This document shows, piece after piece, positions 1 to 64,000 of a DNA stretch of 64,000 nt (positions within the stretch are counted from its first letter, which is position 1; every line of letters starts with the position of its first letter). This stretch comes from Maricaulis maris MCS10 (lineage in GTDB: Bacteria > Pseudomonadota > Alphaproteobacteria > Caulobacterales > Maricaulaceae): contig NC_008347.1 in NCBI RefSeq assembly GCF_000014745.1, positions 620,001 through 684,000 of the forward strand, read 5' to 3'. Under the pieces are notes generated by a model. It had not been told where the DNA came from. It saw nothing but the letters and a program-made list of their open reading frames with translations, and did no database searches. Position numbers and translations under genes: made by a program.

Positions 1-1
1 A

Positions 2-289
2 CTCGTGCTGCGTCACGAGCCGACTGAAGGTGCGGCTGTCGGAGAGGTCGCCGGGCATCTGCACCCGTGCGCCAAGGTGCGCGGCAAGGGGCGTGCGGTG
101 CGGGCGCGCTGCTTCGCCACCGACGGGGCCCGCCTGATCATGCCGGCTTTCGGCGCCTATACGGGCGGTCTCAACATTTGTGACCCGGCCTTTGAGCGCT
201 GCTTCGGCCAGGTGCCCGACGCCCTGGTGATGGGGCGTTCCCGCGTCTATCCCGTCGGCGCCAGTTCCTGCGTGCCGGACCGGCGTTAG
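2..289 (+). CDS. PdeM-like ligase-associated phosphoesterase, C-terminal part
   Basis: Partial gene entering from the left edge; the true start lies outside. The visible 95 residues hold an HLHP metal-binding-type motif near residue 20 and a segment reading LIMPAFGAYTGGLNI. Both are typical of the C-terminal half of the calcineurin-like phosphoesterase that travels with DNA ligase/exonuclease repair clusters (PdeM). The GTG at position 5 is only the first possible start codon in the window, not a real start. Family assignment rests on these two motifs; the metal site residues upstream are not visible. Confidence 0.7.
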   Translation, partial: LVLRHEPTEGAAVGEVAGHLHPCAKVRGKGRAVRARCFATDGARLIMPAFGAYTGGLNICDPAFERCFGQVPDALVMGRSRVYPVGASSCVPDRR

Positions 290-329
290 CGCGCATCTGA
301 AGCCGTCGGCCGGGACGTCGGACGCCCGG

Positions 330-797
330 TCAGACAGTCATCGGATAAAGCGCCAACATTGCCAGCGCGGCCGTGCAGGCCCCCAGGGTCAGGACGCTGC
401 GCAGGCGGCCATACCAGGCTGGCAGAATGCCCCGCCGGGTCGATGCGATATCCCAGCGCCAGTGCATGAACAGGCTGGCAAACACCAGCGTGAAGGCGGT
501 CAGCGGGGCGCCTGCCCAGTAGAGGAATGTCGCTGCGAGACCCGCAAGACTCGGGGTGATCGACAGGGTGAAGGTCAGGGCATTGCTGTCTTCGTCGGAC
601 AGGGCCCGTCCCCATCTGACGCCGCCCAGAAAGCCGAGGATGATGGCTGCATAAATGACGAACAGCCCGGCCTCGGCCGCCGCACTCCGGCCGGAGAAGG
701 CCGCCTGGGCAGTCAGGGCGACCGGGAGCCAGAAGGGGATCCAGCCGGCGAGGCCAAGCAATAGCGGCGTTTTCGGAACGGGTTGGCTGTCGGTCAT
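330..797 (-). CDS. DUF3429 family membrane protein
   Basis: A 155-residue integral membrane protein with about five hydrophobic segments (around 10-30, 42-60, 77-97, 100-115, 132-152). It contains the GFLGGVRWG motif after the second segment that marks the DUF3429/TMEM69 family. No enzymatic function is known for this family. It is convergent with the phosphoesterase gene and is separated from the TIGR02186 gene upstream by a 37-base gap; it could be the last gene of that minus-strand run. Confidence 0.75.
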   Translation of the reverse strand: MTDSQPVPKTPLLLGLAGWIPFWLPVALTAQAAFSGRSAAAEAGLFVIYAAIILGFLGGVRWGRALSDEDSNALTFTLSITPSLAGLAATFLYWAGAPLTAFTLVFASLFMHWRWDIASTRRGILPAWYGRLRSVLTLGACTAALAMLALYPMTV

Positions 798-834
798 ACG
801 GCAGAGGTAGGCGGAGACGATGCGCGGGAAAGGG

Positions 835-1593
835 TCAGCGTCTGCTGAAGGCTAGATTGGCAGCATAGCCGGCAATCATCGCGATGAAGACGCAGAACAG
901 GCCATAGAGCATCGGCCGCTCGTGGGCGGTTTCATAGACGAAGCGTTCAATGCCCGCCTTTTCGACACGCAGGCTGGTGGATCGGCTGGCGATCGCGCGC
1001 CCGTCACGGAACAGGTAGACCTCGGCGACGTAGTTGCCGACCGGGGTCAGGGGCGGCAAGGCAATGGTGGCGCGAAACAGGCCGCCATCGAGGATTTCCA
1101 CACCACGCTGGGCCTCGGCATAAACATTGGCCCGCAAGCCGGATCGGGCAATGGCCGCCAGATAGGGGTCCGGCTGACCGGTTTCGCCGATCGTGGCGGC
1201 ATCGCCGGCATTGCCGACCAGGGTCGCAGTCAGGCCGATACCGCTGCCCGCAAGTTGCTCCGGAGTAGCGATGTCCGACAGGGGCAGGGACGTCGCGATG
1301 GCATAATAACTGGGAATGTCCTCGAACTCGCGCGGGGCGGAATTGACCCAGATGCCGAAACTGCGGGCCTTCTGCATCACCCGCAACTCGCGACCGGGAC
1401 CGCGCAGCACCACCACCACCTCGTCCTGGATCGTCATGCCGCGAGTGGCGCCGTAGAGCACCAGCTCCATTCCCGCGAAGTCCTCGCGGATCTCCACGGT
1501 CTCATGGGTCAGCGCGGCGACGATGCCGGGCGCTTCATTGGCGATCTGGGGCTGGACCTGCAGGGCCAGGCCGAGGATCAGGCCGGACAGCAT
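835..1593 (-). CDS. TIGR02186 family membrane-anchored protein
   Basis: 252 residues with an N-terminal hydrophobic secretion segment (about 1-18), a mainly beta extracytoplasmic domain, and one C-terminal membrane helix (about 228-248, reading LYGLFCVFIAMIAGYAANLA) ending in a short RR tail. This is the build of the alphaproteobacterial TIGR02186 family (PF09608). Its start codon directly abuts the stop codon of the TauE/SafE gene, so the two are almost certainly co-transcribed and translationally coupled. This pairing recurs in alphaproteobacteria. A role assisting sulfur-compound export is inferred only from that neighbour. Confidence 0.82.
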   Translation of the reverse strand: MLSGLILGLALQVQPQIANEAPGIVAALTHETVEIREDFAGMELVLYGATRGMTIQDEVVVVLRGPGRELRVMQKARSFGIWVNSAPREFEDIPSYYAIATSLPLSDIATPEQLAGSGIGLTATLVGNAGDAATIGETGQPDPYLAAIARSGLRANVYAEAQRGVEILDGGLFRATIALPPLTPVGNYVAEVYLFRDGRAIASRSTSLRVEKAGIERFVYETAHERPMLYGLFCVFIAMIAGYAANLAFSRR

Positions 1594-2526
1594 CTAGTGA
1601 CCCTCCCCACCGCGTGGCAGGACCACGAACAGGTCGGAGGGCTGGGCGACAAGGTCCCAGCCGAGTTTGAAGCAGACTGCGAGGACCATCATCGCCAGCA
1701 GGGCGCGCAATTCCTCGGCCTTCACATTGCGGCCGGCGCGGGCCCCGAGCTGGGCCCCGATCACGCCACCGATGATCAGCAGGACCGCGAGCACCACATC
1801 AACGGTCTGGTTCTGGGTCGCCTGGAGGAAGGTGGTCAGCGCCGTGACGAACAGGATCTGGAACAATGATGTTCCGACCACGACATTGGTCGGCATGCGC
1901 AGGATGTAGATCATCGCCGGGACCATGACGAAGCCGCCGCCAACACCCATGATCGCGGCCAGTGTCCCGACGAAAAAGCCGATCAGGACCGGCGGGATGA
2001 CCGATATGTAAAGCCCCGATGCCGGGAAGCGCATCTTGAAGGGCAGCCGGTCGATCCAGCCGCGCTTGCGGTGGCCGGTGCGGGATCGGGCAGAGGCCGG
2101 ATCATTGCGCTTGAGGATGGAGCGGGCGCTCTCGACGAACATCAGCCCGCCGACAATGCCCAGGAAGCTGACATAGCTGAGCGAGATGATGAGATCGATC
2201 TGGCCGAGGCTTCGCAGGAAGGCGAAGAGCTGGACACCGAATATCGATCCTGCAGACCCTCCTACGAGCAATAGCGAGCCCATCTTGATGTCGAGCGTCT
2301 TGCGCTTCCAGTGCGCCAAAGCGCCGGAGGCCGAGGAGGCGACAATCTGGTTGGCTTCGGTCGACACCGCGACGGCCGGCGGTACACCGATGAAGAACAG
2401 CAAGGGCGTCATCAGGAAGCCGCCACCGACACCGAACATGCCGGACAGGAAGCCGACACCGAGTCCCAATCCAAGCAATAGGAAGATGTTGACTGAAATT
2501 TCTGCGATCGGGAGGTAGATCTGCAC
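1594..2526 (-). CDS. TauE/SafE family sulfite exporter-like permease
   Basis: 310 residues with the internal duplication of the TauE/SafE family. Each half carries a GVGGGF motif (FGVGGGFLMTPLL near residue 32 and MGVGGGFVMVPAMI near 195) within membrane helices, with a charged cytoplasmic loop around 140-165. The family moves sulfite, sulfoacetate or related organosulfur anions; the actual substrate cannot be read from sequence. It is the first gene of a pair with the TIGR02186 gene (no spacer) and follows the podJ-like gene by six bases, so all three may form one transcript. Confidence 0.88.
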   Translation of the reverse strand: MQIYLPIAEISVNIFLLLGLGLGVGFLSGMFGVGGGFLMTPLLFFIGVPPAVAVSTEANQIVASSASGALAHWKRKTLDIKMGSLLLVGGSAGSIFGVQLFAFLRSLGQIDLIISLSYVSFLGIVGGLMFVESARSILKRNDPASARSRTGHRKRGWIDRLPFKMRFPASGLYISVIPPVLIGFFVGTLAAIMGVGGGFVMVPAMIYILRMPTNVVVGTSLFQILFVTALTTFLQATQNQTVDVVLAVLLIIGGVIGAQLGARAGRNVKAEELRALLAMMVLAVCFKLGWDLVAQPSDLFVVLPRGGEGH

Positions 2527-2532
2527 CGCCGA

Positions 2533-5500
2533 TCAACCCGCAGCGGCGCGCTCGAGCCGTTCAACAAGAACAGCATCGACACGTCCGGTGCGGGGCAGAC
2601 CCTGGTCTGCCTCGAATTGCATGATGGCGTCGCGGGTGCGGCCACCGATTTCTCCGTCAATCGGACCCGGGCCATAGCCCAGTACAGATAGAAAACCCTG
2701 GGCCCGGCGAACTGTCGCCATGTCCGTGGTCGCAACACGCTCCCAGGGCAGGTCGGAATAGATACCGTTTGCTTCGGCGTCGATTGGACGCGGATTAAAG
2801 CCCGCAGCAGTCGATCGTGCCGCTTCAAGGGCAGCCGGCTCAATCATCTCGGCCAGCGTTGCGGCGCGTTCGCCGGCGGTCGGATCGCTGTCACTGGCGG
2901 CGATCGAGAACCAGGCAAAGGCATCAGGCAGGCTGAGCGGAACGCCGTCGCCGGTCTCGTAGAGCAGCGCCAGATTGAACTGGGAATCGCGCAGACCGAG
3001 CAGGGCAGCCTCCTGGAACCAACGCGCCGCAGTCTCCATGTTCTGGGCGGCGCCACTGCCATAATAGTACATCACACCGAGATTGTGCATGGCCCGGCGA
3101 TGACCGGCATTGGCGGCGCGCTCGGTCCAGCGGCGGGCGTCTTCCAGATTGATTTCGACGCCTTCGCCCGTCTCCAGCAATTTGCCAAAGCGGTATTGTG
3201 CAGCGGGCACACCCTGTTCGGCAGCGCGCCGGAGCAGGATGGCTGCCGTGGCGGCGTCGCCGGCATCAAGGGCGCGCACGCCGAGCTGATAACGCGCCAC
3301 AGGATTTCCTTCGGCGGCGGCGCTCTCCAGCGTCATGCGGGCAGGGCCGGTCGAGGGCGGCGCGGTGTCCGGCGCAGGAGTGCGGGGCGCGGCTTCAGGT
3401 GCGCGCGCTTGTGCTGCAGCTGGCTCGGTCTGAGGCGTTGCGGCTGCTGCCGGCAAGCTCATGCCACTGGCGTCGGCAACCTGGTTGGCCGGCGCGCGGC
3501 TTGTCTGTGCGGGTGGTGACGCGTCAGCCGTGCGGGTTTCAGCCGTAAGGGTTTCTGCCGGAGTGTCGGACGCGGCATCGACCGGGTCGCCAGCAGGCTG
3601 CGCGCTGGCGGCGCCCGCTGTTCCCGATCCGGACAGGTCGGCTTCAACCTGAGCGATGAAACTGCGTTCGGCAGCGGCTTCCGCAGCGACGCGCTCGCCA
3701 TCGCCCTGCCAGGCTTCCCAGATCAACAGGGCGCCGGCACCGGACAACATGACCAGGGCGACGACCGGCAAGGCGTAAAGCAGGGTCCGGCCAAGGCCGG
3801 ATTGCGGGGTGCGGTGCACGGCGCTCTCGGTGAACTGTCCGGGAATGCCGGCACGGGTGCGCTCGCGGGCCGCCGCGAGGAAATCGGCGTCGGCGGTCGC
3901 GCCCATGCGCTGGGGACGGTCCGCTTGGGCGGGAGGGTGTACGGGGCCGCGGGCCTGGGTCGGTGTTGGCGCTTGAGCGGGTGCTGGTCGCGGTGCGGCC
4001 TGCTCACGCAGGATCGGCGCCACAGCAGCCACAGGGGCAGCCGGCTTGCTGGCGAGCGGTGCAGCGGGAGCGGCCTCGGCAAGAAAGGGATCATCGCCGT
4101 CAATCTCAAAGCCACCCGACGGCGTTTCCGCTTGTGGGGGGGGCGAGAGCGGCGTGTCGAAATCGATATCCGGGTCCGATGGGGCCGGCCTGGCAGCCGC
4201 CTCTGTTGGCGTGTCGGTTTCGGCAGGTGTGCTGTCCGGCTTGCCGCGGCTTTCAATGGCTTCGAGGCGGTCGGCGAGGGCCGACATGGCGCGCTGGACC
4301 GGTGACAAGGCCTGCTCGGTTTCGGCCTTCACGGCGCTCATCCGGTCCTTGACGCCGGTCAGGGCCTCTTCAATCCGTTGCGCCGTGCGCTCTTCGGACT
4401 GGCGCAGGCGGTCATCCAGATTGTCTTCGCGGCCGGATTGCTCCAGCCGGTCCATCATCTGGGCCATACGGTCGGTGGCTGTCTCGACGACGGCGCTGGC
4501 GCGTTCTTCGGACTTGACGATGCGTTCGCCCAGGGCACGGCCGAGGCGGGTGACCTCTTCGCCCATGCGCTTCATGGAGTCCTTTTGTTCCTGACGGACT
4601 TCGTCCAGGCGGCGGTCGAGTTTCTGCTCGGACTGGGTTTCGCGCAGGGCAGCGCTCGAGCGGCGCTCGCTCTCGGTCAAGCGGCGGTCGATGGCGCCGG
4701 CGAGCTTGGTGATCTCTTCGCCGAGGCGGGACATGTTGTCGCCCTGGCGGCGTTCGGCGGTATCAATCCGGTCGAGGGCCTTGGCGAGCGCGTCCTCAAG
4801 CCGGTCGACGCGCGGCTCGGCTGCAGCCTTGTCGAGCGCCTGGCTGACCTGGTTGCGGGTTTCCGCAATGGTGCGGGCGACATCATCGGTCAGGCGCTCG
4901 AAGCGGCGTTCCAGTTCGACGGTATCGGAGGAATTGCGGGTCTCCAGCTGACGCAGACGGTCGTCCAGCCGGGTAAAGGATGTCTCCAGAAGGCGAGCCG
5001 CATCATTGGTGATGCGCTCGGAGCCCTCGATGCGGGCCTTCAGCATCTCGGTCGAGGTATGCAGTCCGTTCAAGGTCTCGGACGTCCGGTCCTCGCGCCG
5101 CTTGTTGATGTCGGCAAAATCCTCGGCGCGGTTTTCCAGCCGGGCGAGGCGGCTTTCCAGGCTCTCGGCCATGCGCTTGGTGTCGTCGCCGACTTCGTGG
5201 ACGCGGGCCGCCGTGTCGTTCTCGTGTTCATAGAGCCGGCGGGCCAGCTTCATGATGGTGGTCTCGACCGCCTTCACCGTATCGGGAGAGGCGCCGCTTC
5301 CGCTGGTTGTCTCGATCGAGCGCACACGGTCGCCCAATTCGTCCTGGGCTTTCTTGACCCGGGCAATGCTGTCGCGCGCCGTTTCCAGCTGTGCGTTGGT
5401 GCGTTCGCCGGTCTTGGTGATCTTTTCGGCGAGCTGGGTGATCGCCTTGTCGATACCGCCGAGCGTGCGGGCCGACATCTGCTCGCTGCTGTCGACGCGC

Positions 5501-5751
5501 TCGGACAGGCGATTGACCATGGCCCGCAACAGGCGGTCTTCGTCCTCGTTCAGGTCGGACTGGCCACCAAAGCCGGGGAAGGCCTCCAGGGCGTCATCCC
5601 ATTGCGGCGAGGACGGGTCGTTGTCTTCCAGGATGACGCGATTGAGCCATTCGCCGAGGGTCATGCCCTCCTTTCGCGCGGCCGTCTTGGCTCTCGCCCG
5701 GGCGCGGGGATCGATCCCTTTCACGCTCCAAGGGTTACCCATAGACGACAT
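2533..5751 (-). CDS. podJ: PodJ-like polar localization factor (coiled coil, TM, Sel1, peptidoglycan-binding)
   Basis: 1072 residues in the PodJ order. The N-terminal segment is basic and ribbon-like (SVKGIDPRARARAKTAARKEGM). A very long Glu/Arg-rich coiled coil covers about 55-500, an acidic Pro/Ala linker about 500-640, and one membrane helix about 652-677. A periplasmic Ala/Pro-rich linker, Sel1 repeats (about 805-965) and a C-terminal peptidoglycan-binding domain (about 1007-1070) follow. In Caulobacter PodJ organises the flagellar pole and pili. ATG at 5751 was used; MGNPWS three codons later is an alternative. Two CtrA-like boxes and four GANTC sites lie within 200 bases upstream. Orthology is inferred from architecture. 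Confidence 0.8.
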   Translation of the reverse strand: MSSMGNPWSVKGIDPRARARAKTAARKEGMTLGEWLNRVILEDNDPSSPQWDDALEAFPGFGGQSDLNEDEDRLLRAMVNRLSERVDSSEQMSARTLGGIDKAITQLAEKITKTGERTNAQLETARDSIARVKKAQDELGDRVRSIETTSGSGASPDTVKAVETTIMKLARRLYEHENDTAARVHEVGDDTKRMAESLESRLARLENRAEDFADINKRREDRTSETLNGLHTSTEMLKARIEGSERITNDAARLLETSFTRLDDRLRQLETRNSSDTVELERRFERLTDDVARTIAETRNQVSQALDKAAAEPRVDRLEDALAKALDRIDTAERRQGDNMSRLGEEITKLAGAIDRRLTESERRSSAALRETQSEQKLDRRLDEVRQEQKDSMKRMGEEVTRLGRALGERIVKSEERASAVVETATDRMAQMMDRLEQSGREDNLDDRLRQSEERTAQRIEEALTGVKDRMSAVKAETEQALSPVQRAMSALADRLEAIESRGKPDSTPAETDTPTEAAARPAPSDPDIDFDTPLSPPPQAETPSGGFEIDGDDPFLAEAAPAAPLASKPAAPVAAVAPILREQAAPRPAPAQAPTPTQARGPVHPPAQADRPQRMGATADADFLAAARERTRAGIPGQFTESAVHRTPQSGLGRTLLYALPVVALVMLSGAGALLIWEAWQGDGERVAAEAAAERSFIAQVEADLSGSGTAGAASAQPAGDPVDAASDTPAETLTAETRTADASPPAQTSRAPANQVADASGMSLPAAAATPQTEPAAAQARAPEAAPRTPAPDTAPPSTGPARMTLESAAAEGNPVARYQLGVRALDAGDAATAAILLRRAAEQGVPAAQYRFGKLLETGEGVEINLEDARRWTERAANAGHRRAMHNLGVMYYYGSGAAQNMETAARWFQEAALLGLRDSQFNLALLYETGDGVPLSLPDAFAWFSIAASDSDPTAGERAATLAEMIEPAALEAARSTAAGFNPRPIDAEANGIYSDLPWERVATTDMATVRRAQGFLSVLGYGPGPIDGEIGGRTRDAIMQFEADQGLPRTGRVDAVLVERLERAAAG

Positions 5752-5948
5752 TTGATTCGCTCGCTCAGCCTAACCTGCGGAAGGCTATTCCGTGGTTAAT
5801 ATTGTGTAAACCAAGGGTGGGGACCCAATATGTAGTGTTTCCACACCAAATCTCAGATTTGCGCACGCGGGCGCCAAAACCTGAGTCTGAACAAGGCTCT
5901 GACTCGGTTAATGGTGAGTAAAATGTGTGGATAAGTTGGGGCCGGGAC
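5752..5948 (-). promoter_or_regulatory. Cell-cycle-type upstream region of the podJ-like gene
   Basis: This gap holds two boxes of form TTAA-N7-TAAA (5796-5810 and 5908-5922), each one base away from the CtrA consensus TTAA-N7-TTAA. Four GANTC methylation sites are present, three within it and one crossing its edge (5754-5758, 5883-5887, 5901-5905, 5946-5950). The stretch is visibly AT-richer than its neighbours and includes the sequence GGTTAATATTGTGTAAACC, an imperfect inverted repeat. In Caulobacter, CcrM methylates GANTC, GcrA reads it, and podJ is cell-cycle controlled; similar control here is inference. Confidence 0.5.
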
Positions 5949-7589
5949 TCAGTTTTCGTCGCTGCCGACCGTTTCCTCGTCCGCAACTGTTTGTGCCGCC
6001 GGTGAAGCCGTCGTTACGAAGAAGCCCGGGGCAAGCGTCTGCAACTGCTCGCTCATGGCTATGGCCTCGACCGATGGTGGCAGCGAATGCGAGGCGGGCA
6101 GGGCGCGAGCAATGTCGAACAGCAGCCAGGCGGTTTCCACGTCACCCTGGCTCGCGGCATAGCGGCCGCCATGCCAGAACGCCATCGGGGCATAGGGGTC
6201 GTTGCTGGCGCTGGCGGCGAACAGGGACGCCAGGTCCATGTCCGGAAGGGTCTCGGGCTGGGAGCTGCGCACCGCCGCAAGTGCCTGGGCGGCGAGAAGA
6301 TTGGCCGCCGCGCCATCGAAACCGTCGCGATGCAGGTGCTCGCGCAGGATGGTCAGGGCGGCGACCCGGTCGCTCTGCATGCGGCTGATGCCGCTCATCA
6401 GGGTTTCAAACGTGGTGTTGCCAATGCCGGCTGCGGTGACCTGGCTCATCCGGTTGCACACGGGCGACGGCGTATCGCTGCCGCACGGGCCCTGATGATG
6501 CGAGATCTGATACAGGGCCAGATAGGCACCCGAGGGATCGGCACGGCGCTGGGCCGCGTCGGCCGCCGCGAGGAAGTCTTCGGCAGCTGGCGCAGCGGAC
6601 GGCTGGCTCGCAGCGTCGAGGCCTGTCTGCAACAGAGCACGGATGGCCGGGTCGTCGATCTGATAGGTGTCTGCCCGCGCCGGCTCGAGACCCTCCGGCC
6701 AGGGGAAGCTGGCTTCGTCTTCATGGCTGCTCAGCCGCGTCCAGGTCTCGCGACGTCCGTCCGGGCTGGACGGGCTGTAGACCAGGAAGCTGAAACGTTC
6801 GGGAATGCCCGCCTCGTCGGTCAGGGTCGCCAGTGCGTCCGGATGCACCGGAACGGCGTGTTGTAACCAGCCGCGGAACAATGCGGCCGGCTGACCGGCG
6901 CCCAGCCCGTCATCGACATGGCTGAAGACCGGCTGGCCCTCGGCCGTACGGCGCACTTCGGTGGTGCCGGCCTCGGTGATGGTTGAAACCAGGTCGGCGC
7001 GTGCCAGCCGGACGCCCATGGCGGCTTCGATCCAGAAGCGGTCAAAGGAGGTGCCGCCCGGCCCGGTCACCGAATCCAGCGTGCCGCCTTCGGTGTAGTA
7101 GGCGAAGGTATTCATCTGGCGATGCACATGGGAGACGATCGGCGCGCTGCGCATGACCGGCCCATCGAGCGCCGGAACGCGGGTCAGGGTCCGCGCCGTG
7201 ATGAAATCCTGGATCACGCGCTCGGCCGTACCGGTCTCGGTGACATAACCATCACCGATCACGATCTCGCGCTGCTCCCCGTCCAGTGGCTCGCCATCAA
7301 GCGAGCTGCGCTCGATCTGCCAGCGCGTGCGCAGGACCTGGTCATTCTCGCTGCCGCGAAGGGCCAGATAGGCGTCACGGCCCAGATGCGGGCCAATGAC
7401 GGTGTAGCGTTCATTGCTGGTGTCCGGCGTGTTTTCGTCCGGTGTTGGCTCGGTGATGCCCGACGGCTGGGCGAGGATTGAAAAGCCCGGATCGGGTTGG
7501 CCGGCCTGCGCCAATGCTGCCGACGTGAGCGTTGACAGGAGCAGCAGGGCTGCAAGCGGAAGGGCGGGCAGGGCAAGGGAGCGCGACAT
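5949..7589 (-). CDS. secreted protein of unknown function
   Basis: 546 residues beginning with a clear signal peptide (hydrophobic 5-26, AQA-type cleavage near 28). The mature protein is Ala/Asp/Glu-rich with no enzyme motif that I recognise. A pair of cysteines sits near residue 370 (GPCGSDTPSPVCNRM), possibly a disulfide, and the C-terminal third has alternating Ala-rich helices that resemble a helical-repeat fold. The gene is divergent from the MerR regulator at 7705 and convergently spaced from nothing; the podJ-like gene follows on the same strand after 197 bases with its own regulatory sites. Confidence 0.7.
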   Translation of the reverse strand: MSRSLALPALPLAALLLLSTLTSAALAQAGQPDPGFSILAQPSGITEPTPDENTPDTSNERYTVIGPHLGRDAYLALRGSENDQVLRTRWQIERSSLDGEPLDGEQREIVIGDGYVTETGTAERVIQDFITARTLTRVPALDGPVMRSAPIVSHVHRQMNTFAYYTEGGTLDSVTGPGGTSFDRFWIEAAMGVRLARADLVSTITEAGTTEVRRTAEGQPVFSHVDDGLGAGQPAALFRGWLQHAVPVHPDALATLTDEAGIPERFSFLVYSPSSPDGRRETWTRLSSHEDEASFPWPEGLEPARADTYQIDDPAIRALLQTGLDAASQPSAAPAAEDFLAAADAAQRRADPSGAYLALYQISHHQGPCGSDTPSPVCNRMSQVTAAGIGNTTFETLMSGISRMQSDRVAALTILREHLHRDGFDGAAANLLAAQALAAVRSSQPETLPDMDLASLFAASASNDPYAPMAFWHGGRYAASQGDVETAWLLFDIARALPASHSLPPSVEAIAMSEQLQTLAPGFFVTTASPAAQTVADEETVGSDEN

Positions 7590-7686
7590 GGGGCCGACCT
7601 TGCCGCGCGCGCTCGCAAGATGAAAGAGGCAATGAAGGAAGATTGCTTCCAGGGCTGCGAATTCCCGATTGTCATATATTTGACGT

Positions 7687-7700
7687 TGACGTTCGCGTCA
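7687..7700. promoter_or_regulatory. candidate MerR-family operator
   Basis: A perfect inverted repeat TGACG-TTCG-CGTCA sits just upstream of the MerR-type gene, preceded by an extra TTGACG copy (7680-7685) that makes a short direct repeat. Position right at the start of the regulator gene suggests autoregulation. MerR regulators of acyl-CoA catabolism (LiuR type) recognise ACGT-centred palindromes, which is compatible; binding is not shown. Confidence 0.4.
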
Positions 7701-7704
7701 CTTC

Positions 7705-8205
7705 GTGAACACCATTCACCCCATGATCAAGCCTGTCGCACCCGATGCCGAATTCACCATTCGCGAACTCGCCCACGAGTTCGATATCACGCCGCGCACG
7801 CTGCGCTTCTACGAACAGAAGGGCATGATCCATCCGCTGCGCCGTGGTGCAGCGCGGGTCTATACGGCCGAGGACCGGGCCCGGATCGAGCTGATCCTGC
7901 GCGGCAAGCGAGTCGGCTTCGCGCTCGACGAGATCAAGGAAATCCTTGATCTGCAGGCGATCGACCGCGGCGGCCGTGAACGGCTGGAACCGGCGATCAA
8001 GCGCTTCGAGCATCGCATCACCGTGCTGCAACAACAGCGCGAGGACGTCGCCCGGGCCCTGGCCGAGCTGGAAGCCGGTCTCGACTGGATGCGCGAGCGT
8101 CTGGAAGACCGGACCCCGCCGGACGATGTCCGCCGCCGCGCCCGAGCCTTTGAGGCCCTGGCCAGTGCCCGACTGGAAGACTGGAGCGGCCTGTCGCCGG
8201 GCTGA
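7705..8205 (+). CDS. MerR family transcriptional regulator of the beta-oxidation cluster
   Basis: 166 residues. A MerR winged-helix domain spans about 12-80 (FTIRELAHEFDITPRTLRFY, then RVYTAEDRARI) and is followed by a dimerising coiled coil (about 95-135) rich in Arg/Glu. There is no cysteine cluster, so it is not a metal sensor. This form resembles the MerR regulators that control acyl-CoA dehydrogenase operons. The start is GTG 7705 or ATG 7723; the second is the more conventional codon but the first keeps more of the N-terminus. It sits 70 bases upstream of the first acyl-CoA dehydrogenase. Confidence 0.82.
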   Translation: MNTIHPMIKPVAPDAEFTIRELAHEFDITPRTLRFYEQKGMIHPLRRGAARVYTAEDRARIELILRGKRVGFALDEIKEILDLQAIDRGGRERLEPAIKRFEHRITVLQQQREDVARALAELEAGLDWMRERLEDRTPPDDVRRRARAFEALASARLEDWSGLSPG

Positions 8206-8275
8206 GACCCGTAACGCCGCCCCCAAACTGAACCCGAAATCGAACAATCCACATCCCGCTCCCCGGAGATCCATC

Positions 8276-10066
8276 ATGACCACCCCGTATCGCGCCCCGG
8301 TTCGTGACCAGCGTTTTGTCCTGCATGACGTGCTCAACATCGCCCAGTATGGCGATCTGCCCGGCTTTGCCGATGCCGACGCCGACACGGTCGACGCCAT
8401 CCTGGAAGAGGGCGCGAAATTCTGTGAGGGCGTCCTCGCCCCGATCTCCAAGGTTGGTGATGAGGAAGGCTGCACGCGCGACGCGGACGGAAACGTCAAG
8501 ACCCCGACCGGCTGGAAGGATGCCTTCAAGCAGATGTCGGAAGGCGGCTGGACAGCGCTGTCCTCGGATCCCGAATATGGCGGTCAGGGCCTGCCGCACG
8601 TGCTCAACCTTGCCTTCAACGAGATGGTCTCCTCGGCCAATATGGCGTTCGGCATGTATCCGGGTCTGACCCTGGGCGCCGCGGCCGCGCTGGCCACCGG
8701 CGGGACCGATGAGCAAAAGGCGCTCTACCTGCCCAAGATGATCTCCTGCCAGTGGGGCGGGACGATGAACCTGACCGAGCCGCATTGCGGCACCGATCTC
8801 GGTCTCCTGCGCACGAAAGCCGTGCCGCAGGCCGACGGGTCCTACAAGATCACCGGCCAGAAGATCTGGATTTCCTCCGGCGAGCACGACATGGCGGAAA
8901 ATATCATCCACCTCGTTCTCGCGCGCATCGAGGGCGCGCCGGAAGGCGTGAAGGGCATCTCGCTCTTCGTGGTGCCAAAATTCATTCCCGATGCCGACGG
9001 CAATCCGGGGACACGCAACGCGGCCAAGTGTGGCGGCCTCGAGCACAAGATGGGCATTCACGGCAATGCCACCTGTGTCATGGACTATGACGAGGCGACC
9101 GGCTGGCTGGTCGGCGACGAGAACAAGGGCCTCAAAATCATGTTCATCATGATGAATGAGGCGCGGCTGGGTGTCGGCCTGCAGGGCTATGCCCTGGCCG
9201 AGGCCGCCTATCAGCAATCGCTCGGCTTCGCGAAAGACCGCCTGCAGGGTCGCTCCCTGACCGGACCGAAGAACCAGGACGGCCCGGCCGATCCGATCAT
9301 CGTCCACCCGGATGTGCGCCGCATGCTGATGGACCAGAAGTCCTTCGTCGAGGCGGCGCGTTGCTTTGCCCTGTGGACCGCCTTGCAAGGCGATCTCGAG
9401 GAAAAAGCCTCCGACCCGGCGATGCGCGAAAAGGCTGGCGACTACATGGCGCTGCTGACCCCGATCGTGAAGGGTTATCTGACCGGCAAGGGCTATGACA
9501 TGGTCTCCTCCGGCCTGCAGATCCACGGCGGTTCCGGCTTCACCGAGGAGTGGGGCGCGTCCCAGCTCCTGCGCGATGCCCGCATCACCCTGATCTACGA
9601 AGGCACCAATGGCATCCAGGCGCTCGACCTGGTCGGCCGCAAGCTGGCGATGAACGGCATGCGCCCGATCACCACCTTCTTTGCCGAACTCGACGCCTTT
9701 GTCGCCGAGGGCGGCAATGACGAGACCCAACCCTTCGTGCAGGCTGTCGCCGACACCAAGGCCAAGCTCAAACAGGCCACCGACTGGCTGATGAATAACG
9801 CGCTCAACAATTTCGACCATGCCGGCGCTGGCAGCCACGACTATCTCAGCCTCTTCGGCCTGACTTCGCTGACCTATATGTGGGCGAAAATGGCCAAGGT
9901 CGCCTCGGCCAAGATTGCCGCCGGCGAAACCGACCCGATCTATGCCAACAAGCTGACCACGGGCCGTTATTTCCTCGACCGCTGGGTCCCGGAAGCGGCC
10001 ATGCACCTGGCCAAGGTCGAGGCCGGCGCCGACTCCATGATGGCGCTGGAAGCCGACGCCTTCTAG
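8276..10066 (+). CDS. acyl-CoA dehydrogenase, DmdC-like long form
   Basis: 596 residues, longer than classical acyl-CoA dehydrogenases (about 380). It has an N-terminal extension, the FAD/acyl-CoA dehydrogenase core, and an extra C-terminal helical domain. This is the form of the 3-methylmercaptopropionyl-CoA dehydrogenase (DmdC)-like branch. The middle domain shows NLTEPHCGTDLG and GQKIWISSGEHD. The catalytic-base region is LIYEGTNGIQALDLVGRKL with Glu near residue 440. ATG 8276 is chosen because it fits the family's MTTPYRAP-type start; the frame stays open upstream without similarity. It oxidises an acyl-CoA to the enoyl-CoA; the substrate is not deducible. Confidence 0.9.
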   Translation: MTTPYRAPVRDQRFVLHDVLNIAQYGDLPGFADADADTVDAILEEGAKFCEGVLAPISKVGDEEGCTRDADGNVKTPTGWKDAFKQMSEGGWTALSSDPEYGGQGLPHVLNLAFNEMVSSANMAFGMYPGLTLGAAAALATGGTDEQKALYLPKMISCQWGGTMNLTEPHCGTDLGLLRTKAVPQADGSYKITGQKIWISSGEHDMAENIIHLVLARIEGAPEGVKGISLFVVPKFIPDADGNPGTRNAAKCGGLEHKMGIHGNATCVMDYDEATGWLVGDENKGLKIMFIMMNEARLGVGLQGYALAEAAYQQSLGFAKDRLQGRSLTGPKNQDGPADPIIVHPDVRRMLMDQKSFVEAARCFALWTALQGDLEEKASDPAMREKAGDYMALLTPIVKGYLTGKGYDMVSSGLQIHGGSGFTEEWGASQLLRDARITLIYEGTNGIQALDLVGRKLAMNGMRPITTFFAELDAFVAEGGNDETQPFVQAVADTKAKLKQATDWLMNNALNNFDHAGAGSHDYLSLFGLTSLTYMWAKMAKVASAKIAAGETDPIYANKLTTGRYFLDRWVPEAAMHLAKVEAGADSMMALEADAF

Positions 10067-10087
10067 GCGCCAACTGACAAGCATGCC

Positions 10088-10122
10088 GGCGGGACCGTTC
10101 CGACAAAAGAGAACGGCCCGCC
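10088..10122. repeat. intergenic hairpin between the two acyl-CoA dehydrogenase genes
   Basis: An inverted repeat GGCGGG-A-CCGTTC (10088-10100) pairs with GAACGG-CCCGCC (10111-10122) around a ten-base A-rich loop. No T-run follows, so it does not look like a classical intrinsic terminator; it may slow RNA decay or attenuate. Confidence 0.5.
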
Positions 10123-10203
10123 ACACAATTCCGGTTGATAAAGGGCATCCGCCATCCTGCGGTCAGGCCCGTCTCACAAAGAACCGTCTGGGGAGGACGT
10201 TTC

Positions 10204-11370
10204 ATGTTTCAGGACCCACTCAATGTGCCCCGTCCGGCCTTTCTCGAGCGCGAGGATGTGCGGATGTTCGAGGACTCGGTGCGCGGCTTCATGGCCAAGG
10301 AATGCGTGCCCAATGCCGAGCGCTGGGAAGAGCAGGGCATGGTCGATCGCGAGATCTGGACCAAGGCTGGCAAGGCGGGAATCCTCTGCCCGTCCGTGCC
10401 CGAGGAATATGGCGGCGCCGGTGGTGATTGGGGCCATGAATACGTCTTCCATACAGCGGGTGCCGAGATCGGCGCTGGCGGCTGGGGTGTCGGTCTGCAC
10501 AATTCCATCATCGCACCCTATGTCACCCATTACGGTTCGGAAGATCAGAAGAAGTCGGTCCTGCCGCGGATGATTTCCGGTGACCTGATCGGCGCCATCG
10601 CCATGTCCGAACCGGGCACGGGCTCGGACCTGCAGAGCGTCAAAACGACGGCGATCAAGGACGGCAATGGCTATCGCATCAATGGCCAAAAGACCTTCAT
10701 CACCAATGGCGGCTCGGCCAATTTCATCATCGTGGTGGCCAAGACCGACCCGGAAAAGGGCTATGACGGTGTCTCCCTGCTGATGGTCGAGACCGACAAG
10801 GTCGAGGGGTTCCGCCGCGGCCGCCTTCTCGACAAGGTCGGCATGAAGGCCCAGGACACGGCCGAGCTCTTCTTCGAGGATGTCTGGGTTCCCGCCGATG
10901 CCTTGCTTGGCCAGGAAGAGGGCCAGGGCTTCATCCAGCTGATGCAGCAATTGCCCCAGGAACGCCTGCAGATCGCCGTCCAGGGCGTCGGCGCGATGAA
11001 GCGCGCCCTGCACGAGACGATCAACTACACCAAGGAGCGCGAGGCGTTTGGTCGTCCGATCCTGAAATTCCAGAACACCCAGTTCAAGCTCGCCGAATGC
11101 AAGACCAAGGCGACCCTGGCCGAGGTCTTCACCCATCACTGCTCGGAACGCCTGATGAAGGGCGAACTCGACGCCGCCACCGCCTCGATGGCCAAATACT
11201 GGGTCTCCGAAGCCCAGAACGAGGTCATGGACGAATGCGTCCAGCTGCATGGCGGCTACGGCTATATGCGCGAATACCCGATCGCCAAGATGTGGACCGA
11301 CAGCCGCGTCCAGCGGATCTATGGCGGGACAAACGAGATCATGAAGCTGCTGATTGCGAGGACGCTTTAG
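10204..11370 (+). CDS. acyl-CoA dehydrogenase, long-chain (LCAD)-like
   Basis: 388 residues, standard length, with N-terminal helical domain, middle beta domain (AMSEPGTGSDLQSVKTTA near residue 135) and C-terminal helical domain. The segment MQQLPQERLQIAVQGVGAM followed by INYTKEREAFGRPI resembles long-chain acyl-CoA dehydrogenases. The C-terminal motif reads IYGGTNEIM, with Gly where short- and medium-chain enzymes carry the catalytic Glu. In LCAD/IVD-type enzymes that Glu comes from an earlier helix. ATG 10204 has GGGAGG seven bases upstream. It is the second dehydrogenase of the cluster, 137 bases after the first. Confidence 0.9.
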   Translation: MFQDPLNVPRPAFLEREDVRMFEDSVRGFMAKECVPNAERWEEQGMVDREIWTKAGKAGILCPSVPEEYGGAGGDWGHEYVFHTAGAEIGAGGWGVGLHNSIIAPYVTHYGSEDQKKSVLPRMISGDLIGAIAMSEPGTGSDLQSVKTTAIKDGNGYRINGQKTFITNGGSANFIIVVAKTDPEKGYDGVSLLMVETDKVEGFRRGRLLDKVGMKAQDTAELFFEDVWVPADALLGQEEGQGFIQLMQQLPQERLQIAVQGVGAMKRALHETINYTKEREAFGRPILKFQNTQFKLAECKTKATLAEVFTHHCSERLMKGELDAATASMAKYWVSEAQNEVMDECVQLHGGYGYMREYPIAKMWTDSRVQRIYGGTNEIMKLLIARTL

Positions 11371-11390
11371 GGATGGAACAGGGCGCTCTG

Positions 11391-11569
11391 CTTTCCTCCC
11401 CACGCCAGTGGGGAGGGGGACCGCGAAGCGGTGGAGGGGCCGCCGCGCGAAGGCGCGGCGGAATCTTCGTGGCACGCGCCGAACGACCGTCTCCGCTCGC
11501 GCTGCGACGGGCGCCCCTTCGACCCGATGCTGCGCATCGGCCCACTTCCCCACTGATGTGGGGAAGAAA
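11391..11569 (+). repeat. family-B palindromic intergenic repeat, copy 1
   Basis: It opens with CTTTCCTCCCC and a short hairpin closing with GGGGAGG, then GGACCGCGAAGCGGTGGAG. It ends with CCACTTCCCC-loop-GGGGAAGAA. The middle is longer than in the other two copies and contains an extra CCGCCGCGCGAAGGCGCGGCGG hairpin-like segment. Two more copies follow at 12207 and 12741 in the same orientation. Confidence 0.75.
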
Positions 11570-11590
11570 TCCGGCGACGGAGCGCGCCTG

Positions 11591-12196
11591 ATGTACACGC
11601 CCACACATTTCCGGATGGAAGACGAGAGCGAGATGCGGGCGGTGATGCGTTCGTATGATTTCGGTCTGCTGCTCATTCCGGGTGAGCCGGATCTGGCGGC
11701 GACGCATATCCCGTTCAAGCTGGCCGATGAGCGCCTGGTCCTGATCGGCCATGTCGCCATGGCCAATCCGGCGTCGGCGGCGATCAAGGCGGGCAAGGAG
11801 GCTATGGTCGTTTTCACCGGGCCGCATGCCTATGTCTCCCCCTCCTGGTATGCCAAGCCGAACGAGAATGTGCCGACCTGGAATTATGTCGCTGTGCATG
11901 CCTTTGGTAGGCTGGTGCCGCTCGAGGGTGTCGAGGCCGAGCGGGCGCTGTCCTCGCAGATCGCCGACTTTGAAAGCGAGTGGCGGATCACCAATCTGGA
12001 AGAAAAGCGCCGGGCCATGCTGGAGCTGGCCATCCAGCCCTTCGAGTTCGAGATTGACCGCCTGGAGGGCAAGGCCAAGCTCTCCCAGAACAAGCCATTG
12101 GAGGAACGCCTGCGCATCGCCCAGGCCCTCAACGAACGCGGCGAACACGCCGTCGCTTACCACATGATCGAGGACGAGGCGGAAGAGGATGATTGA
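11591..12196 (+). CDS. PaiB-like FMN-binding protein
   Basis: 201 residues, matching the usual length of the PaiB family (FMN-binding negative transcriptional regulator). It starts in the expected way (MYTPTHFRM) and carries the conserved stretch HIPFKL near residue 40, HVAMANP near 55 and a PSWYAKP...VPTWNY motif near 80-95 that is diagnostic of the family. Actual DNA binding is doubtful in most members; the fold is a flavin-reductase split barrel. ATG 11591 is used because upstream codons in this frame fall inside a repeat. It lies between repeat copies 1 and 2. Confidence 0.85.
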   Translation: MYTPTHFRMEDESEMRAVMRSYDFGLLLIPGEPDLAATHIPFKLADERLVLIGHVAMANPASAAIKAGKEAMVVFTGPHAYVSPSWYAKPNENVPTWNYVAVHAFGRLVPLEGVEAERALSSQIADFESEWRITNLEEKRRAMLELAIQPFEFEIDRLEGKAKLSQNKPLEERLRIAQALNERGEHAVAYHMIEDEAEEDD

Positions 12197-12206
12197 ACAC
12201 GCTCTT

Positions 12207-12351
12207 CTTTCCTCCCCACGCAGTGGGGAGGGGGACCGCGAAGCGGTGGAGGGGTCGGCGAAGCCGATGAATGGTGCTGGTCATACTGCGCTGCGCGCCG
12301 CCCCATCGACTTCGCTTCGCTCAGCCACTTCCCCATGGAATGGGGAAGAAA
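12207..12351 (+). repeat. family-B palindromic intergenic repeat, copy 2
   Basis: Same frame as copy 1: CTTTCCTCCCCACGCAGTGG at the left, GGACCGCGAAGCGGTGGAGG and GTCGGCGAAGCCG next, CCCCATCGAC in the middle, and CCACTTCCCC...GGGGAAGAAA at the right. It starts 10 bases after the PaiB stop and ends 44 bases before the DUF559 start. Confidence 0.8.
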
Positions 12352-12395
12352 GAGGTTTGAGCTTGCAGGCTCCGGAACCTCCGAAATACCGTGCG

Positions 12396-12944
12396 ATGAA
12401 ACGCGCGCGGTCGCTGCGCAAGCGGATGACGGACGCTGAACTTATTCTCTGGTCGCGGCTTCGGGCGCGTCAGCTGGAGGGCTTCAAATTCCGTCGCCAA
12501 CATCCGGTTGCGCCTTACATCGCCGACTTTGCCTGTGTCGAGTTGAAGCTCATCGTCGAGCTTGATGGTGACACGCATGGCACGCCGCAGGAATTAGCGC
12601 ATGATCGTCGCCGTACCGGTTTCCTGGAAGCGGCGGGCTGGACGGTCATCCGAGCCTTCAACATCGACGTCTATCAAAATCTCGATGGCGTCCTCACCCA
12701 GATATCAGACGCGTTGCACACGGCCGGAAGAGCCGCAGCGCTTTCCTCCCCGCGTAGCGGGGAGGGGGACCGCGTAGCGGTGGAGGGGTCGGCGAAGCCG
12801 AATGCCTCATCGCAGTCTTTGACTGCGACCCCATCGACCCTCAGGCGCGATGCACCCGAGGGCCACTTCCCCGCAAGCGGGGAAGAAAAGAGAACGCATA
12901 CCCAGTCGATAAAGGGAACCACCCCGCCAAGGGAAAGGAACTGA
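12396..12944 (+). CDS. DUF559 Vsr-like endonuclease-fold protein with repeat-derived C-terminus
   Basis: About 115 residues of DUF559 domain followed by a tail read from a repeat. The domain shows [19 protein letters not shown], then [18 protein letters not shown] and [11 protein letters not shown], the very-short-patch-repair-like PD-(D/E)XK core, and AGWTVIRAF near residue 90. After residue about 115 the frame runs straight through repeat copy 3, so the last 65-70 residues are translated repeat and unlikely to be functional. ATG 12396 matches the family start; the ORF is open further upstream through copy 2. Cellular role of DUF559 proteins is unknown. Confidence 0.8.
12741..12890 (+). repeat. 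family-B palindromic intergenic repeat, copy 3, inside the DUF559 reading frame
   Basis: CTTTCCTCCCCGCGTAGCGG at the left, GGACCGCGTAGCGGTGGAGG and GTCGGCGAAGCCG next, and CCACTTCCCCGCAAGCGGGG at the right. Stem loops differ from copies 1 and 2 by paired changes (ACGCAGT versus GCGTAGC). It overlaps the 3' part of the DUF559 reading frame and ends 56 bases before the thiolase start. Confidence 0.8.
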
Positions 12945-12946
12945 CC

Positions 12947-14152
12947 ATGACAGAAGCCTATATCTTCGACGCCACGCGAACGCCGCGCGGCAAGAAAAAG
13001 AACGGAGCGCTCAACGAGATCACTGCGCTGCAGCTGGCCACCCAGCAGCTCGCCGCGATCCGTGACCGCAATAATCTCGACACCGCCCTCGTCGATGACG
13101 TGATCATGGGTGTCGTCTCGCCGGTCGGTGAGCAGGGCGCCAATATCGCCCGCTCCGCCGTGATCAATGCCGGCTATGCCGAGACCACGGGCGGCTACCA
13201 GCTCAACCGTTTCTGTGCCTCGGGCCTGGAAGCGGTCAATGTAGCGGCCGCCAAGGTGATGTCCGGCGAGGCCGATTTCGCCATTGGCGGCGGCGTGGAA
13301 GCCATGTCGCGCGTACCGATGGGTTCCGATGGCGGCGCCATGGGCGTCGACCCGGAAATCTCCTTCGACAACTATATCGTGCCGCAGGGCGTCTCCGCCG
13401 ACCTGATCGCCACCAAGTACGGCTTCTCGCGCGATGACGTGGATGCCTATGCGATGGAAAGCCAGAAGCGCGCTGCACGCGCCTGGGAAGAAGGCCGCTT
13501 TGCCAAGTCGGTCGTCGCCGTGAAGGACCAGCTGGGCACCACCATCCTTGCCCATGACGAGCACATGCGTCCGGGCACCGACATGCAGGGCCTCGGCTCG
13601 CTGAAGTCGGCCTTCAAGGACATGTCGGACTTTGTCGGCTTTGAAGCCGTTGCCACCCAGCGCTATCCCGAGATCGAGTATCTCAACTGGGTCCACACCG
13701 GCGGCAATTCCTCGGGCATCGTTGATGGCTCGGCGATGGTTCTCGTCGGCTCGAAAGAGGCAGGCGAGCGTGCCGGTCTCAAGCCGCGGGCGCGTATCCG
13801 CTCGATGGCCTCTGTCGGTTCCGAGCCGACCATCATGCTGACGGGGCCGGTTCCGGTCACCGCCAAGGCCCTGAAAAAGGCCGGCATGGAAGCCGGCGAT
13901 ATCGACCTGTGGGAGCTCAACGAGGCCTTCGCCGCCGTCGTGCTCCGCCTGATGCAGGCCTATGAGATCGACCACGACATCATGAATGTGAATGGTGGCT
14001 CGATCGCCATGGGTCACCCGCTGGGCGCCACCGGAGCGATGATCCTGGGCACCGTCCTCGACGAGCTGGAGCGCACGGGCAAGCAAACCGCCCTGACCAC
14101 GCTCTGCGTCGGCGGCGGCATGGGCACCGCGACGATTATCGAGCGGGTGTAA
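12947..14152 (+). CDS. acetyl-CoA acyltransferase (thiolase), beta-oxidation
   Basis: 401 residues, usual thiolase length. Acylated cysteine lies in [12 protein letters not shown] (about residue 90), the catalytic His in [16 protein letters not shown] (about 355), and the second catalytic Cys in TLCVGGGMG (about 387). It starts [18 protein letters not shown], the common alphaproteobacterial FadA-type start. ATG 12947 has AAAGGAA about eight bases upstream. It performs the thiolytic last step of beta-oxidation, together with the FadJ-like protein encoded downstream. Confidence 0.92.
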
Positions 14153-14154
14153 GC

Positions 14155-14559
14155 TTGCGGGTCTTGCTCGGAATATTGCCGTTGGCGCTTGCTGCCTGTT
14201 CGGCGACTCCATCGGCGACGACGCTTGTTCCCGAGCCTGGAAGCGCCGCGTTCGATGCCATGATGGCGGATCGTCGTGCGTGGTCGCGTTCGGCCGCCGA
14301 ACGGTACGAGCTATGGGTCGCCCAAGCCAATGGGCTTCCGGACGGTCTGACCTGGCAGGATATCGCGACGTCCTGGCAGACCGACGGGCGAGAGCATGAT
14401 CCGCGGGACGTGGCCAGTCTGGAGCACTGCGTTTGGAGACACAGCATCTCCGAGGCGGACTCCGGGGTGGTTCTGTTGAACTGCAGCACCGGACATATGA
14501 TCTTCCTCTTTCACTACTGCCCCGCGACGGGTCGCCCCAACTGCGACGCCGCGGGCTGA
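14155..14559 (+). CDS. small putative lipoprotein
   Basis: 134 residues starting at TTG two bases after the thiolase stop. The N-terminus is a short hydrophobic signal ending in a lipobox-like LALAACSA, so Cys16 is the likely lipidated residue. The remainder has three cysteines and no domain that I recognise. The unusual start codon and tight spacing suggest translational coupling with the thiolase. It is an odd member of a fatty-acid operon because it would be exported. Confidence 0.6.
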
Positions 14560-14572
14560 CGAGAGAATACCA

Positions 14573-16783
14573 ATGAAAAACTTCACACTTGAAATCGATT
14601 CCGACGGCATTGCCCTGGTCACCTTTGACAGCCCGGGCAAGTCGATGAACGTCATCTCGGCCGATGTCATGGATGACTTCGACGCGCTGACCGGCAAGAT
14701 CATCAATGACGACGCCATCAAGGGCGTGGTCATCACCTCGGGCAAGGCGGCCTTCTGTGCCGGCGCCGACCTGTCGGAACTGGGCGGCTCGTCTGCGGCG
14801 CTGGCCAAGCTGCCGGAAGAGGAAATGAAGACGAAGCTGTTCGAGCAATGCTTCCGTCTCAACAAGACCTTCCGCGCCCTGGAAACCTGCGGCAAGCCGA
14901 TCGCTGCGGCGGTCAACGGCCTCGCCCTGGGCGGTGGCTTCGAGATTGCCCTGGCCTGTCACTACCGCGTCATGCCGTCGGACAATCCCAAGGCCAAGCT
15001 CGGCCTGCCGGAAGCCATGGTCGGCGTGTTGCCGGGCGGTGGTGGAACCCAGCGACTGCCGCGCCTGGTGGGTCTGATGAATGCCGCACCGATCCTGCTG
15101 CAGGGCAAGCAGCTCGACGCCGCTGCCGCGCAGGCCCAGGGTATTGTTGATGCCGTGGTGCCGGGTGGCGAGCTGGTGGCCAAGGCCAAGGAATTGGTCA
15201 AGGAAGACCCCAAGTCTGCCAAACAGCCCTGGGATGGCGACAAGTTCCGCTTCCCCGGTGGTGGCCCTTACCACCCCGCCGGTGCCCAGATGTTCGGTGC
15301 CGCCTCGCCGATGCTGCGCAAGACCAGCTATGGCAATTACCCGGCCCAGCGTTACATCCTGTCCTGCGTCTATGAAGGCTCGCAGGTCTCGATGGATGCC
15401 GCGCTGCGCATTGAAAGCCGGTATTTCACCAAGCTTTTGCTGCGCCCGGAAAGCCGCAACATGATCCGCTCGATCTTCCTGTCCAAGCAGGACCTGGACA
15501 AGGGCGGACGCCGTCCGGCCGGTCAGGACAAGGGCGAGATCAACAAGATCGCCATCATCGGTGCCGGTTTCATGGGCGCGGGCATTGCCACGGTTTCGGC
15601 CCAGGCCGGGATCGAGATTGTTCTCATCGACGCCACGCAAGAGGGCGCCGACAAGGGCAAGAAGCATTGTACCGATCACTTCGCCAAGGGCGTCGCCCGC
15701 GGCAAGCTGAGCCAGGACAAGGCTGACAAGCTGGGCGCCCTGATCACGCCGACCACCGACTACACCCTGATCAAGGATGTCGATCTGGTCGTCGAGGCCG
15801 TGTTCGAGAATTCCGAACTCAAGGCCAAGATCACCAAGATGGCGGAAGAGCAGATCGGCACCACGGCGGTGTTTGGCTCGAACACCTCCTCCATCCCGAT
15901 CACCGATCTCGCCAAGGCGTCGGATCGTCCGGACAATTTCATCGGCATCCACTTCTTCTCGCCGGTCGAGAAGATGAACCTGGTCGAGATCATCATGGGC
16001 GAGAAGACGGGCGATTATGCCCTCTCGCGCACGATCGATTTCGTCACCAAGATCAAGAAGACGCCGATCGTCGTCTCCGACACGCGGGGCTTCTACGCCA
16101 ATCGCTGCGTCATGCGTTATATCGGTGAGGGCATGAACCTCCTCGCCGAGGGCGTGAAGCCGGCCCTGATCGAGAATGCCGCCAGGATGGCCGGCATGCC
16201 GGTCGGTCCGCTCTCCCTGCAGGACGAGGTGGCGCTGGATCTCGGCGTGAAGCTGATCAAGCAGACCAAGGCCGATCTGGGTGACACGCACAAGCCGTCC
16301 AAGACCGAGCCGATCCTGTTCAAGATGGTCGAGGAATATGAGCGCTTCGGTCGCAAGAATGCCAAGGGCTTCTACGACTACCCGGCCGAGAAGGGTCAGC
16401 CCAAGCGTCTCTGGCCGGAGCTGGAGCAGTTCGCTCCGGGTGGCAAGTACGCCGCCGACCAGCCGACAGCCGACGAGATCAAGGACCGCATCCTCTACGC
16501 CCAGGCGCTGGAAGCGGCGCGTTGCATGGGTGAGGACATCGTCCAGGATCCACGCGAGGCCGATGTCGGCTCGATCCTCGGTTGGGGTTTCGCGCCCTAT
16601 ACCGGCGGCACGCTGTCCTACATCGACACCATCGGCGCCAAGGCCTTCGTGGCCCGCGCCAAAGAGCTGGAAGCCGCCTATGGCGACCAGTTCGCGGTAC
16701 CGGACCTCCTCGTCGAAATGGCCGAGAAGGGCGAAACCTTCTACGGACGCTTCGGCGCCCCGGCGGCGGTGGCGGCGGAGTAA
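14573..16783 (+). CDS. FadJ/FadB-like enoyl-CoA hydratase / 3-hydroxyacyl-CoA dehydrogenase
   Basis: 736 residues with the two-part build of the beta-oxidation alpha subunit. The enoyl-CoA hydratase domain is about 1-190 (CAGADLSELGG near 62, ALGGGFEIALACHYR near 120). The NAD-binding Rossmann domain starts about 323 (IIGAGFMGAGIATVSAQAG). SNTSSIPITDLA and IGIHFFSPVEKMNLVE (catalytic His) follow near 440-465, with C-terminal helical dehydrogenase domains after. It hydrates enoyl-CoA and oxidises the 3-hydroxyacyl-CoA. It pairs with the thiolase encoded upstream and is followed by a strong terminator, closing the cluster. Confidence 0.93.
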   Translation: MKNFTLEIDSDGIALVTFDSPGKSMNVISADVMDDFDALTGKIINDDAIKGVVITSGKAAFCAGADLSELGGSSAALAKLPEEEMKTKLFEQCFRLNKTFRALETCGKPIAAAVNGLALGGGFEIALACHYRVMPSDNPKAKLGLPEAMVGVLPGGGGTQRLPRLVGLMNAAPILLQGKQLDAAAAQAQGIVDAVVPGGELVAKAKELVKEDPKSAKQPWDGDKFRFPGGGPYHPAGAQMFGAASPMLRKTSYGNYPAQRYILSCVYEGSQVSMDAALRIESRYFTKLLLRPESRNMIRSIFLSKQDLDKGGRRPAGQDKGEINKIAIIGAGFMGAGIATVSAQAGIEIVLIDATQEGADKGKKHCTDHFAKGVARGKLSQDKADKLGALITPTTDYTLIKDVDLVVEAVFENSELKAKITKMAEEQIGTTAVFGSNTSSIPITDLAKASDRPDNFIGIHFFSPVEKMNLVEIIMGEKTGDYALSRTIDFVTKIKKTPIVVSDTRGFYANRCVMRYIGEGMNLLAEGVKPALIENAARMAGMPVGPLSLQDEVALDLGVKLIKQTKADLGDTHKPSKTEPILFKMVEEYERFGRKNAKGFYDYPAEKGQPKRLWPELEQFAPGGKYAADQPTADEIKDRILYAQALEAARCMGEDIVQDPREADVGSILGWGFAPYTGGTLSYIDTIGAKAFVARAKELEAAYGDQFAVPDLLVEMAEKGETFYGRFGAPAAVAAE

Positions 16784-16804
16784 TCGCTGATCTGACCAGA
16801 ACGA

Positions 16805-16846
16805 CTGCAAAGAACCGGCGCGGCACTGTCCGCGCCGGTTTTTTCT
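16805..16846 (+). terminator. intrinsic terminator after the FadJ-like gene, copy 1
   Basis: Stem AACCGGCGCGG (16813-16823) and CCGCGCCGGTT (16830-16840) around loop CACTGT, followed by a run of T. A near copy occurs at 17752-17796, with the same upstream ACTGCAA and the same loop. Confidence 0.88.
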
Positions 16847-16901
16847 TTGGATGCGTGGTAGTTGTTGTGGGTAACTGCTTACTTGGCGGGGAGAGGCGCG
16901 C

Positions 16902-17312
16902 ATGTCACAGCTTATCGCGTTCAGCAAACCCAGATTTGACGTCGACATGTCTGGATTTGAGGTGCCTGATCTAACAAGTCTGTCGATGGAATTGATTGAT
17001 GCCGTTCAGAGGGAGCTGGGCGGAGAGTCGAATGTAGTTTGGTCGGTTCGTGGCGGTCTGAGTGGCCAGCTGGATGATTGTATCCGCCGATACAATTGCG
17101 AATTGTCTCAAGGCAAGGAAGCCAGCGAGACCCAATTCGTCAAACTCTTGAAACGGGCATGTGCCCGATTCGAGCGAGTGATCCTCTGGTACGCGTCGGA
17201 CTGCTCAGATTTGGATCAGTATGTCGATCAAGGAGTGTTCGTGGACCACGTCGCCCTATTGGCCCAAGCTGACGCTCCTGAGATTTATGCTTCGTTGAAG
17301 GCGACGCCTTGA
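16902..17312 (+). CDS. orphan hypothetical protein
   Basis: 136 residues, acidic, no signal peptide or membrane helix. I do not recognise a family. Codon use is visibly less GC-biased than that of the neighbouring fatty-acid genes (many AAT, GAT, TTT codons), a sign of transfer. GGGGAGAGG lies about ten bases before the ATG. It stands alone between two copies of the same terminator, followed by a palindromic element, so it looks like part of an inserted segment rather than of the beta-oxidation cluster. Hydrophobic and charged residues alternate in a way that suggests a small helical cytosolic domain. Confidence 0.6.
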   Translation: MSQLIAFSKPRFDVDMSGFEVPDLTSLSMELIDAVQRELGGESNVVWSVRGGLSGQLDDCIRRYNCELSQGKEASETQFVKLLKRACARFERVILWYASDCSDLDQYVDQGVFVDHVALLAQADAPEIYASLKATP

Positions 17313-17405
17313 GTGAATGTTGGCGAGTGCAGCTCGTAGACGCTGGGACGCTCCGGGACAGACGCAAATAGCATCCCTCCGCACTCGCGCCGCCGGCGCG
17401 CACCC

Positions 17406-17539
17406 ATCCATAGACCGCTTGCCGAGACCCCGCCGTATCCGCTTCTTCAGGTCAAGGGCCGCAGGGCGGCCGCTTCGCGGTTTCACCCTTGAGCTGAAGA
17501 AGCGGATACGGCCTGCTGGCTGACAAGCGATCTATGGAT
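17406..17539 (+). repeat. large palindromic element (family A), copy 1
   Basis: Nested hairpin. Outer arms are 17406-17421 and 17524-17539 (ATCCATAGACCGCTTG with one mismatch). Asymmetric internal segments are CCGAGACCCCG on the left and CTGCTGGCTGA on the right. Inner arms are 17433-17458 and 17486-17511, 26 bp with one mismatch, beginning CCGTATCCG and ending TCAAGGG. A GC-rich 27-base loop (17459-17485) carries a smaller hairpin. Copies 2 and 3 are at 45490 and 58467. Confidence 0.85.
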
Positions 17540-17604
17540 TGCTCCGCGCGGGCGTGCCCCGGGGCAAAGCTGATATCCAGGTGACTCGGCCGTACAACAC
17601 CCAC

Positions 17605-17702
17605 CGTCATCCCCCGGTGACCGCGAAGCGGACATCCGGGGGACCTCGTCACGGACGTCGATCGGTTGGGTGAGGCCCCCCGGACACGCCGGGGGATGAC
17701 GG
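17605..17702. repeat. GTCATCCC-type intergenic inverted repeat (family D), copy 1
   Basis: Ends CCGTCATCCCCCGG and CCGGGGGATGACGG form the outer inverted repeat; the inside holds ACCGCGAAGCGG and further short hairpins. Related ends occur at 31517-31636 and 46468-46513. This is a common type of alphaproteobacterial intergenic palindrome. Confidence 0.65.
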
Positions 17703-17751
17703 GCGAGGTGGGGGTGCGAGCACGAGTCCCGCGCGGCGCCCTGTCCCGAAA

Positions 17752-17796
17752 CTGCAAGAAACCGGCGCGGCACTGTCAGCGCCGGTGTTTTTCTGG
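17752..17796 (+). terminator. terminator copy 2, direct repeat of the FadJ-like terminator
   Basis: ACTGCAAGAAACCGGCGCGG, loop CACTGT, then CAGCGCCGG and TGTTTTT. It differs from copy 1 by a few bases and by one mismatch low in the stem. No gene ends just before it; the nearest is the orphan gene 440 bases upstream. It therefore appears to mark the far edge of an inserted segment. Confidence 0.75.
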
Positions 17797-17807
17797 TCGG
17801 ACCTGCG

Positions 17808-17957
17808 TTAATCAGGGCGTGAAAACAGGCTGTTGAAAGTTTTCACCAGCTTTTCCACAAATTTCGGAATGTTTTCCACCAATCCCGCAAACTTGTCCAC
17901 GAAATCGCACTTTCCATGCGTTGCGGCGCCGCGTCCGGCCTGTTTTACTTTGGTCAT
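17808..17957 (-). CDS. possible small amphipathic-helix peptide
   Basis: A 49-residue frame on the minus strand whose C-terminal two thirds read FVDKFAGLVENIPKFVEKLV, with hydrophobic residues at helical spacing and alternating Lys/Glu. The DNA is AT-richer than its surroundings. No good ribosome binding site precedes the ATG (complement of 17955-17957), and the frame continues upstream into non-conserved-looking sequence. It could be a membrane-active small protein or chance. Confidence 0.25.
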   Translation of the reverse strand: MTKVKQAGRGAATHGKCDFVDKFAGLVENIPKFVEKLVKTFNSLFSRPD

Positions 17958-17984
17958 CGACAGCGACCGAAGCGGTTCGAAAGG

Positions 17985-18245
17985 ACCGGGGATCGCCGGA
18001 GAGGATGGCCCGGGAAGGCAGGTTCGCAAGAGCCGGTTTTGAACGGGCAGGCAGGAAAGACAGGCCCGCGAGGGCAGGGATTTCAGGTCAGGTTCCAAGG
18101 CAAGGGTCCGCAAGGGCCGGCGCTGAAGGGCTCACCGAACCGGAGAGACTGAACCGTCCGCAAGGACGGCGACCAGGGCGCCAAGATCCAGCGCTGCCTC
18201 ACCGTGGTGCTGCCCCGGACGCAAGAAAGGGGAAGCCGAAGGGAA
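17985..18245 (+). ncRNA. candidate structured RNA with serial GNRA-tetraloop hairpins
   Basis: Four hairpins with GNRA loops stand in row: GGTTC-GCAA-GAGCC (18021-18034), GCCC-GCGA-GGGC (18064-18075), GGTCC-GCAA-GGGCC (18105-18118) and CCGTCC-GCAA-GGACGG (18154-18169). A longer CCCC...GGGG stem follows (18213-18232). Spacers are purine-rich and there is no credible protein. GNRA loops at this density point to a folded transcript, either free or as the long leader of the glycosyltransferase gene at 18440. I do not recognise a named RNA family. Confidence 0.35.
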
Positions 18246-18439
18246 AGGTGTCAAAACCTCACCGGACGCAACACGGCCGCCCGCCTCCTGCCCCCTTGCC
18301 GGGACAGGGACGGGCGGTTGGTGCGTTCGGGATTCCACCAAGTCTGTCCGGCGCTATCAATCACGCTTTCAATCCAGTCAGGATCGTGCTGCTTTCCGAG
18401 GCTGCGCACACATGGTGGGTGACGGGAGCGAGACGCGCT

Positions 18440-19513
18440 ATGGGACTGCAAAGTCAGGCATCGGCAGGGCCGGGCACCATCACCATCATCACGGCCACCC
18501 ATAACCGGCCCGACGCCCTTCGTCTGGCGATCAGCAGCGTGCTCAATCAGACCCACGCCAACTGGCGTCTCCTTGTCGTCGGCGATCACTGCGATCCGCG
18601 AACAGGCGCGGTGATTGCGGCATTTGGCGATCCGCGGATCCACTACGTCAACCTGCCTCACAGATGCGGCGAGCAGTCGGGTCCCAATTCGGTCGGCATG
18701 GCGCTGGCCAGGACGCCCTTCACCGCCTTTCTCAATCATGACGATCTCTGGTTTCCCGATCACCTCGAGACCGGGCTGGGCAGGCTGGATGAAGAAAAAG
18801 CCGACTTTTTCGCCGGGCGCGCGGCATTCCTGGAGACTGGCGCTGCGGAAACGGACGATCTGGTCATCAGCGACGTGACCCCGGACGACCGCTCGCTTGC
18901 CGGCGCCTTTGTTCATACACCGGCCTATTTCGAGCCGGTCAGCACGTGGATCCTGCGTAGCGAGGCCTGTCGGCGCGTCGGGCCCTGGCGGGCGTCGACC
19001 GAGCTTTATCGCACGCCGCTGGAAGACTGGGTCCTTCGGGCCTGGCGCACTGGCCTGAAACTGGTCGGTGAGGAACGGGTCAGCGTGATAAAGCCACGGC
19101 TTCTGGCCCGGCTCGCTGCCGATGTGAAGGCCTATGACCGCCATCCGCCAGGCCTCGACAGGATTGCTGACGATATCACGCGCGCACCCGACCAGGTCCG
19201 CAGCGGTATTGCATCCTGGCTTCTCGACAGGTCGGTGGACGGTCAGCCGGGCGGTTTTGACTATCGTGCGGATGGCGGCGAGCTTCATGCACGAGCGGCC
19301 CGGATGTTGACCCCGGCGAGCGCGGAGGATTTTCACCGCACGGGGCTGGACGTCATGGACCGGGTGTGTCGGGACAGCGGACAGGCGTGCGGTCATGTCC
19401 TGCGCTGGGCCTTGGGGCGTCGCACTGGCGAGGAATTGCCCGAACGCCCCGCGCTGACGACCTTGCTCGAAGCAGCCCGCGCTCAATTGCAGGCGGATTT
19501 CGGCGATGCTTGA
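18440..19513 (+). CDS. family 2 glycosyltransferase
   Basis: 357 residues. N-terminal GT-A fold: TITIITATHNRPDALRLAI (beta1), SVLNQTHANWRLLVVGD, and the acceptor/donor loop FLNHDDLWFPDHLE near residue 97, where the DD pair is the nucleotide-sugar metal site. TPLEDWVLRAWRTG near 195 has the ED motif typical of inverting GT2 enzymes. The C-terminal 120 residues are helical and unassigned. ATG 18440 starts the recognised domain; the frame is open 520 bases upstream but that stretch is non-coding in character. It overlaps the next gene by eight bases, so sugar synthesis and transfer may be coupled. Confidence 0.82.
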   Translation: MGLQSQASAGPGTITIITATHNRPDALRLAISSVLNQTHANWRLLVVGDHCDPRTGAVIAAFGDPRIHYVNLPHRCGEQSGPNSVGMALARTPFTAFLNHDDLWFPDHLETGLGRLDEEKADFFAGRAAFLETGAAETDDLVISDVTPDDRSLAGAFVHTPAYFEPVSTWILRSEACRRVGPWRASTELYRTPLEDWVLRAWRTGLKLVGEERVSVIKPRLLARLAADVKAYDRHPPGLDRIADDITRAPDQVRSGIASWLLDRSVDGQPGGFDYRADGGELHARAARMLTPASAEDFHRTGLDVMDRVCRDSGQACGHVLRWALGRRTGEELPERPALTTLLEAARAQLQADFGDA

Positions 19514-20825
19514 TTCCTGGCTTGCCAGAAGCCGGGCCGAGGCCGGTCTCTCGGTTTCCCCGCTTGCCTGGTCTGAAAACCGCGAATGGGGCCTGCGGGA
19601 GGGCCGGCTTCAGCACCATACAGGGCGGTATTTTTCAGTTTGTGGCGTTGCCGTGCACGGGCCGGCGCCGGATGCGCCGGTCCGCTTCATGCCCATGATC
19701 GAGCAACCCGAGATCGGCCAACTCGCATTTCTTGTCTGGCCGGGGCCGGATGGACCGCAATGGTTGCTGCAGGCCAAAGCCGAACCCGGCTCGACCGGCC
19801 ATGTCCAGATCGGTCCCACCGTGCAGGCAACGCTCAGCAATTACGGGCGCGTTCATGGGGGTGAGCCAACGGCCTATCTCGATCAGGTTCTGGATCGTGA
19901 GGATGGATGTGTGACCCGCTTGCTTCAATCGGAGCAAGGCAGCCGGTTTATGGGCAAATTCAACATGAATGTTGTGCGGTTGGTGCCGGAGCGTATCGAG
20001 CCCGCCCGGCCGGAATGGGTCTGGGCAGACGCTCGGGCACTCCGCCAGGCGCTGGCCGGCAGCTTTGTCGTCAACACGGATGCCCGATCGGTCATCGCGT
20101 CAACGGACTGGTCGTTATTGTGCGCCGATGACCAGCCATTCGCCCCCCGGGGCGACCGGTGGGACGGGCTGCGGAGCGAGCTGTCGCTTTCGCTTCATCG
20201 CGGGGCGCGATCGACCAGACCCGTTCTGGATGCTCTCCAGGCGCGACGCGGCGGACAAGGCTTTCGCCTTGTGACCTGTCCGCTGGACGCCTTGCCCGGA
20301 TGGCGATGCGCCGACCAGGCGATCACGGCGATTGATGATGGTGCCGATTTCGAGGTTTGCAGTGTAGCGGTCAGTGCGCCTCGGCGTGAATGTCCCGCCT
20401 GGCATCAACCGCTCCTGCGCAGCACGCGGCTCCAAGCCTGCCGATTATTCCTGACCCGGCGGGATGATGTGATGTGTGCCTTCCTCGCCTATTCGGATGA
20501 GCCGGGCTTCGGGACGGCGTGCGAACTCGGGCCATCATGGCAGAGCGACCGGCTCAACCCGGAATGGGTCACCGCCTGGGCCGGAAGCGACGGCGTGACG
20601 GTCTGGGCGTCGATCGACCAATCGGACGAAGGCGGACGCTTCCTCGACAGCGTCATGCGCTACGAGATATGCGAGCTCGATGCGGCCGACGTCGAGGCCG
20701 ACGCGCTGGCAGGACAGGGCGGGCACTGGGTCAGTCTGGCCCAGTTGCAGGCGTTGTGTGCGACCGGCGGGGTCTTGACCAATGAGGCGCGCAGCCTGGT
20801 GTCCCTCCTGCTGTCGCTGGCGTGA
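19506..20825 (+). CDS. NDP-hexose 2,3-dehydratase family protein
   Basis: 439 residues built from two copies of the same domain, the hallmark of NDP-hexose 2,3-dehydratases (PF03559). The first half has GRYFSVCGVAVHG, MIEQPEIGQLAFLV, LLQAKAEPGSTGHVQIGPTV and QATLSNYGRVHGGE. The second has CPAWHQPLL, ELGPSWQSD and QSDEGGRFLDSVMRYEI. In antibiotic clusters this enzyme starts 2-deoxy sugar formation. None of the usual companion genes (4,6-dehydratase, 3-ketoreductase) are in the window, which is odd. It is translationally coupled to the GT2 gene upstream. Confidence 0.82.
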   Translation: MLDSWLARSRAEAGLSVSPLAWSENREWGLREGRLQHHTGRYFSVCGVAVHGPAPDAPVRFMPMIEQPEIGQLAFLVWPGPDGPQWLLQAKAEPGSTGHVQIGPTVQATLSNYGRVHGGEPTAYLDQVLDREDGCVTRLLQSEQGSRFMGKFNMNVVRLVPERIEPARPEWVWADARALRQALAGSFVVNTDARSVIASTDWSLLCADDQPFAPRGDRWDGLRSELSLSLHRGARSTRPVLDALQARRGGQGFRLVTCPLDALPGWRCADQAITAIDDGADFEVCSVAVSAPRRECPAWHQPLLRSTRLQACRLFLTRRDDVMCAFLAYSDEPGFGTACELGPSWQSDRLNPEWVTAWAGSDGVTVWASIDQSDEGGRFLDSVMRYEICELDAADVEADALAGQGGHWVSLAQLQALCATGGVLTNEARSLVSLLLSLA

Positions 20826-21042
20826 TCTTGGGGCGGCTGGAGTCGGGATATTCCCCTGACAGGCGAATATCGTATTCGTTCGCTAATACAACCAACCACT
20901 TAAGGTGTTGAAATTGGCGCGTAAACACGTCTGGCGCGAATATTGAACAAGATGTTAATCAAATATGAGCTGCGTTAACGCGATCCTTGGCCAAGATATG
21001 CGGTGACGGGCAATACAGCCCCGATGTCGAAACAGGAATGCG
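20826..21042. other. AT-rich intergenic stretch
   Basis: This 217-base gap is clearly AT-richer than its surroundings (20860-20990), with two TTAA words 16 bases apart (20953 and 20974) that do not match the CtrA spacing. I see no gene or strong hairpin; it probably holds the promoter for the small gene at 21043. Confidence 0.4.
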
Positions 21043-21267
21043 ATGACTTCGCGGATTTCCTTTCGCTGGCCGCTGACCGGTTGGTCGGACCATGCTCGTG
21101 TCCTGGCACTTGTGTGCTGGGCCATGGCCGTGCTCATGACCGGTGTCATGGGCTGGTCGGCCTGGCGCGCGGTCGATACCGCGACTGACAATGTCGACCG
21201 CGTTGTCGCCCGCCACGAAGCCGGTGTCGTCTCCAAGGGGCGCGACCTCTACATCGCCCGCCGCTAG
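21043..21267 (+). CDS. small single-pass membrane protein
   Basis: 74 residues with one membrane helix (about 19-43: ARVLALVCWAMAVLMTGVMGW) and a charged C-terminal tail containing TATDNVDRVVARHEAG, likely a short helix. AGGAA lies five bases upstream of the ATG. The N-terminus is basic, so the tail would face outward by the positive-inside rule. No family recognised; it could be the start of a truncated sensor since sensor proteins often begin with such a helix followed by a periplasmic helix. Confidence 0.5.
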   Translation: MTSRISFRWPLTGWSDHARVLALVCWAMAVLMTGVMGWSAWRAVDTATDNVDRVVARHEAGVVSKGRDLYIARR

Positions 21268-21387
21268 GGCGTCCCGGGACTGTCCGCAAGCGACCGGAAG
21301 ACTTTGCATGCCCACCCCTGCGCCGTGAGGACTGGCCGGCCGGGCAAAGCAGGCTAGTCTGCTGCGGACACAGTTCGCGGAGCCTTC

Positions 21388-22503
21388 ATGACATACACTC
21401 TGATCGGAACGCCGGTATCGCTCTACAGCGGCAAGGTGCGTGGCTATTTGCGGTGGAAGAATGTCGCTTTCACGGAGCGGCTTTCAACGCGGGAGGTCTA
21501 CAAGGCGGATATCCTGCCGCGGGTCGGCTGGCCGGTCATTCCGGTGGTCATCCATGAGGACGGCTCGGCGCATGGCACGACGCTGCAGGACAGCACCGAC
21601 ATCATCGATCATGTCGAGGCCTGTGCGCCCGGCCCGTCCGTCTATCCGGACACGCCCCGCCAGCGCCTGGCGGCCCTGATCCTCGAGCTGTTCGGCGATG
21701 AATGGCTGGTGATCCCGGCCATGCATTACCGCTGGGCCTATAATCGCGATTTTGCGCAACAGGAATTCGGCGCCACCAGCCATCCGCATCTGTCACCGGA
21801 CGAACAGTTCGCCGCCGCCGAGAAAGCCGTCGGCTTCTTTTCAGGGTCGGTCGGCGGGCTGGGTGTGAACCCGAACAGTGTCGCAGCAATTGAGGCCGCT
21901 TATGAGGATTTCCTCGCCGTCTTTGACGACCATCTGGGCGAGCATGACACCCTGTTCGGCTCGCGCCCGTCGATTGCCGATTATGGTCTGCTCGGCCCGC
22001 TCTATGCGCATTTGCTGCGCGACCCGAAGTCCGGCGAGTTGATGCGGCGCCTGGCCCCGCGCGTTGCCCGCTGGGCTGAGGCCTGCCATGCGCCGCAGCA
22101 TGGCCTGACCGGAGACTTCCTTCCTGACGATGAAATCCCGTCGGGTGTCGCCAGATTGCTGCAGCGTTTTGCTGCGCAGCAATTACCGGTCCTGCTCGAT
22201 ACCGCTGAAGCGCTGCGGTCGTGGGCTGAGGGACAGGCGCCCGGCACGGAGGTCCCCCGCATACTTGGCTTCCACAAGGCGGTGATTGGTCATGGCGACA
22301 GCCAGGTGGAGACCGATCGGGCGATCATCCCCTACGCGCTCTGGATGTTGCAGCGCGTGACCGATTTCCGCGCCAGCCTGGGCGCCGAGGCCCGCGCATC
22401 GGTCGATGAAATGCTGCGCAATACAGGTGCAGCAAAACTGATCGATTTCGTCCCGCCAGCCCGTCTTCAGCGTCGCCATTTCAAGCTGGCGCTCGCGGAC
22501 TGA
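21388..22503 (+). CDS. glutathione S-transferase family protein, long form
   Basis: 371 residues. The N-terminal thioredoxin-like GST domain (1-85) has TPVSLYSGKVRGYLRWKN, GWPVIPVVIHEDG and LQDSTDIIDHVE, the last corresponding to the glutathione gamma-glutamyl binding motif. A helical GST C-terminal domain follows (about 95-230, FGSRPSIADYGLLGPLYAH with the conserved N-capping region). About 120 extra residues at the end are unlike classical GSTs of about 210. Ser14/Ser11 rather than Cys sits at the active-site turn. It stands alone between the small membrane protein and the ankyrin gene. Confidence 0.8.
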   Translation: MTYTLIGTPVSLYSGKVRGYLRWKNVAFTERLSTREVYKADILPRVGWPVIPVVIHEDGSAHGTTLQDSTDIIDHVEACAPGPSVYPDTPRQRLAALILELFGDEWLVIPAMHYRWAYNRDFAQQEFGATSHPHLSPDEQFAAAEKAVGFFSGSVGGLGVNPNSVAAIEAAYEDFLAVFDDHLGEHDTLFGSRPSIADYGLLGPLYAHLLRDPKSGELMRRLAPRVARWAEACHAPQHGLTGDFLPDDEIPSGVARLLQRFAAQQLPVLLDTAEALRSWAEGQAPGTEVPRILGFHKAVIGHGDSQVETDRAIIPYALWMLQRVTDFRASLGAEARASVDEMLRNTGAAKLIDFVPPARLQRRHFKLALAD

Positions 22504-22571
22504 TCACGAAATCGTGGAGCGCGGCCCCGCCCGGTCCGGTCTAGCCTCCCTGCCGGGACAGGGAGGACATC

Positions 22572-23624
22572 ATGCGTTTCATCATTGTCGGGCTGGCCAT
22601 GGCGCTGGCCATGCCGCTGGCCTTGGGCGCGGCGGCTGTCGCGCAAATACCACCGGCCATCAGCGACGCCATCTCCGATGGGGATGTTGAGGCCCTGACG
22701 GCGGCACTGGACGCCGGCGCTGACCCGGATGCCCGGGCCGAAACCGGGCTTCAGGCGACGCCGCTGATGCTCGCCGCCTCCAATCCGGACCCGGGCCTGA
22801 CCCGGGCGCTGATTGCTGCCGGTGCCGACATCGAAATCCGTGACGTCATGGGCGATCCGGCGATCAACTGGGCGGCCTATTACGGCCACTCCGCGGTTGT
22901 CGCGGAACTCCTGTCGGCTGGCGCCAGCCGGTTGCAGGTCGGCCATGGCACGGCGGCCGAAATCGCCATGCGCCGCGGCCACCAGGCGACCCTGGCAATA
23001 ACCCTGCGGGACGAGGACGGGATGGGGCAGCAAGGCCGCCTCGAAACCCTGCTCGAGACCGCCATTGTGACGGGCGATGTCGCAATGCTCACCGAAATCG
23101 GCCAGCTGACGGACCTGTCCGGAGCAAGCGATTGGGCTGGGCGGCCACTCCTGCATGCCGCCGCGCGTTCCGGTCAGACCGGGACCGCGGCGATCCTGAT
23201 CGCGGCGGGCGCGGATATCGATGCTGTCGATGCCATCGGTTTCACCGCCTTGTTCGAGGCCGCGCGGGATGGGCAGGACGGCATGGTCGAATGGCTGATC
23301 ACTGCCGGTGCCGATGTCGATCACGTCGCGGCGGAGAATGGCATGGCACTGACCGCGGTCCATCTTGCCGCGATCGGCGGCGATGTCGGCATCGTTTCGC
23401 GCCTCGCCGCTGCGGGTGCCAATCTCGACCGACCGGGTGTGTCCGGTGCGACGGCCCTGTACTGGGCCGCCTTCGAAGGCCAGCGCGAAGCGGTCCTTGC
23501 GCTGCTCGCGGCCGGGGCCGATCCCGGTATCGTTCCGGACGGGGCGCCGGAATTCGCGGCGGTGGCCGAGATGCTGGACTGGCCGGATGTCGCCGCTCGC
23601 CTGAGCGCGAACGCTGCCGACTGA
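22572..23624 (+). CDS. periplasmic ankyrin-repeat protein
   Basis: 350 residues with a signal peptide (1-24, cleavage after AQA-like sequence) and seven to eight ankyrin repeats: ALTAALDAGADPDARAETG, TRALIAAGADIEIRD, VVAELLSAGASRLQ, AAILIAAGADIDAVDAIGFT, MVEWLITAGADVDHV, IVSRLAAAGANLDRPGVSG and AVLALLAAGADPG. Such exported ankyrin proteins serve as protein-binding scaffolds; the partner is unknown. GGGAGG lies about six bases before the ATG. It is transcribed alone. Confidence 0.85.
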   Translation: MRFIIVGLAMALAMPLALGAAAVAQIPPAISDAISDGDVEALTAALDAGADPDARAETGLQATPLMLAASNPDPGLTRALIAAGADIEIRDVMGDPAINWAAYYGHSAVVAELLSAGASRLQVGHGTAAEIAMRRGHQATLAITLRDEDGMGQQGRLETLLETAIVTGDVAMLTEIGQLTDLSGASDWAGRPLLHAAARSGQTGTAAILIAAGADIDAVDAIGFTALFEAARDGQDGMVEWLITAGADVDHVAAENGMALTAVHLAAIGGDVGIVSRLAAAGANLDRPGVSGATALYWAAFEGQREAVLALLAAGADPGIVPDGAPEFAAVAEMLDWPDVAARLSANAAD

Positions 23625-23717
23625 TGTCCCGGTAAACTGGACGCTCTGCCATATGAATTCTCGCCAAACCGGTATAAATTGCGGCGTTTGCGGGTGTTAA
23701 TGGCTGTTGGGGAATAA

Positions 23718-24608
23718 ATGGACCGGATCGATGCGCTGCGGCTCTTCTGTTCTGTCGCGGAACTGGGCAGCTTCACCAAGGCGGCCGAGCGTGAGGCGAT
23801 GACGCCGGGCGCGGCGTCGAAACAGATCACCGCGCTGGAACAACGCCTACAGGCGCGCCTGTTCGAGCGCACCACCCGCTCGGTCCGCCTGACCGATGCC
23901 GGTGAGGCGCTGCTGGACCGTGTCCGACCCTGGCTTGACGAGTATGACGGGCTGGAACAGGGCGTCGCCGATGCCCGCTCGGCCCCGGCTGGGGTCCTGC
24001 GGGTCGCCGCTCCGGTCGATTTCGGGGCCCGTCGCCTGATGCCGATCATCACCCGGTTCATGAATGACTGGCCCGGGGTCGAGGTCCGGCTGTCGCTGGC
24101 CGATCGCATGGTCGATCTGGTCAATGAGGGCTTTGATGTGGGCATCCGCATCGGCAATCTTCCCGACAGCGCCCTGATCGCCAAACGCCTGGCTGCGGCC
24201 TGCATGTCGGTTGTCGCCTCGCCGGACTATCTGGCCCGCGCCGGTCGGCCGGAGCATCCTTCCGATCTGGCGCAGCACGAGATCGTCATCGACCGCAACA
24301 AGCCGGCGCCGCACCTGCTCAAATTCATCCGCGAGGGCGAGGAGGTCGAGGTCCGGGTGAGCGGCCGCCTGTCGCTGAACGGCGCGGTGGCAGCGGTGAC
24401 AGCAGCCTCGGCGGGCGTCGGCATCGCCTGCAGTCCGCGCTGGGCTGCCGAACAGGCGCTGGCGGAAGGCCGGGTCGTTGAAATCCTGACCGACTGGAGC
24501 AGCGAGTTGCGTTATCTGTGGGCGGTCTTCCCGTCCAATCGCTATCTCGCGCACCGGGTCCGCCTGTTCGTCGATTTCGTCGCCGAACAGTTTCCGGACC
24601 GCATCTGA
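23718..24608 (+). CDS. LysR family transcriptional regulator
   Basis: 296 residues. Winged-helix domain 1-60 (MDRIDALRLFCSVAELGSFT, ASKQITALEQRLQARLFER, TTRSVRLTDAGEALLDR) and a type-2 periplasmic-binding-like effector domain from about 90 (GVLRVAAPVDFGARRLMPII, GFDVGIRIGNLPDSALIAKR). The domain resembles the large CrgA-like LysR subgroup. No gene is divergently arranged next to it, so its target is not indicated by context. Confidence 0.9.
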   Translation: MDRIDALRLFCSVAELGSFTKAAEREAMTPGAASKQITALEQRLQARLFERTTRSVRLTDAGEALLDRVRPWLDEYDGLEQGVADARSAPAGVLRVAAPVDFGARRLMPIITRFMNDWPGVEVRLSLADRMVDLVNEGFDVGIRIGNLPDSALIAKRLAAACMSVVASPDYLARAGRPEHPSDLAQHEIVIDRNKPAPHLLKFIREGEEVEVRVSGRLSLNGAVAAVTAASAGVGIACSPRWAAEQALAEGRVVEILTDWSSELRYLWAVFPSNRYLAHRVRLFVDFVAEQFPDRI

Positions 24609-24743
24609 GCGGCGAGCGGGGGCCGGTCGGTGATCCGGGTCAATTTCTGCCGCTCAGCTTTCGTTCATGTGTTAGGCTATTGAAAGGCACGCGTCTTTGA
24701 CTCTGCGAGCAACAAGGATGCGGGATTGTGAATTGAGGGGGCT

Positions 24744-25610
24744 ATGGGGCACATGATTTTACGCACACTTTTTCTGGCACTGGTCGCTACCAGCCTCGCG
24801 GCTTGCGCCACGACCACGGTTTCCGACAGCCGCAATGGCAGCAGCATGGCAACCGCCGCGTTCAACTATGCCCCGTCCAGCCGCGCACCGGTCACGGGTG
24901 CGGGCTATGACCTCGTCAGTGATGAGGGCTGGACCGGCCGCCTCGCCTATGTCGATGACGAGGGCGATGCCCGCGCCCGTCTGACCATGGCCTATGATGA
25001 CGGCCTCGCCATCGATGTCGATCTGGATATCGCCATGCCCTATCTCGATGGTGGCGTGCGTCGTTTCCACGGGACCGACGTCAATGGCCGTGCCGTCGAA
25101 GTCGAGCTGCAGGCAGGGCCGTGCCGCGAGCCGGGCGGCGACACATTGATCTATTCCGCCGATGTCATGATGGCCGGCCTGACGGCCAGCGGCTGCGGCC
25201 GCGAAGCGGGCGGAAACCTGGACCGATGGTCGAACTACCTGATGACCTATCTGCCGGTCATCGACATGTGCCTGGGCGAGTTTCGCGACCAGGCGCAACA
25301 TGTCTCCTATGCCTACACGATGAGCGGCGGTGAAACCGGTGTCCGTCTGGTCGATCTTGACGCCCGCACCTGGGAATGCGCGACGCGCGAAGGCGGCGAG
25401 GCGATCAATTCGGTCCGCCCGCTCGACGCCGCCGATGCCATGTATGGTGAGGGGGATCCCGTCTTCGTCCGCGGCTCGATGCCGGAATTCGGCGAGGGGT
25501 GTTATGTGTATGAAGCCGTCCGCGCGGAGGATCTGACCCTGATCGGCGCGTTCGGCTTTGATGCCTGCGATACCGGCGATATCGCAACGCTCGACCCGGG
25601 TGTCGGCTGA
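24744..25610 (+). CDS. putative lipoprotein of unknown function
   Basis: 288 residues. A basic-hydrophobic signal ends in the lipobox SLAACA, so Cys22 is the lipidation site. The mature part is rich in Asp, Gly and Tyr and contains seven or eight cysteines, including GPCREPGGD, ASGCGREAGG and GEGCYVYEAV, which suggests disulfides in the periplasm. No domain recognised. GAGGGG precedes ATG 24744 closely; ATG 24753 is an alternative start with better spacing. Confidence 0.65.
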   Translation: MGHMILRTLFLALVATSLAACATTTVSDSRNGSSMATAAFNYAPSSRAPVTGAGYDLVSDEGWTGRLAYVDDEGDARARLTMAYDDGLAIDVDLDIAMPYLDGGVRRFHGTDVNGRAVEVELQAGPCREPGGDTLIYSADVMMAGLTASGCGREAGGNLDRWSNYLMTYLPVIDMCLGEFRDQAQHVSYAYTMSGGETGVRLVDLDARTWECATREGGEAINSVRPLDAADAMYGEGDPVFVRGSMPEFGEGCYVYEAVRAEDLTLIGAFGFDACDTGDIATLDPGVG

Positions 25611-25647
25611 GCCATCCGCTTAACCGCGTCTTTACACGACGCAGATC

Positions 25648-26568
25648 ATGGGTTTGCGCATGCGTGCGATTATCCTGACCCTGCTGAGCAGCCTCGTCCT
25701 GACCGCCCCGTCAGCGGCCGAGATCACCGATTTGCGGGCCCGCCTCGATGGCGATGCCGGACAGATATGGATTGCTTTGGACGAACAGCCCGCCGGCGTG
25801 ACCGGCGAGGTCACCGAAAGCGGTTTGATTGTCACCCTTGAGGGCGTCACCGTGCGACCCCGCTCGATCAGCCCGGCCTCGGATGACCTGGTGGCCGGAG
25901 TGTCGGTGGAGCCGACCGGTCGCGGCGGCGTTGTCCGCCTTTACGCCAGTCGCGGCTGGCAGGGGGCCCGGGCAGAATTGCGGCAGGGCGGCGTGTTGGT
26001 CAGCATGACCGTCACGGCCATTCCGCAGGTTCATGTCCCGGACTCGGTCTATGCAGCCAGCGGCGCCGAACAGCAGGCGCCAGTCGCTGCGGCTCGACCC
26101 AGCCCGACAGATACACAGACGGCAGGTGGCCCGGCCACGGGTCCGGTTATCGACCATTCCGCGTCAGACGCAGCGGCAGCTTCGCCCCGACCCGGGCCGG
26201 CCAACCTCTTTGCGGGCAATACGAGTCCGGATGTCACGGCATCGGGCGGTTCGGTGGCACCGCCGGGTGTCTGCGTCGAACAGGCCCGGGCTGTCGCCGA
26301 GAGTCCGTGGGATGATGAACTTCTGCATGCCCAGGCGGCCTGTCTGGGCGCGGACGGCCATCTGGCCGCTGCGGCGGCCATCTATGAGCAGATGCTGGCC
26401 TTCGAGCCTGAGAGTTTCCGGGCAGCCGTCGCGCTGGCCGAGATCCGGGTCGAGCAAGGTGATAGCCAGGCCGCACGCGACCTCTTTGATCAGGCCGCCT
26501 CACATGCCATATCCGATGCCGAAGCGGCCCGTGCGCGCTCGCGCCTGCGAGCCCTGCGCGAGCAATAG
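25648..26568 (+). CDS. secreted TPR-containing protein
   Basis: 306 residues. Signal peptide (1-24), a beta-rich N-terminal part (about 25-125) similar in feel to AMIN-type envelope domains (IWIALDEQPAGVTGEV), a Pro/Ala/Thr-rich linker (about 130-215) and two tetratricopeptide repeats at the end (AAAIYEQMLAFEPESFRAAV, ARDLFDQAASHA). Protein-protein interaction at the envelope is the likely role. It ends 30 bases before thiD and may share its transcript. ATG 25660 is an alternative start. Confidence 0.65.
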   Translation: MGLRMRAIILTLLSSLVLTAPSAAEITDLRARLDGDAGQIWIALDEQPAGVTGEVTESGLIVTLEGVTVRPRSISPASDDLVAGVSVEPTGRGGVVRLYASRGWQGARAELRQGGVLVSMTVTAIPQVHVPDSVYAASGAEQQAPVAAARPSPTDTQTAGGPATGPVIDHSASDAAAASPRPGPANLFAGNTSPDVTASGGSVAPPGVCVEQARAVAESPWDDELLHAQAACLGADGHLAAAAAIYEQMLAFEPESFRAAVALAEIRVEQGDSQAARDLFDQAASHAISDAEAARARSRLRALREQ

Positions 26569-26598
26569 GACCGACCCAGCGCACGGGATTTCGACAGC

Positions 26599-27408
26599 AT
26601 GGACGATACGGAACCAAAGGGCCGGGTGCTCATCATTGCCGGCTCGGATAGTGGCGGCGGGGCTGGCATCCAGGCCGACATCAAGGCGGTGACCGCCATG
26701 GGCGGGTTTGCGGCCACTGCGATTACCGCCATCACGGTCCAGAACACGCTTGGCGTCAGCGCCATCCACCCGGTCCCGCTGGATATCATCAAGGGTCAGA
26801 TCGACGCCGTCCTGTCGGATATCGGCGCCGATGTGATCAAGACCGGCATGCTGGGGACATGTGAGATCGTGACCTTGGTCGCCGATTGTCTGGCCGCCTG
26901 TGAGGTTCCGATCCCGCTGGTGCTGGACCCGGTCATGGTGGCGACCTCCGGTGACCTGCTGGTGGATGAGGGGGCGCAGGCCGCGATCCGCGACCGCCTC
27001 TTGCCGATGGCCACGCTGGTCACACCGAATATCCCCGAAGCGGAAAAACTCACCGGCCTGGCGGTCACGGACATTGCCGGCCAGCTGGAAGCGGCCAATC
27101 GCCTGATCGAAATGGGCGCGCGTGCGGCACTGGTCAAAGGCGGACATCTGAAAGGTCAGGCCGTGGCCGATGTGCTGGTCTCGACCCGCGGCATGGAATT
27201 ATTCGACCGCCCGCGCCTGCCTGGTCGCAATACGCACGGAACCGGCTGCACGCTGGCTTCGGCCATCGCCGGGCTGCTGGCCGATGGCGCACCGCTGCAT
27301 GATGCCGTGCGCCGGGCGGGGGATTATCTGCATGAGGCCATCGCCCGTGCCCCCGGTTTCGGAGCCGGCCACGGCCCCGTCAATCATGCCTGGGTGACGC
27401 GGCCCTGA
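26599..27408 (+). CDS. thiD: hydroxymethylpyrimidine/phosphomethylpyrimidine kinase ThiD
   Basis: 269 residues, normal length. Ribokinase-fold features: IAGSDSGGGAGIQADIKAV near residue 12 (substrate-binding), LVLDPVMVATSGD near 112, VTPNIPEAEKL near 145, and the anion-hole motif NTHGTGCTLASAIAG near 210. It phosphorylates HMP and HMP-P in thiamine synthesis, consuming the product of ThiC, whose gene lies 15 kb away. No TPP riboswitch is visible in front of it, in contrast to the thiC operon. Confidence 0.93.
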   Translation: MDDTEPKGRVLIIAGSDSGGGAGIQADIKAVTAMGGFAATAITAITVQNTLGVSAIHPVPLDIIKGQIDAVLSDIGADVIKTGMLGTCEIVTLVADCLAACEVPIPLVLDPVMVATSGDLLVDEGAQAAIRDRLLPMATLVTPNIPEAEKLTGLAVTDIAGQLEAANRLIEMGARAALVKGGHLKGQAVADVLVSTRGMELFDRPRLPGRNTHGTGCTLASAIAGLLADGAPLHDAVRRAGDYLHEAIARAPGFGAGHGPVNHAWVTRP

Positions 27409-27502
27409 TCGCGGACTGTGCGACACAATCCTGGTCCCGCCATGCCGACCGCCAAGGAGCGAGCGGATTTGGTCTTTGGGGCAGGGTGGTCGCCCTGAAA
27501 GG

Positions 27503-28423
27503 TCAGGGCTGCACCTTTGGTGGCACGGGCGGCTTGCCGCCGCGGGCCAGCCAGACACCGGCGAGGATGACGGCCAGGGCCAGAATCACGGTCCAGCCCA
27601 CCACTTCGCCGATCAGCAGGCCGGTCAGCAAGGCTGCAATGGGCGTCAGATAATTGGCGATGGCGAGGAAATTCGGTCCCGCTGTTCGGGCGACATGCAT
27701 CAGGATCACCGAGGCGAAGGCCGTCGGACCCAGGGCCAGCCAGGCTGCGGCAAACCAGGCGCTGGGCGTGACATTCTCGACCTGCACCAGATCCCAGATG
27801 CCCAAGGGGGCCGCGAAGACGGTCGCCATGATCAACATGCCCGCGGCCGAGACCGAGGGCGGCGTGTCGGGCAGGAGGCGAGCCTGTATGGCATTGATGG
27901 CATAGCAGGTCGCCGCCCCGATCACGGCCAGTTGCGCCAGTGTATCGGCGCCGCCCAATGCCGCCAGGGCCGAGGGACCGAGCAGGAAGATGACACCGGC
28001 GAAGCCGACGATCAGGCCGAGCACGGCGCGGACCGTCATGCGCTCGCCGGGGACAAAGACATGCGCCAGTCCGACGGTCACCAGCGGCATGGTCGCGACC
28101 AGGATGCCGGCCAGGGCGCTGTCGATATATTGTTGCGCCCAGCTGACCAGGAAGAAGGGCAGGGCATTGCCGAACAGGCCAAGCCCGCCCATCCACAGCC
28201 AGCGCCGGTCGGTCAGTGGCGGCAGACGGTGCCCTCGCATATGGGCCCAGACCGTCAGGGCCAGGGCGGCGAGGCTCAGGCGGACAAAGATCAGCGCGCC
28301 CGGCGGCAGGGTGCCGACGCTATGCTTGATAAAGGCGAAGGCCGAACCCCACAGGACTGTGAGCAGGAGCAGGGCGGCCCAGTCGCGCGGGCCGATCGTG
28401 TGCGGCATGGATGTCGATGTCAC
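27503..28423 (-). CDS. EamA/DMT family transporter
   Basis: 306 residues with ten predicted membrane helices in two EamA halves. The first half begins WAALLLLTVLWGSAFAFIKH, the typical N-terminal helix of RhaT/EamA permeases, and ends near residue 140; the second repeats the same plan (ATCYAINAIQARLLPD). The substrate cannot be read. Its start overlaps the stop of the upstream aminotransferase gene by four bases (28420-28423), so the two form an operon; export of an amino-acid-like compound would fit but is inference. Confidence 0.88.
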   Translation of the reverse strand: MTSTSMPHTIGPRDWAALLLLTVLWGSAFAFIKHSVGTLPPGALIFVRLSLAALALTVWAHMRGHRLPPLTDRRWLWMGGLGLFGNALPFFLVSWAQQYIDSALAGILVATMPLVTVGLAHVFVPGERMTVRAVLGLIVGFAGVIFLLGPSALAALGGADTLAQLAVIGAATCYAINAIQARLLPDTPPSVSAAGMLIMATVFAAPLGIWDLVQVENVTPSAWFAAAWLALGPTAFASVILMHVARTAGPNFLAIANYLTPIAALLTGLLIGEVVGWTVILALAVILAGVWLARGGKPPVPPKVQP

Positions 28424-29568
28424 AGCAGCGTTTCCAGTACAGAGGCGAAGCGCTGGAAGTCTGCCTCATCATTATAGACATGGGGTGTGATGCGCATCCG
28501 GTCGCCGCGTTGCGAGACATAAATGTCCTGCGCGGCCAGTCGGGCGGTCAGATCGGCGGGCGCGCCGTCCGGCAGGGACAGGCTGAGATAGTGCGGCGCC
28601 CGGTTGGGCGTTGTCCCGCGCAGGCCCAGCGGCGCCAGCCGGTCGGCGAGTTGGCGATTGGCCTGGCCCAGCGTGGCGGCGAGCGCATCTGTGCCCCAGT
28701 CCAGCATGGCCGACAGGCTCGCCGAGGCGGCAGGGACCAGCTGGAAATTCGAGCGCTCGCCCATGTCGAAGCGACGGGCACCGGGCGCATGGGCGTCGGC
28801 ATAGTCGACCAGGCGGGCAAAATCCTCGGCCCGGTCGCGCACGATCCAGTTCTGCTCCAGCGGCTCACCCGACTGATGGTGGGGCGCGACATAGAGAAAG
28901 CCCATCGCATAGGGTCCGAGCAGCCATTTATAGCTGGCGGCGACGGCGAAATCGGGCTGGATGGCGGCGAGGTCAAAGGGCATCACGCCCAGCGACTGGG
29001 TCAGGTCGAGCACCAGGGCCGCGCCCTGTCGCCGGGCCGCGTCGCTGATCGCGGCGAGATCCAGTGCGCCGCCATCGGCCCAGTGAACCTGGGGGCAGGC
29101 GACGATGGATGTGGCGGGTGAGATTGCGGCCAGCATGGCCTCGGTCCAGCTCTGATTGTCGGACCGGGAGACGGTGCGGACATGCGCGCCCTGTTCGGCC
29201 GCGAGATCGCGCCAGACATAGACGTTCGACGGGAATTGCTCGGCCAGCACCAGGATTTCACTCTTGGCATCGGGGGCGAGATTTCGCGCGGCTGTCGCCA
29301 ATCCGTAGGACGCGGCGGGAACCAGGGCGATGTCATTGGCCGTGGCGCCAAACAGGCGCGCGGCCCGGGCCCGCAGCTCCTCGGGCGCGTCGAAGAAGTC
29401 CGCCTGGACCTGATAGCGCCAGGGCTGGCCCTTGCGGGCATAGCTGTCCTGTCCGGCGGCGATGGCCGACTTTGGCATCGGACCCATATAGGCGGCATTG
29501 AGATAGCAGGTGTCGCGCGGCAGATCGAAACGGTCGCGTTGCGGGGAAATCAGGGGCGTTGAAATCAT
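28420..29568 (-). CDS. class V PLP-dependent aminotransferase family protein
   Basis: 382 residues of aspartate-aminotransferase fold type I, class V. The start reads RDTCYLNAAYMGPMP as in selenocysteine-lyase/isopenicillin-epimerase-like members. The PLP-lysine lies in AVAASYKWLLGPYAMGF (about residue 213), preceded by the conserved Asp in LVLDLTQSLG (about 190). It lacks the catalytic Cys loop expected for a cysteine desulfurase. Substrate unknown. Operon with the EamA transporter; divergent from serC with only 50 bases between. Confidence 0.85.
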   Translation of the reverse strand: MISTPLISPQRDRFDLPRDTCYLNAAYMGPMPKSAIAAGQDSYARKGQPWRYQVQADFFDAPEELRARAARLFGATANDIALVPAASYGLATAARNLAPDAKSEILVLAEQFPSNVYVWRDLAAEQGAHVRTVSRSDNQSWTEAMLAAISPATSIVACPQVHWADGGALDLAAISDAARRQGAALVLDLTQSLGVMPFDLAAIQPDFAVAASYKWLLGPYAMGFLYVAPHHQSGEPLEQNWIVRDRAEDFARLVDYADAHAPGARRFDMGERSNFQLVPAASASLSAMLDWGTDALAATLGQANRQLADRLAPLGLRGTTPNRAPHYLSLSLPDGAPADLTARLAAQDIYVSQRGDRMRITPHVYNDEADFQRFASVLETLL

Positions 29569-29572
29569 GGCG

Positions 29573-29618
29573 AAAGCTCTTGCCCCGCGCCGGGGAGGGC
29601 GTCAACGTGCGCTGCAAC
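29573..29618 (+). promoter_or_regulatory. serC leader with Shine-Dalgarno inside a hairpin
   Basis: CCCCG-CGC-CGGGG hairpin (29583-29595), with GGGGAGG (29592-29598) overlapping its 3' arm and followed by GCGTCAACGTGCGCTGCAAC. Alphaproteobacterial serC genes can carry a short conserved leader (the serC RNA motif). Position and size fit, but I cannot confirm the consensus by eye. If the hairpin-embedded GGGGAGG is the ribosome site, GTG 29607 would be the start. Confidence 0.35.
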
Positions 29619-30851
29619 ATGAACCGTCCGACCCACTGCGATTCTCCGGAGACCGAATTGGCCGATATCAGCACGCCTGCCGAAACCCGCCCGCAAAATC
29701 CCAAGCCGGTCCTGCGCCCTGCCGATCCGCGCTTTTCCTGCGGTCCGGTGAAGAAATATCCCGGCTGGTCCTGGGATGCGCTGGCTGACGCGCCGTTGTC
29801 GCGCACCCATCGGGCCGGGGCGCCTGTGGCGCGGATCAAGGAAGCCATCGAGCGCACCCATGCCCTGCTCGAACTGCCCGAGGGCTACAAGGTCGCCATG
29901 CTCCCGGGCTCGGATACCGGCGCCATGGAAGCGGCGATGTGGTCATTGCTCGGTCAGCGCGGCGCCGACGTGTTTTCCTGGGACGTGTTTGGCAATCGCT
30001 GGACGCTGGACGCTCGCGACGAGTTGAAGCTGAAGGATTTGCGTGTCTTCCAGGAGCCGGCCGGCACACTGCCCGATATCAGCCAGTACGACCCCAAGCG
30101 CGACGCCATTTTCACCCTTAACGGTACGGCTGCCGGTGTCTGGATCCCGGATTTCGAGTGGATTGATGCGGACCGTGAGGGCCTGACCCTGTGCGATGCC
30201 ACCTCTGCCGCCTTCGCGGTCGAGATCGACTGGTCGAAGATCGATGTGCTGACCTTCTCCTGGCAGAAATGCATGGGCGGCGAGGCGCAGCACGGCATGC
30301 TGGTGATGAGTCCGCGCGCCATCGAGCGCCTCGACAGCTGGCGCCCGGACTGGCCGATTCCCGGCCTGTTGCAGCTGCACGCCAATGGCAAGGCCAATAT
30401 GGCGGTTTACGAGGGCTCGACCCTGAACACGCCGTCATTGATGGCCGTCGAGGACTATCTCGCGGCGCTGAAATGGGCCTCACGCATTGGCGGCCTGCCT
30501 GAGCTCATTCGTCGCCGCGAGGAGAATTTCGCCGCGCTGGATGAGTGGGTCAGCCAGGCCGACTGGGTCGCGTATCTGTGCGACAACCCGGCCCATCGCT
30601 CGCCGGTTTCGGTGACGTTGAAATACACCGACCCTGACGTCATCGCGTCGGGCGAGGACGCGCAATGGGATCTGACCAAGCGCATCTCCTCCCTGCTGGA
30701 ACGCGAGAACGCGGCGCTCGACATCACCATGCACCGGGCCTCTGTGCCGGGAATTCGCATCTGGTGCGGCCCGACTGTGGAGCGTGATGATTTGGCCGCA
30801 CTGGGGCCGTGGCTCGACTGGGCCTATCGCGAAGCGCTGGACGCGGGCTGA
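29619..30851 (+). CDS. serC: phosphoserine aminotransferase SerC
   Basis: 410 residues. It begins with a short extension and then KPVLRPADPRFSCGPVKKYP, the characteristic alphaproteobacterial SerC start. PLP-lysine is in LTFSWQKCMGGEAQHGMLV (about residue 210), with LCDATSAAFAVEIDW just before. It converts 3-phosphohydroxypyruvate to phosphoserine in serine synthesis and can also act in pyridoxine synthesis. serA, the usual partner, is not adjacent. ATG 29619 is used; GTG 29607 in the same frame has a better-spaced ribosome site. Confidence 0.92.
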   Translation: MNRPTHCDSPETELADISTPAETRPQNPKPVLRPADPRFSCGPVKKYPGWSWDALADAPLSRTHRAGAPVARIKEAIERTHALLELPEGYKVAMLPGSDTGAMEAAMWSLLGQRGADVFSWDVFGNRWTLDARDELKLKDLRVFQEPAGTLPDISQYDPKRDAIFTLNGTAAGVWIPDFEWIDADREGLTLCDATSAAFAVEIDWSKIDVLTFSWQKCMGGEAQHGMLVMSPRAIERLDSWRPDWPIPGLLQLHANGKANMAVYEGSTLNTPSLMAVEDYLAALKWASRIGGLPELIRRREENFAALDEWVSQADWVAYLCDNPAHRSPVSVTLKYTDPDVIASGEDAQWDLTKRISSLLERENAALDITMHRASVPGIRIWCGPTVERDDLAALGPWLDWAYREALDAG

Positions 30852-30915
30852 GACACGCTTTATCCCGTTTGCAACAGCCAACAGACCGGTCGCATCGGCG
30901 GCCCGAGGGGACATC

Positions 30916-31485
30916 ATGAAATCCATCCTGACGACGACCGCCGCTTTCGCCCTGCTGACCGGAGCCGGCCTCGCCGATGATCGCGGCATGGAATTCCGCC
31001 TTGGCGTGACCGCGCATGATCTCGCCGATCACGTCGAAGATGGCCCGAATGTCACCCTCGACCTGCTGTTTGCCTCGCCGGATTTCCTCGATGCCATCTG
31101 GTCGCCGCGCCCGTATCTCTACGGCTCGTTCAACACCAATGGCCTGACCAATTTCGGCGGTACGGGCCTGGCTTGGGACTTCGAGGTCGCCGAAAACCTG
31201 AACTTCGAATTCCGCACCGGCCTGACCTATAATGACGGCGTCGAGGACATCGACCCCAACTCGCCGCCCGGCGACCCGACCCGCATCCGCCTGGCGACCA
31301 CGCGCTCGCTGATGGGCAATGAAATCCTTTTCCACAACGCCATCGGCCTCGACTACGACCTCAATGAGCGCTGGTCGGTCGGCGCCTATTACGAGCACAT
31401 CTCGCACGGCCAGATCCTGGCGTCGGGCCGTAACCAGGCGCTCGACAATGCCGGCATCCGTTTCGGATACCGCTTCGGGAATTAG
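30916..31485 (+). CDS. PagL-like lipid A 3-O-deacylase family outer-membrane protein
   Basis: 189 residues with signal peptide (1-20, cleavage near LADD) and an eight-stranded beta-barrel pattern ending in an aromatic-rich strand (GIRFGYRFGN). YYEHISHGQILASGRNQALD near the C-terminus corresponds to the His-x-Ser part of the PagL active site. The Glu expected 12 residues after the Ser is not in place, so catalytic competence is uncertain. Family role: removal of the 3-O acyl chain of lipid A. ATG 30916 is chosen for the signal peptide. Confidence 0.72.
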   Translation: MKSILTTTAAFALLTGAGLADDRGMEFRLGVTAHDLADHVEDGPNVTLDLLFASPDFLDAIWSPRPYLYGSFNTNGLTNFGGTGLAWDFEVAENLNFEFRTGLTYNDGVEDIDPNSPPGDPTRIRLATTRSLMGNEILFHNAIGLDYDLNERWSVGAYYEHISHGQILASGRNQALDNAGIRFGYRFGN

Positions 31486-31516
31486 GGGGCGAGCTTTCGG
31501 GCTAACCTGTCGGCGT

Positions 31517-31636
31517 TTGTCATCCCGGCCGGATAGCCTGCGAAGGCAGGCTGCAGGGCCGGGACCTAACAGATTGCAGGCACATGGGTCCCCGCTCTGC
31601 GTCCCGCTTGCGCGGGACATCCGGCGGGGATGACAA
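31517..31636. repeat. GTCATCCC-type intergenic inverted repeat (family D), copy 2
   Basis: TTGTCATCCCGGC at the left pairs with GCGGGGATGACAA at the right. The inside has AGCCTGCGAAGGCAGGCT and GTCCCGCTTGCGCGGGAC hairpins. It lies between the convergent PagL-like gene and the 193-residue secreted protein gene, filling most of the gap, and may serve as a two-way transcription stop. Confidence 0.7.
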
Positions 31637-31649
31637 TTAATGTGTGAGC

Positions 31650-32231
31650 CTATTCCCCCCGCGCCGCCGCCGCCTCGTCCGCGCGCGGATCGTCGGCCTT
31701 GGGGACATAGATCCCGATAAACACCGTCTGCCAGTTTCCCTCGCCGTCGCCCTGGTCGAATTGCTGGGTGACGCTGCCGTCCGCGTTGGGGGTCCAGCTG
31801 CCGCGCAGCGGGGCGCGGGTTTCGGTCTGGACGGTGTAGGCCTCGCCGGTCAGCACCATGGCGCCGGCCGCGTCGAGACCGCCGGTATAGTCGATATACC
31901 AGCCATTGCTCATCCAGACCTGACGCCAGGCGCCGATCAGCGGGTCGTGGACATTGATACTGTCGCCGGCATTGCCGCTGGCGCCGACCCAGTGTTCCGT
32001 GACCAGGCAGCCGCCATTGATGCGCTCGATTCGGTTGTGTCCGAGATAGGGGCCGGGCGCTTCATCGGTGTCGGGCGCGTAGACATTCCAGTCCCCGACC
32101 CAGAAATCGAAGGCGTCCCAGGGGGCGCCGACGCAGGCATCGGGCGGCGGGGTTGTCGACTGGGCGAGGGCAGAGACAGTACCTGCCAGACCAAGGCTGG
32201 CGGCGACAAGAACGGTTCTTGCGAAAATCAT
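31650..32231 (-). CDS. secreted DUF1579-like hypothetical protein
   Basis: 193 residues with signal peptide (1-23, cleavage after ALA-Q). The mature part starts with DAFDFWVGDWNVYAP, a motif common to small beta-barrel (lipocalin-like) proteins annotated DUF1579 or similar, and continues with alternating beta-strand segments (IERINGGCLVTEHWVG, GWYIDYTGG). Function unknown. ATG at the complement of 32229-32231 is chosen; the long open frame upstream on this strand is only antisense to purA. Confidence 0.7.
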   Translation of the reverse strand: MIFARTVLVAASLGLAGTVSALAQSTTPPPDACVGAPWDAFDFWVGDWNVYAPDTDEAPGPYLGHNRIERINGGCLVTEHWVGASGNAGDSINVHDPLIGAWRQVWMSNGWYIDYTGGLDAAGAMVLTGEAYTVQTETRAPLRGSWTPNADGSVTQQFDQGDGEGNWQTVFIGIYVPKADDPRADEAAAARGE

Positions 32232-32396
32232 CGAATGCTCCCTGTGATCGTGCTTGCAGGCGCTCAGTTGTGCACGAGTTTGCCCAATCCACGGCAATCC
32301 TGCAAACGGGTCTGGTCCAAATAACGGCTTCGTGACAAATAATCGGCCCGCGGACAGGACTCGCGCGCGTGCGAGGCTGCTAGCGAGGAGGCTCTC

Positions 32397-33686
32397 ATGG
32401 CCAATGTTACCGTGGTGGGTGCCCAGTGGGGCGATGAAGGCAAGGGCAAGCTGGTCGACTGGCTGTCGCACCGGGCCGATGTGGTGGCCCGTTTCCAGGG
32501 TGGTCACAATGCCGGCCACACCCTCGTTGTCGGCGAGAATGTCTACAAGCTCTCCCTGCTCCCCTCCGGTGTCGTGCGCGGCAAGCTGTCGGTGATCGGC
32601 AATGGCGTGGTCGTCGACCCCTGGGCCTTCGTGGCTGAGGTTGATCGCATTGCGCAGCAGGGCGTGGTGATCACGCCGGACGTGGTCAAGATTTCCGAGA
32701 CCGCCACCCTGATCCTGCCCATCCACCGCGAACTCGACGCGCTGCGCGAGAACCGCGATGATGGCGAGCCGATCGGCACCACTCGCCGCGGCATCGGTCC
32801 GGCCTATGAGGACAAGGTCGGCCGCCGTGCCGTCCGGGTCATCGACCTGGCCGATCCGGCGGCGCTCAAGGCACGGGTCAAGGACATCCTCCACCATCAC
32901 AACGCCCTGCGCCGTGGCCTCGGTCATGAAGAATACAGCGCCGACCAACTGGTCGCCGAGCTGACCGAGATTGCGCCGAAAATCCTGCCCTATGCGGCGC
33001 CGGTCTGGCGGGTTCTCAAGGACGCGATCAAGTCGGACCAGAAAGTCCTGTTCGAAGGCGCACAAGGTGCGCTGCTTGACGTTGATCACGGCACCTATCC
33101 CTTCGTCACCTCCTCCAACACCGTCTCCGGTCAGGCTTCGGCCGGGACCGGCGTCGGGCCGCGCGATGTCGGTTATGTGCTGGGTATTGCCAAGGCCTAT
33201 ATGACCCGCGTCGGCGAGGGGCCTTTCCCGACCGAACTGCATGATGCCGACGGCCAGATGCTGGGCGAGCGCGGCCATGAATTCGGCGTGGTCACCGGTC
33301 GCAAGCGTCGTTGTGGCTGGTTCGATGCCGTCATCACCCGCCAGACCCTGCAGGTCGGCGGCGTGCACGGCGTCGCCCTGACCAAGCTGGATGTGCTCGA
33401 CGGCTTCAAGACGATCAAGGTCTGTGTCGCCTATGAGGTTGATGGCGAACGGCTCGACCATCTGCCTGCCGGCAAGGAAGCCCAGGCCAAGGCCACGCCG
33501 GTCTATGAAGAGCTGCAGGGCTGGGAAGGCTCAACCGCCGGCGCCCGATCCTGGGCCGATCTGCCGGCCGAGGCGGTCAAATATGTCCGCCGCATCGAAG
33601 AGCTGATCGAATGCCCGATCGCCCTGGTCTCGACCTCGCCGGAACGCGAGGACGTGATCCTGATGCAGGACCCGTTCAGGAGCTAG
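32397..33686 (+). CDS. purA: adenylosuccinate synthetase PurA
   Basis: 429 residues, normal length. Phosphate-binding [17 protein letters not shown] near residue 9 with catalytic Asp, [10 protein letters not shown] near 39 with catalytic His, [17 protein letters not shown] near 127, and [13 protein letters not shown] near 300. It joins IMP and aspartate with GTP to make adenylosuccinate. GAGGAGG stands eight bases upstream of the ATG. A short inverted repeat CTCGC-GCGCGT-GCGAG sits about 25 bases before the start and could affect translation. Confidence 0.97.
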
Positions 33687-33727
33687 TCTGAAGCGAATTG
33701 ACGGGTCGAGCCATCCGGGAGGCCGAT

Positions 33728-34924
33728 GTGCTGACTGATCTTGTTGTCCTCGGAATTGTCATCCTCGCCGGTTTGGTCCTGGCGTCACACCGGGTGACGA
33801 CCAGCCGCGCCTGGCGGGCGACGGTCACGCCGCTGGCCTCCATCATTGGCAGCGGGTTTCTGGTTATCGGCCCCATCCTGCAAACGGCCTATGGCAGCTG
33901 GTCACCATTGGTCATGATCGGTTTGTGCGCCGTCGCATACCTGTTTGGCGCCGCCGTCAGGACCAATATCGCGACGCTGGACGCCGATGATCGGCGCGGT
34001 TCCATCGTGCGCGGTCTTGAGACCGCAGGAGGCTGGGCTCTGGCGGGCGCCTATGTCATTTCCGTCGCCTATTATCTCAACCTGTTCGGTGCATTCGGTG
34101 TCAGCCTGACGGCAGCTGACGACCCGGTCTCTGCCCGCCTTCTCACCAGTGCGGTTCTGGTGCTGATCCTGTTGGTCGGGTGGACACGCGGTTTTGGTGC
34201 GCTGGAGCAGCTCGAACAGGTCTTCGTCAGCGTCAAACTGGCCATCATTCTCGGCTTGATTGCCGGCCTGGTCGTGTTCAATGGCGAGCGGGCTGGCGAT
34301 GATGCCTTGTCCTTCACGGCGCCGGGCCTTTCCGGCTGGTCGGCCCTGACACTGGCTTTCGGTCTGGTCGTGACCATCCAGGGTTTCGAGACCTCCCGTT
34401 ACCTGGGGGATCGTTATGATGCCCGGACCCGGATCCTCACCATGCGCCGGGCACAGGGCATCGCGACGCTGATCTATGTCGTCTACATCGGCTTGCTCGC
34501 CTTTGCGTTCACGCCGGAAGAACTGCCCTTCGGCGAAACCGCAATTGTGAACCTGATGGAGATTGTTTCTCCCATTTTGCCACTTTTGCTGGTCGCCGCC
34601 GCCCTGAGCGCGCAATTCTCGGCCGCAGTCGCTGATACCGGCGGGTCAGGCGGGCTGTTTGTCGAGTTGAGCGGGCGCAGGATTTCGCTGCGCCAAGCCT
34701 ATGCCGGTCTGGTCGGGGTCGGCCTGGTTCTGACCTGGACCACGGATCTGTTCAACATCATCGCCTATGCCTCGCGTGCCTTTGCCGCCTATTACGCAAT
34801 CCAGGCCGCTATTGCAGCGGTCGGACGCTGGCAGGCCGGATCACGCGGGTTGGCTGGTCTGTTCGCCTTGCTCGCAATGCTCGGCGCCGCCATGGCGTTG
34901 TTCGGTGCACCCGCCGAGGGGTAA
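33728..34924 (+). CDS. polytopic membrane protein, APC-like transporter
   Basis: 398 residues and about eleven to twelve membrane helices. The early segment TPLASIIGSGFLVIGPILQ resembles the unwound first helix of amino-acid/polyamine (APC) transporters (GSGFL), and later QGFETSRYLGDRYDARTR looks like a transporter loop. I cannot name a subfamily or substrate. GTG 33728 has GGGAGG five bases upstream and is preferred; a TTG at 33698 in frame is possible. It follows purA by about 40 bases on the same strand, so co-transcription is possible. Confidence 0.7.
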   Translation: MLTDLVVLGIVILAGLVLASHRVTTSRAWRATVTPLASIIGSGFLVIGPILQTAYGSWSPLVMIGLCAVAYLFGAAVRTNIATLDADDRRGSIVRGLETAGGWALAGAYVISVAYYLNLFGAFGVSLTAADDPVSARLLTSAVLVLILLVGWTRGFGALEQLEQVFVSVKLAIILGLIAGLVVFNGERAGDDALSFTAPGLSGWSALTLAFGLVVTIQGFETSRYLGDRYDARTRILTMRRAQGIATLIYVVYIGLLAFAFTPEELPFGETAIVNLMEIVSPILPLLLVAAALSAQFSAAVADTGGSGGLFVELSGRRISLRQAYAGLVGVGLVLTWTTDLFNIIAYASRAFAAYYAIQAAIAAVGRWQAGSRGLAGLFALLAMLGAAMALFGAPAEG

Positions 34925-34934
34925 GTAGCGGCGG

Positions 34935-36047
34935 TTAACTCGTGGATATTGCGGGTGCCTGCGTGGCGGTCTCGATTGATGGACGAGCGCTCAGCCGTGT
35001 TCGCAAGCTGATGGCCGGTTTCTCAACCAACACCCGAAGGCCCCAACCCGCGATCAGGGCCAGCGGCAGCATGATCGCGGCCAGCGCGGTCGTGGTCAGG
35101 CCCGGCAACAGCGCGAAGACCATCATGCCGATCGGCCAGTGCAGGATGTAGATGCCGTAGGAGATGTCTTCGACATTGCGGACCTGATCGCCGGTCCGCC
35201 CGGGAATGCGGGCATAGCCGATCAGGAGATAGGCAGAGGCCAGCGCCACATCGAGCATCAGCCAGCCCATCGGTGTGCCGTGGGTCACCAATGCGGCGAG
35301 ACCCGCCAGACCGGCAAAGGCCGGGGTCAGGCGCAGATATTTGCGGCCGGCATGGAAGGCGGCGCCGACCATGAAGGCGGGGGCAAAGCGTGCCAGCGTG
35401 CCGATGGTCTCTTCGCCGATGCCGCGATAGCCGAAGGTCTCGACTGCTATCCCGAAGGCGACGGTCAGAGCGGACCAGACCAGCACCTGGGCGTTCTGCC
35501 GGTAGAGGCCGACCATCATCAGGGCACCGACGCCGACATAGGCCATCAGCTCATAGCGGATGGTCCAGAGCGGTCCGTTCATGTTCTCGCCCATCGGTGA
35601 GGCCTCGAACACGCCGGGCAGGCCGGCCATCGGGTCGATCTGGCTGATCAGTTTGATCGGGAAGAGCCAGGTCTGTGACTGGCTCCAATACTCGCCGGCC
35701 GGCAAGCTGGTGAACAGCGGACCGATGACCAGCCAGAGCAGCAGGACTGTGGCGATCAGGCCGGGGAAGATGCGGAAGATCCGGGCGCTGACATAGCGGC
35801 CGAGCTGGCTCGATCTCATGGCGCTGGCGGTGATCATGTAGCCGGACAGGATAAAGAAGCCGTCGAGCGAGCATTGGACGATGAAGTCGACTGAGGTCGC
35901 CCAGACACCGGTAAAGGGCAGACCGAGCGGGATCATCAGGGCGTGGCCGTACAGCACGATCAGCGCGAAGGCGATGCGCATTGCCGTGAAATTGTTGGCC
36001 TTGTCGTCCAGATGGCCGTGGCCGTCGCGAAACAGGAAGCGTCCCAT
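34935..36047 (-). CDS. acyltransferase 3 family membrane protein
   Basis: 370 residues with about ten membrane helices. N-terminal motif NFTAMRIAFALIVLYGHALM has the catalytic-type His; DGFFILSGYMITAS near residue 72 and RIFRIFPGL near 95 are the classical acyltransferase-3 (OafB/NodX) motifs. Such enzymes O-acylate extracellular or periplasmic sugars. ATG at 36047 gives MGRFLFRDGHGH and was preferred over the longer frame. It is convergent with the transporter gene, and no polysaccharide genes adjoin it. Confidence 0.88.
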   Translation of the reverse strand: MGRFLFRDGHGHLDDKANNFTAMRIAFALIVLYGHALMIPLGLPFTGVWATSVDFIVQCSLDGFFILSGYMITASAMRSSQLGRYVSARIFRIFPGLIATVLLLWLVIGPLFTSLPAGEYWSQSQTWLFPIKLISQIDPMAGLPGVFEASPMGENMNGPLWTIRYELMAYVGVGALMMVGLYRQNAQVLVWSALTVAFGIAVETFGYRGIGEETIGTLARFAPAFMVGAAFHAGRKYLRLTPAFAGLAGLAALVTHGTPMGWLMLDVALASAYLLIGYARIPGRTGDQVRNVEDISYGIYILHWPIGMMVFALLPGLTTTALAAIMLPLALIAGWGLRVLVEKPAISLRTRLSARPSIETATQAPAISTS

Positions 36048-36218
36048 GGGTTTTGTCCTCGTCTTGTGACAGGTGGCACGCAATTTTCACGCCACCGGAC
36101 CTGCTCCGGGGTGTTAAGGTTAATATCTTGAAATTATTGTAATATTTCGCCCCGCGCTTGGCTTCGGGTTAAAGTCGGGCTGCCACAATCCTGCCAGAAT
36201 TCAATCTGGGAGGGATGA

Positions 36219-36755
36219 ATGCCCCGAACTCGCACATATCTGGCCTGGGCCATCGCGCTGGGACTTGGCGCCGGCGCCGCCTGCCTCGGCCCTGGCCGGG
36301 TCGAGGCCCAATCTGCTGGCCAGTCCGCCGATTGCCAGCGCTACGCCCAGCACCGCGACAATTATCTGCAAACGGTCGGCGCCGGCATGGAACAGCAACT
36401 GGGATCAATGGCGGCCCAGCGCCAGGTGCCCGTCCAGGCAGCGGCCTTTTACTGGGGCGGCGCGCTGATGCAGGCCGGGGACACGCGCACCCTGGCCCAG
36501 CTGACCCTGGCGACCGCACGCTGGCCCGGCAATGCCGCGCGCGCCGAAGTGGCAATGACCCGGATATCCGACGAGCACCATGGCGATCTCGCGGCCCTGC
36601 TGGCCGGCATGATGCTGTCCGATGGTCGCGGAATTGACGATCCGTATCGGGCCCGGGCCTATCTCGTCGACGCCAGCCGCCGCGGCAATGCCGATGCGAC
36701 GGCCTTCCTCGGGCTTTACGATGCCTGTCATACGCGGCGGGTGGCCCTGAACTGA
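36219..36755 (+). CDS. secreted Sel1-like repeat protein
   Basis: 178 residues, signal peptide (1-31, cleavage VEAQ-S), mature helical protein. The last 70 residues (LLAGMMLSDGRGIDDPYRA, AYLVDASRRGNADATAFLG) match a Sel1/TPR pair. Two cysteines (near 39 and 171) could pair. GGGAGGG lies seven bases before the ATG. The 170 bases upstream are AT-rich with AATAT/ATATT inverted words around 36123-36146, the likely promoter area. Confidence 0.65.
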   Translation: MPRTRTYLAWAIALGLGAGAACLGPGRVEAQSAGQSADCQRYAQHRDNYLQTVGAGMEQQLGSMAAQRQVPVQAAAFYWGGALMQAGDTRTLAQLTLATARWPGNAARAEVAMTRISDEHHGDLAALLAGMMLSDGRGIDDPYRARAYLVDASRRGNADATAFLGLYDACHTRRVALN

Positions 36756-36822
36756 GCGTGTCTGCTGTCATCTGACCGCATCGCCATCATCCAAACAGTG
36801 TCCGGCCTGCATCCATGTCGTC

Positions 36823-37629
36823 ATGATGGGGCGTGGAGACGAGATGCGACATCAGAAAACATTGATCGACGGCGCGGGCCTGGCGGTTCGGCTGACCTGG
36901 TACCGCCCGGGCGAGCAGATGGCGCCGCACGCCCATGACTGCCACCAGGTCTCCTGGTTGCTCAGCGGTGAATTGCGCGAAGTCGGCGGCGCTGGCGAAC
37001 ATGACGTCGTCGGCACCAGCCGGGGGGTGAAGCCGGCCGGTTTCCGGCATGCCAACGTCTATGGCGTGAACGGGGCACTGGTCCTGGGCGTGGACATTGA
37101 CCCGGAGGGGGCCGGTTGTTGCGACCTGCCTGATCCCGGGGCCTGGGCGTGGGCTGACACGGCTGCCGATGTACCGATTGAAATTCTCCGGCTGGCAACG
37201 GCGTCGCACAAGGCTGATACCGACCCCGGTCAGACGCTGACCGACCTCGCAGCCTGTGCACTGGAACCGGCATTGGACAGCGGCCATGACAGCCTGGTCC
37301 ATGACCGGGTTGCGCGGGGTTGGCTGGATCGTGTCCGCGAGCAATTGCGGGATGATCCTGACGAGCCTGATCTGAGCCGTCTCGCCGAGCAGGCGGGGGT
37401 GCACCGGGTTCATCTGTCACGCAGTTTCCGTCGCCGTTTCGGTCTGCCACCCAGTCGCTATCGCCTGCAATGCCGGGTCAGCCGGGCCATCGCGGACATG
37501 GTCGACGGCGCGCATATTGCCGAGGCGGCCCTGGCGGCGGGATTTGCTGATCAGTCACATCTCACGCGCGTGGTCCGGACCCATACCGGATTCACGCCCG
37601 GCCATTTGCGGGCGTTGATCGCGGCCTGA
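36823..37629 (+). CDS. AraC family transcriptional regulator
   Basis: 268 residues. N-terminal cupin sensor (about 15-110: RPGEQMAPHAHDCHQVSWLL with His-rich metal-like motif) and C-terminal double helix-turn-helix (about 185-265: LSRLAEQAGVHRVHLSRSFR, AALAAGFADQSHLTRVVRTH, GFTPGHLRAL). MRHQ at 36844 is another possible start. No adjacent gene shares its strand closely; the serine hydrolase gene begins 118 bases after its stop and is a conceivable target. Confidence 0.9.
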   Translation: MMGRGDEMRHQKTLIDGAGLAVRLTWYRPGEQMAPHAHDCHQVSWLLSGELREVGGAGEHDVVGTSRGVKPAGFRHANVYGVNGALVLGVDIDPEGAGCCDLPDPGAWAWADTAADVPIEILRLATASHKADTDPGQTLTDLAACALEPALDSGHDSLVHDRVARGWLDRVREQLRDDPDEPDLSRLAEQAGVHRVHLSRSFRRRFGLPPSRYRLQCRVSRAIADMVDGAHIAEAALAAGFADQSHLTRVVRTHTGFTPGHLRALIAA

Positions 37630-37747
37630 CAGGCGGGCGCGGCAGGCTGTGCGCCAACGGGTTACGCCTGTTCAAGACGCCGGTCTGCGACACCGCTAAT
37701 GTGCGACTGGATACATTGGCCCGACGGGCCTGAACTGGAGAGATTGC

Positions 37748-39268
37748 ATGTTTCGAACCTTGAGCCTCGCCGGCGCCACCGCCCTCGGCCTGGTCGCCGC
37801 TGCAGCCGCTGAGACGCCGGAAGGCGCCGCCGCCAGCCTTGACGCCTTCCTCGATGAATTCCCCGATCTGGGTCCGGGTTATGCGGTCGTGGTGGTCACC
37901 GCCGATGAGGTGCTGATGCGCCGGGTGCAGGGCGAGCGCCGGGCCGTGTCGGGTGATCCGATGACGACCGACACGCCGATCTATATCGCCTCCCAGACCA
38001 AGGCCTATATGGGCCTTCTGGCGGCGCGGCTCGATGCCGAGGGCGTGCTGCCGCTCGACAGCCGGATCACGGATCACTGGCCGGATCTGCAATTCCCGGA
38101 CGGCCTTGACGCCGCGGACTGGACCTTGCGGGACCTGATAACCCACCAGGTGCCGATCGACGTCGGTATCATCACCACGCTGGAGGCCTATGTCGGCTAT
38201 GTCGATCCGGCCGACTATCCGCGTCTGATCGAGACCCATGCTGTCGCCCGGGAGCCGGGCTTCGAATACGATAATCTGGGCTACAACATCTATGGCGCCA
38301 TACTCGAGAGCGTGACGGGTCGGTCGTGGCAGGACTGGCTCGATGTCCACATTCTTGACCCGCTGGAGATGGAGCGAACCTCCGCGCGGACGTCGGACTT
38401 CCCGATCAATGAACTGTCCTGGGGCCATCACTGGGTCGGCGAGGATGTCGGCTGGTTCGAGATCCGCCCGAAGACCGATGGCATGATGCAGTCGGCCGGC
38501 GGCCTCGTCACATCGGTCGATGACATGGCAATGTGGTTGCAGCTTCAGCTGCGCGGCGAGGGGCCTGAGGGGTCGGGTATCACGGCGGAGATGGTGAGTA
38601 CTGCCCAGACCGGCTATGTCGAAACCCATCAGCAGGATCGCCGTAACGCTGCCGAGCTCCGGTGCTCGCACTACACGCTGGGCTGGAATGTCTGCGACTT
38701 TGAAGGCCATGACTTCTACGTCCATGGCGGCGGCTATACCGGCATTCGCACGCAGATGGCCTTCTCGCCCGATCTCGGCGTCGGCATTGCCGCCTTCTCC
38801 AATTCCGACAACATGACCGGCTGGCTGACCAGCCGCACCATCAACATGTATTTCCAGTTCCTGATCGAGCACGAGACGGCCGATCGCATGCGCCAGATCC
38901 GGATCGAGCAATACCCGCAGCGCATCCAGCGCTATCTCGATCACCGCATGGAGCAGCGAAACAGTGCGATGGCGGATGAAAGCTGGGGCGGTTGGAGCTG
39001 GACGCCGGACGCGGAAACCCTGTCGGCCTATGCCGGCCGCTGGACCACCGGCGAACCCTATCTCGATATCGAGATCGCTTCAGTCGGGCCGGCCCTGGTC
39101 TTCAACTGGGGCGATATGAGCGCCTCGATGGTGCCGGCAATTCCGGACCTTTTCGGTGCCCAGACCTCACCGTTTGATGACCTGTACGCCTTCCGCTTCG
39201 AGCGGGATGATGCGGGCGAGATCGTGCGGCTGGTCCGGGGCGAGGACGTCTATACCCGGGCTGAGTAG
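37748..39268 (+). CDS. class C beta-lactamase-related serine hydrolase
   Basis: 506 residues with signal peptide (1-21). Serine hydrolase motif SQTK in IYIASQTKAYMGLLAARLD (about residue 83) gives the nucleophile Ser and general base Lys. YDN in FEYDNLGYNIYGAIL (about 178) is the second motif, and HGGG in FYVHGGGYTGIRT (about 330) replaces KTG. A beta-lactamase/D-aminopeptidase fold is followed by an extra C-terminal lipocalin-like domain (about 405-505), as in family S12 peptidases and esterases. Real substrate unknown; resistance role not implied. Confidence 0.88.
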   Translation: MFRTLSLAGATALGLVAAAAAETPEGAAASLDAFLDEFPDLGPGYAVVVVTADEVLMRRVQGERRAVSGDPMTTDTPIYIASQTKAYMGLLAARLDAEGVLPLDSRITDHWPDLQFPDGLDAADWTLRDLITHQVPIDVGIITTLEAYVGYVDPADYPRLIETHAVAREPGFEYDNLGYNIYGAILESVTGRSWQDWLDVHILDPLEMERTSARTSDFPINELSWGHHWVGEDVGWFEIRPKTDGMMQSAGGLVTSVDDMAMWLQLQLRGEGPEGSGITAEMVSTAQTGYVETHQQDRRNAAELRCSHYTLGWNVCDFEGHDFYVHGGGYTGIRTQMAFSPDLGVGIAAFSNSDNMTGWLTSRTINMYFQFLIEHETADRMRQIRIEQYPQRIQRYLDHRMEQRNSAMADESWGGWSWTPDAETLSAYAGRWTTGEPYLDIEIASVGPALVFNWGDMSASMVPAIPDLFGAQTSPFDDLYAFRFERDDAGEIVRLVRGEDVYTRAE

Positions 39269-39355
39269 CGTCCGGCGGCCCCGTGGCCAAGGGTCTCATT
39301 GCCTGCGGCCACGGGGATGCCGATACTGTCGGTCTCACGCAAGGAAGGACCGACC

Positions 39356-39754
39356 ATGTTCGATACCGCATCCATGACCGATTTCTGGCTTCGTGTACTG
39401 GGACTCTATTTTCTGGTCGCCGGGCTTGGCGTGTTCGCCCAGGTCGACAAGCTCGCCGGACTGGCGACCGAGATTCGGGAAAATGCCCTGCTCCGATGGC
39501 TCAGCGCCATCCTGGCCTTCGCGGTCGGCGTGTTGATCCTGGCAACCCGGGACGGGTCCGGTGGAGGGCCGGCCATGATCGTGTCGATCATTGGCTGGGT
39601 CAGCCTGATCAAGGGCATCTTCCTCTTTGTCGCGCCGCCGGCCCTGTTCGGCTTCTATGACAGCCTGCTCGCCAATCGCACCGTGCTGCGGGTTTGGGGA
39701 GTGGCAATTGTCCTGGCCGGGGGCGGCCTGATCTGGCTGGGCTATTCCGGATAG
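39356..39754 (+). CDS. small four-helix membrane protein
   Basis: 132 residues with four membrane helices (about 8-28, 43-63, 68-90, 106-128). AAGGAAGGA precedes the ATG by six bases, which settles the start over upstream codons in frame. No enzyme motif. The layout resembles small DoxX- or DUF-type inner-membrane proteins. Its 3' end overlaps that of the convergent gene by 13 bases. Confidence 0.7.
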   Translation: MFDTASMTDFWLRVLGLYFLVAGLGVFAQVDKLAGLATEIRENALLRWLSAILAFAVGVLILATRDGSGGGPAMIVSIIGWVSLIKGIFLFVAPPALFGFYDSLLANRTVLRVWGVAIVLAGGGLIWLGYSG

Positions 39755-40281
39755 TCACCGCAGCGCAGAAAGGGGCGCAACATGCGCCCGCCGGGGGTCG
39801 CACCGTCGGCGACATAGACACGCATGGACCGGTTATGGCCGCGGCGGACGGGCGAATATCGCGCGTCGAGAATGCGCAGGGCGTCTGTCCGTACCGACGG
39901 GTCGGCGCTCGACCGTGCACGTTCCAGATTGAGGGTCAGCCTGCCGGTCAGAAAGGCGCTGGTCACCCCGCCAAGCTCAATGCCGACCGTGTGTTGCCGA
40001 CCACCGCCAAACTGCCAGCGGTCGGGTGTGGCGGTCAGCACGAAATAGTGGCGTTCGCCCTCGATCCGGATTTCGATCTCGCCCACATTGGTCGAGCGAT
40101 TGTGGGGCGGTTCGCCGCCCGGCGCGAGGAGCAGTTCGAACCGGTTGCTGTCGGCTTGCCCGCAGGTCGAGCGGCCATCCTCGGACAGCTCGGCATAGCT
40201 GCCGGAGCGGGGGGCATCCGCGACCGCCGCATCGCTGTCCGGCGTCATCAGGCCCAACAGGAACAGCGTGAGCGATATCAT
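39742..40281 (-). CDS. secreted hypothetical protein
   Basis: 179 residues from ATG at 40281, with a short signal peptide (MISLTLFLLGLMTPDSDAA). The mature chain is beta-rich, with two cysteines (near 40 and 174) possibly bonded, and a polar segment GERHYFVLTATPDRWQFGG. No family recognised. Its start lies about 130 bases before the TPP riboswitch, which is on the opposite strand, so the two promoters are divergent. Confidence 0.6.
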   Translation of the reverse strand: MISLTLFLLGLMTPDSDAAVADAPRSGSYAELSEDGRSTCGQADSNRFELLLAPGGEPPHNRSTNVGEIEIRIEGERHYFVLTATPDRWQFGGGRQHTVGIELGGVTSAFLTGRLTLNLERARSSADPSVRTDALRILDARYSPVRRGHNRSMRVYVADGATPGGRMLRPFLRCGDYPE

Positions 40282-40408
40282 GGCAAGGGTCTCCGCAGAA
40301 GCAGGGCCGGCAAGGTGACAGGTAACGCCTGAACCGGTTCTGAACAGTCCCGGGTGATCCGCTGCGCTTGCCAAATCAGCCGCTCGCGTCCAGTCTGCAT
40401 GCAGGAGT

Positions 40409-40495
40409 TCCAAGGGGTGCCTTGCGCGGGTTTTGCGTCGGGCTGAGACATCACCCTTAGGACCGGATCCGGGTCATGCCGGCGTCGGGATGGAG
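40409..40495 (+). promoter_or_regulatory. TPP (thiamine pyrophosphate) riboswitch
   Basis: The THI-element consensus is present in order: GGGGTGCC (40414-40421), a variable P3 arm, GGCTGAGA (40441-40448), CACCCTT (40452-40458) and GACCGGATCCGGGTCATGCC-GGCG (40461-40484). It ends GGGATGG. TCCA (40409-40412) can pair with TGGA (40491-40494) to close P1. GGAG (40492-40495) is the ribosome site of the YjbR gene at 40502 and overlaps the P1 strand, which suggests translational shut-off by TPP. It heads an overlapping four-gene set ending with thiC. Confidence 0.92.
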
Positions 40496-40501
40496 CGGTC
40501 G

Positions 40502-40867
40502 ATGGACACCGAAACCTTCAATGCCCATTGCGGTTCGCTGCCTCACACCACCCATGTGGTGCAATGGGGCGGTGCCGAGGTGTGGAAGGTCGGCGGCAAG
40601 GTCTTCGCCGTCGGCGGCTGGAACAAGGACAGCGACAGCTTCGCCGCCAGTTTCAAGTGCTCGGCCATGACCTTCGAGATGTACAAGGACGAACCCGGTG
40701 TTCGCCCCGCCCCCTATCTCGCCTCGCGCGGCATGATGTGGCTGCAACGCTTTGACGAGCGCACCCTCGATGACGCCGCCCTGCGCGACTATCTCGCCGA
40801 AAGCCACCGCATTGTCGCCGCCGGACTGACCAAGAAGCTGCAACGCGAATTGGGGTTTATCGAATGA
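40502..40867 (+). CDS. MmcQ/YjbR family protein under TPP riboswitch
   Basis: 121 residues of the YjbR/MmcQ family (CyaY-like DNA-binding fold): MDTETFNAHCGSLPHTTHVV, GAEVWKVGGKVFAVGGW, FKCSAMTFEMYKDEPGVRPAPYLASRGM and a C-terminal helix with LRDYLAESHRIVAAGLTKKL. ATG 40502 has GGAG six bases upstream; an earlier in-frame codon falls in the riboswitch and is rejected. It is the first gene of the thiC operon and overlaps the next by four bases (ATGA). No thiamine function is known for the family. Confidence 0.88.
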   Translation: MDTETFNAHCGSLPHTTHVVQWGGAEVWKVGGKVFAVGGWNKDSDSFAASFKCSAMTFEMYKDEPGVRPAPYLASRGMMWLQRFDERTLDDAALRDYLAESHRIVAAGLTKKLQRELGFIE

Positions 40868-41698
40868 ACATCCCGCGCCTTCATCATGGGGTGGCCGCCA
40901 CGCTGGCTCTCGCCCTCGCAACAGCCCCCGCAGCGCTGGCCCACCCGTCCGAGGATGACCCCGCCACGGCGCATTTCCTGGCCAATGAAGCCATCCTGGT
41001 CTCCGCCGGCGAGACCCGCATCCTGTTCGACCCCTTGTTCAGCGTCTCCTATGGCTATCCGCTGGTGGCGCCCGATGTGCGCGCCGCGATCATGGCCGGG
41101 ACACCGCCCTATGACGGGGTTGATGCGGTCTTTGTCAGCCATGTCCATGGCGATCATTTCGACGCTGGTGCCGTCAATGCCTATCTCGCCGCCCACCCGG
41201 ACGTGATCCTGGTCGGGCCGTGGCAGGCGCGGCTGGACATGCAGGCGGCGGACGGATGGAACGACGCCTTCGAGGCGCGCATCCAGGCGCTGCCCTTCAT
41301 CGCCAGCCCGCAGGACCTCGTCCTCGCCGCCGACGGTGTCGAGGGCGCCATCCGCGTCGAGACCGTCCACATCCCCCATGCCGGCGGGCCGGGCCGGGCA
41401 GGCATCCAGAACATGGCCCACCGCGTCACGCTCAATGGCGCGGCCACCGTCATGCATCTCGGCGACGCCACGCCCGAGCCGGCCATCTATGAGACCCACA
41501 GCGACCATTTCGCGGCCCGCACCACCCAGCACGCCTTCCCGCCTTACTGGCTCCTGGGCGAGTGGGGCGGCGAGACCACGCGCCAGCGCCTGAACGCCGA
41601 CGCCGCCACCGGCATCCACATCCCCATCCAGCAACCCGACTGGCTTGATGCGAGCGGCGAGGATTTCTTCACCGAAGCCGGTGAGGAGCGGGGGGTGC

Positions 41699-41718
<20 letters not shown>
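40864..41718 (+). CDS. exported metallo-beta-lactamase-fold hydrolase (UlaG-like)
   Basis: 284 residues. Signal peptide 1-27 (ALALATAPAALAHP). The metal motif HxHxDH is FVSHVHGDHFDAGAV near residue 93, and downstream metal ligands fit VHIPHAGG near 170 and VMHLGDATPEP near 200. Layout agrees with the UlaG/YtnP-like beta-lactamase_2 group that hydrolyses lactones, phosphoesters or similar. Its start overlaps the YjbR stop by four bases and its stop overlaps the next gene, so it is translated from the riboswitch-controlled mRNA. Confidence 0.87.
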
Positions 41719-44115
<2,397 letters not shown>

Positions 44116-44120
44116 GCTGA

Positions 44121-44227
44121 AGAGGGACATGTACCTTTGGTACGTGTCCCATCCAGAAGCTGTTTTCTTGTCCCTTCCAGTATCGAGCTATCTTCCCGGG
44201 ACACGTACCAGAGGTCCATGTCCCTCT
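44121..44227. repeat. REPIN-like element: two inverted 30-bp palindromes
   Basis: Arms 44121-44150 and 44198-44227 are inverted copies, 28 of 30 identical, separated by 47 AT-richer bases. Each arm is itself a palindrome built on GGGACATGTACC and GGTACGTGTCCC. Two inverted REP units around a spacer is the build of REPINs, which are mobilised in trans by Y1-type REP-associated transposases. No such transposase is in the window. It lies between the two copies of the thiC 3' end. Confidence 0.75.
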
Positions 44228-44231
44228 GCGT

Positions 44232-44350
44232 GGGCGCCGAATGCTGTGGAGGCCGAAGAGGGCATGCAGGCCAAGGCCGAGGAGTTCAAGGCGTTGGGGA
44301 GCGAGATATATTTGAGTGAGGATGGCAAGGTGAGGGAGGGGATTGATTAG
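44232..44350 (+). pseudogene. diverged duplicate of the thiC 3' end
   Basis: It starts with the same 19 bases found inside thiC (44003-44021) and goes on in the same frame to its own TAG, encoding WAPNAVEAEEGMQAKAEEFK and then [16 protein letters not shown]. The true thiC tail reads [20 protein letters not shown] and [11 protein letters not shown]. The two tails are clearly homologous but differ by many substitutions, so this is not a fresh tandem duplication. There is no start of its own. Confidence 0.8.
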
Positions 44351-44434
44351 GTGCGCGAAGAGCGTTTATCAACTCTTTGTTTTTTTGTGCCGATCTACTA
44401 TTATAGGTCGTTATTAATCTGAGTGGGCGGTCTT

Positions 44435-45424
44435 ATGGGTGATGTAAACAAAAAGTCGTGTTTTGTAATTTCTCCTATTGGAGACGATGGCACCGAAACA
44501 CGCAAGCGATCGGATCAGGTTCTGAAGCACATAATCGAGCCTGCAGCCAAAGACTGCGGTTACGAAGCAATACGAGCGGATAAGATTGATAAGCCTGGCT
44601 TAATCACAAGTCAGGTCATTGGGCATATTCTCAATGATGATTTGGTTATAGCCGACCTCACAGAGCGCAACCCCAACGTATTCTATGAACTTGCCCTGCG
44701 GCACGCCATCAATAAGCCTCTTGTTCAGATTATTCAAAAGGGTGACCAAATTCCTTTTGACGTCGCGAATCTGCGGACGATTTACATCGATCACACCGAT
44801 CTAGATAGTGCAGCTCAAGGACGTGAAGAAATAGTTCAGCAAATCAGAGCGCTTCAAGAGAATCCGGAAGACGTCGAGACTCCGATAGGAGTTACTTTGG
44901 ATTTACAGGCTCTTCGGCAGAGCGAGAATCCCGGCGATCGGGAGGTAGCTGAATTAATTGAAGATATAGCAGAAATTAAAGCGTCTCTCTCAGCTTTGAA
45001 GAGTTCTTCCGACGGTTCTCAGCTAACAGCAGTTCAAAATCGGCTGGAACATTTGATCTACGAGCTCGATGCCTCCGCCCCAGTCGGGCGCCGCGGTGGA
45101 TTGCAAAATCGAAACCTTCGCAAAACGCTCGACTTCGTTCGACATGGGGGAGGTAGAGATGGGTCGAACATTTCTTTGGCAATTCTGGCCTCTGTATTCC
45201 GCCGTTCTCACCCTTGGCTATATGAGGTCGGGATGGAGGCTTATCGGCAATCGACCTATGGGCCAAAAACAAAGCGGGATAAGGCGCTTCACGAATTTCG
45301 TAGTGCCCTTCACGTCACTTTGGATCTTGGTCCATTCAATGGCGACAAACTCGAGCGAGAGTCTCTATATCTGGTGGAAGAAGCGTTTCGAAATTTGGAA
45401 TTTATTGAACACGAACTGCGATAA
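44435..45424 (+). CDS. TIR/nucleoside-deoxyribosyltransferase-like protein, accessory
   Basis: 329 residues. The N-terminal domain (about 1-130) has CFVISPIGDDGTETRKRSDQ, VLKHIIEPAAKDCGYEAIRA, ADLTERNPNVFYELALRHAI and PLVQIIQKGDQIPFDV. This pattern belongs to the widespread TIR-like/2-deoxyribosyltransferase-like (DRHyd) superfamily, in which Glu of NVFYEL is the likely catalytic residue. A helical region with a short coiled coil (about 165-215) and an unassigned C-terminal domain follow. The gene is visibly AT-rich compared with thiC, and its start has no strong ribosome site. Related proteins occur in conflict and defence settings; that role here is inference. Confidence 0.6.
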   Translation: MGDVNKKSCFVISPIGDDGTETRKRSDQVLKHIIEPAAKDCGYEAIRADKIDKPGLITSQVIGHILNDDLVIADLTERNPNVFYELALRHAINKPLVQIIQKGDQIPFDVANLRTIYIDHTDLDSAAQGREEIVQQIRALQENPEDVETPIGVTLDLQALRQSENPGDREVAELIEDIAEIKASLSALKSSSDGSQLTAVQNRLEHLIYELDASAPVGRRGGLQNRNLRKTLDFVRHGGGRDGSNISLAILASVFRRSHPWLYEVGMEAYRQSTYGPKTKRDKALHEFRSALHVTLDLGPFNGDKLERESLYLVEEAFRNLEFIEHELR

Positions 45425-45489
45425 GATGACCTAACGGGGGGTGGGACATACACCAATTATCGAAAAGCGAACACGCCCCCCCCAACACC

Positions 45490-45620
45490 CCATAAACCCC
45501 ATGCCGAGACCCCGCCGTATTGAAGTCCCGCGGTCAAGGGCGGCGGAGCCGCCGCTTTGCGGTTGTCACCCTTGACCGCGGGACTTCAATACGGCCCCTT
45601 GCTGGCAAGGGTTTTATGGC
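45490..45620 (+). repeat. large palindromic element (family A), copy 2
   Basis: Outer arms around CCATAAACCCC (left, 45490-45503) and AAGGGTTTTATGG (right, 45606-45619). The left internal segment CCGAGACCCCG is identical to copy 1. Inner arms 45515-45540 and 45569-45594 form a perfect 26-bp stem starting CCGTAT and ending TCAAGGG. Its middle (TGAAGTCCCGCGG) is unrelated to copies 1 and 3, yet matched on the opposite arm. The loop is GC-rich (45541-45568). Confidence 0.85.
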
Positions 45621-45664
45621 TCGGTCCGCGCTGGGGGCGCGTCGGCTGACAAGGTGGGGACTTG

Positions 45665-46264
45665 ATGGCGACCAAGGAAGACATTCTCGAACAGGTCGTT
45701 GAGGAATACCTCATCCACCAGGGCTATTTCGTCCAGCACAATGTGAAATTCCTGCCACGGCGGGATCATCCGGATTTCGTGTCCAATCAGGACAGCAATC
45801 ACTCTGATATTGATGTGCTGGGCTTTCATCCGGCCAAGACCGGCCCGGAACAGGTCGTTGCGGTCAGTTGCAAGAGCTGGCAGCAGGGCTTCAGCCCGGC
45901 CAGCGAGATCGCCGCCATTGAGGGCGACAAGACCCTGCGCGGACGAAAGGCGTGGAAGGCGTTCCGGGAACTGACCGAGCCGAAATGGTCGGAAGCGTTC
46001 ATCGCCGCGGTCGAGGAAAAGACGGGGCGCCGCGAGTTCACCTACGTCACCGCCATCGCCAAGCTGAGAGGCCCTGCCGAGCCGTGGGAGACCCATCCGG
46101 GCTTCCGTGCCGCGCTCGGTGGCAATCCGATCCGCATCCTCACCTTCCAGCAAATGATCCGCGACCTCGCGCCGGACATGTCGACGACGCTGGCAGCGAC
46201 GGAAGTCGGGCGTTTGCTGCAGATGTTCGCAGCGTCGGGTTTCAACCTCGATCAAACCCGCTGA
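45665..46264 (+). CDS. PD-(D/E)XK-like nuclease-fold protein
   Basis: 199 residues. N-terminal helix EDILEQVVEEYLIHQGYFVQ, then NHSDIDVLGFHP (Asp of the metal site) and VVAVSCKSWQQGF (S-C-K in place of the usual E-x-K) near residue 75, the strand order of PD-(D/E)XK restriction-like folds. RGRKAWKAFRELTEPKWSEA and GNPIRILTFQQMI follow. ATG 45665 has GTGGGG about six bases upstream. GC content matches the host, unlike the gene at 44435. Nuclease activity is uncertain because the Glu of the motif is replaced by Ser. No methylase is near. Confidence 0.6.
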   Translation: MATKEDILEQVVEEYLIHQGYFVQHNVKFLPRRDHPDFVSNQDSNHSDIDVLGFHPAKTGPEQVVAVSCKSWQQGFSPASEIAAIEGDKTLRGRKAWKAFRELTEPKWSEAFIAAVEEKTGRREFTYVTAIAKLRGPAEPWETHPGFRAALGGNPIRILTFQQMIRDLAPDMSTTLAATEVGRLLQMFAASGFNLDQTR

Positions 46265-46291
46265 AGCGCCGCCTTGCCGGCCCAGGCACCG

Positions 46292-46425
46292 CCTCTCCCC
46301 GACCGGGGAGAGGATTCAAGGTGAGGGGCGGCCGCGGAGCGGCCCGGAAAGGTTATGTCTGGCGCGGCTGTCGCCGCGTGCCCCTCATCCGCCCTTCGGG
46401 CACCTTCTCCCCGGTCGGGGAGAAG
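46292..46425. repeat. CTCTCCCC-type intergenic repeat (family C), copy 1
   Basis: CCTCTCCCCGACCGGGGAGAGG hairpin, then AAGGTGAGGGGCGGCCGCGG, and at the other end CCCCTCATCC-GCCCTTCGGGC and CTTCTCCCCGGTCGGGGAGAAG. This is a widespread alphaproteobacterial intergenic mosaic repeat. It starts 28 bases after the PD-(D/E)XK-like gene. Confidence 0.7.
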
Positions 46426-46467
46426 GCGGGGGCCTCGCTTTTTTTAAGCTGAAACGTCCTCTCTCCT

Positions 46468-46513
46468 CCGTCATCCCCCGGATGCCCGCGACGCGGTCAC
46501 CGTGGGATGACGG
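46468..46513. repeat. GTCATCCC-type inverted repeat (family D), short copy 3
   Basis: CCGTCATCCC and GGGATGACGG enclose a 26-base middle with GACGCGGTC. Shorter than copies 1 and 2. It sits between the two family-C repeats, so the 46265-46737 gap is filled with repeats and holds no gene that I can support. Confidence 0.6.
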
Positions 46514-46566
46514 TGTGATTTATGGGGTTTCCAACGCCTTGCCGGCACAGAAAGAGACGCGTCTTT

Positions 46567-46680
46567 CCCTCTCCCTCGGGAGAGGGTGGCCGGAGGCCGG
46601 GTGAGGGGTGACTTCCGGTGCCAGGGCGCTGATCCCCCTCATCGCCCTTCGGGCACGCTCCCCCCGGTCGGGGAGAAGCG
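46567..46680. repeat. CTCTCCCC-type intergenic repeat (family C), copy 2
   Basis: CCCTCTCCCTCGGGAGAGGG at the left, GGTGGCCGGAGGCCGGGTGA next, then CCCCTCATCGCCCTTCGGGC and CCCCCGGTCGGGGAG at the right. Same plan as copy 1 with different stem sequence. Confidence 0.65.
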
Positions 46681-46737
46681 GGTCCGGCATGTCACCATCC
46701 TCGTATTGCCGGCATGCAGGGTCGGCAATGACGAATC

Positions 46738-47091
46738 CTACCGAGAAATATCGGCGTCGCTGCAGCGGGTGCCGTGGCCGGTGCGGTCCATGGCGTAGTC
46801 GATATCGGTGCAGCGACTGCCATGGAGATTGCGATCGCTCTGGGGCGCGGCGCCGCGGCCATAGCCCGGCCGGTCTTCGGTCTCGGCCGTATCCAGGTCG
46901 TTGACGCCGGTCTGGCTGGTCCGCCGGCCGCCACGGCCCTGGCCGTCCGGGTCGGAGTGGGGGCTGGTATCGAGATCGGTCACCGGTGCCTGCGCTGCGC
47001 CACCGGTCAGCACGCCGACGGCGCTCATTGCGACCGCGCCCGTCACAACCGACAGAAACGATCGTCGGCTCAGCTTGCCTTTTTTGGCCAT
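46738..47091 (-). CDS. Tat-exported small Asp-rich repeat protein
   Basis: 117 residues. A twin-arginine signal (SRRSFLSVVTGAVAMSAVGV) ends near AAQA at residue 34. The mature part consists of loosely repeated units around D-L-D or D-I-D: TDLDTSPHSDPDGQGRGG, NDLDTAETEDRPGYGRG, TDIDYAMDRTGHGTR and SDADISR, with two cysteines. Asp and Gly spacing suggests a metal (calcium) binding surface. It is similar in style to small Tat proteins of alphaproteobacteria with D-S-D-x-G repeats. Function unknown. Confidence 0.65.
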   Translation of the reverse strand: MAKKGKLSRRSFLSVVTGAVAMSAVGVLTGGAAQAPVTDLDTSPHSDPDGQGRGGRRTSQTGVNDLDTAETEDRPGYGRGAAPQSDRNLHGSRCTDIDYAMDRTGHGTRCSDADISR

Positions 47092-47236
47092 GTTCGGACC
47101 CTCCCAGCTCCGGATGTCAGTATCCGCTCAGGACGGTAGGCGGCGCTCGATGACCGGTCAAATCCTATCATCACGGCATCGCAATCTTAACGCGCTCACG
47201 CTAGTGGTGCGTCAGTGAAGTGGGAGGAATGGGTGC

Positions 47237-47668
47237 ATGATGACGTCAATCAAGAGCGTGCGGACGGGGGCTCTCGCCCTTTTTATGTCACTGGGTGCCG
47301 GTGGCGCAGCCCTCGCGGAAGGCTCGCCGGCCGGACAAGCCTTTTTCTGGGAGCTGGTCGACACATCGGCCACCATCGGCCAGCACTATACGTTCGAGCC
47401 GGATGGATCGGTGACGCAGCAGACCACCTATATCTTCAATGACGGGCGGCCTGAACAGGATGTCGGTCCATCCTATGTGGCTGGCTGGTCGCAGGATGGC
47501 GATGGCGGTGTGACGGTCGAGTGGGCGGACGAACCCAGCCAGCATTGCGTGGCCTGGCCGGCCTATACACAAGGCCCGGTCGATGCCGTGCCGGACGGGG
47601 ATTGCTGGCTCTCGGAACAGATCCGCAATCTGATCCGCGAAGGTGCGGTCGGCGGTTATGACGGCTGA
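47237..47668 (+). CDS. small secreted protein of unknown function
   Basis: 143 residues, signal peptide 1-28 (SLGAGGAALAEG). Mature part beta-rich and acidic, with two cysteines in CVAWPAYTQGPV and DCWLSEQ. The C-W-x2-Y-to-D-C-W-L pattern recurs in the protein at 49851, so the two may be paralogues. ATG 47240 in the same frame is an alternative start. No enzyme motif. Confidence 0.6.
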   Translation: MMTSIKSVRTGALALFMSLGAGGAALAEGSPAGQAFFWELVDTSATIGQHYTFEPDGSVTQQTTYIFNDGRPEQDVGPSYVAGWSQDGDGGVTVEWADEPSQHCVAWPAYTQGPVDAVPDGDCWLSEQIRNLIREGAVGGYDG

Positions 47669-47785
47669 CGGCGTCGGCGGGTCCGACGGCTATGGCGATT
47701 CCCAGGACTGGAAGCGGGTCGGCGAGGTGTCTTTCCACCTGCCAGCGGGTTATTGAGCCGCTGAACGGGGATCCCCGCCAGCCGA

Positions 47786-48280
47786 TCAATCGGTCGGGTC
47801 GTGCCCGTCTGTGTCGGATCCGGCCTTCTTTTCCTCCGCACCGCCCAGCGCCACAAAGGCGAGCGTGGCGATAAGACCACCGCCCAGGAGCGCGATGAAG
47901 GGCAACAGCTCCGGGTCCCAGCCGGCGAATGTCTGCATCAGGGCAAGCCAGGTCATGACCGCCACATACACGGCGGCGCCGAGCAGGACCCGCTTCCATT
48001 CGTGGGTGATGAGCGGTTGGGCGGCCGGTGCGGTGGCGTCGGCGGTCGGAATGGGTGTCGTGTCGTTGGCGGCCATGTCGGCAGTCTCCTCTGGCGTTTC
48101 AATCAGATCACGCAATTGCGCCGAAGAGAGATCGAAGCTGGCGGCCAGCGCCCGCACGGTTTCCAGGCTGGGTGTCTCGCCACGTTCGGCGCGCTGGATC
48201 GTGCGGTCACTCAATCCACTGATCGTGGCGAGTTGTTCCTGTGACCAGCCCTTCTCGAGGCGCAGCGATTTCAGTCCCAT
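47786..48280 (-). CDS. XRE family regulator with C-terminal 2TM domain
   Basis: 164 residues from ATG at 48280. Helix-turn-helix (1-62: LKSLRLEKGWSQEQLATISG, LSDRTIQRAERGETPSLETV), a Pro/Ala/Thr linker, then two membrane helices (about 105-125 and 129-149) before a charged tail. This fused regulator type (XRE plus 2TM) is common in proteobacteria and presumably responds at the membrane. The frame continues upstream without a domain and was not used. It is divergent from the GFA gene. Confidence 0.85.
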   Translation of the reverse strand: MGLKSLRLEKGWSQEQLATISGLSDRTIQRAERGETPSLETVRALAASFDLSSAQLRDLIETPEETADMAANDTTPIPTADATAPAAQPLITHEWKRVLLGAAVYVAVMTWLALMQTFAGWDPELLPFIALLGGGLIATLAFVALGGAEEKKAGSDTDGHDPTD

Positions 48281-48538
48281 CAGGTAGCTCTCTTGTCTCG
48301 GCCAAGCCCGTGAAGGCCTGATTGCAGGGCGGTTTCTAGCCGCCGGACGCCCTGTCGCCCACGACACGCAGGCGACAGGAAGGTGACAAGTGCAGCCGGT
48401 TTGCGCAATGCCACTGTCATGACCCCATCGCCGGACCCGGTCGCCGGACCCGGCCATCCGGACTCGGCCATCCGGACTTGGCTGGACAGCGGTTCGGCAG
48501 AGCCGCACAGTCGGCCCGGCACAACCGAGGACAGCCCC

Positions 48539-49027
48539 ATGACCAACGAGACGGGCCACACTGGCTCCTGCTTTTGCGGCGCGGTTCAGTATCGCCTGCG
48601 GCGGGATCCGATGTTCGTGCATGCCTGCCATTGCCGCGATTGTCGCAAGCAGACCGGCGGTCCCTATGCCATCAACGCGCTGATCGAACGGTCCGAGGTC
48701 GAGCTGGTTGCCGGTGAACCGGTGCGGCATACGCAGCAGACCGGCAGCGGCAAGCCGCATGATATCTGGCGCTGCGGCTCATGCGGAAATGCCGTGTGGA
48801 GCGATTATGGACGCCGCGAGGTGATGGTCTTCATCCGCGTTGCCACGTTGGACGAGCCGGAGCGCTGCCCGCCGGACATGCACATCTTCACGCGTTCGGC
48901 CCTGCCATTTACGCCCATCCCCGACGAGGCGGGGCAATGCCGGGTCTTTTACGACATGACGGACGAATGGCCGGATGCAGCGCTGGCACGATTTGACCGG
49001 CTGGGCACGAGGCGGCTGGGCGCCTAG
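48539..49027 (+). CDS. GFA family zinc-binding protein
   Basis: 162 residues with the zinc ligands of the glutathione-dependent formaldehyde-activating (Gfa/CENP-V) fold: GSCFCGAVQY near residue 10, ACHCRDCRKQTGG near 29 and RCGSCGNAVW near 79. Length fits. Most members are not formaldehyde enzymes, so only the fold is claimed. ATG 48539 is chosen for the domain; the frame upstream holds low-complexity GGACCCGGCCATCCGGAC-like tandem sequence. Confidence 0.88.
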   Translation: MTNETGHTGSCFCGAVQYRLRRDPMFVHACHCRDCRKQTGGPYAINALIERSEVELVAGEPVRHTQQTGSGKPHDIWRCGSCGNAVWSDYGRREVMVFIRVATLDEPERCPPDMHIFTRSALPFTPIPDEAGQCRVFYDMTDEWPDAALARFDRLGTRRLGA

Positions 49028-49125
49028 TGCCAGGGAAGGCGGCGCCGTGCCGCTGCGCAACCGGCTTTCCGCCTCCCGGACCAGCTCGCTAGTGTGCTGT
49101 CGAAACCGGACGGGGAGAACGGTCC

Positions 49126-49716
49126 ATGATCATCCAGGCGACATCGGGTCAGGCGGAGTTTCCGCGCCTTGGCGAGCGGGCCCTGTGGCTGGCTGGCCTG
49201 GCGCTCTATATCGTCGGCCAGGTCCTGCTGCGGCAGGGCCAGGACTTTGTCGAGGCACAGCGTCCGATCGACTTTGCCCACTGGTCGCTGCTGGTCGGCG
49301 GGGTGATGATGCTGCCGCTGGCCGGGCGTCTGCCCTGGCGCAATATCCACTGGCTGACCATTCCGCTCCTCTATGCCGGCATCACCGCGCTGATCGGCAT
49401 GTGCGTGCTCGATTTCGTGTTCTGGGCCCTACCCAATGGCGAGATGGAGAATACCGTCGCCCGCCAGCTGATCGGCACGCCGGCGGTGTGGTCGCCCTTC
49501 ATCACTTTCGGGCCCAACTACATCTTCGTCACCGCCGTGGTGCTGCCCTGCCTGTCCTACCTGTCGGTGTCCCGCATCGGCGCGTTGCTGGTGGTGATCG
49601 GCTCGATGGTCATGCTGTTCGGCACGCAATGGTACAATGTGGCCGGCTGGGTCTTGATCCTGATCGGCTATGCCATGTGTTTCGACTGGTTGCGGCGTGG
49701 TCGCCTGACGGACTGA
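49126..49716 (+). CDS. six-helix membrane protein of unknown function
   Basis: 196 residues with about six membrane helices (18-38, 48-65, 72-97, 122-143, 146-165, 168-188) and short polar loops. No motif points to transport or catalysis. It stands between the GFA gene and a small secreted-protein gene on the same strand, with about 100 and 130 bases between, so it is probably transcribed alone. GGGGAG is about ten bases before the ATG. Confidence 0.65.
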   Translation: MIIQATSGQAEFPRLGERALWLAGLALYIVGQVLLRQGQDFVEAQRPIDFAHWSLLVGGVMMLPLAGRLPWRNIHWLTIPLLYAGITALIGMCVLDFVFWALPNGEMENTVARQLIGTPAVWSPFITFGPNYIFVTAVVLPCLSYLSVSRIGALLVVIGSMVMLFGTQWYNVAGWVLILIGYAMCFDWLRRGRLTD

Positions 49717-49850
49717 GCCGGATTGGCTTGACCGGTCGCGATTGATCGAATTTTACCGACCTTCGCACCGGTATCTTAAAACCTGCCGCTTATTCAGGCC
49801 CTTGAAAGAGCGCTCCCGACGGGGCGCCTGGAAAATCGGGGACTGATCAC

Positions 49851-50315
49851 ATGATGCGCACCGGATTGATGACGGCAATGACACTCGCCCTGGGCCTGAC
49901 GGGCGGCGCGGCGGCGGCCATGGAAAGCGACGGGCCGGGCGGCCAGGTGTTCGAAGCCACCGGCACGGAGTCCAACCGTGATTTTTCCGGACAGACCGCA
50001 ACCATCCGCTTTGGCCAGGGCGACGGCGAGGGTATCGACATCACGGTCACCGGCCTGGTCTATCCGACCGGCGCTGAAGCGCCGTCGGATGGCTGGTACA
50101 ACGCCAACTCCAACGGGTCCTATTCGGTCTTTGTCGACCGGTTCAACGAGGACCCGGACGAAATGTCGGGCGAGGATGCCGCCTATTGCCATGAATGGCC
50201 CGACTACCCGATTGGCGAGAATATCGAGAACGGAAGCTCCGAGTATGACCGCTGGGATTGCTGGCTTGGCGACTCGGGGCAGCTGGAAGACTGGGACATT
50301 GTCCGCGTCGAATAG
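49851..50315 (+). CDS. small secreted protein, possible paralogue of the 47237 product
   Basis: 154 residues, signal peptide 1-23 (LALGLTGGAAAAME). Mature part acidic, rich in Gly, Asp and Tyr, with two cysteines in YCHEWPDYPIGENIEN and RWDCWLGDSGQ. That arrangement mirrors C-x-W-P-x-Y and D-C-W-L of the 47237 product. No known domain. ATG 49854 is an alternative start. Confidence 0.62.
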   Translation: MMRTGLMTAMTLALGLTGGAAAAMESDGPGGQVFEATGTESNRDFSGQTATIRFGQGDGEGIDITVTGLVYPTGAEAPSDGWYNANSNGSYSVFVDRFNEDPDEMSGEDAAYCHEWPDYPIGENIENGSSEYDRWDCWLGDSGQLEDWDIVRVE

Positions 50316-50411
50316 CGCTTGGCTGGCCGACGTCCGGGCGGCCGCAGGAAACACGACAGGAGAGCCCACAGGCCGGCACGGCCGGGGCTTGTGGCAACGG
50401 GGATGGTTGAG

Positions 50412-50777
50412 ATGAAACATTCAGGAATGGTCCTGGTGGCGACGGCAGCGCTTGTGCTGTCGCAGGGCGTGGCAGTCGCGCAGTCGCATGATGGTGGCAG
50501 TCATTACCTGCCGGACTTGCCCGACCTGTCGGACCTGCGCTCGGACTCGCGGCGGTCCGTATCTTCGGTCAATCAGCCTGGCAACAAGGACGAGGCCGCG
50601 CTGGCTGGCGGTCCGGATGTAAGCGCTGCCGGAAACCGCCAGTCGGAAACCGGGTCTGCCGAAACCGCTGCGGACCGCAAATCCGGCGCCCAGCCTGACC
50701 TCGTGATGACCGGTGGCGGGAAGGGTTCGGGGAGTGTCCCCTACCATTTCCATAGCGGCGGGTCCGGATATCGCTAG
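50412..50777 (+). CDS. small secreted low-complexity protein
   Basis: 121 residues from ATG 50412. Signal peptide 1-23 (VLSQGVAVAQS), then YLPDLPDLSDLRSDSRRS and a disordered Ser/Gly/Ala-rich stretch to a His/Gly end (YHFHSGGSGYR). No domain. Codon usage is as in neighbours. It might be structural or simply a poorly conserved envelope protein. ATG 50403 in frame is an alternative start. Confidence 0.5.
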   Translation: MKHSGMVLVATAALVLSQGVAVAQSHDGGSHYLPDLPDLSDLRSDSRRSVSSVNQPGNKDEAALAGGPDVSAAGNRQSETGSAETAADRKSGAQPDLVMTGGGKGSGSVPYHFHSGGSGYR

Positions 50778-50887
50778 CTGGCTGGCGACGGACGGATGAC
50801 GCCCCAACCCACGAATTGTTAAGACCGATTGCCTAGGCCGGTGATTGAACTTGAGCGGTCACCGGGCCGCGGCTGATCGGGATTGAT

Positions 50888-51958
50888 ATGATGGGATTTC
50901 GCGCACGGGCCATCCTGGCCGCTTCGTTCGTGGCGCTGGTTGCTTTTCCGGCCACTGCGAAGGCTGACCTGCCGCAAGCCTATACCGCCTTGCTGGCCGA
51001 AGCGGCGGATCGCCAGAGTGATGATGCCCGCTTTCTCGAGACGGCCGACATGGTCTCCGTCCTTGTCGAGGGCGGTCGGGCGGCGGTTCACGCCTATATC
51101 CGTGCCGAACTCCCAAGCCGTGAAGGGGCGGTCGCGGACTGGCCATTGCCGGACCCGGCTCCGGCTGCAGCCTCTGACGCCGCAGAGCTCGCCGACCATC
51201 CAGCAGCTCCGGCCGCGGAACACCGCGATCTGGGCGGTGCGCCGGTCGTGCTCGGCGAAGCGCCGGATGGATCGGGAAGCTGGCTCGCCGGCTCGATCCG
51301 TCAACTCGCTGACGACAGCTGGGCCGGCCATGTCCGTGCCGGCATCCAGCTCGAGCGGGGCAATTCCGAGCTGACCGATTTCTCCTTTGCCATCGAGCTT
51401 GATCGCGAGCTGGAAGACGGCTGGCGGATCGACAGCCAGTTCGAATACTTCCTGTCGGAAAGCGCGACCCACACTACCCGGGACAACTGGCTGGTCGAGT
51501 TGCGGACAACACGCGAGCTCGACAGCGGGATCGGTTATTATGCCGGCGGGTCCTATGAGCGTGACCTGATCGGGATCTATGCCCAATCGGCCTTTCTTAC
51601 CGGCGGCGGAATCTGGCACGCGGTCGAGACGCCGAAAGCGAACTGGGTGCTGCGTGCCGGTGTGGGTCAGCGCTACCGTGAAGCCGGGCTCACTGGCGAG
51701 ACCCTTACCGACTGGGTCGGCGAGGCCGGGTCGAGCTTCCACTACACGATTTCGGACACCGCCAATTTCGGCTCGGAGACCACGGCATTCGTGGGCGGCG
51801 GGTCGCGGGTCGACCAACGGTTCACCCTGACCAATCGCCTGTTCGGCGACTGGGCAGTCCAGACCGGCCTGCGCATCGAGCACGAGTTTGAAGACCGGGC
51901 CGGCTTTGACCCGACCGATGTCCGCCTCGACGTGTCGCTCCTCTATTCCTTCGACTGA
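50888..51958 (+). CDS. DUF481-like outer-membrane protein
   Basis: 356 residues. Signal peptide 1-26, a helical/low-complexity N-terminal part (27-130), and a C-terminal beta-barrel of about 220 residues opening WAGHVRAGIQLERGNSELTD and ending LDVSLLYSFD with terminal Phe-Asp. The N-S-x-L-x-D motif and strand pattern resemble the DUF481 (YdiY, salt-induced outer membrane protein) family. Role in transport is not known. Confidence 0.75.
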   Translation: MMGFRARAILAASFVALVAFPATAKADLPQAYTALLAEAADRQSDDARFLETADMVSVLVEGGRAAVHAYIRAELPSREGAVADWPLPDPAPAAASDAAELADHPAAPAAEHRDLGGAPVVLGEAPDGSGSWLAGSIRQLADDSWAGHVRAGIQLERGNSELTDFSFAIELDRELEDGWRIDSQFEYFLSESATHTTRDNWLVELRTTRELDSGIGYYAGGSYERDLIGIYAQSAFLTGGGIWHAVETPKANWVLRAGVGQRYREAGLTGETLTDWVGEAGSSFHYTISDTANFGSETTAFVGGGSRVDQRFTLTNRLFGDWAVQTGLRIEHEFEDRAGFDPTDVRLDVSLLYSFD

Positions 51959-52082
51959 TCGCCGACACCCGCCTGCCTGGCAGGCCCGCACCCAGCCCGG
52001 TTGCACCGCCCGGGGGTGAAACCGCCCGTTAAGGCCTGATCGGCGATAATTGGCCCTTGATACCCATTGAGGAGGTGTCGCC

Positions 52083-52484
52083 ATGGGCAAGATCGTGACT
52101 TCCAGCTATCGCCGCGTATCCGATCATTTCGAGCCTGACCTGGTCGAGGACCCCGCCGAACAGAAAAAACGGCGCGGCCATCTCGAACAGATCGACTACA
52201 CGGTTTTTGCTGCCAATCAGGCGGTGATCGCCAAAACCATCCATCATGTCGGTATCGAGGACTTCCAGAACCTCGCCCTGTCATCCTCCAAGGCGCGCTC
52301 TGCCTGGGTGGATGCCGCCATGTCGGCGGCGCGTTCGCGCTCGCCCATGTCGGCCGAGGAGGTCGCCCGCCTGCAATTGCTGCGGTCGGCCTATGAAGAA
52401 TTGTCGGAAGCCTATGAAGCCATGCGGCGCATGGTCGAGCGTGGCTATCTGCAATTCCACAAGAGCCTGCCGAACAAGGGCTGA
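52083..52484 (+). CDS. conserved-looking small cytosolic protein, unknown
   Basis: 133 residues, no signal, all-helical by pattern, with a C-terminal helical pair (MSAEEVARLQLLRSAYEELS and YEAMRRMVERGYLQFH). GAGGAGG precedes the ATG. I do not recognise a family. It sits 91 bases upstream of the ECF sigma gene on the same strand and might be co-regulated with it. Confidence 0.6.
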   Translation: MGKIVTSSYRRVSDHFEPDLVEDPAEQKKRRGHLEQIDYTVFAANQAVIAKTIHHVGIEDFQNLALSSSKARSAWVDAAMSAARSRSPMSAEEVARLQLLRSAYEELSEAYEAMRRMVERGYLQFHKSLPNKG

Positions 52485-52575
52485 GTTCGGATCCCGACGG
52501 ATTGAACCCTTTTGTCCTGACGTCACACCTCTATCCTGAAAGCGGGTTCTTCGGCCTGCTACCGGAAAGGTGATC

Positions 52576-53139
52576 ATGGCCTCGCGTGACAAGAAACGCG
52601 TCCTGTCCGAATACCTGATCGTTTCGGCCCATGCCGGCGACCGGGTGGCGCTGGACCGTCTGTGCCGCCTCTGGCACGCGGACCTGTCGCGCCATGCCGG
52701 CCGGCTGATCGGAGAGGCCGACACGGCACGCGACATCATGCAGGAGGCCTGGTGCGACATCCTGCGCGGCCTCGGTTCGCTGCGCGAGCCGGCCGCCTTT
52801 CCCGCCTGGGCCTATCGCATCGTTGCCCGCAAATGCGCCGCCGAAATCCGGGGCCGGCAGTCCACACGCCGGACCGCCGATGCCTTTGGTGCGGAAATGA
52901 GCGGCGCCTCCGTCGACGGTCTTCAGGCCGCCGAGACGGCAGCCGATGCGGGCGCCATCCGCCTGGCCATGGCCGGCCTGCCGGCTGATCAGCGACTGGC
53001 GCTGGCCCTCTATCACCAGGACGGGCTCTCGGTCGCCGAGATCGCCGTCATCACCGAAACACCGGCGGGCACCGTCAAGACCCGCCTCATGCACGCCCGG
53101 CGCAAGCTCGCTGCCGTGCTCAACCCGACCCAAGACTGA
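52576..53139 (+). CDS. ECF-type RNA polymerase sigma factor
   Basis: 187 residues. Sigma-70 region 2 about 25-85 (DTARDIMQEAWCDILRGLGS, AFPAWAYRIVARKCAAEIRG) and region 4 about 130-180 (LPADQRLALALYHQDGLSVA, TPAGTVKTRLMHARRKL). ATG 52576 is used; GTG 52570 is in frame. The next gene, 25 bases downstream, encodes a DUF6768 membrane protein, the usual partner of this sigma type and its likely antagonist. Confidence 0.92.
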   Translation: MASRDKKRVLSEYLIVSAHAGDRVALDRLCRLWHADLSRHAGRLIGEADTARDIMQEAWCDILRGLGSLREPAAFPAWAYRIVARKCAAEIRGRQSTRRTADAFGAEMSGASVDGLQAAETAADAGAIRLAMAGLPADQRLALALYHQDGLSVAEIAVITETPAGTVKTRLMHARRKLAAVLNPTQD

Positions 53140-53164
53140 CCCTGATCTTGAAAAGGAGATCGTT

Positions 53165-53554
53165 ATGACCACCAAGACCGAAGACCTCGACCGGCTCATC
53201 CTGGAAGCCCTCGACGCGGATGATCGCGCTGTTCTTGGCGACCTCGCCGAGGAACCCGGCTATTTCGCCCAGGCCTTCGGCCTGTTCCGCGGCAAGCTGG
53301 CCTGGGTGATGTGGATTGCCTATGTCGTCAATATCATCGGCGCCGGCCTGGCCATCTGGGCGGCCTGGAAAATGTTCCAGACCACAGATCCCGTCATGAC
53401 CATCCGCTGGGGCGTCGGTGTTGTCGTGGCCGTCAATGTCGGCCTCTTCATGAAGGGCGGGCTGGGCCTGCAAATGCAGAACAACCGCATCCTGCGCGAA
53501 CTTAAGCGCGTCGAACTCCAGCTGGCCCGTGGCCAGGCGCGGGAGAGCGTGTAG
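53165..53554 (+). CDS. DUF6768 family membrane protein, putative anti-sigma partner
   Basis: 129 residues. Cytosolic N-terminus (MTTKTEDLDRLILEALDADD), two membrane helices (about 44-66 and 76-97) and a C-terminal coiled helix (NNRILRELKRVELQLARGQ). This matches the DUF6768 proteins found directly after ECF sigma genes. It lacks a ZAS zinc motif. GAAAAGGAG lies eight bases before the ATG. Anti-sigma action is inferred from gene order and membrane anchoring. Confidence 0.78.
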   Translation: MTTKTEDLDRLILEALDADDRAVLGDLAEEPGYFAQAFGLFRGKLAWVMWIAYVVNIIGAGLAIWAAWKMFQTTDPVMTIRWGVGVVVAVNVGLFMKGGLGLQMQNNRILRELKRVELQLARGQARESV

Positions 53555-53590
53555 TCTTTCAACCTGATTTGCAAAGGTTGTGAGGATGGC

Positions 53591-55255
53591 ATGTCGATAA
53601 GGTTGATGACAGCGGGGCTGGCCGCGGCGGTGTTGCTTTCCGGGAGTGCCCTGGCGCAATCCGCCGGGGAGGCTGCGAACGCGCTGCGTGAGCGCCTCCT
53701 GCCGGTCGAGCCCTCGGTGGATGGCGAGCCGCTCGACGCGGTGCTCGAGCGAGTTTTGACCGACCTCGCCACACTTCCCGACCCGCCCGACCGCCGGCCC
53801 CTGATTGAAAGCCTCGACACTGAGCTCCGCGACGCGGTCGATGCGGCCCTGGCCGAGGGGCGGAGCGAAGACGCGCTGTTCGGGATGGAGAGTTATCTGC
53901 CGCACTTGCTGCCGTTGATCGATGCAGCCGCGCAGCAGAGCTGGATCGACCGCTATATCGCCACATCTGGCGCGGCCTTTGAAGCCCACCCCGATTGGCT
54001 GGGTGAGAGCGGGGCAGCGCGTTTCCATCGCGAGCTCGTTGCTGCCGACCAGCATGACGCCGCCGAACGTGTGGCGGACGCCCATATCGCCCAGCTCGAT
54101 GCGGCCCTGATCCGGTTGGAGGACGTCGAGCTGCCATGGGCGCTGGCAGAGGCACGCCTTCAGGCGCGGGATATGGGCCGCCTCGATGCCGAACGCGGCT
54201 ATCGCGATCAGGCCGCGGCGTGGTTGCTCGATCATCCGAATTCACGGCCTGGAGATACCCTGCTGGACTGGTCCGTCGCCTGGGGGCCGGAAGAGCGTGC
54301 CCTGGCTCACCGCTTCATGGAGATCTTGCCGGAGGATCGTCTGAACGACGCGATCTTTCTGCCCTTTCGCGATGAGCGCCGCATCCTGTCGCTTCGTCTC
54401 GATATCGCTGAAGGGCGTGCAACACCTGGCGAGGCCATCGAGGCGGTCTGGCAGCGGCCCTGGTCCGAGCGGCGGCGCGGCATCGACGATGCGGCTGATC
54501 TGCTCGACGCCGTCATTCGCGATCTGGATGGTGCCGGGGAGCGCGACGCCGCGATATCCCTGCTGAACACTTATCAGACGATGATGCTGGACAGTTTCGG
54601 CGTTCGTCTCGCGGTGTTGTGGAGCGAGTTGGGGGACTGCACCCGCACGCGCGCTGCCGTGCAGCTGACCGTCCATGCCGATGCACCGCCGCGAGGGGCC
54701 GCGCTGCGTCTCGATCGCGGTGACGACCGGGCGGAAAGGGATCAATGGGACAATGTCATTGGCCACGGCTTGGCGGACACGCAGATTGCGCGTCATCAGG
54801 AGGGCGGCTGGCGACCCCGCATGGGGGCAGCGCTGCTTGCCTGCGAGGGCACGGGCTATGCCAATCTCGCTGTCGAAATCCAGACGCGCGACGACGAAAT
54901 CGACGGATTTGATCGCTGGGAAAACGCGGACCATTGGCTTGCGCTGTGGGCGACCCTTCGCGACGCCGATGATCGGCGGGCGCTGGAAGCGGCCTTGTGG
55001 CGTCGGCTCACCCGATCGGAGAATGAGTGGGAAGAGGGCATCGTGCCGGCTTTGCTGGTGATGGATACCGGGCGCCGGCACGAGATGCGGGACCGGCTGC
55101 AGCTGATGGCCTTGATGGTCCGGGGAATGCCGGAGGCAGACCAGGCCAACTGGGCGCCGATCTACCGGGCGCTGGTCTGGAATCAGGCCGTCGAACTGGG
55201 CGCAGATGACCGCTTTGCCACCCTGTTGGTGCTCGCCGCCACAATGCCCGACTAA
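53591..55255 (+). CDS. secreted protein of unknown function
   Basis: 554 residues. Signal peptide 1-21 (LAAAVLLSGSALAQS). The mature part is almost entirely helical, acidic, rich in Ala/Leu/Arg/Asp with recurring A-x2-L and W residues, suggesting a helical-repeat superstructure. Two cysteines (near 338 and 418) may pair. No domain named. It follows the DUF6768 gene by 36 bases and could belong to the sigma-factor transcript. Confidence 0.62.
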   Translation: MSIRLMTAGLAAAVLLSGSALAQSAGEAANALRERLLPVEPSVDGEPLDAVLERVLTDLATLPDPPDRRPLIESLDTELRDAVDAALAEGRSEDALFGMESYLPHLLPLIDAAAQQSWIDRYIATSGAAFEAHPDWLGESGAARFHRELVAADQHDAAERVADAHIAQLDAALIRLEDVELPWALAEARLQARDMGRLDAERGYRDQAAAWLLDHPNSRPGDTLLDWSVAWGPEERALAHRFMEILPEDRLNDAIFLPFRDERRILSLRLDIAEGRATPGEAIEAVWQRPWSERRRGIDDAADLLDAVIRDLDGAGERDAAISLLNTYQTMMLDSFGVRLAVLWSELGDCTRTRAAVQLTVHADAPPRGAALRLDRGDDRAERDQWDNVIGHGLADTQIARHQEGGWRPRMGAALLACEGTGYANLAVEIQTRDDEIDGFDRWENADHWLALWATLRDADDRRALEAALWRRLTRSENEWEEGIVPALLVMDTGRRHEMRDRLQLMALMVRGMPEADQANWAPIYRALVWNQAVELGADDRFATLLVLAATMPD

Positions 55256-55412
55256 CCCACTCCCCCATTCACGAATGACAGCCATTCGCATCACAGCGGC
55301 GTGAAGGGGTTACAATCGGCGGATCGGCTCCCCAAATAGGTCTCGGACGAGGCGCTGGGGACGTGCAAATGCCGCATGTCGGTTGGCGCCTCGATGGGAT
55401 AGGATACGTGTC

Positions 55413-56300
55413 ATGGCCAATGCAGTTTCAATGACGCTCTCACCCGAACAGGGGTTGTCGAGCTATCTGTCGGAAATCCGTCGTTTTCCAATGCTGGAAA
55501 AGGACGAGGAATTCATGCTGGGCAAGCGCTGGCGTGAGCACGAGGATGGCGGCGCCGCGGAAAAGCTTGTCACTTCCCATCTTCGCCTCGTGGCCAAGAT
55601 CGCCATGGGCTATCGCGGCTATGGCCTGCCGATCGCCGAAGTGATCTCCGAAGGCAATGTCGGCCTGATGCAGGCGGTCAAGAAATTCGATCCCGACAAG
55701 GGCTTCCGCCTGGCGACCTACGCCATGTGGTGGATCCGCGCCTCGATCCAGGAATACATCCTGCGTTCGTGGTCGCTGGTGAAAATGGGCACGACGGCGG
55801 CCCAGAAGAAGCTGTTCTTCAACCTGCGCCGGATGAAAAGCCAGATGCAGGCCCTTGATGAGGGTGATCTCAAGCCGGACCAGGTCGAGGCCATCGCCAC
55901 CAAGCTGGGCGTCACCAATGACGAGGTGATGTCGATGAATGGTCGCCTGTCCGGTCCCGACGCCTCACTCAACGCGCCGCTGCGCGGTACCGAGGGCGAA
56001 GGTCAGTGGCAGGACTGGCTGTCCGACGACACGGCTGAAAGCCAGGAAGACGAGCTGGCCGAGAGCGACGAGTTCGACACCCGGATGCAATTGCTGCAAT
56101 CGGCGATGGGCGAGCTCAATGAGCGCGAGCAGCACATCTTGCAGGAGCGCCGGCTGTCGGAAGACCCGAAAACCCTGGAAGAACTGGCCGAGCATTACGG
56201 CGTCAGCCGAGAGCGTATCCGCCAGATCGAGGTGCGAGCCTTTGAAAAGCTGCAAAAGGCGATGAAAGCCATGGCCAGCGAACAGGGCCTGATGAACTAG
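55413..56300 (+). CDS. rpoH: heat-shock sigma factor RpoH (sigma-32)
   Basis: 295 residues from ATG 55413 (MANAVSMTLSPEQGLSSYLS). Region 2 includes EGNVGLMQAVKKFDPDKGFR and LATYAMWWIRASIQEYILRS. The RpoH box is TTAAQKKLFFNLRRMK, and region 4 reads TLEELAEHYGVSRERIRQIE. Usual alphaproteobacterial RpoH length. It directs heat-shock transcription. Upstream (55256-55412) is a CTCCCCAAAT segment reminiscent of a sigma-32 -10 element, but no convincing -35 partner stands at the right distance. A strong terminator follows. Confidence 0.95.
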   Translation: MANAVSMTLSPEQGLSSYLSEIRRFPMLEKDEEFMLGKRWREHEDGGAAEKLVTSHLRLVAKIAMGYRGYGLPIAEVISEGNVGLMQAVKKFDPDKGFRLATYAMWWIRASIQEYILRSWSLVKMGTTAAQKKLFFNLRRMKSQMQALDEGDLKPDQVEAIATKLGVTNDEVMSMNGRLSGPDASLNAPLRGTEGEGQWQDWLSDDTAESQEDELAESDEFDTRMQLLQSAMGELNEREQHILQERRLSEDPKTLEELAEHYGVSRERIRQIEVRAFEKLQKAMKAMASEQGLMN

Positions 56301-56343
56301 CTGTCAAAGCCGGGCCGGTCGATCCCTGCCGCACTGCCAGAAC

Positions 56344-56384
56344 AAAGGCCTGCCTGTCCGTGACCGGACCGGCAGGCCTTTTTC
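56344..56384. terminator. bidirectional intrinsic terminator after rpoH
   Basis: Stem AAAGGCCTGCC (56344-56354) with GGCAGGCCTTT (56371-56381), inner stem GTCCG/CGGAC, followed by a T-run on the plus strand and preceded by A residues that give a T-run on the minus strand. It separates rpoH from the convergent membrane-protein gene. Confidence 0.9.
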
Positions 56385-56406
56385 GTTGCGGACGGTCAGC
56401 CTGCCA

Positions 56407-57072
56407 CTACGGCAGCTTCGCCCGCGCCAGACCCAGCGCGATGCCGGCCTGGCCGAGATAATAGGTCACCCAGACAACCGGGCCGGCCCAGTCGAGTTGT
56501 CCGGCGAACAGGCGCATGGCCAGGACGCTGTCGGATACCAGGAAAAGAAGCGCGCCGATCAAAGCGAGCGCAGGCGCCCGGCCGAGAATGGCGAGAACCG
56601 TCATGACCAGGATGATGCCGTTATAGACCGAGGCGGCGACCCGCAATTCGCCGAAATGCGGTTGCAGCCAGTTCAGCATGGCGAGGCCGAACAGGGCGAC
56701 CACCAGGGCCGCTATCCGGCTCATCCCGCCGCGGGGACCGGCCTTGAAGCGCCATTGGGCGAACAGCCAGATATAGACCAGATGACCCAGTCCGAAGGCA
56801 GCAATGCCCAGTGGCAGCACGCTTTCATCCAACGCCAGAAAGACATCTCCGGTGGCGCCCAGCGCCAGCCCGACAGCCAGAACGAGATGTTTCTGCCGGA
56901 GGGCGTAAAGGGCCAGGAGTACGATCCCCGCCGCCTTGATCACCACGTCGAGCGGGAAGGGGGCGGAAAGCCCGAAATCGTCGAACAGGTAGATAGCCGC
57001 GAAGATCGCCGAGGCGGCCAGGATGATCCGGTCGGTGCGGTTTTGCGGCAATGTGTTTGCAAGCAGTGTCAT
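56407..57072 (-). CDS. YhhN family membrane protein (lysoplasmalogenase-like)
   Basis: 221 residues with about eight membrane helices. Conserved YhhN/TMEM86 features: KAAGIVLLALYALRQKH near residue 45, GATGDVFLALD near 72 and FLVSDSVLAMRLF near 178, the two acidic motifs thought to form the active site. Mammalian TMEM86B hydrolyses lysoplasmalogen; the bacterial activity is less well defined. Start at the complement of 57070-57072 is preceded by GGGGAGA. Divergent from the esterase gene, 43 bases apart. Confidence 0.85.
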   Translation of the reverse strand: MTLLANTLPQNRTDRIILAASAIFAAIYLFDDFGLSAPFPLDVVIKAAGIVLLALYALRQKHLVLAVGLALGATGDVFLALDESVLPLGIAAFGLGHLVYIWLFAQWRFKAGPRGGMSRIAALVVALFGLAMLNWLQPHFGELRVAASVYNGIILVMTVLAILGRAPALALIGALLFLVSDSVLAMRLFAGQLDWAGPVVWVTYYLGQAGIALGLARAKLP

Positions 57073-57115
57073 CTGGTCTCCCCTCGACAGACCGACCCAC
57101 GCTAGACTGGCTCGC

Positions 57116-58438
57116 ATGATGGGGCAAAGGGGACAGGGCAGGTGTGTTGCGGCGGCGCTGATGGCGGGGATCGCTGTGATGGCCGCTGCTGCGGCCGGGC
57201 AGGCGCAATCGCCTGATCACAGTGACAACAGCGGTGGAGGCGGTGACGGGGCTCTGACGATCCCGGTGGTCGCCGGGCTGGAAGCGATGCTGGCCGAACG
57301 CCCCCATGCCCGCGATGAAGCCTGGCGTACCCTGTCACAGCCGCGTCTGCCGCTTCGATCCCTCGACCCCGACAATCCCGGCCACGCCCTCGTGACTTTC
57401 GCCTGGCGCGGTGATGCGCAGACGAGGTCAGTGCGACTGGACAGTGTGATCAATGCGCCACGCGCCCGCCAGCCGGTGACCGACTATATCGCCGATTTCA
57501 CCCTGTCCATGACCCGTCTGGAGGGCGCCGATATCTGGACGCTGACCCTCTCGGTGCCGCGCGATGTCGAGGCGGTCTACTCCTTTCTGGTCGAACGCGA
57601 GGGCCGGGTGCAGCGCTGGTCCGACCCGGCCAATCCGGCCCGGATGGGTGGGCAGGACGGCGAGTCGCTACTGCGTCTCGACCGTGCCCCGCGCGCTGAT
57701 ATTCACCGACCGCTAGCCTTTGACGAGACGATCACCGCACAACGCCTGACCGTCGACAGTGCGGCGCTGGGGCGATCGGTGCAGCTGGATTTGTTCCGCC
57801 TGCCGGACGCGCCCGACGATGCGCCGGTCCTGATCCTCTATGACGCCTTTTTATGGGGCGAGCGCGCGAGGGCGAGTGACATGCTGGCCCGCCTCGCGAC
57901 CCGCGGCGATATCCCCCCGACCCATCTGGTCCTGATCGACCAGCTCGACCCCGCCAGCGCCAATCATGCCTATGCCGACCAGGCCGCTTTCATCGCCGAT
58001 GAATTGCTGCCCGCCCTGCAAGCAGAAGCCGGTCTGGCGCCGCGCCGTGAAACGACGCTGCTGGCCGGGGCCTCGCGTCGCGGCCTGTCGGCCAGCCTCA
58101 CGGCGTTGGCGAGACCCGACACGATCGGCGGCGTGATCTCCTTGTCAGGCTCTTTCTACTGGGCACCCGACGGCGCTGCGCCGGAATGGGCGCGCCGCCA
58201 GTTGGTGCCAGCTCCGGATGAGGCACCGCGTTTTCATCTTGCGGCCGGGCGCCTGGAGACTATCGTGACCTCAACCAATCAGGGCCATGTCATGCTGGAG
58301 ACCAACCGGGCAATGGCGCAGGCCCTGACCGAACACGGATATCCGGTCGAGCTGGCCGTCTATCCCGGCGGCCATGACATCGCCGGCTGGCGAAGCGCCC
58401 TGGCGGACGGGCTGGTGGGGTTGTTGGGGGATAGGTAA
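57116..58438 (+). CDS. exported Fes-like esterase of alpha/beta hydrolase fold
   Basis: 440 residues. Signal peptide about 1-30 (MAAAAAGQAQS). An N-terminal beta-sandwich domain (about 45-200) of enterochelin-esterase type contains VTFAWRGDAQTRSVRLDSV and YSFLVEREG. The esterase D-like domain follows: VLILYDAFLWGE, TTLLAGASRRGLSASLTAL with nucleophile Ser in G-A-S-R-R, and a His in YPGGHDIAGW near the C-terminus. Family members cleave siderophore esters; the substrate here is not known and no siderophore genes adjoin. ATG 57119 is an equal alternative start. Confidence 0.78.
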   Translation: MMGQRGQGRCVAAALMAGIAVMAAAAAGQAQSPDHSDNSGGGGDGALTIPVVAGLEAMLAERPHARDEAWRTLSQPRLPLRSLDPDNPGHALVTFAWRGDAQTRSVRLDSVINAPRARQPVTDYIADFTLSMTRLEGADIWTLTLSVPRDVEAVYSFLVEREGRVQRWSDPANPARMGGQDGESLLRLDRAPRADIHRPLAFDETITAQRLTVDSAALGRSVQLDLFRLPDAPDDAPVLILYDAFLWGERARASDMLARLATRGDIPPTHLVLIDQLDPASANHAYADQAAFIADELLPALQAEAGLAPRRETTLLAGASRRGLSASLTALARPDTIGGVISLSGSFYWAPDGAAPEWARRQLVPAPDEAPRFHLAAGRLETIVTSTNQGHVMLETNRAMAQALTEHGYPVELAVYPGGHDIAGWRSALADGLVGLLGDR

Positions 58439-58466
58439 CGCATGGCCGCGCCCGGCGCGGAGCGGT

Positions 58467-58597
58467 CCATAGACCACTTGTCAGCCAGCGGGCCGTATCC
58501 GTTTCTTCAGGTCAAGGGCGGCCCAGCCGCCGCTCCGCGGGCATGCCCCTTGACCTGAAGAAACGGATACGGCGATCTCTCGGCAAGTGGTTTATGG
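58467..58597 (-). repeat. large palindromic element (family A), copy 3, opposite orientation
   Basis: Outer arms 58467-58480 and 58584-58597 (CCATAGACCACTTG against CAAGTGGTTTATGG). Inner arms 58493-58518 and 58547-58572 form a perfect 26-bp stem beginning CCGTATCCG. The left internal segment TCAGCCAGC is the complement of the right segment of copy 1, and CTCTCGGC on the right is the complement of its left segment. This copy is therefore reversed relative to copies 1 and 2. Confidence 0.85.
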
Positions 58598-58643
58598 CGG
58601 GGTGTGCGCCGCGGGCGCCGGGTCGTTCACGGCATCCATTTGC

Positions 58644-59978
58644 CTATTTCGGCGGCTTCACCCCACCGCTGGCCGGGCGCTGTGTGGCGTTTGTCAGGCG
58701 ACCGGCGGCGAAGTCCTCCAGATAGGGGATCCAGCGCTCCGAGCGGGCGGCGATGTAGATCATCGGGCCGCGCGGGTTGGAGCGGAAATTGCTGTCGGTG
58801 GCGACGACGAAATACTCATTGCCCTCACGCACCATGAAGGGCGAACCGCTGTCGCCGCGGGTGGTGTCGCAGTCATGGGCCATGGTGTTGTCATTGGCGA
58901 TCTCGACCATGTGACAGCCGATATTGCCGGACAGGTGGGCGCCGGTATCCCAGCTATAGCCGCCCTGATAGAGGTCGGCCTGCATGGCGCCGCGACGACC
59001 TTCCGTGTCGACCAGTCCGCGTACGCCAACATGACCGAGCGTGTCGCCCAGCCGCTGGTCGATGCGCAGCAGTGCCCAGTCGGTGCCGTCGATCTCGTCA
59101 CCAGAGGAAAAGCGCTGGTCGTCCCAGTCCGGGTCGATGAAATGGTCGATCACCCGCGCCGAGAGCGGACCGCCCGGGCGGTCGTAGGCGGTCTGGAACA
59201 CGCCGCGCGAGTCGGTGCGGCCATCGCCATTGATGCAGTGCGAGGCGGTGATCAGTATGTCGGGACCGATCAGGGTCGCCGTGCAGGCGCCGCCACTGTC
59301 GAAATCGACCTGTCCGACGACGTTCCAGGGGAAGACCGAGGTGTCGTGGAAGACGCGGTCATCATGGCCGAAATAATGGTCATTGATGGTCAGCGGGCGC
59401 TCGCGGCCGATGCAGTCGGCACGGTCCGACCGCTCGGCGCAACGGCCATCGCCGATGCCCGGCTCGCTGCACACACCGTCAAAGGCGGTCTCGCAGCTGT
59501 CATTGCGAAAGCGCAGCTCGATGATGGCACCGCAATCAGCCAGGTCCGTGCCCTGGGTACAGGCACCGGTGCCGAAGCCCGGCTCGTCGCACTCGCCATC
59601 ATTGGCCCAGCGGCAGGTATTGTCCTCGACACCTTCCACGATGCGCCAGCAATCGGAATAGTCCGTGCCGACCTGGCAGGCGCCGGTGCCGATGCCGGGG
59701 TCGTCGCACTCGCCATCATTGGCCCACTGGCAGGTGTCATTGCCGGTATAGCGCGTGGACGGCGCGGCGCCGCCGCCGGGCTTGGGAGGCTTGACGTCGA
59801 CCTGGCGCAGCCAGTTGCCGATCTCGCGGCTGGTCAGGCGTTCGCTTGCGGGCTCGGCTGAAGCTTCGACAGGTGGGGCGCCGGCAAGGACGGGCCCGTC
59901 CTGGGCTGCCAGTGGAGCCGACAGGCCCAGACCTGATGCCAAGAGTGCCAGTACGGCGATCCGGATGTGATGGCGCAT
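58644..59978 (-). CDS. secreted trypsin/V8-like serine protease with three Cys-rich repeats
   Basis: 444 residues, signal peptide 1-25. After a linker come three Cys-rich units (about 80-190) of pattern C-x-W/F-A/x-x-D-G-x-C-x6-G-x2-C-x4-D-x2-D-C: TCQWANDGECDDPGIGTGAC, TCRWANDGECDEPGFGTGAC and SCETAFDGVCSEPGIGDGRC. They resemble Notch/LNR-type calcium-binding modules. The protease domain (about 205-430) has ILITASHCINGDG (His), TDWALLRID (Asp) and TTRGDSGSPFMV (Ser), plus disulfide cysteines. Likely extracellular endopeptidase; substrate and activation unknown. No neighbour shares its transcript. Confidence 0.82.
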   Translation of the reverse strand: MRHHIRIAVLALLASGLGLSAPLAAQDGPVLAGAPPVEASAEPASERLTSREIGNWLRQVDVKPPKPGGGAAPSTRYTGNDTCQWANDGECDDPGIGTGACQVGTDYSDCWRIVEGVEDNTCRWANDGECDEPGFGTGACTQGTDLADCGAIIELRFRNDSCETAFDGVCSEPGIGDGRCAERSDRADCIGRERPLTINDHYFGHDDRVFHDTSVFPWNVVGQVDFDSGGACTATLIGPDILITASHCINGDGRTDSRGVFQTAYDRPGGPLSARVIDHFIDPDWDDQRFSSGDEIDGTDWALLRIDQRLGDTLGHVGVRGLVDTEGRRGAMQADLYQGGYSWDTGAHLSGNIGCHMVEIANDNTMAHDCDTTRGDSGSPFMVREGNEYFVVATDSNFRSNPRGPMIYIAARSERWIPYLEDFAAGRLTNATQRPASGGVKPPK

Positions 59979-60189
59979 GATGAGCTCCCGTCCCCTGTAT
60001 TTTTCCGCTTATCGGTCAGTTTCGCGGCATTTCCAAGCGCTTCCCCCGAAGCACCCCCGCCTGACATCTGACGTTCAGGAGGATGACTGGAAGCTGAACG
60101 CGGTCTTCAAGCGCGGCTCAGGCGTGGTGTGGTCTTGTGTGGCCATCAAACACCGGCGCCCCCGGCCGGACCGTTACAGGAGACACGTC

Positions 60190-60693
60190 ATGAAGCCCCT
60201 CAAAGCCCGCCTTCCCATAGCCCTGCTGGCCCTGGCCGGCTCTGTCCTCGCGACCGGTGCCGCCAGCGCCGGAACCTGGCATCTCAATGCCGGTGCCTGC
60301 CCGGACCTGCGAGAGGGCCGGATCGACTCCCGCTACGATGGCGGCCGGTATGACCGCCGAGAAGACAGGCGCGACCGCAGCGTGATCGATTGCCCGAACT
60401 CGGCCTGGTCCTATGAGCCGGATCGCTGGGAGCGCGACCGCCAGTATATGAGGATCGCCGCGCAGCCGCGCAGTCCGGGCCTGGTCTATGTCGCTCGCAA
60501 TGGTGACTTCTTTGTTCGTGATTATCGCGGCCAGACGCGCTGGATCGACGTGGAAGTCCACTATCCCCGCGCCTTCCATGGCCGTCGTTTCGCGCCGGAC
60601 CGCCGCGATCTTGACCGTCATCCGCTGGCGCCGCATCCGCGCGATCGCCACCCCATGATCCGTCCGGCCCCGCGCCCGTATCGCGGCTGGTGA
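60190..60693 (+). CDS. secreted Arg-rich hypothetical protein
   Basis: 167 residues. Signal peptide 1-27 (ALAGSVLATGAASAG), then GTWHLNAGACPDLREGR, a basic Tyr/Arg/Asp-rich middle (YDRREDRRDRSVIDCPNSAW) and a His/Pro/Arg tail. Two cysteines (near 37 and 66) probably pair. No domain. The Tyr/Arg content suggests an RNA- or polyanion-binding or merely disordered envelope protein. ATG 60190 is preceded by CAGGAGA. Confidence 0.6.
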   Translation: MKPLKARLPIALLALAGSVLATGAASAGTWHLNAGACPDLREGRIDSRYDGGRYDRREDRRDRSVIDCPNSAWSYEPDRWERDRQYMRIAAQPRSPGLVYVARNGDFFVRDYRGQTRWIDVEVHYPRAFHGRRFAPDRRDLDRHPLAPHPRDRHPMIRPAPRPYRGW

Positions 60694-60718
60694 CCGACAG
60701 AATAGCGCCGGTCCCGGT

Positions 60719-61540
60719 TCAGACCGTGATCCGTCCGTCCAGATAGCGAGGCGCGTGGCCGTAAAGGGTCACGCGTCCGCCTTTGGGAGCGACGTCCAGC
60801 GCGCCGGGTCGCGGACCGATCTGGCGGGCCGACAGGCGCATCTTGTCGAGGCGCTCGCCCCAATAGGGCGCCAGCGTGCAATGGGCCGAGCCGGTCACCG
60901 GATCCTCGTCGACACCCGAAGTCGGCGCGAAAAAGCGTGACACGAAGTCGGTCTTGTCGCCCGGCGCGGTCAGGATGATGTTGGTTTCCAGCGCCCGCAG
61001 CCGGCCATGATCCGGCTCGGCCAGGCGCACCGCGGCCTCGTCCGCCATCACCCACATCTGATAGCGGGCCCCGTGGATCCGGGTGACATCGAACACCGCT
61101 TGCGGTGAAGTCTCCACACCGAGCGCCGCTTCGATCGCCGCCGACTTCGCGGTCGGCTCGAAAGCGATGATCGGCAGATCCATGGCATAGCCATCGCCCT
61201 TGTTGTCACGACTGACCGCCAGCCGACCCGATCGGGTATCGAAAGCCGCGGTCCGGCCTTTCACCAGGCCTTCCTCAAGGACCACGGCGCCAGCCGCGAA
61301 GGTGGCATGGCCGCACAGGTCAACCTCGACCGTCGGGGTGAACCAGCGCAGATGCCAGCAGTCCTCACCCCTCGGGACGATGAAGGCCGTCTCGGACAGA
61401 TTGTTGGAATTGGCGATGCCGAGGAGTTCACTGTCCGACAGGAAATTGTCCATCAGGACCACGCCGGCCGGATTGCCCGAATGCGGGCGGCCCGGATCGG
61501 CGAAGCTGTGGATTTCGAAATAGCGCAGGCTGACCGTCAT
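60719..61540 (-). CDS. PhzF family isomerase-like protein
   Basis: 273 residues, family-typical. N-terminal RYFEIHSFADPGRPHSGNPA and GVVL, catalytic Glu in NSNNLSETAFIVP (about residue 51), LCGHATFAAGAVV near 76, and the mirrored C-terminal lobe with PTSGVDEDPVTGSAHCTLAP near 210. PhzF-fold enzymes shift double bonds or act as epimerases on small acids; the natural substrate of this one is unknown. It lies 12 bases after the thioredoxin-like gene and is probably co-transcribed with it. Confidence 0.9.
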   Translation of the reverse strand: MTVSLRYFEIHSFADPGRPHSGNPAGVVLMDNFLSDSELLGIANSNNLSETAFIVPRGEDCWHLRWFTPTVEVDLCGHATFAAGAVVLEEGLVKGRTAAFDTRSGRLAVSRDNKGDGYAMDLPIIAFEPTAKSAAIEAALGVETSPQAVFDVTRIHGARYQMWVMADEAAVRLAEPDHGRLRALETNIILTAPGDKTDFVSRFFAPTSGVDEDPVTGSAHCTLAPYWGERLDKMRLSARQIGPRPGALDVAPKGGRVTLYGHAPRYLDGRITV

Positions 61541-61552
61541 GGCGTCCGGCTC

Positions 61553-62389
61553 CTACCAGATGTCGCTGTCGTGCGGACGAAAGCGCAAGGCGAGGTCCGG
61601 ATCATCGGCGTCCAGTGCTGCCACGGTTGCGACCGTGAAGGGCTCGCCCTCGGCCCGCTCATTGAGGGCGCCGATCACCATCGCCCGTGCCTCATCGCGC
61701 AATTGCGACACGGTCCGCGGGAGGTTGCGGCGCCAATTGTCGACCTCGCGTTCCAGGGCCACCAGATTGTCGGGCTGATCGGCCGTATCGGCCTGGCGCC
61801 AGCGACCGATATCGCGATAGGCGGCGGACAGGCGCGTGCCTTCCTCCTCCTCGAAAATGTCGATCTCGATCATCATCGCCTGATAGACCAGCGAACTCTC
61901 GACCAGACCGCCTGTCGCCGGCCGGGCATCGGCCCAGCGCGCAAACCAGGCCCGGGCGGTCTCGATCGGGGTCGAATAGGCCGAGCCCCAGAAATTGCGC
62001 TCATCCCGGTTGAGCAGGGTTTCGTCGGCCGGATCAATCACGAAGACGGTGGGCGTGGCATAGATCGCGGCAACGCCGAAGCGTTGCATGATGTCATGGT
62101 TCCGGTCACGCCAGCCGACATCGATGTAGCGGGTGATGTAATGCGCCTCCAGTGTCGCGGCGAGCTCGGCATCTTCGAAATGATGCGCCAGGCCACGGCT
62201 GTCATGGCACCAGTTGGCACCGAGTACGAGCAGGAGACGTTTCTCTTCGGCCAGGGCCTGCGCCATCGCTGCATCGACCACCGCCATGGCGTCGTAATTC
62301 CCGTCAAAGGGCTGGGGGTGCTCGTCATCGGCCCGGACCGGGGTGATGACCAGCAGGAAGAAGCATCCGATGAAAGCGGCAAGACGCAT
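61553..62389 (-). CDS. exported thioredoxin-fold protein with single active-site Cys
   Basis: 278 residues from ATG at 62389. Signal peptide 1-21 (LAAFIGCFFLLVITPVRADD). Thioredoxin-like domain about 45-150: EEKRLLLVLGANWCHDSRGL with WCHDS in place of WCxxC, and YATPTVFVID with the cis-Pro. The resolving Cys is replaced by Ser, so a classic disulfide reductase cycle is unlikely. The C-terminal 120 residues are helical. In operon with the PhzF gene. Confidence 0.78.
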   Translation of the reverse strand: MRLAAFIGCFFLLVITPVRADDEHPQPFDGNYDAMAVVDAAMAQALAEEKRLLLVLGANWCHDSRGLAHHFEDAELAATLEAHYITRYIDVGWRDRNHDIMQRFGVAAIYATPTVFVIDPADETLLNRDERNFWGSAYSTPIETARAWFARWADARPATGGLVESSLVYQAMMIEIDIFEEEEGTRLSAAYRDIGRWRQADTADQPDNLVALEREVDNWRRNLPRTVSQLRDEARAMVIGALNERAEGEPFTVATVAALDADDPDLALRFRPHDSDIW

Positions 62390-62504
62390 GGGACAGGTCC
62401 TCGAATTGTGAGGCGGCCACTCAAGCATGATCAGGCGCGGTCGAACAGGCGGACGCGCTGCGCCCGCCTGTCACTGTCGCGATTGTGATCCTAGCCCGCC
62501 GTAA

Positions 62505-64000
62505 TCAGCCCGCCGCCAGGGCCGCCAGCCGCGCATAGAGGCCGTCATCATTGGCCGCCAGCTCGTCATGCGTGCCCTGCTCGACGATCCGGCCCTGGTT
62601 GAAGACCAGGATGCGGTCGGCATTGCGAATGGTCGACAGGCGGTGGGCGATGAGGATGGTCGTGCGTCCGTCCATCACCGCTTCCATCGCCGCCTGCACA
62701 TCGCGCTCGGTCTCGTTGTCGAGGCTGGAGGTCGCCTCGTCGAGGATGAGGATGGGGGCATCGGTGAGGATGGCCCGGGCGATGGCGACCCGCTGGCGTT
62801 CGCCGCCTGACAGCTTCACTCCGCGCTCGCCGACCAGCGTGTCATAGCCTTTCGGCAGACGCTGGATGAAGGCATCGGCATGGGCCGCCCTTGCCGCCGC
62901 GACGATATCGTCGGCAGTGGCTTCGGGGGCGCCATAGGCGATGTTCTCGGCGATGGTACGGTGAAACAGGGCCGGGTCCTGCGGCACCAGCGCTACGTTG
63001 CGGCGCAGGCTGTCCTGCGTCACGCCGCGCACATCCTGGCCGTCGATCCGCACCGCGCCCTCATTCACGTCATAGAGGCGCTGGACCAGCTTGACGAAGG
63101 TCGACTTGCCCGAGCCGGTCGGTCCGACCAGCGCCACCGTCTCACCCGGATCGATCTCCAGCGAGAAATCGGCATAGAGCGGCCGTGTCTGGCCGGCATA
63201 GGTGAAGCCTACCTCGTCGAAATGGATCGCACCGCGGTCACGGCGGAAGTCAGGCGCATCGTCATGATCACCGACATCGCTCTCCTGCAGGTCGAAGATC
63301 GCCAGGTCCTGGATCTCGTCCATGCCGCGCTGGACCTGCTGCACCTGTTCACCGAAGCGCCGCATATAGCCGGACACGATCATGTAGGCGGTCAGCGCTG
63401 CCACCACATCGCCGGCCGAGGCCGCACCGCGCGACCATTGCCAGACCAGCAGGCCGACCAGGGCTGCCTGCATGGTCAGGTCGGTGATGATGTTGACCAG
63501 CCAGGAATTGACGAAGCGCAGCCAGGTCTTCTTGGTCTCGGTGCGCCAGCGCCAGGTGAGCTCATGGAAGCGGGCATCCTCGCGGGCCTCGGCACCGAAG
63601 CTCTTGACGGTCGCGACGCCACCGATCGAATCCGCCAGCGCGCCGCCGATCTCGCTGTCGAGCGCGTTCGAGCGGATATTCTGGGGGCGGATATAGTAGC
63701 GGCTCAGCAGCAGCGAGGAGGTCACGAAGGCAGCCATGACGACAAAGACCACGCCGCCGACCAGCGGCCAGCGCAGCGCCATCATGCCGGCAATGCCCAG
63801 CATCACCCCGACCGAGGGCGCAATGCCCATGAAGATGTTCACCGTGACATTGTCATAGGCCCACATGCCGCGCGTGATCTTGCGCACCACCGAACCGGCA
63901 AAGGTATTGGCGTGCCAGTCCAGCGAGAAGCGTTGCACCCGCGCAAAAGCGTGCGTGGTCAGATCCGCCATGTTGGCCGAGGAAAACGGCACTTCGCAGC
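62505..64000 (-). CDS. ABC transporter, fused permease/ATPase (exporter type), N-terminus outside window
   Basis: At least 495 residues visible; the gene continues past the right edge, since a type IV exporter half-transporter is usually about 600 residues and the first helices are missing. A membrane domain with several helices is followed by the ATPase: Walker A GPTGSGKSTFVKLVQRLYD, signature LSGGERQRVAIARAIL, Walker B ILILDEATSSLD and switch His in LIAHRLSTIRNAD. It is an exporter of lipid, drug or peptide type; the substrate cannot be read. It lies about 115 bases upstream of the thioredoxin-like gene on the same strand. Confidence 0.93.
   Translation of the reverse strand, partial: CEVPFSSANMADLTTHAFARVQRFSLDWHANTFAGSVVRKITRGMWAYDNVTVNIFMGIAPSVGVMLGIAGMMALRWPLVGGVVFVVMAAFVTSSLLLSRYYIRPQNIRSNALDSEIGGALADSIGGVATVKSFGAEAREDARFHELTWRWRTETKKTWLRFVNSWLVNIITDLTMQAALVGLLVWQWSRGAASAGDVVAALTAYMIVSGYMRRFGEQVQQVQRGMDEIQDLAIFDLQESDVGDHDDAPDFRRDRGAIHFDEVGFTYAGQTRPLYADFSLEIDPGETVALVGPTGSGKSTFVKLVQRLYDVNEGAVRIDGQDVRGVTQDSLRRNVALVPQDPALFHRTIAENIAYGAPEATADDIVAAARAAHADAFIQRLPKGYDTLVGERGVKLSGGERQRVAIARAILTDAPILILDEATSSLDNETERDVQAAMEAVMDGRTTILIAHRLSTIRNADRILVFNQGRIVEQGTHDELAANDDGLYARLAALAAG

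Follow-up and report, generated by a model that had tools for sequence, protein, structure and literature searches.

The window, a stretch of 64,000 nucleotides from Maricaulis maris MCS10 (NC_008347.1, positions 620,001 to 684,000), carries a DUF559 nuclease gene that lies outside any intron or intein, with an FMN_bind_2 gene and a thiolase gene as separate neighbours, and that is enclosed by two direct copies of a palindromic repeat of ~150 bp (copies 2 and 3; Table 1). The two copies share 93% identity, and the 61-nt repeat cores of the three copies in this region start at 11392, 12207 and 12741. This bracketing, which had been described in an earlier note made from the letters of the DNA, was borne out and is rare around control ORFs (3/225). 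The repeat consists of a left hairpin, CCTCCCC...GGGGAGG, a purine arm, GGTGGAGGGG, and an inverted CTTCCCC...GGGGAAG hairpin at the other end, with pyrimidine/purine stems that form perfect or near-perfect hairpins. Folding of copies 2 and 3 as single-stranded DNA gave z values of -5.1 and -5.4, respectively (copy 3 trimmed to 12743-12892), and the arms GGTGGAGGGG and GATGGGG seem, by eye, to mirror the stem. An Rfam search over 11000-13200 returned three matches at E < 1, all far under their gathering scores.

The open frame, from 12189 to 12944, encodes 251 aa. Because copy 3 starts at codon 185, the last 67 residues are translated repeat, in agreement with the 65-70 residues estimated earlier. 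Copy 2 lies within the same open frame, and therefore the real start of the DUF559 gene is probably after 12353.

Table 1 Features of the DUF559 locus, in positions of the window.
Feature	Position	Strand	Remarks
Repeat copy 1	11391..11575	+	solo, lacks DUF559; upstream of FMN_bind_2; hairpins at 11395-11416 and 11545-11566
FMN_bind_2 (PF04299) gene	11591..12196	+	left neighbour; Pfam
Repeat copy 2	12207..12353	+	unlike, inward-facing hairpins 12211-12231 (CCTCCCC/GGGGAGG) and 12328-12348 (CTTCCCC/GGGGAAG)
DUF559 (PD-(D/E)XK, Vsr-fold) nuclease gene	12360..12944	+	start codon uncertain; open frame 12189-12944; domain 12393-12716
Repeat copy 3	12741..12893	+	direct relative to copy 2, within the 3' part of the DUF559 frame; hairpins 12745-12765 and 12866-12885
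Thiolase (PF00108/PF02803) gene	12947..14152	+	right neighbour; Pfam; anchor for finding the orthologous site

Nuclease fold and kinship of the repeats

The window protein matched only DUF559 and MTES_1575 in Pfam, with the DUF559 domain (PF04480) at residues 69-176 of the 251-aa ORF scoring 121.4 bits against a cut-off of 20.6. Searches in NCBIfam gave PRK09767 as the best match (95.3 bits, below the cut-off of 218) and only 12.8 bits for the vsr profile (cut-off 97.85), while PADLOC returned four weak matches with a best E of 0.00047. An AlphaFold2 model built from 36 sequences, the window protein and its relatives, reached a mean pLDDT of 87. Its nearest solved structure is 3HRL, a gonococcal putative endonuclease-like protein (Z 16.2, 48% identity to the model sequence), followed by the homing endonuclease I-Bth0305I (3R3P; Z 13.0, rmsd 2.4 over 90 residues) and Vsr (Z 10.3). 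Six residues are invariant in the 36-sequence alignment (E25, D54, E65, D67, H71 and D80), which is consistent with an active nuclease; E25, D54, H71 and D80 may correspond to the E, D, H, D catalytic motif of EDxHD homing endonucleases. The likeness to I-Bth0305I concerns the fold of the catalytic domain, whereas EDxHD genes are found in introns and inteins and the DUF559 gene here is intergenic between repeats. A cyanobacterial genome paper assigns a DUF559-containing gene to the EDxHD family in a section on inteins (PMC9403480).

The earlier note had likened the locus to REP elements, with the nuclease holding the place of the RAYT transposase. RAYT (TnpAREP) is an HUH Y1 transposase. The DUF559 unit does resemble REP/REPIN and RAYT in that a gene lies between palindromes repeated through the genome and that gene-less pairs also occur, but the repeats differ and the enzyme belongs to PF04480 with a PD-(D/E)XK/Vsr fold; membership of the REP/RAYT system was thus ruled out on protein family, as no HUH Y1 transposase is present. 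Instead, the repeats resemble those called BoxC, PIT or "triplex motif" (TM), which have been known since the 1990s. As seen in the accessible portion of Holder 2015, where TM were named and tied to rearrangement, they occur in E. coli among others, their origin is unclear, and remnants of transposases or integrases were never found beside them (PMC4666352). E. coli K-12 carries five inverted TM pairs, in all of which type A is joined with type B (PMC4666352), and one hundred such palindromes are given for Enterobacter 638 (PMC2869309). TM and window repeats have in common a hairpin with a purine-rich arm and inverted pairs of two unlike types. They differ in that TM have CCCTCTCCC-type stems and the window stems are CCTCCCC and CTTCCCC, so that the latter depart from the consensus; the same genome also has CCCTCTCCC-type copies elsewhere. 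No enzyme is named for TM in the accessible text of PMC4666352, whereas a DUF559 partner accompanies the repeats here, and no report tying DUF559 to TM repeats was found in the open-access literature, as far as its texts were available. Three more TM-type palindromes, of CCTCTCC/CCTTCTCC type, lie at 46292-46585 of the window.

Palindromes around DUF559 genes and across genomes

Bracketing was scored as the best repeat common to the 500 bp on either side of a gene, with thresholds of at least 40 and at least 60 bits. Sample A comprised 39 DUF559 loci from 37 alphaproteobacterial genomes; its 40 initial regions, of which L182 was dropped, were drawn from 38 of the other 46 genomes of the class with a strong DUF559, picked for contig room after some brackets had already been seen. 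At 40 bits, DUF559 genes were bracketed at 26/39 loci, compared with 3/225 control ORFs of the same regions and 8/1181 random positions; at 60 bits the corresponding numbers were 16/39, 1/225 and 2/1181. The enrichment of repeats near DUF559 genes, on which the earlier note had staked its case, is therefore strong. Set B comprised 80 loci from named genomes, of which 8 were left out to give 72, and L101, L103 and L127 were also removed to give 69 for bracketing, all of them near a contig end. It leans to close relatives because it was found with a Maricaulis alignment, and near-duplicates or MAGs account for several of its entries. Bracketing at 40 bits was observed for 33/69 DUF559 genes in this set, against 8/411 control ORFs and 40/1956 random positions. 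The threshold and the palindrome pattern were fixed after viewing the Maricaulis and class loci; the phylum draw and the test on Vsr genes came later.

Many bracket repeats share one plan, a CCCTCTCCC-like stem, a loop, GGGAGAGGG and an arm such as GGGTGAGGG. A TM palindrome lies within 250 bp of the DUF559 gene at 35/39 class, 48/72 set B, 22/26 phylum and 20/29 genus loci (one of 27 phylum DUF559 loci was left out as too short), and the density of TM palindromes falls from 3.9/kb within 200 bp of DUF559 to about 0.05/kb at 400-6000 bp. Positive loci include records labelled Phycisphaerales, Chloroflexota, WOR-3 and Deltaproteobacteria, all MAGs. Vsr genes, which encode the same fold, were bracketed in 0/24 cases and had a TM palindrome within 250 bp in 0/24 (6/30 left out as too short). 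The partnership of DUF559 genes with these palindromes, and its specificity, are thus observed directly. Of 65 loci with two-sided palindromes, 34 allowed the arms on either side to be read, and both face the gene in 24 of these 34. Among 459 asymmetric stems near DUF559 genes, a mirror match beat a direct match in 130 and lost in 66, with the rest tied, so that a mirror (triplex) rule is weakly supported. No matching palindrome was present within 250 bp at 24/72 set B loci, 11 of them in Rhizobium (L077-L081, L083, L084, L086-L088 and L111), where the DUF559 gene is possibly a stably inherited copy. The E. coli DUF559 gene ycjD has a repeat-like gene end and a repeat ~170 bp downstream, with repeats on the downstream side only.

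The association extends to whole genomes. Palindromes were counted as CCTCYCC-N3-16-GGRGAGG, a genome with at least 10 being termed repeat-rich and a small DUF559 with a best E of at most 1e-20 being termed strong. Among Alphaproteobacteria, 41/47 genomes with a small DUF559 were repeat-rich, compared with 11/143 without (AUC 0.93); a further set from the class gave 37/38 against 6/28. The other classes of the phylum gave 19/31 with DUF559 and 17/182 without (AUC 0.81), or 18/20 against 16/119 when one MAG family was removed. When genomes were paired within families (class draw) or within genera, the DUF559 genome was the richer in palindromes per Mb in 11/12 and 5/6 pairs, respectively. There are exceptions in both directions. 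Five class genomes with a strong DUF559 have fewer than 5 palindromes, and outside the class fewer than 10 were counted in 12/31 strong-DUF559 genomes, of which ten belong to one MAG family. Conversely, repeat-rich genomes without a strong DUF559 include G175 (74 palindromes), G145 (59) and G196 (58) in the class, and G354 (198), G333 (116) and G390 (91) outside the first class set.

PF01541 (GIY-YIG) was intended as the negative control, a role that Vsr took over after brackets had appeared around GIY-YIG genes as well. Although none of 24 GIY-YIG genes had a TM palindrome within 250 bp (6/30 left out as too short), 13/24 of these small genes (L251-L280) were bracketed by other palindromes, of GTCATNCC...-type and TTCGACAAGCTCAG-type, and a rough hand-made motif list placed GIY-YIG-type palindromes near 8/24. 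This suggests that GIY-YIG genes and their own palindromes form a second nuclease-repeat partnership. At L338 in the Maricaulis genome G004, the gap that has DUF559 in M. maris MCS10 (G000) instead has a GTCATCC...GGATGAC-like repeat; both classes of repeat have apparently entered the same intergenic position.

Occupied and gene-less sites

The MCS10 genome (3,368,780 bases) has four DUF559 genes, all of them bracketed by direct repeat copies. Two, L001 and L002, are one 669-bp unit present at two places with unrelated flanks, and the common sequence stops at the outer repeat arms. Their genes are identical at 372/372 bases; the seven differences between the units are confined to the two repeats and their edges, leaving 509 identical columns, gene included, between the third and fourth. 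Other Maricaulis DUF559 genes compared (matches of at least 280 bases) reach at most about 77% identity to this gene, and the L001/L002 duplication therefore reads as recent from the alignments.

The window site was compared in 18 Maricaulis orthologues including G000, one of which (G016) is interrupted by a contig end. Seven have DUF559 at the site (G000, G007, G018, G001, G010, G014 and G005), three carry only a repeat (G015, G008 and G002, the last with half of one) and seven are clean (G017, G003, G004, G011, G009, G013 and G012). The presence of DUF559 at this place in divergent relatives shows that the window copy is old and not a fresh insertion. At the L001 site, four of 18 orthologues have other neighbours (G017, G007, G003 and G018), and among the remaining 14 DUF559 is present in G000 only. 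A single repeat pair occupies the exact spot in G016, which is 94% identical to G000 beside the site, and in G002, and the left boundary common to these three genomes is GATTT followed by CCCCCTCA. G001 has a pair in the same gap, G015 another pair and G004 an unrelated repeat, while eight genomes are clean. The simplest reading, and a probable one, is a single lineage-specific gain in G000 at a site where relatives have the repeat. The right-hand neighbours of L002 vary among relatives, giving no clear polarity. The earlier note had asked whether gene-less relatives keep one repeat as an empty site, and this is so for only a part of them. One repeat remains in 3/10 at the window site, with the other 7/10 clean, and in 3/13 at the L001 site, where two more have other repeats and 8/13 are clean. 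Gene-less alleles of DUF559 sites thus do exist.

Gene-less pairs were also found away from these sites. The ends of the DUF559 element L289 in G032 are unlike each other, and ~110-bp gene-less pairs in that genome have both of these ends, with unmatched flanks. L285 matches L289 at 46/47 positions of the left end and 90% of the right, L282 at 93% and 91%, both with only a short spacer between, and L288 matches at 47/48 of the left end and retains a DUF559 remnant between its ends. L285, L282 and L288 are thus MITE-like with respect to L289, being non-autonomous copies with both element ends; the common ends are an observation from this one genome. The L285 pair folds into a single long hairpin (z = -9.1). 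Seven gene-less pairs were read in G069; the arms point outward in five of them (L292-L295 and L297), which have a short spacer, as compared with the inward-facing DUF559 copy L291. Visual inspection of L001, L002 and the G032 pairs revealed no clear target-site duplication. At the E. coli hrpB-mrcB site, strain E20 lacks the pair and the adjoining bases also differ, while strains War and E50 are deleted between the hairpins. Because nearby bases differ and deletions lie between the hairpins, these sites give no clean target-site duplication. Two E. coli plasmid matches were considered as fresh insertions and ruled out, being set among chromosome-type genes; at L308, plasmid p94_0962-1 has a TM-like stretch with flgG on one side and flgF on the other.

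Origin and spread of the repeats

Because the same nuclease-repeat partnership recurs in many bacteria, DUF559 probably spreads TM-type repeats. We consider it fairly likely that BoxC/PIT/TM-type repeats have small DUF559 proteins as their mobility nucleases, and that the unit is copied via cutting and recombination, with the gene-less pairs derived from it. The basic unit would be a TM hairpin, a DUF559 gene and a second TM hairpin, of ~430 bp, with purine-rich arms usually toward the gene, and hairpin pairs without a gene (~85-150 bp) would be its gene-less derivatives, comparable to REPINs of RAYTs or MITEs of transposons. DUF559 is predicted to cut at or beside the TM hairpin, upon which host recombination would copy the unit, or a gene-less pair, into a repeat-occupied site in a homing-like manner, and the gene would end up with a repeat copy on each side, the arrangement seen in the window. 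From these patterns we infer both that the repeat is cut by DUF559 itself and that the nuclease drives the copying. The mobile repeat-plus-nuclease unit proposed earlier is in line with the enrichment, the repeat-rich genomes and the gene-less sites; a recent insertion in the window is not supported, as divergent relatives also have DUF559 there.

In the main rival, DUF559 would be a homing gene, mobile or selfish, for which the repeats are only landing sites, older than the gene and spread by another route. The homing-endonuclease fold, the pair-gene-pair of G000 at the L001 site where relatives have a repeat pair, and the genomes that are repeat-rich without a strong DUF559 would all fit such a passenger. 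We regard it as unlikely, given that repeats are scarce in most DUF559-less genomes, also within families, and that gene-less pairs have both ends of a DUF559 element, one with a gene remnant. Clearly less probable is that DUF559 is a Vsr-like mismatch-repair nuclease, with repeats marking horizontal transfer or giving terminators. Vsr is indeed a structural neighbour, and Caulobacter VsrA, which has a DUF559 domain, is linked to cytosine methylation, not to repeats, in the accessible text of its report, where it is required for the DNA damage response of cells without the ScmA methyltransferase (PMC12907096). Against this stand the unbracketed true Vsr genes and the window protein's score far below the vsr family cut-off, and a role in repair gives no expectation for the number of repeats across a genome.

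The association could also be an artefact, if G+C-rich intergenic palindromes were common and DUF559 genes happened to sit in such gaps; the sequences are of low complexity, the pattern was picked after the first brackets had been seen, and in four genomes without DUF559 (G283, G319, G323 and G338) a reversed control pattern reaches about the same frequency as the palindrome pattern. We find this very improbable, as control ORFs and random positions are rarely bracketed, Vsr and GIY-YIG loci lack TM palindromes, and the reversed pattern is far rarer than the palindrome pattern in most repeat-rich genomes.

Returning to DUF559 as the mobility nuclease of the repeats, a wider reading is put forward tentatively, as possible though short of probable. 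DUF559 units may be very small (~430 bp) autonomous mobile elements with one Vsr-fold nuclease gene between unlike hairpin ends, present in several phyla, of which BoxC/PIT/TM repeats would be the gene-less offspring; GIY-YIG genes with other palindromes would be a parallel class, and nuclease-palindrome elements may be a general kind. With a partner nuclease, the origin and instability of TM repeats become open to direct test, and DUF559, a large protein family whose name still stands for "unknown function", acquires a likely role. If the GIY-YIG parallel is true, much bacterial palindromic repeat DNA may be tied to small nucleases, not to transposases.
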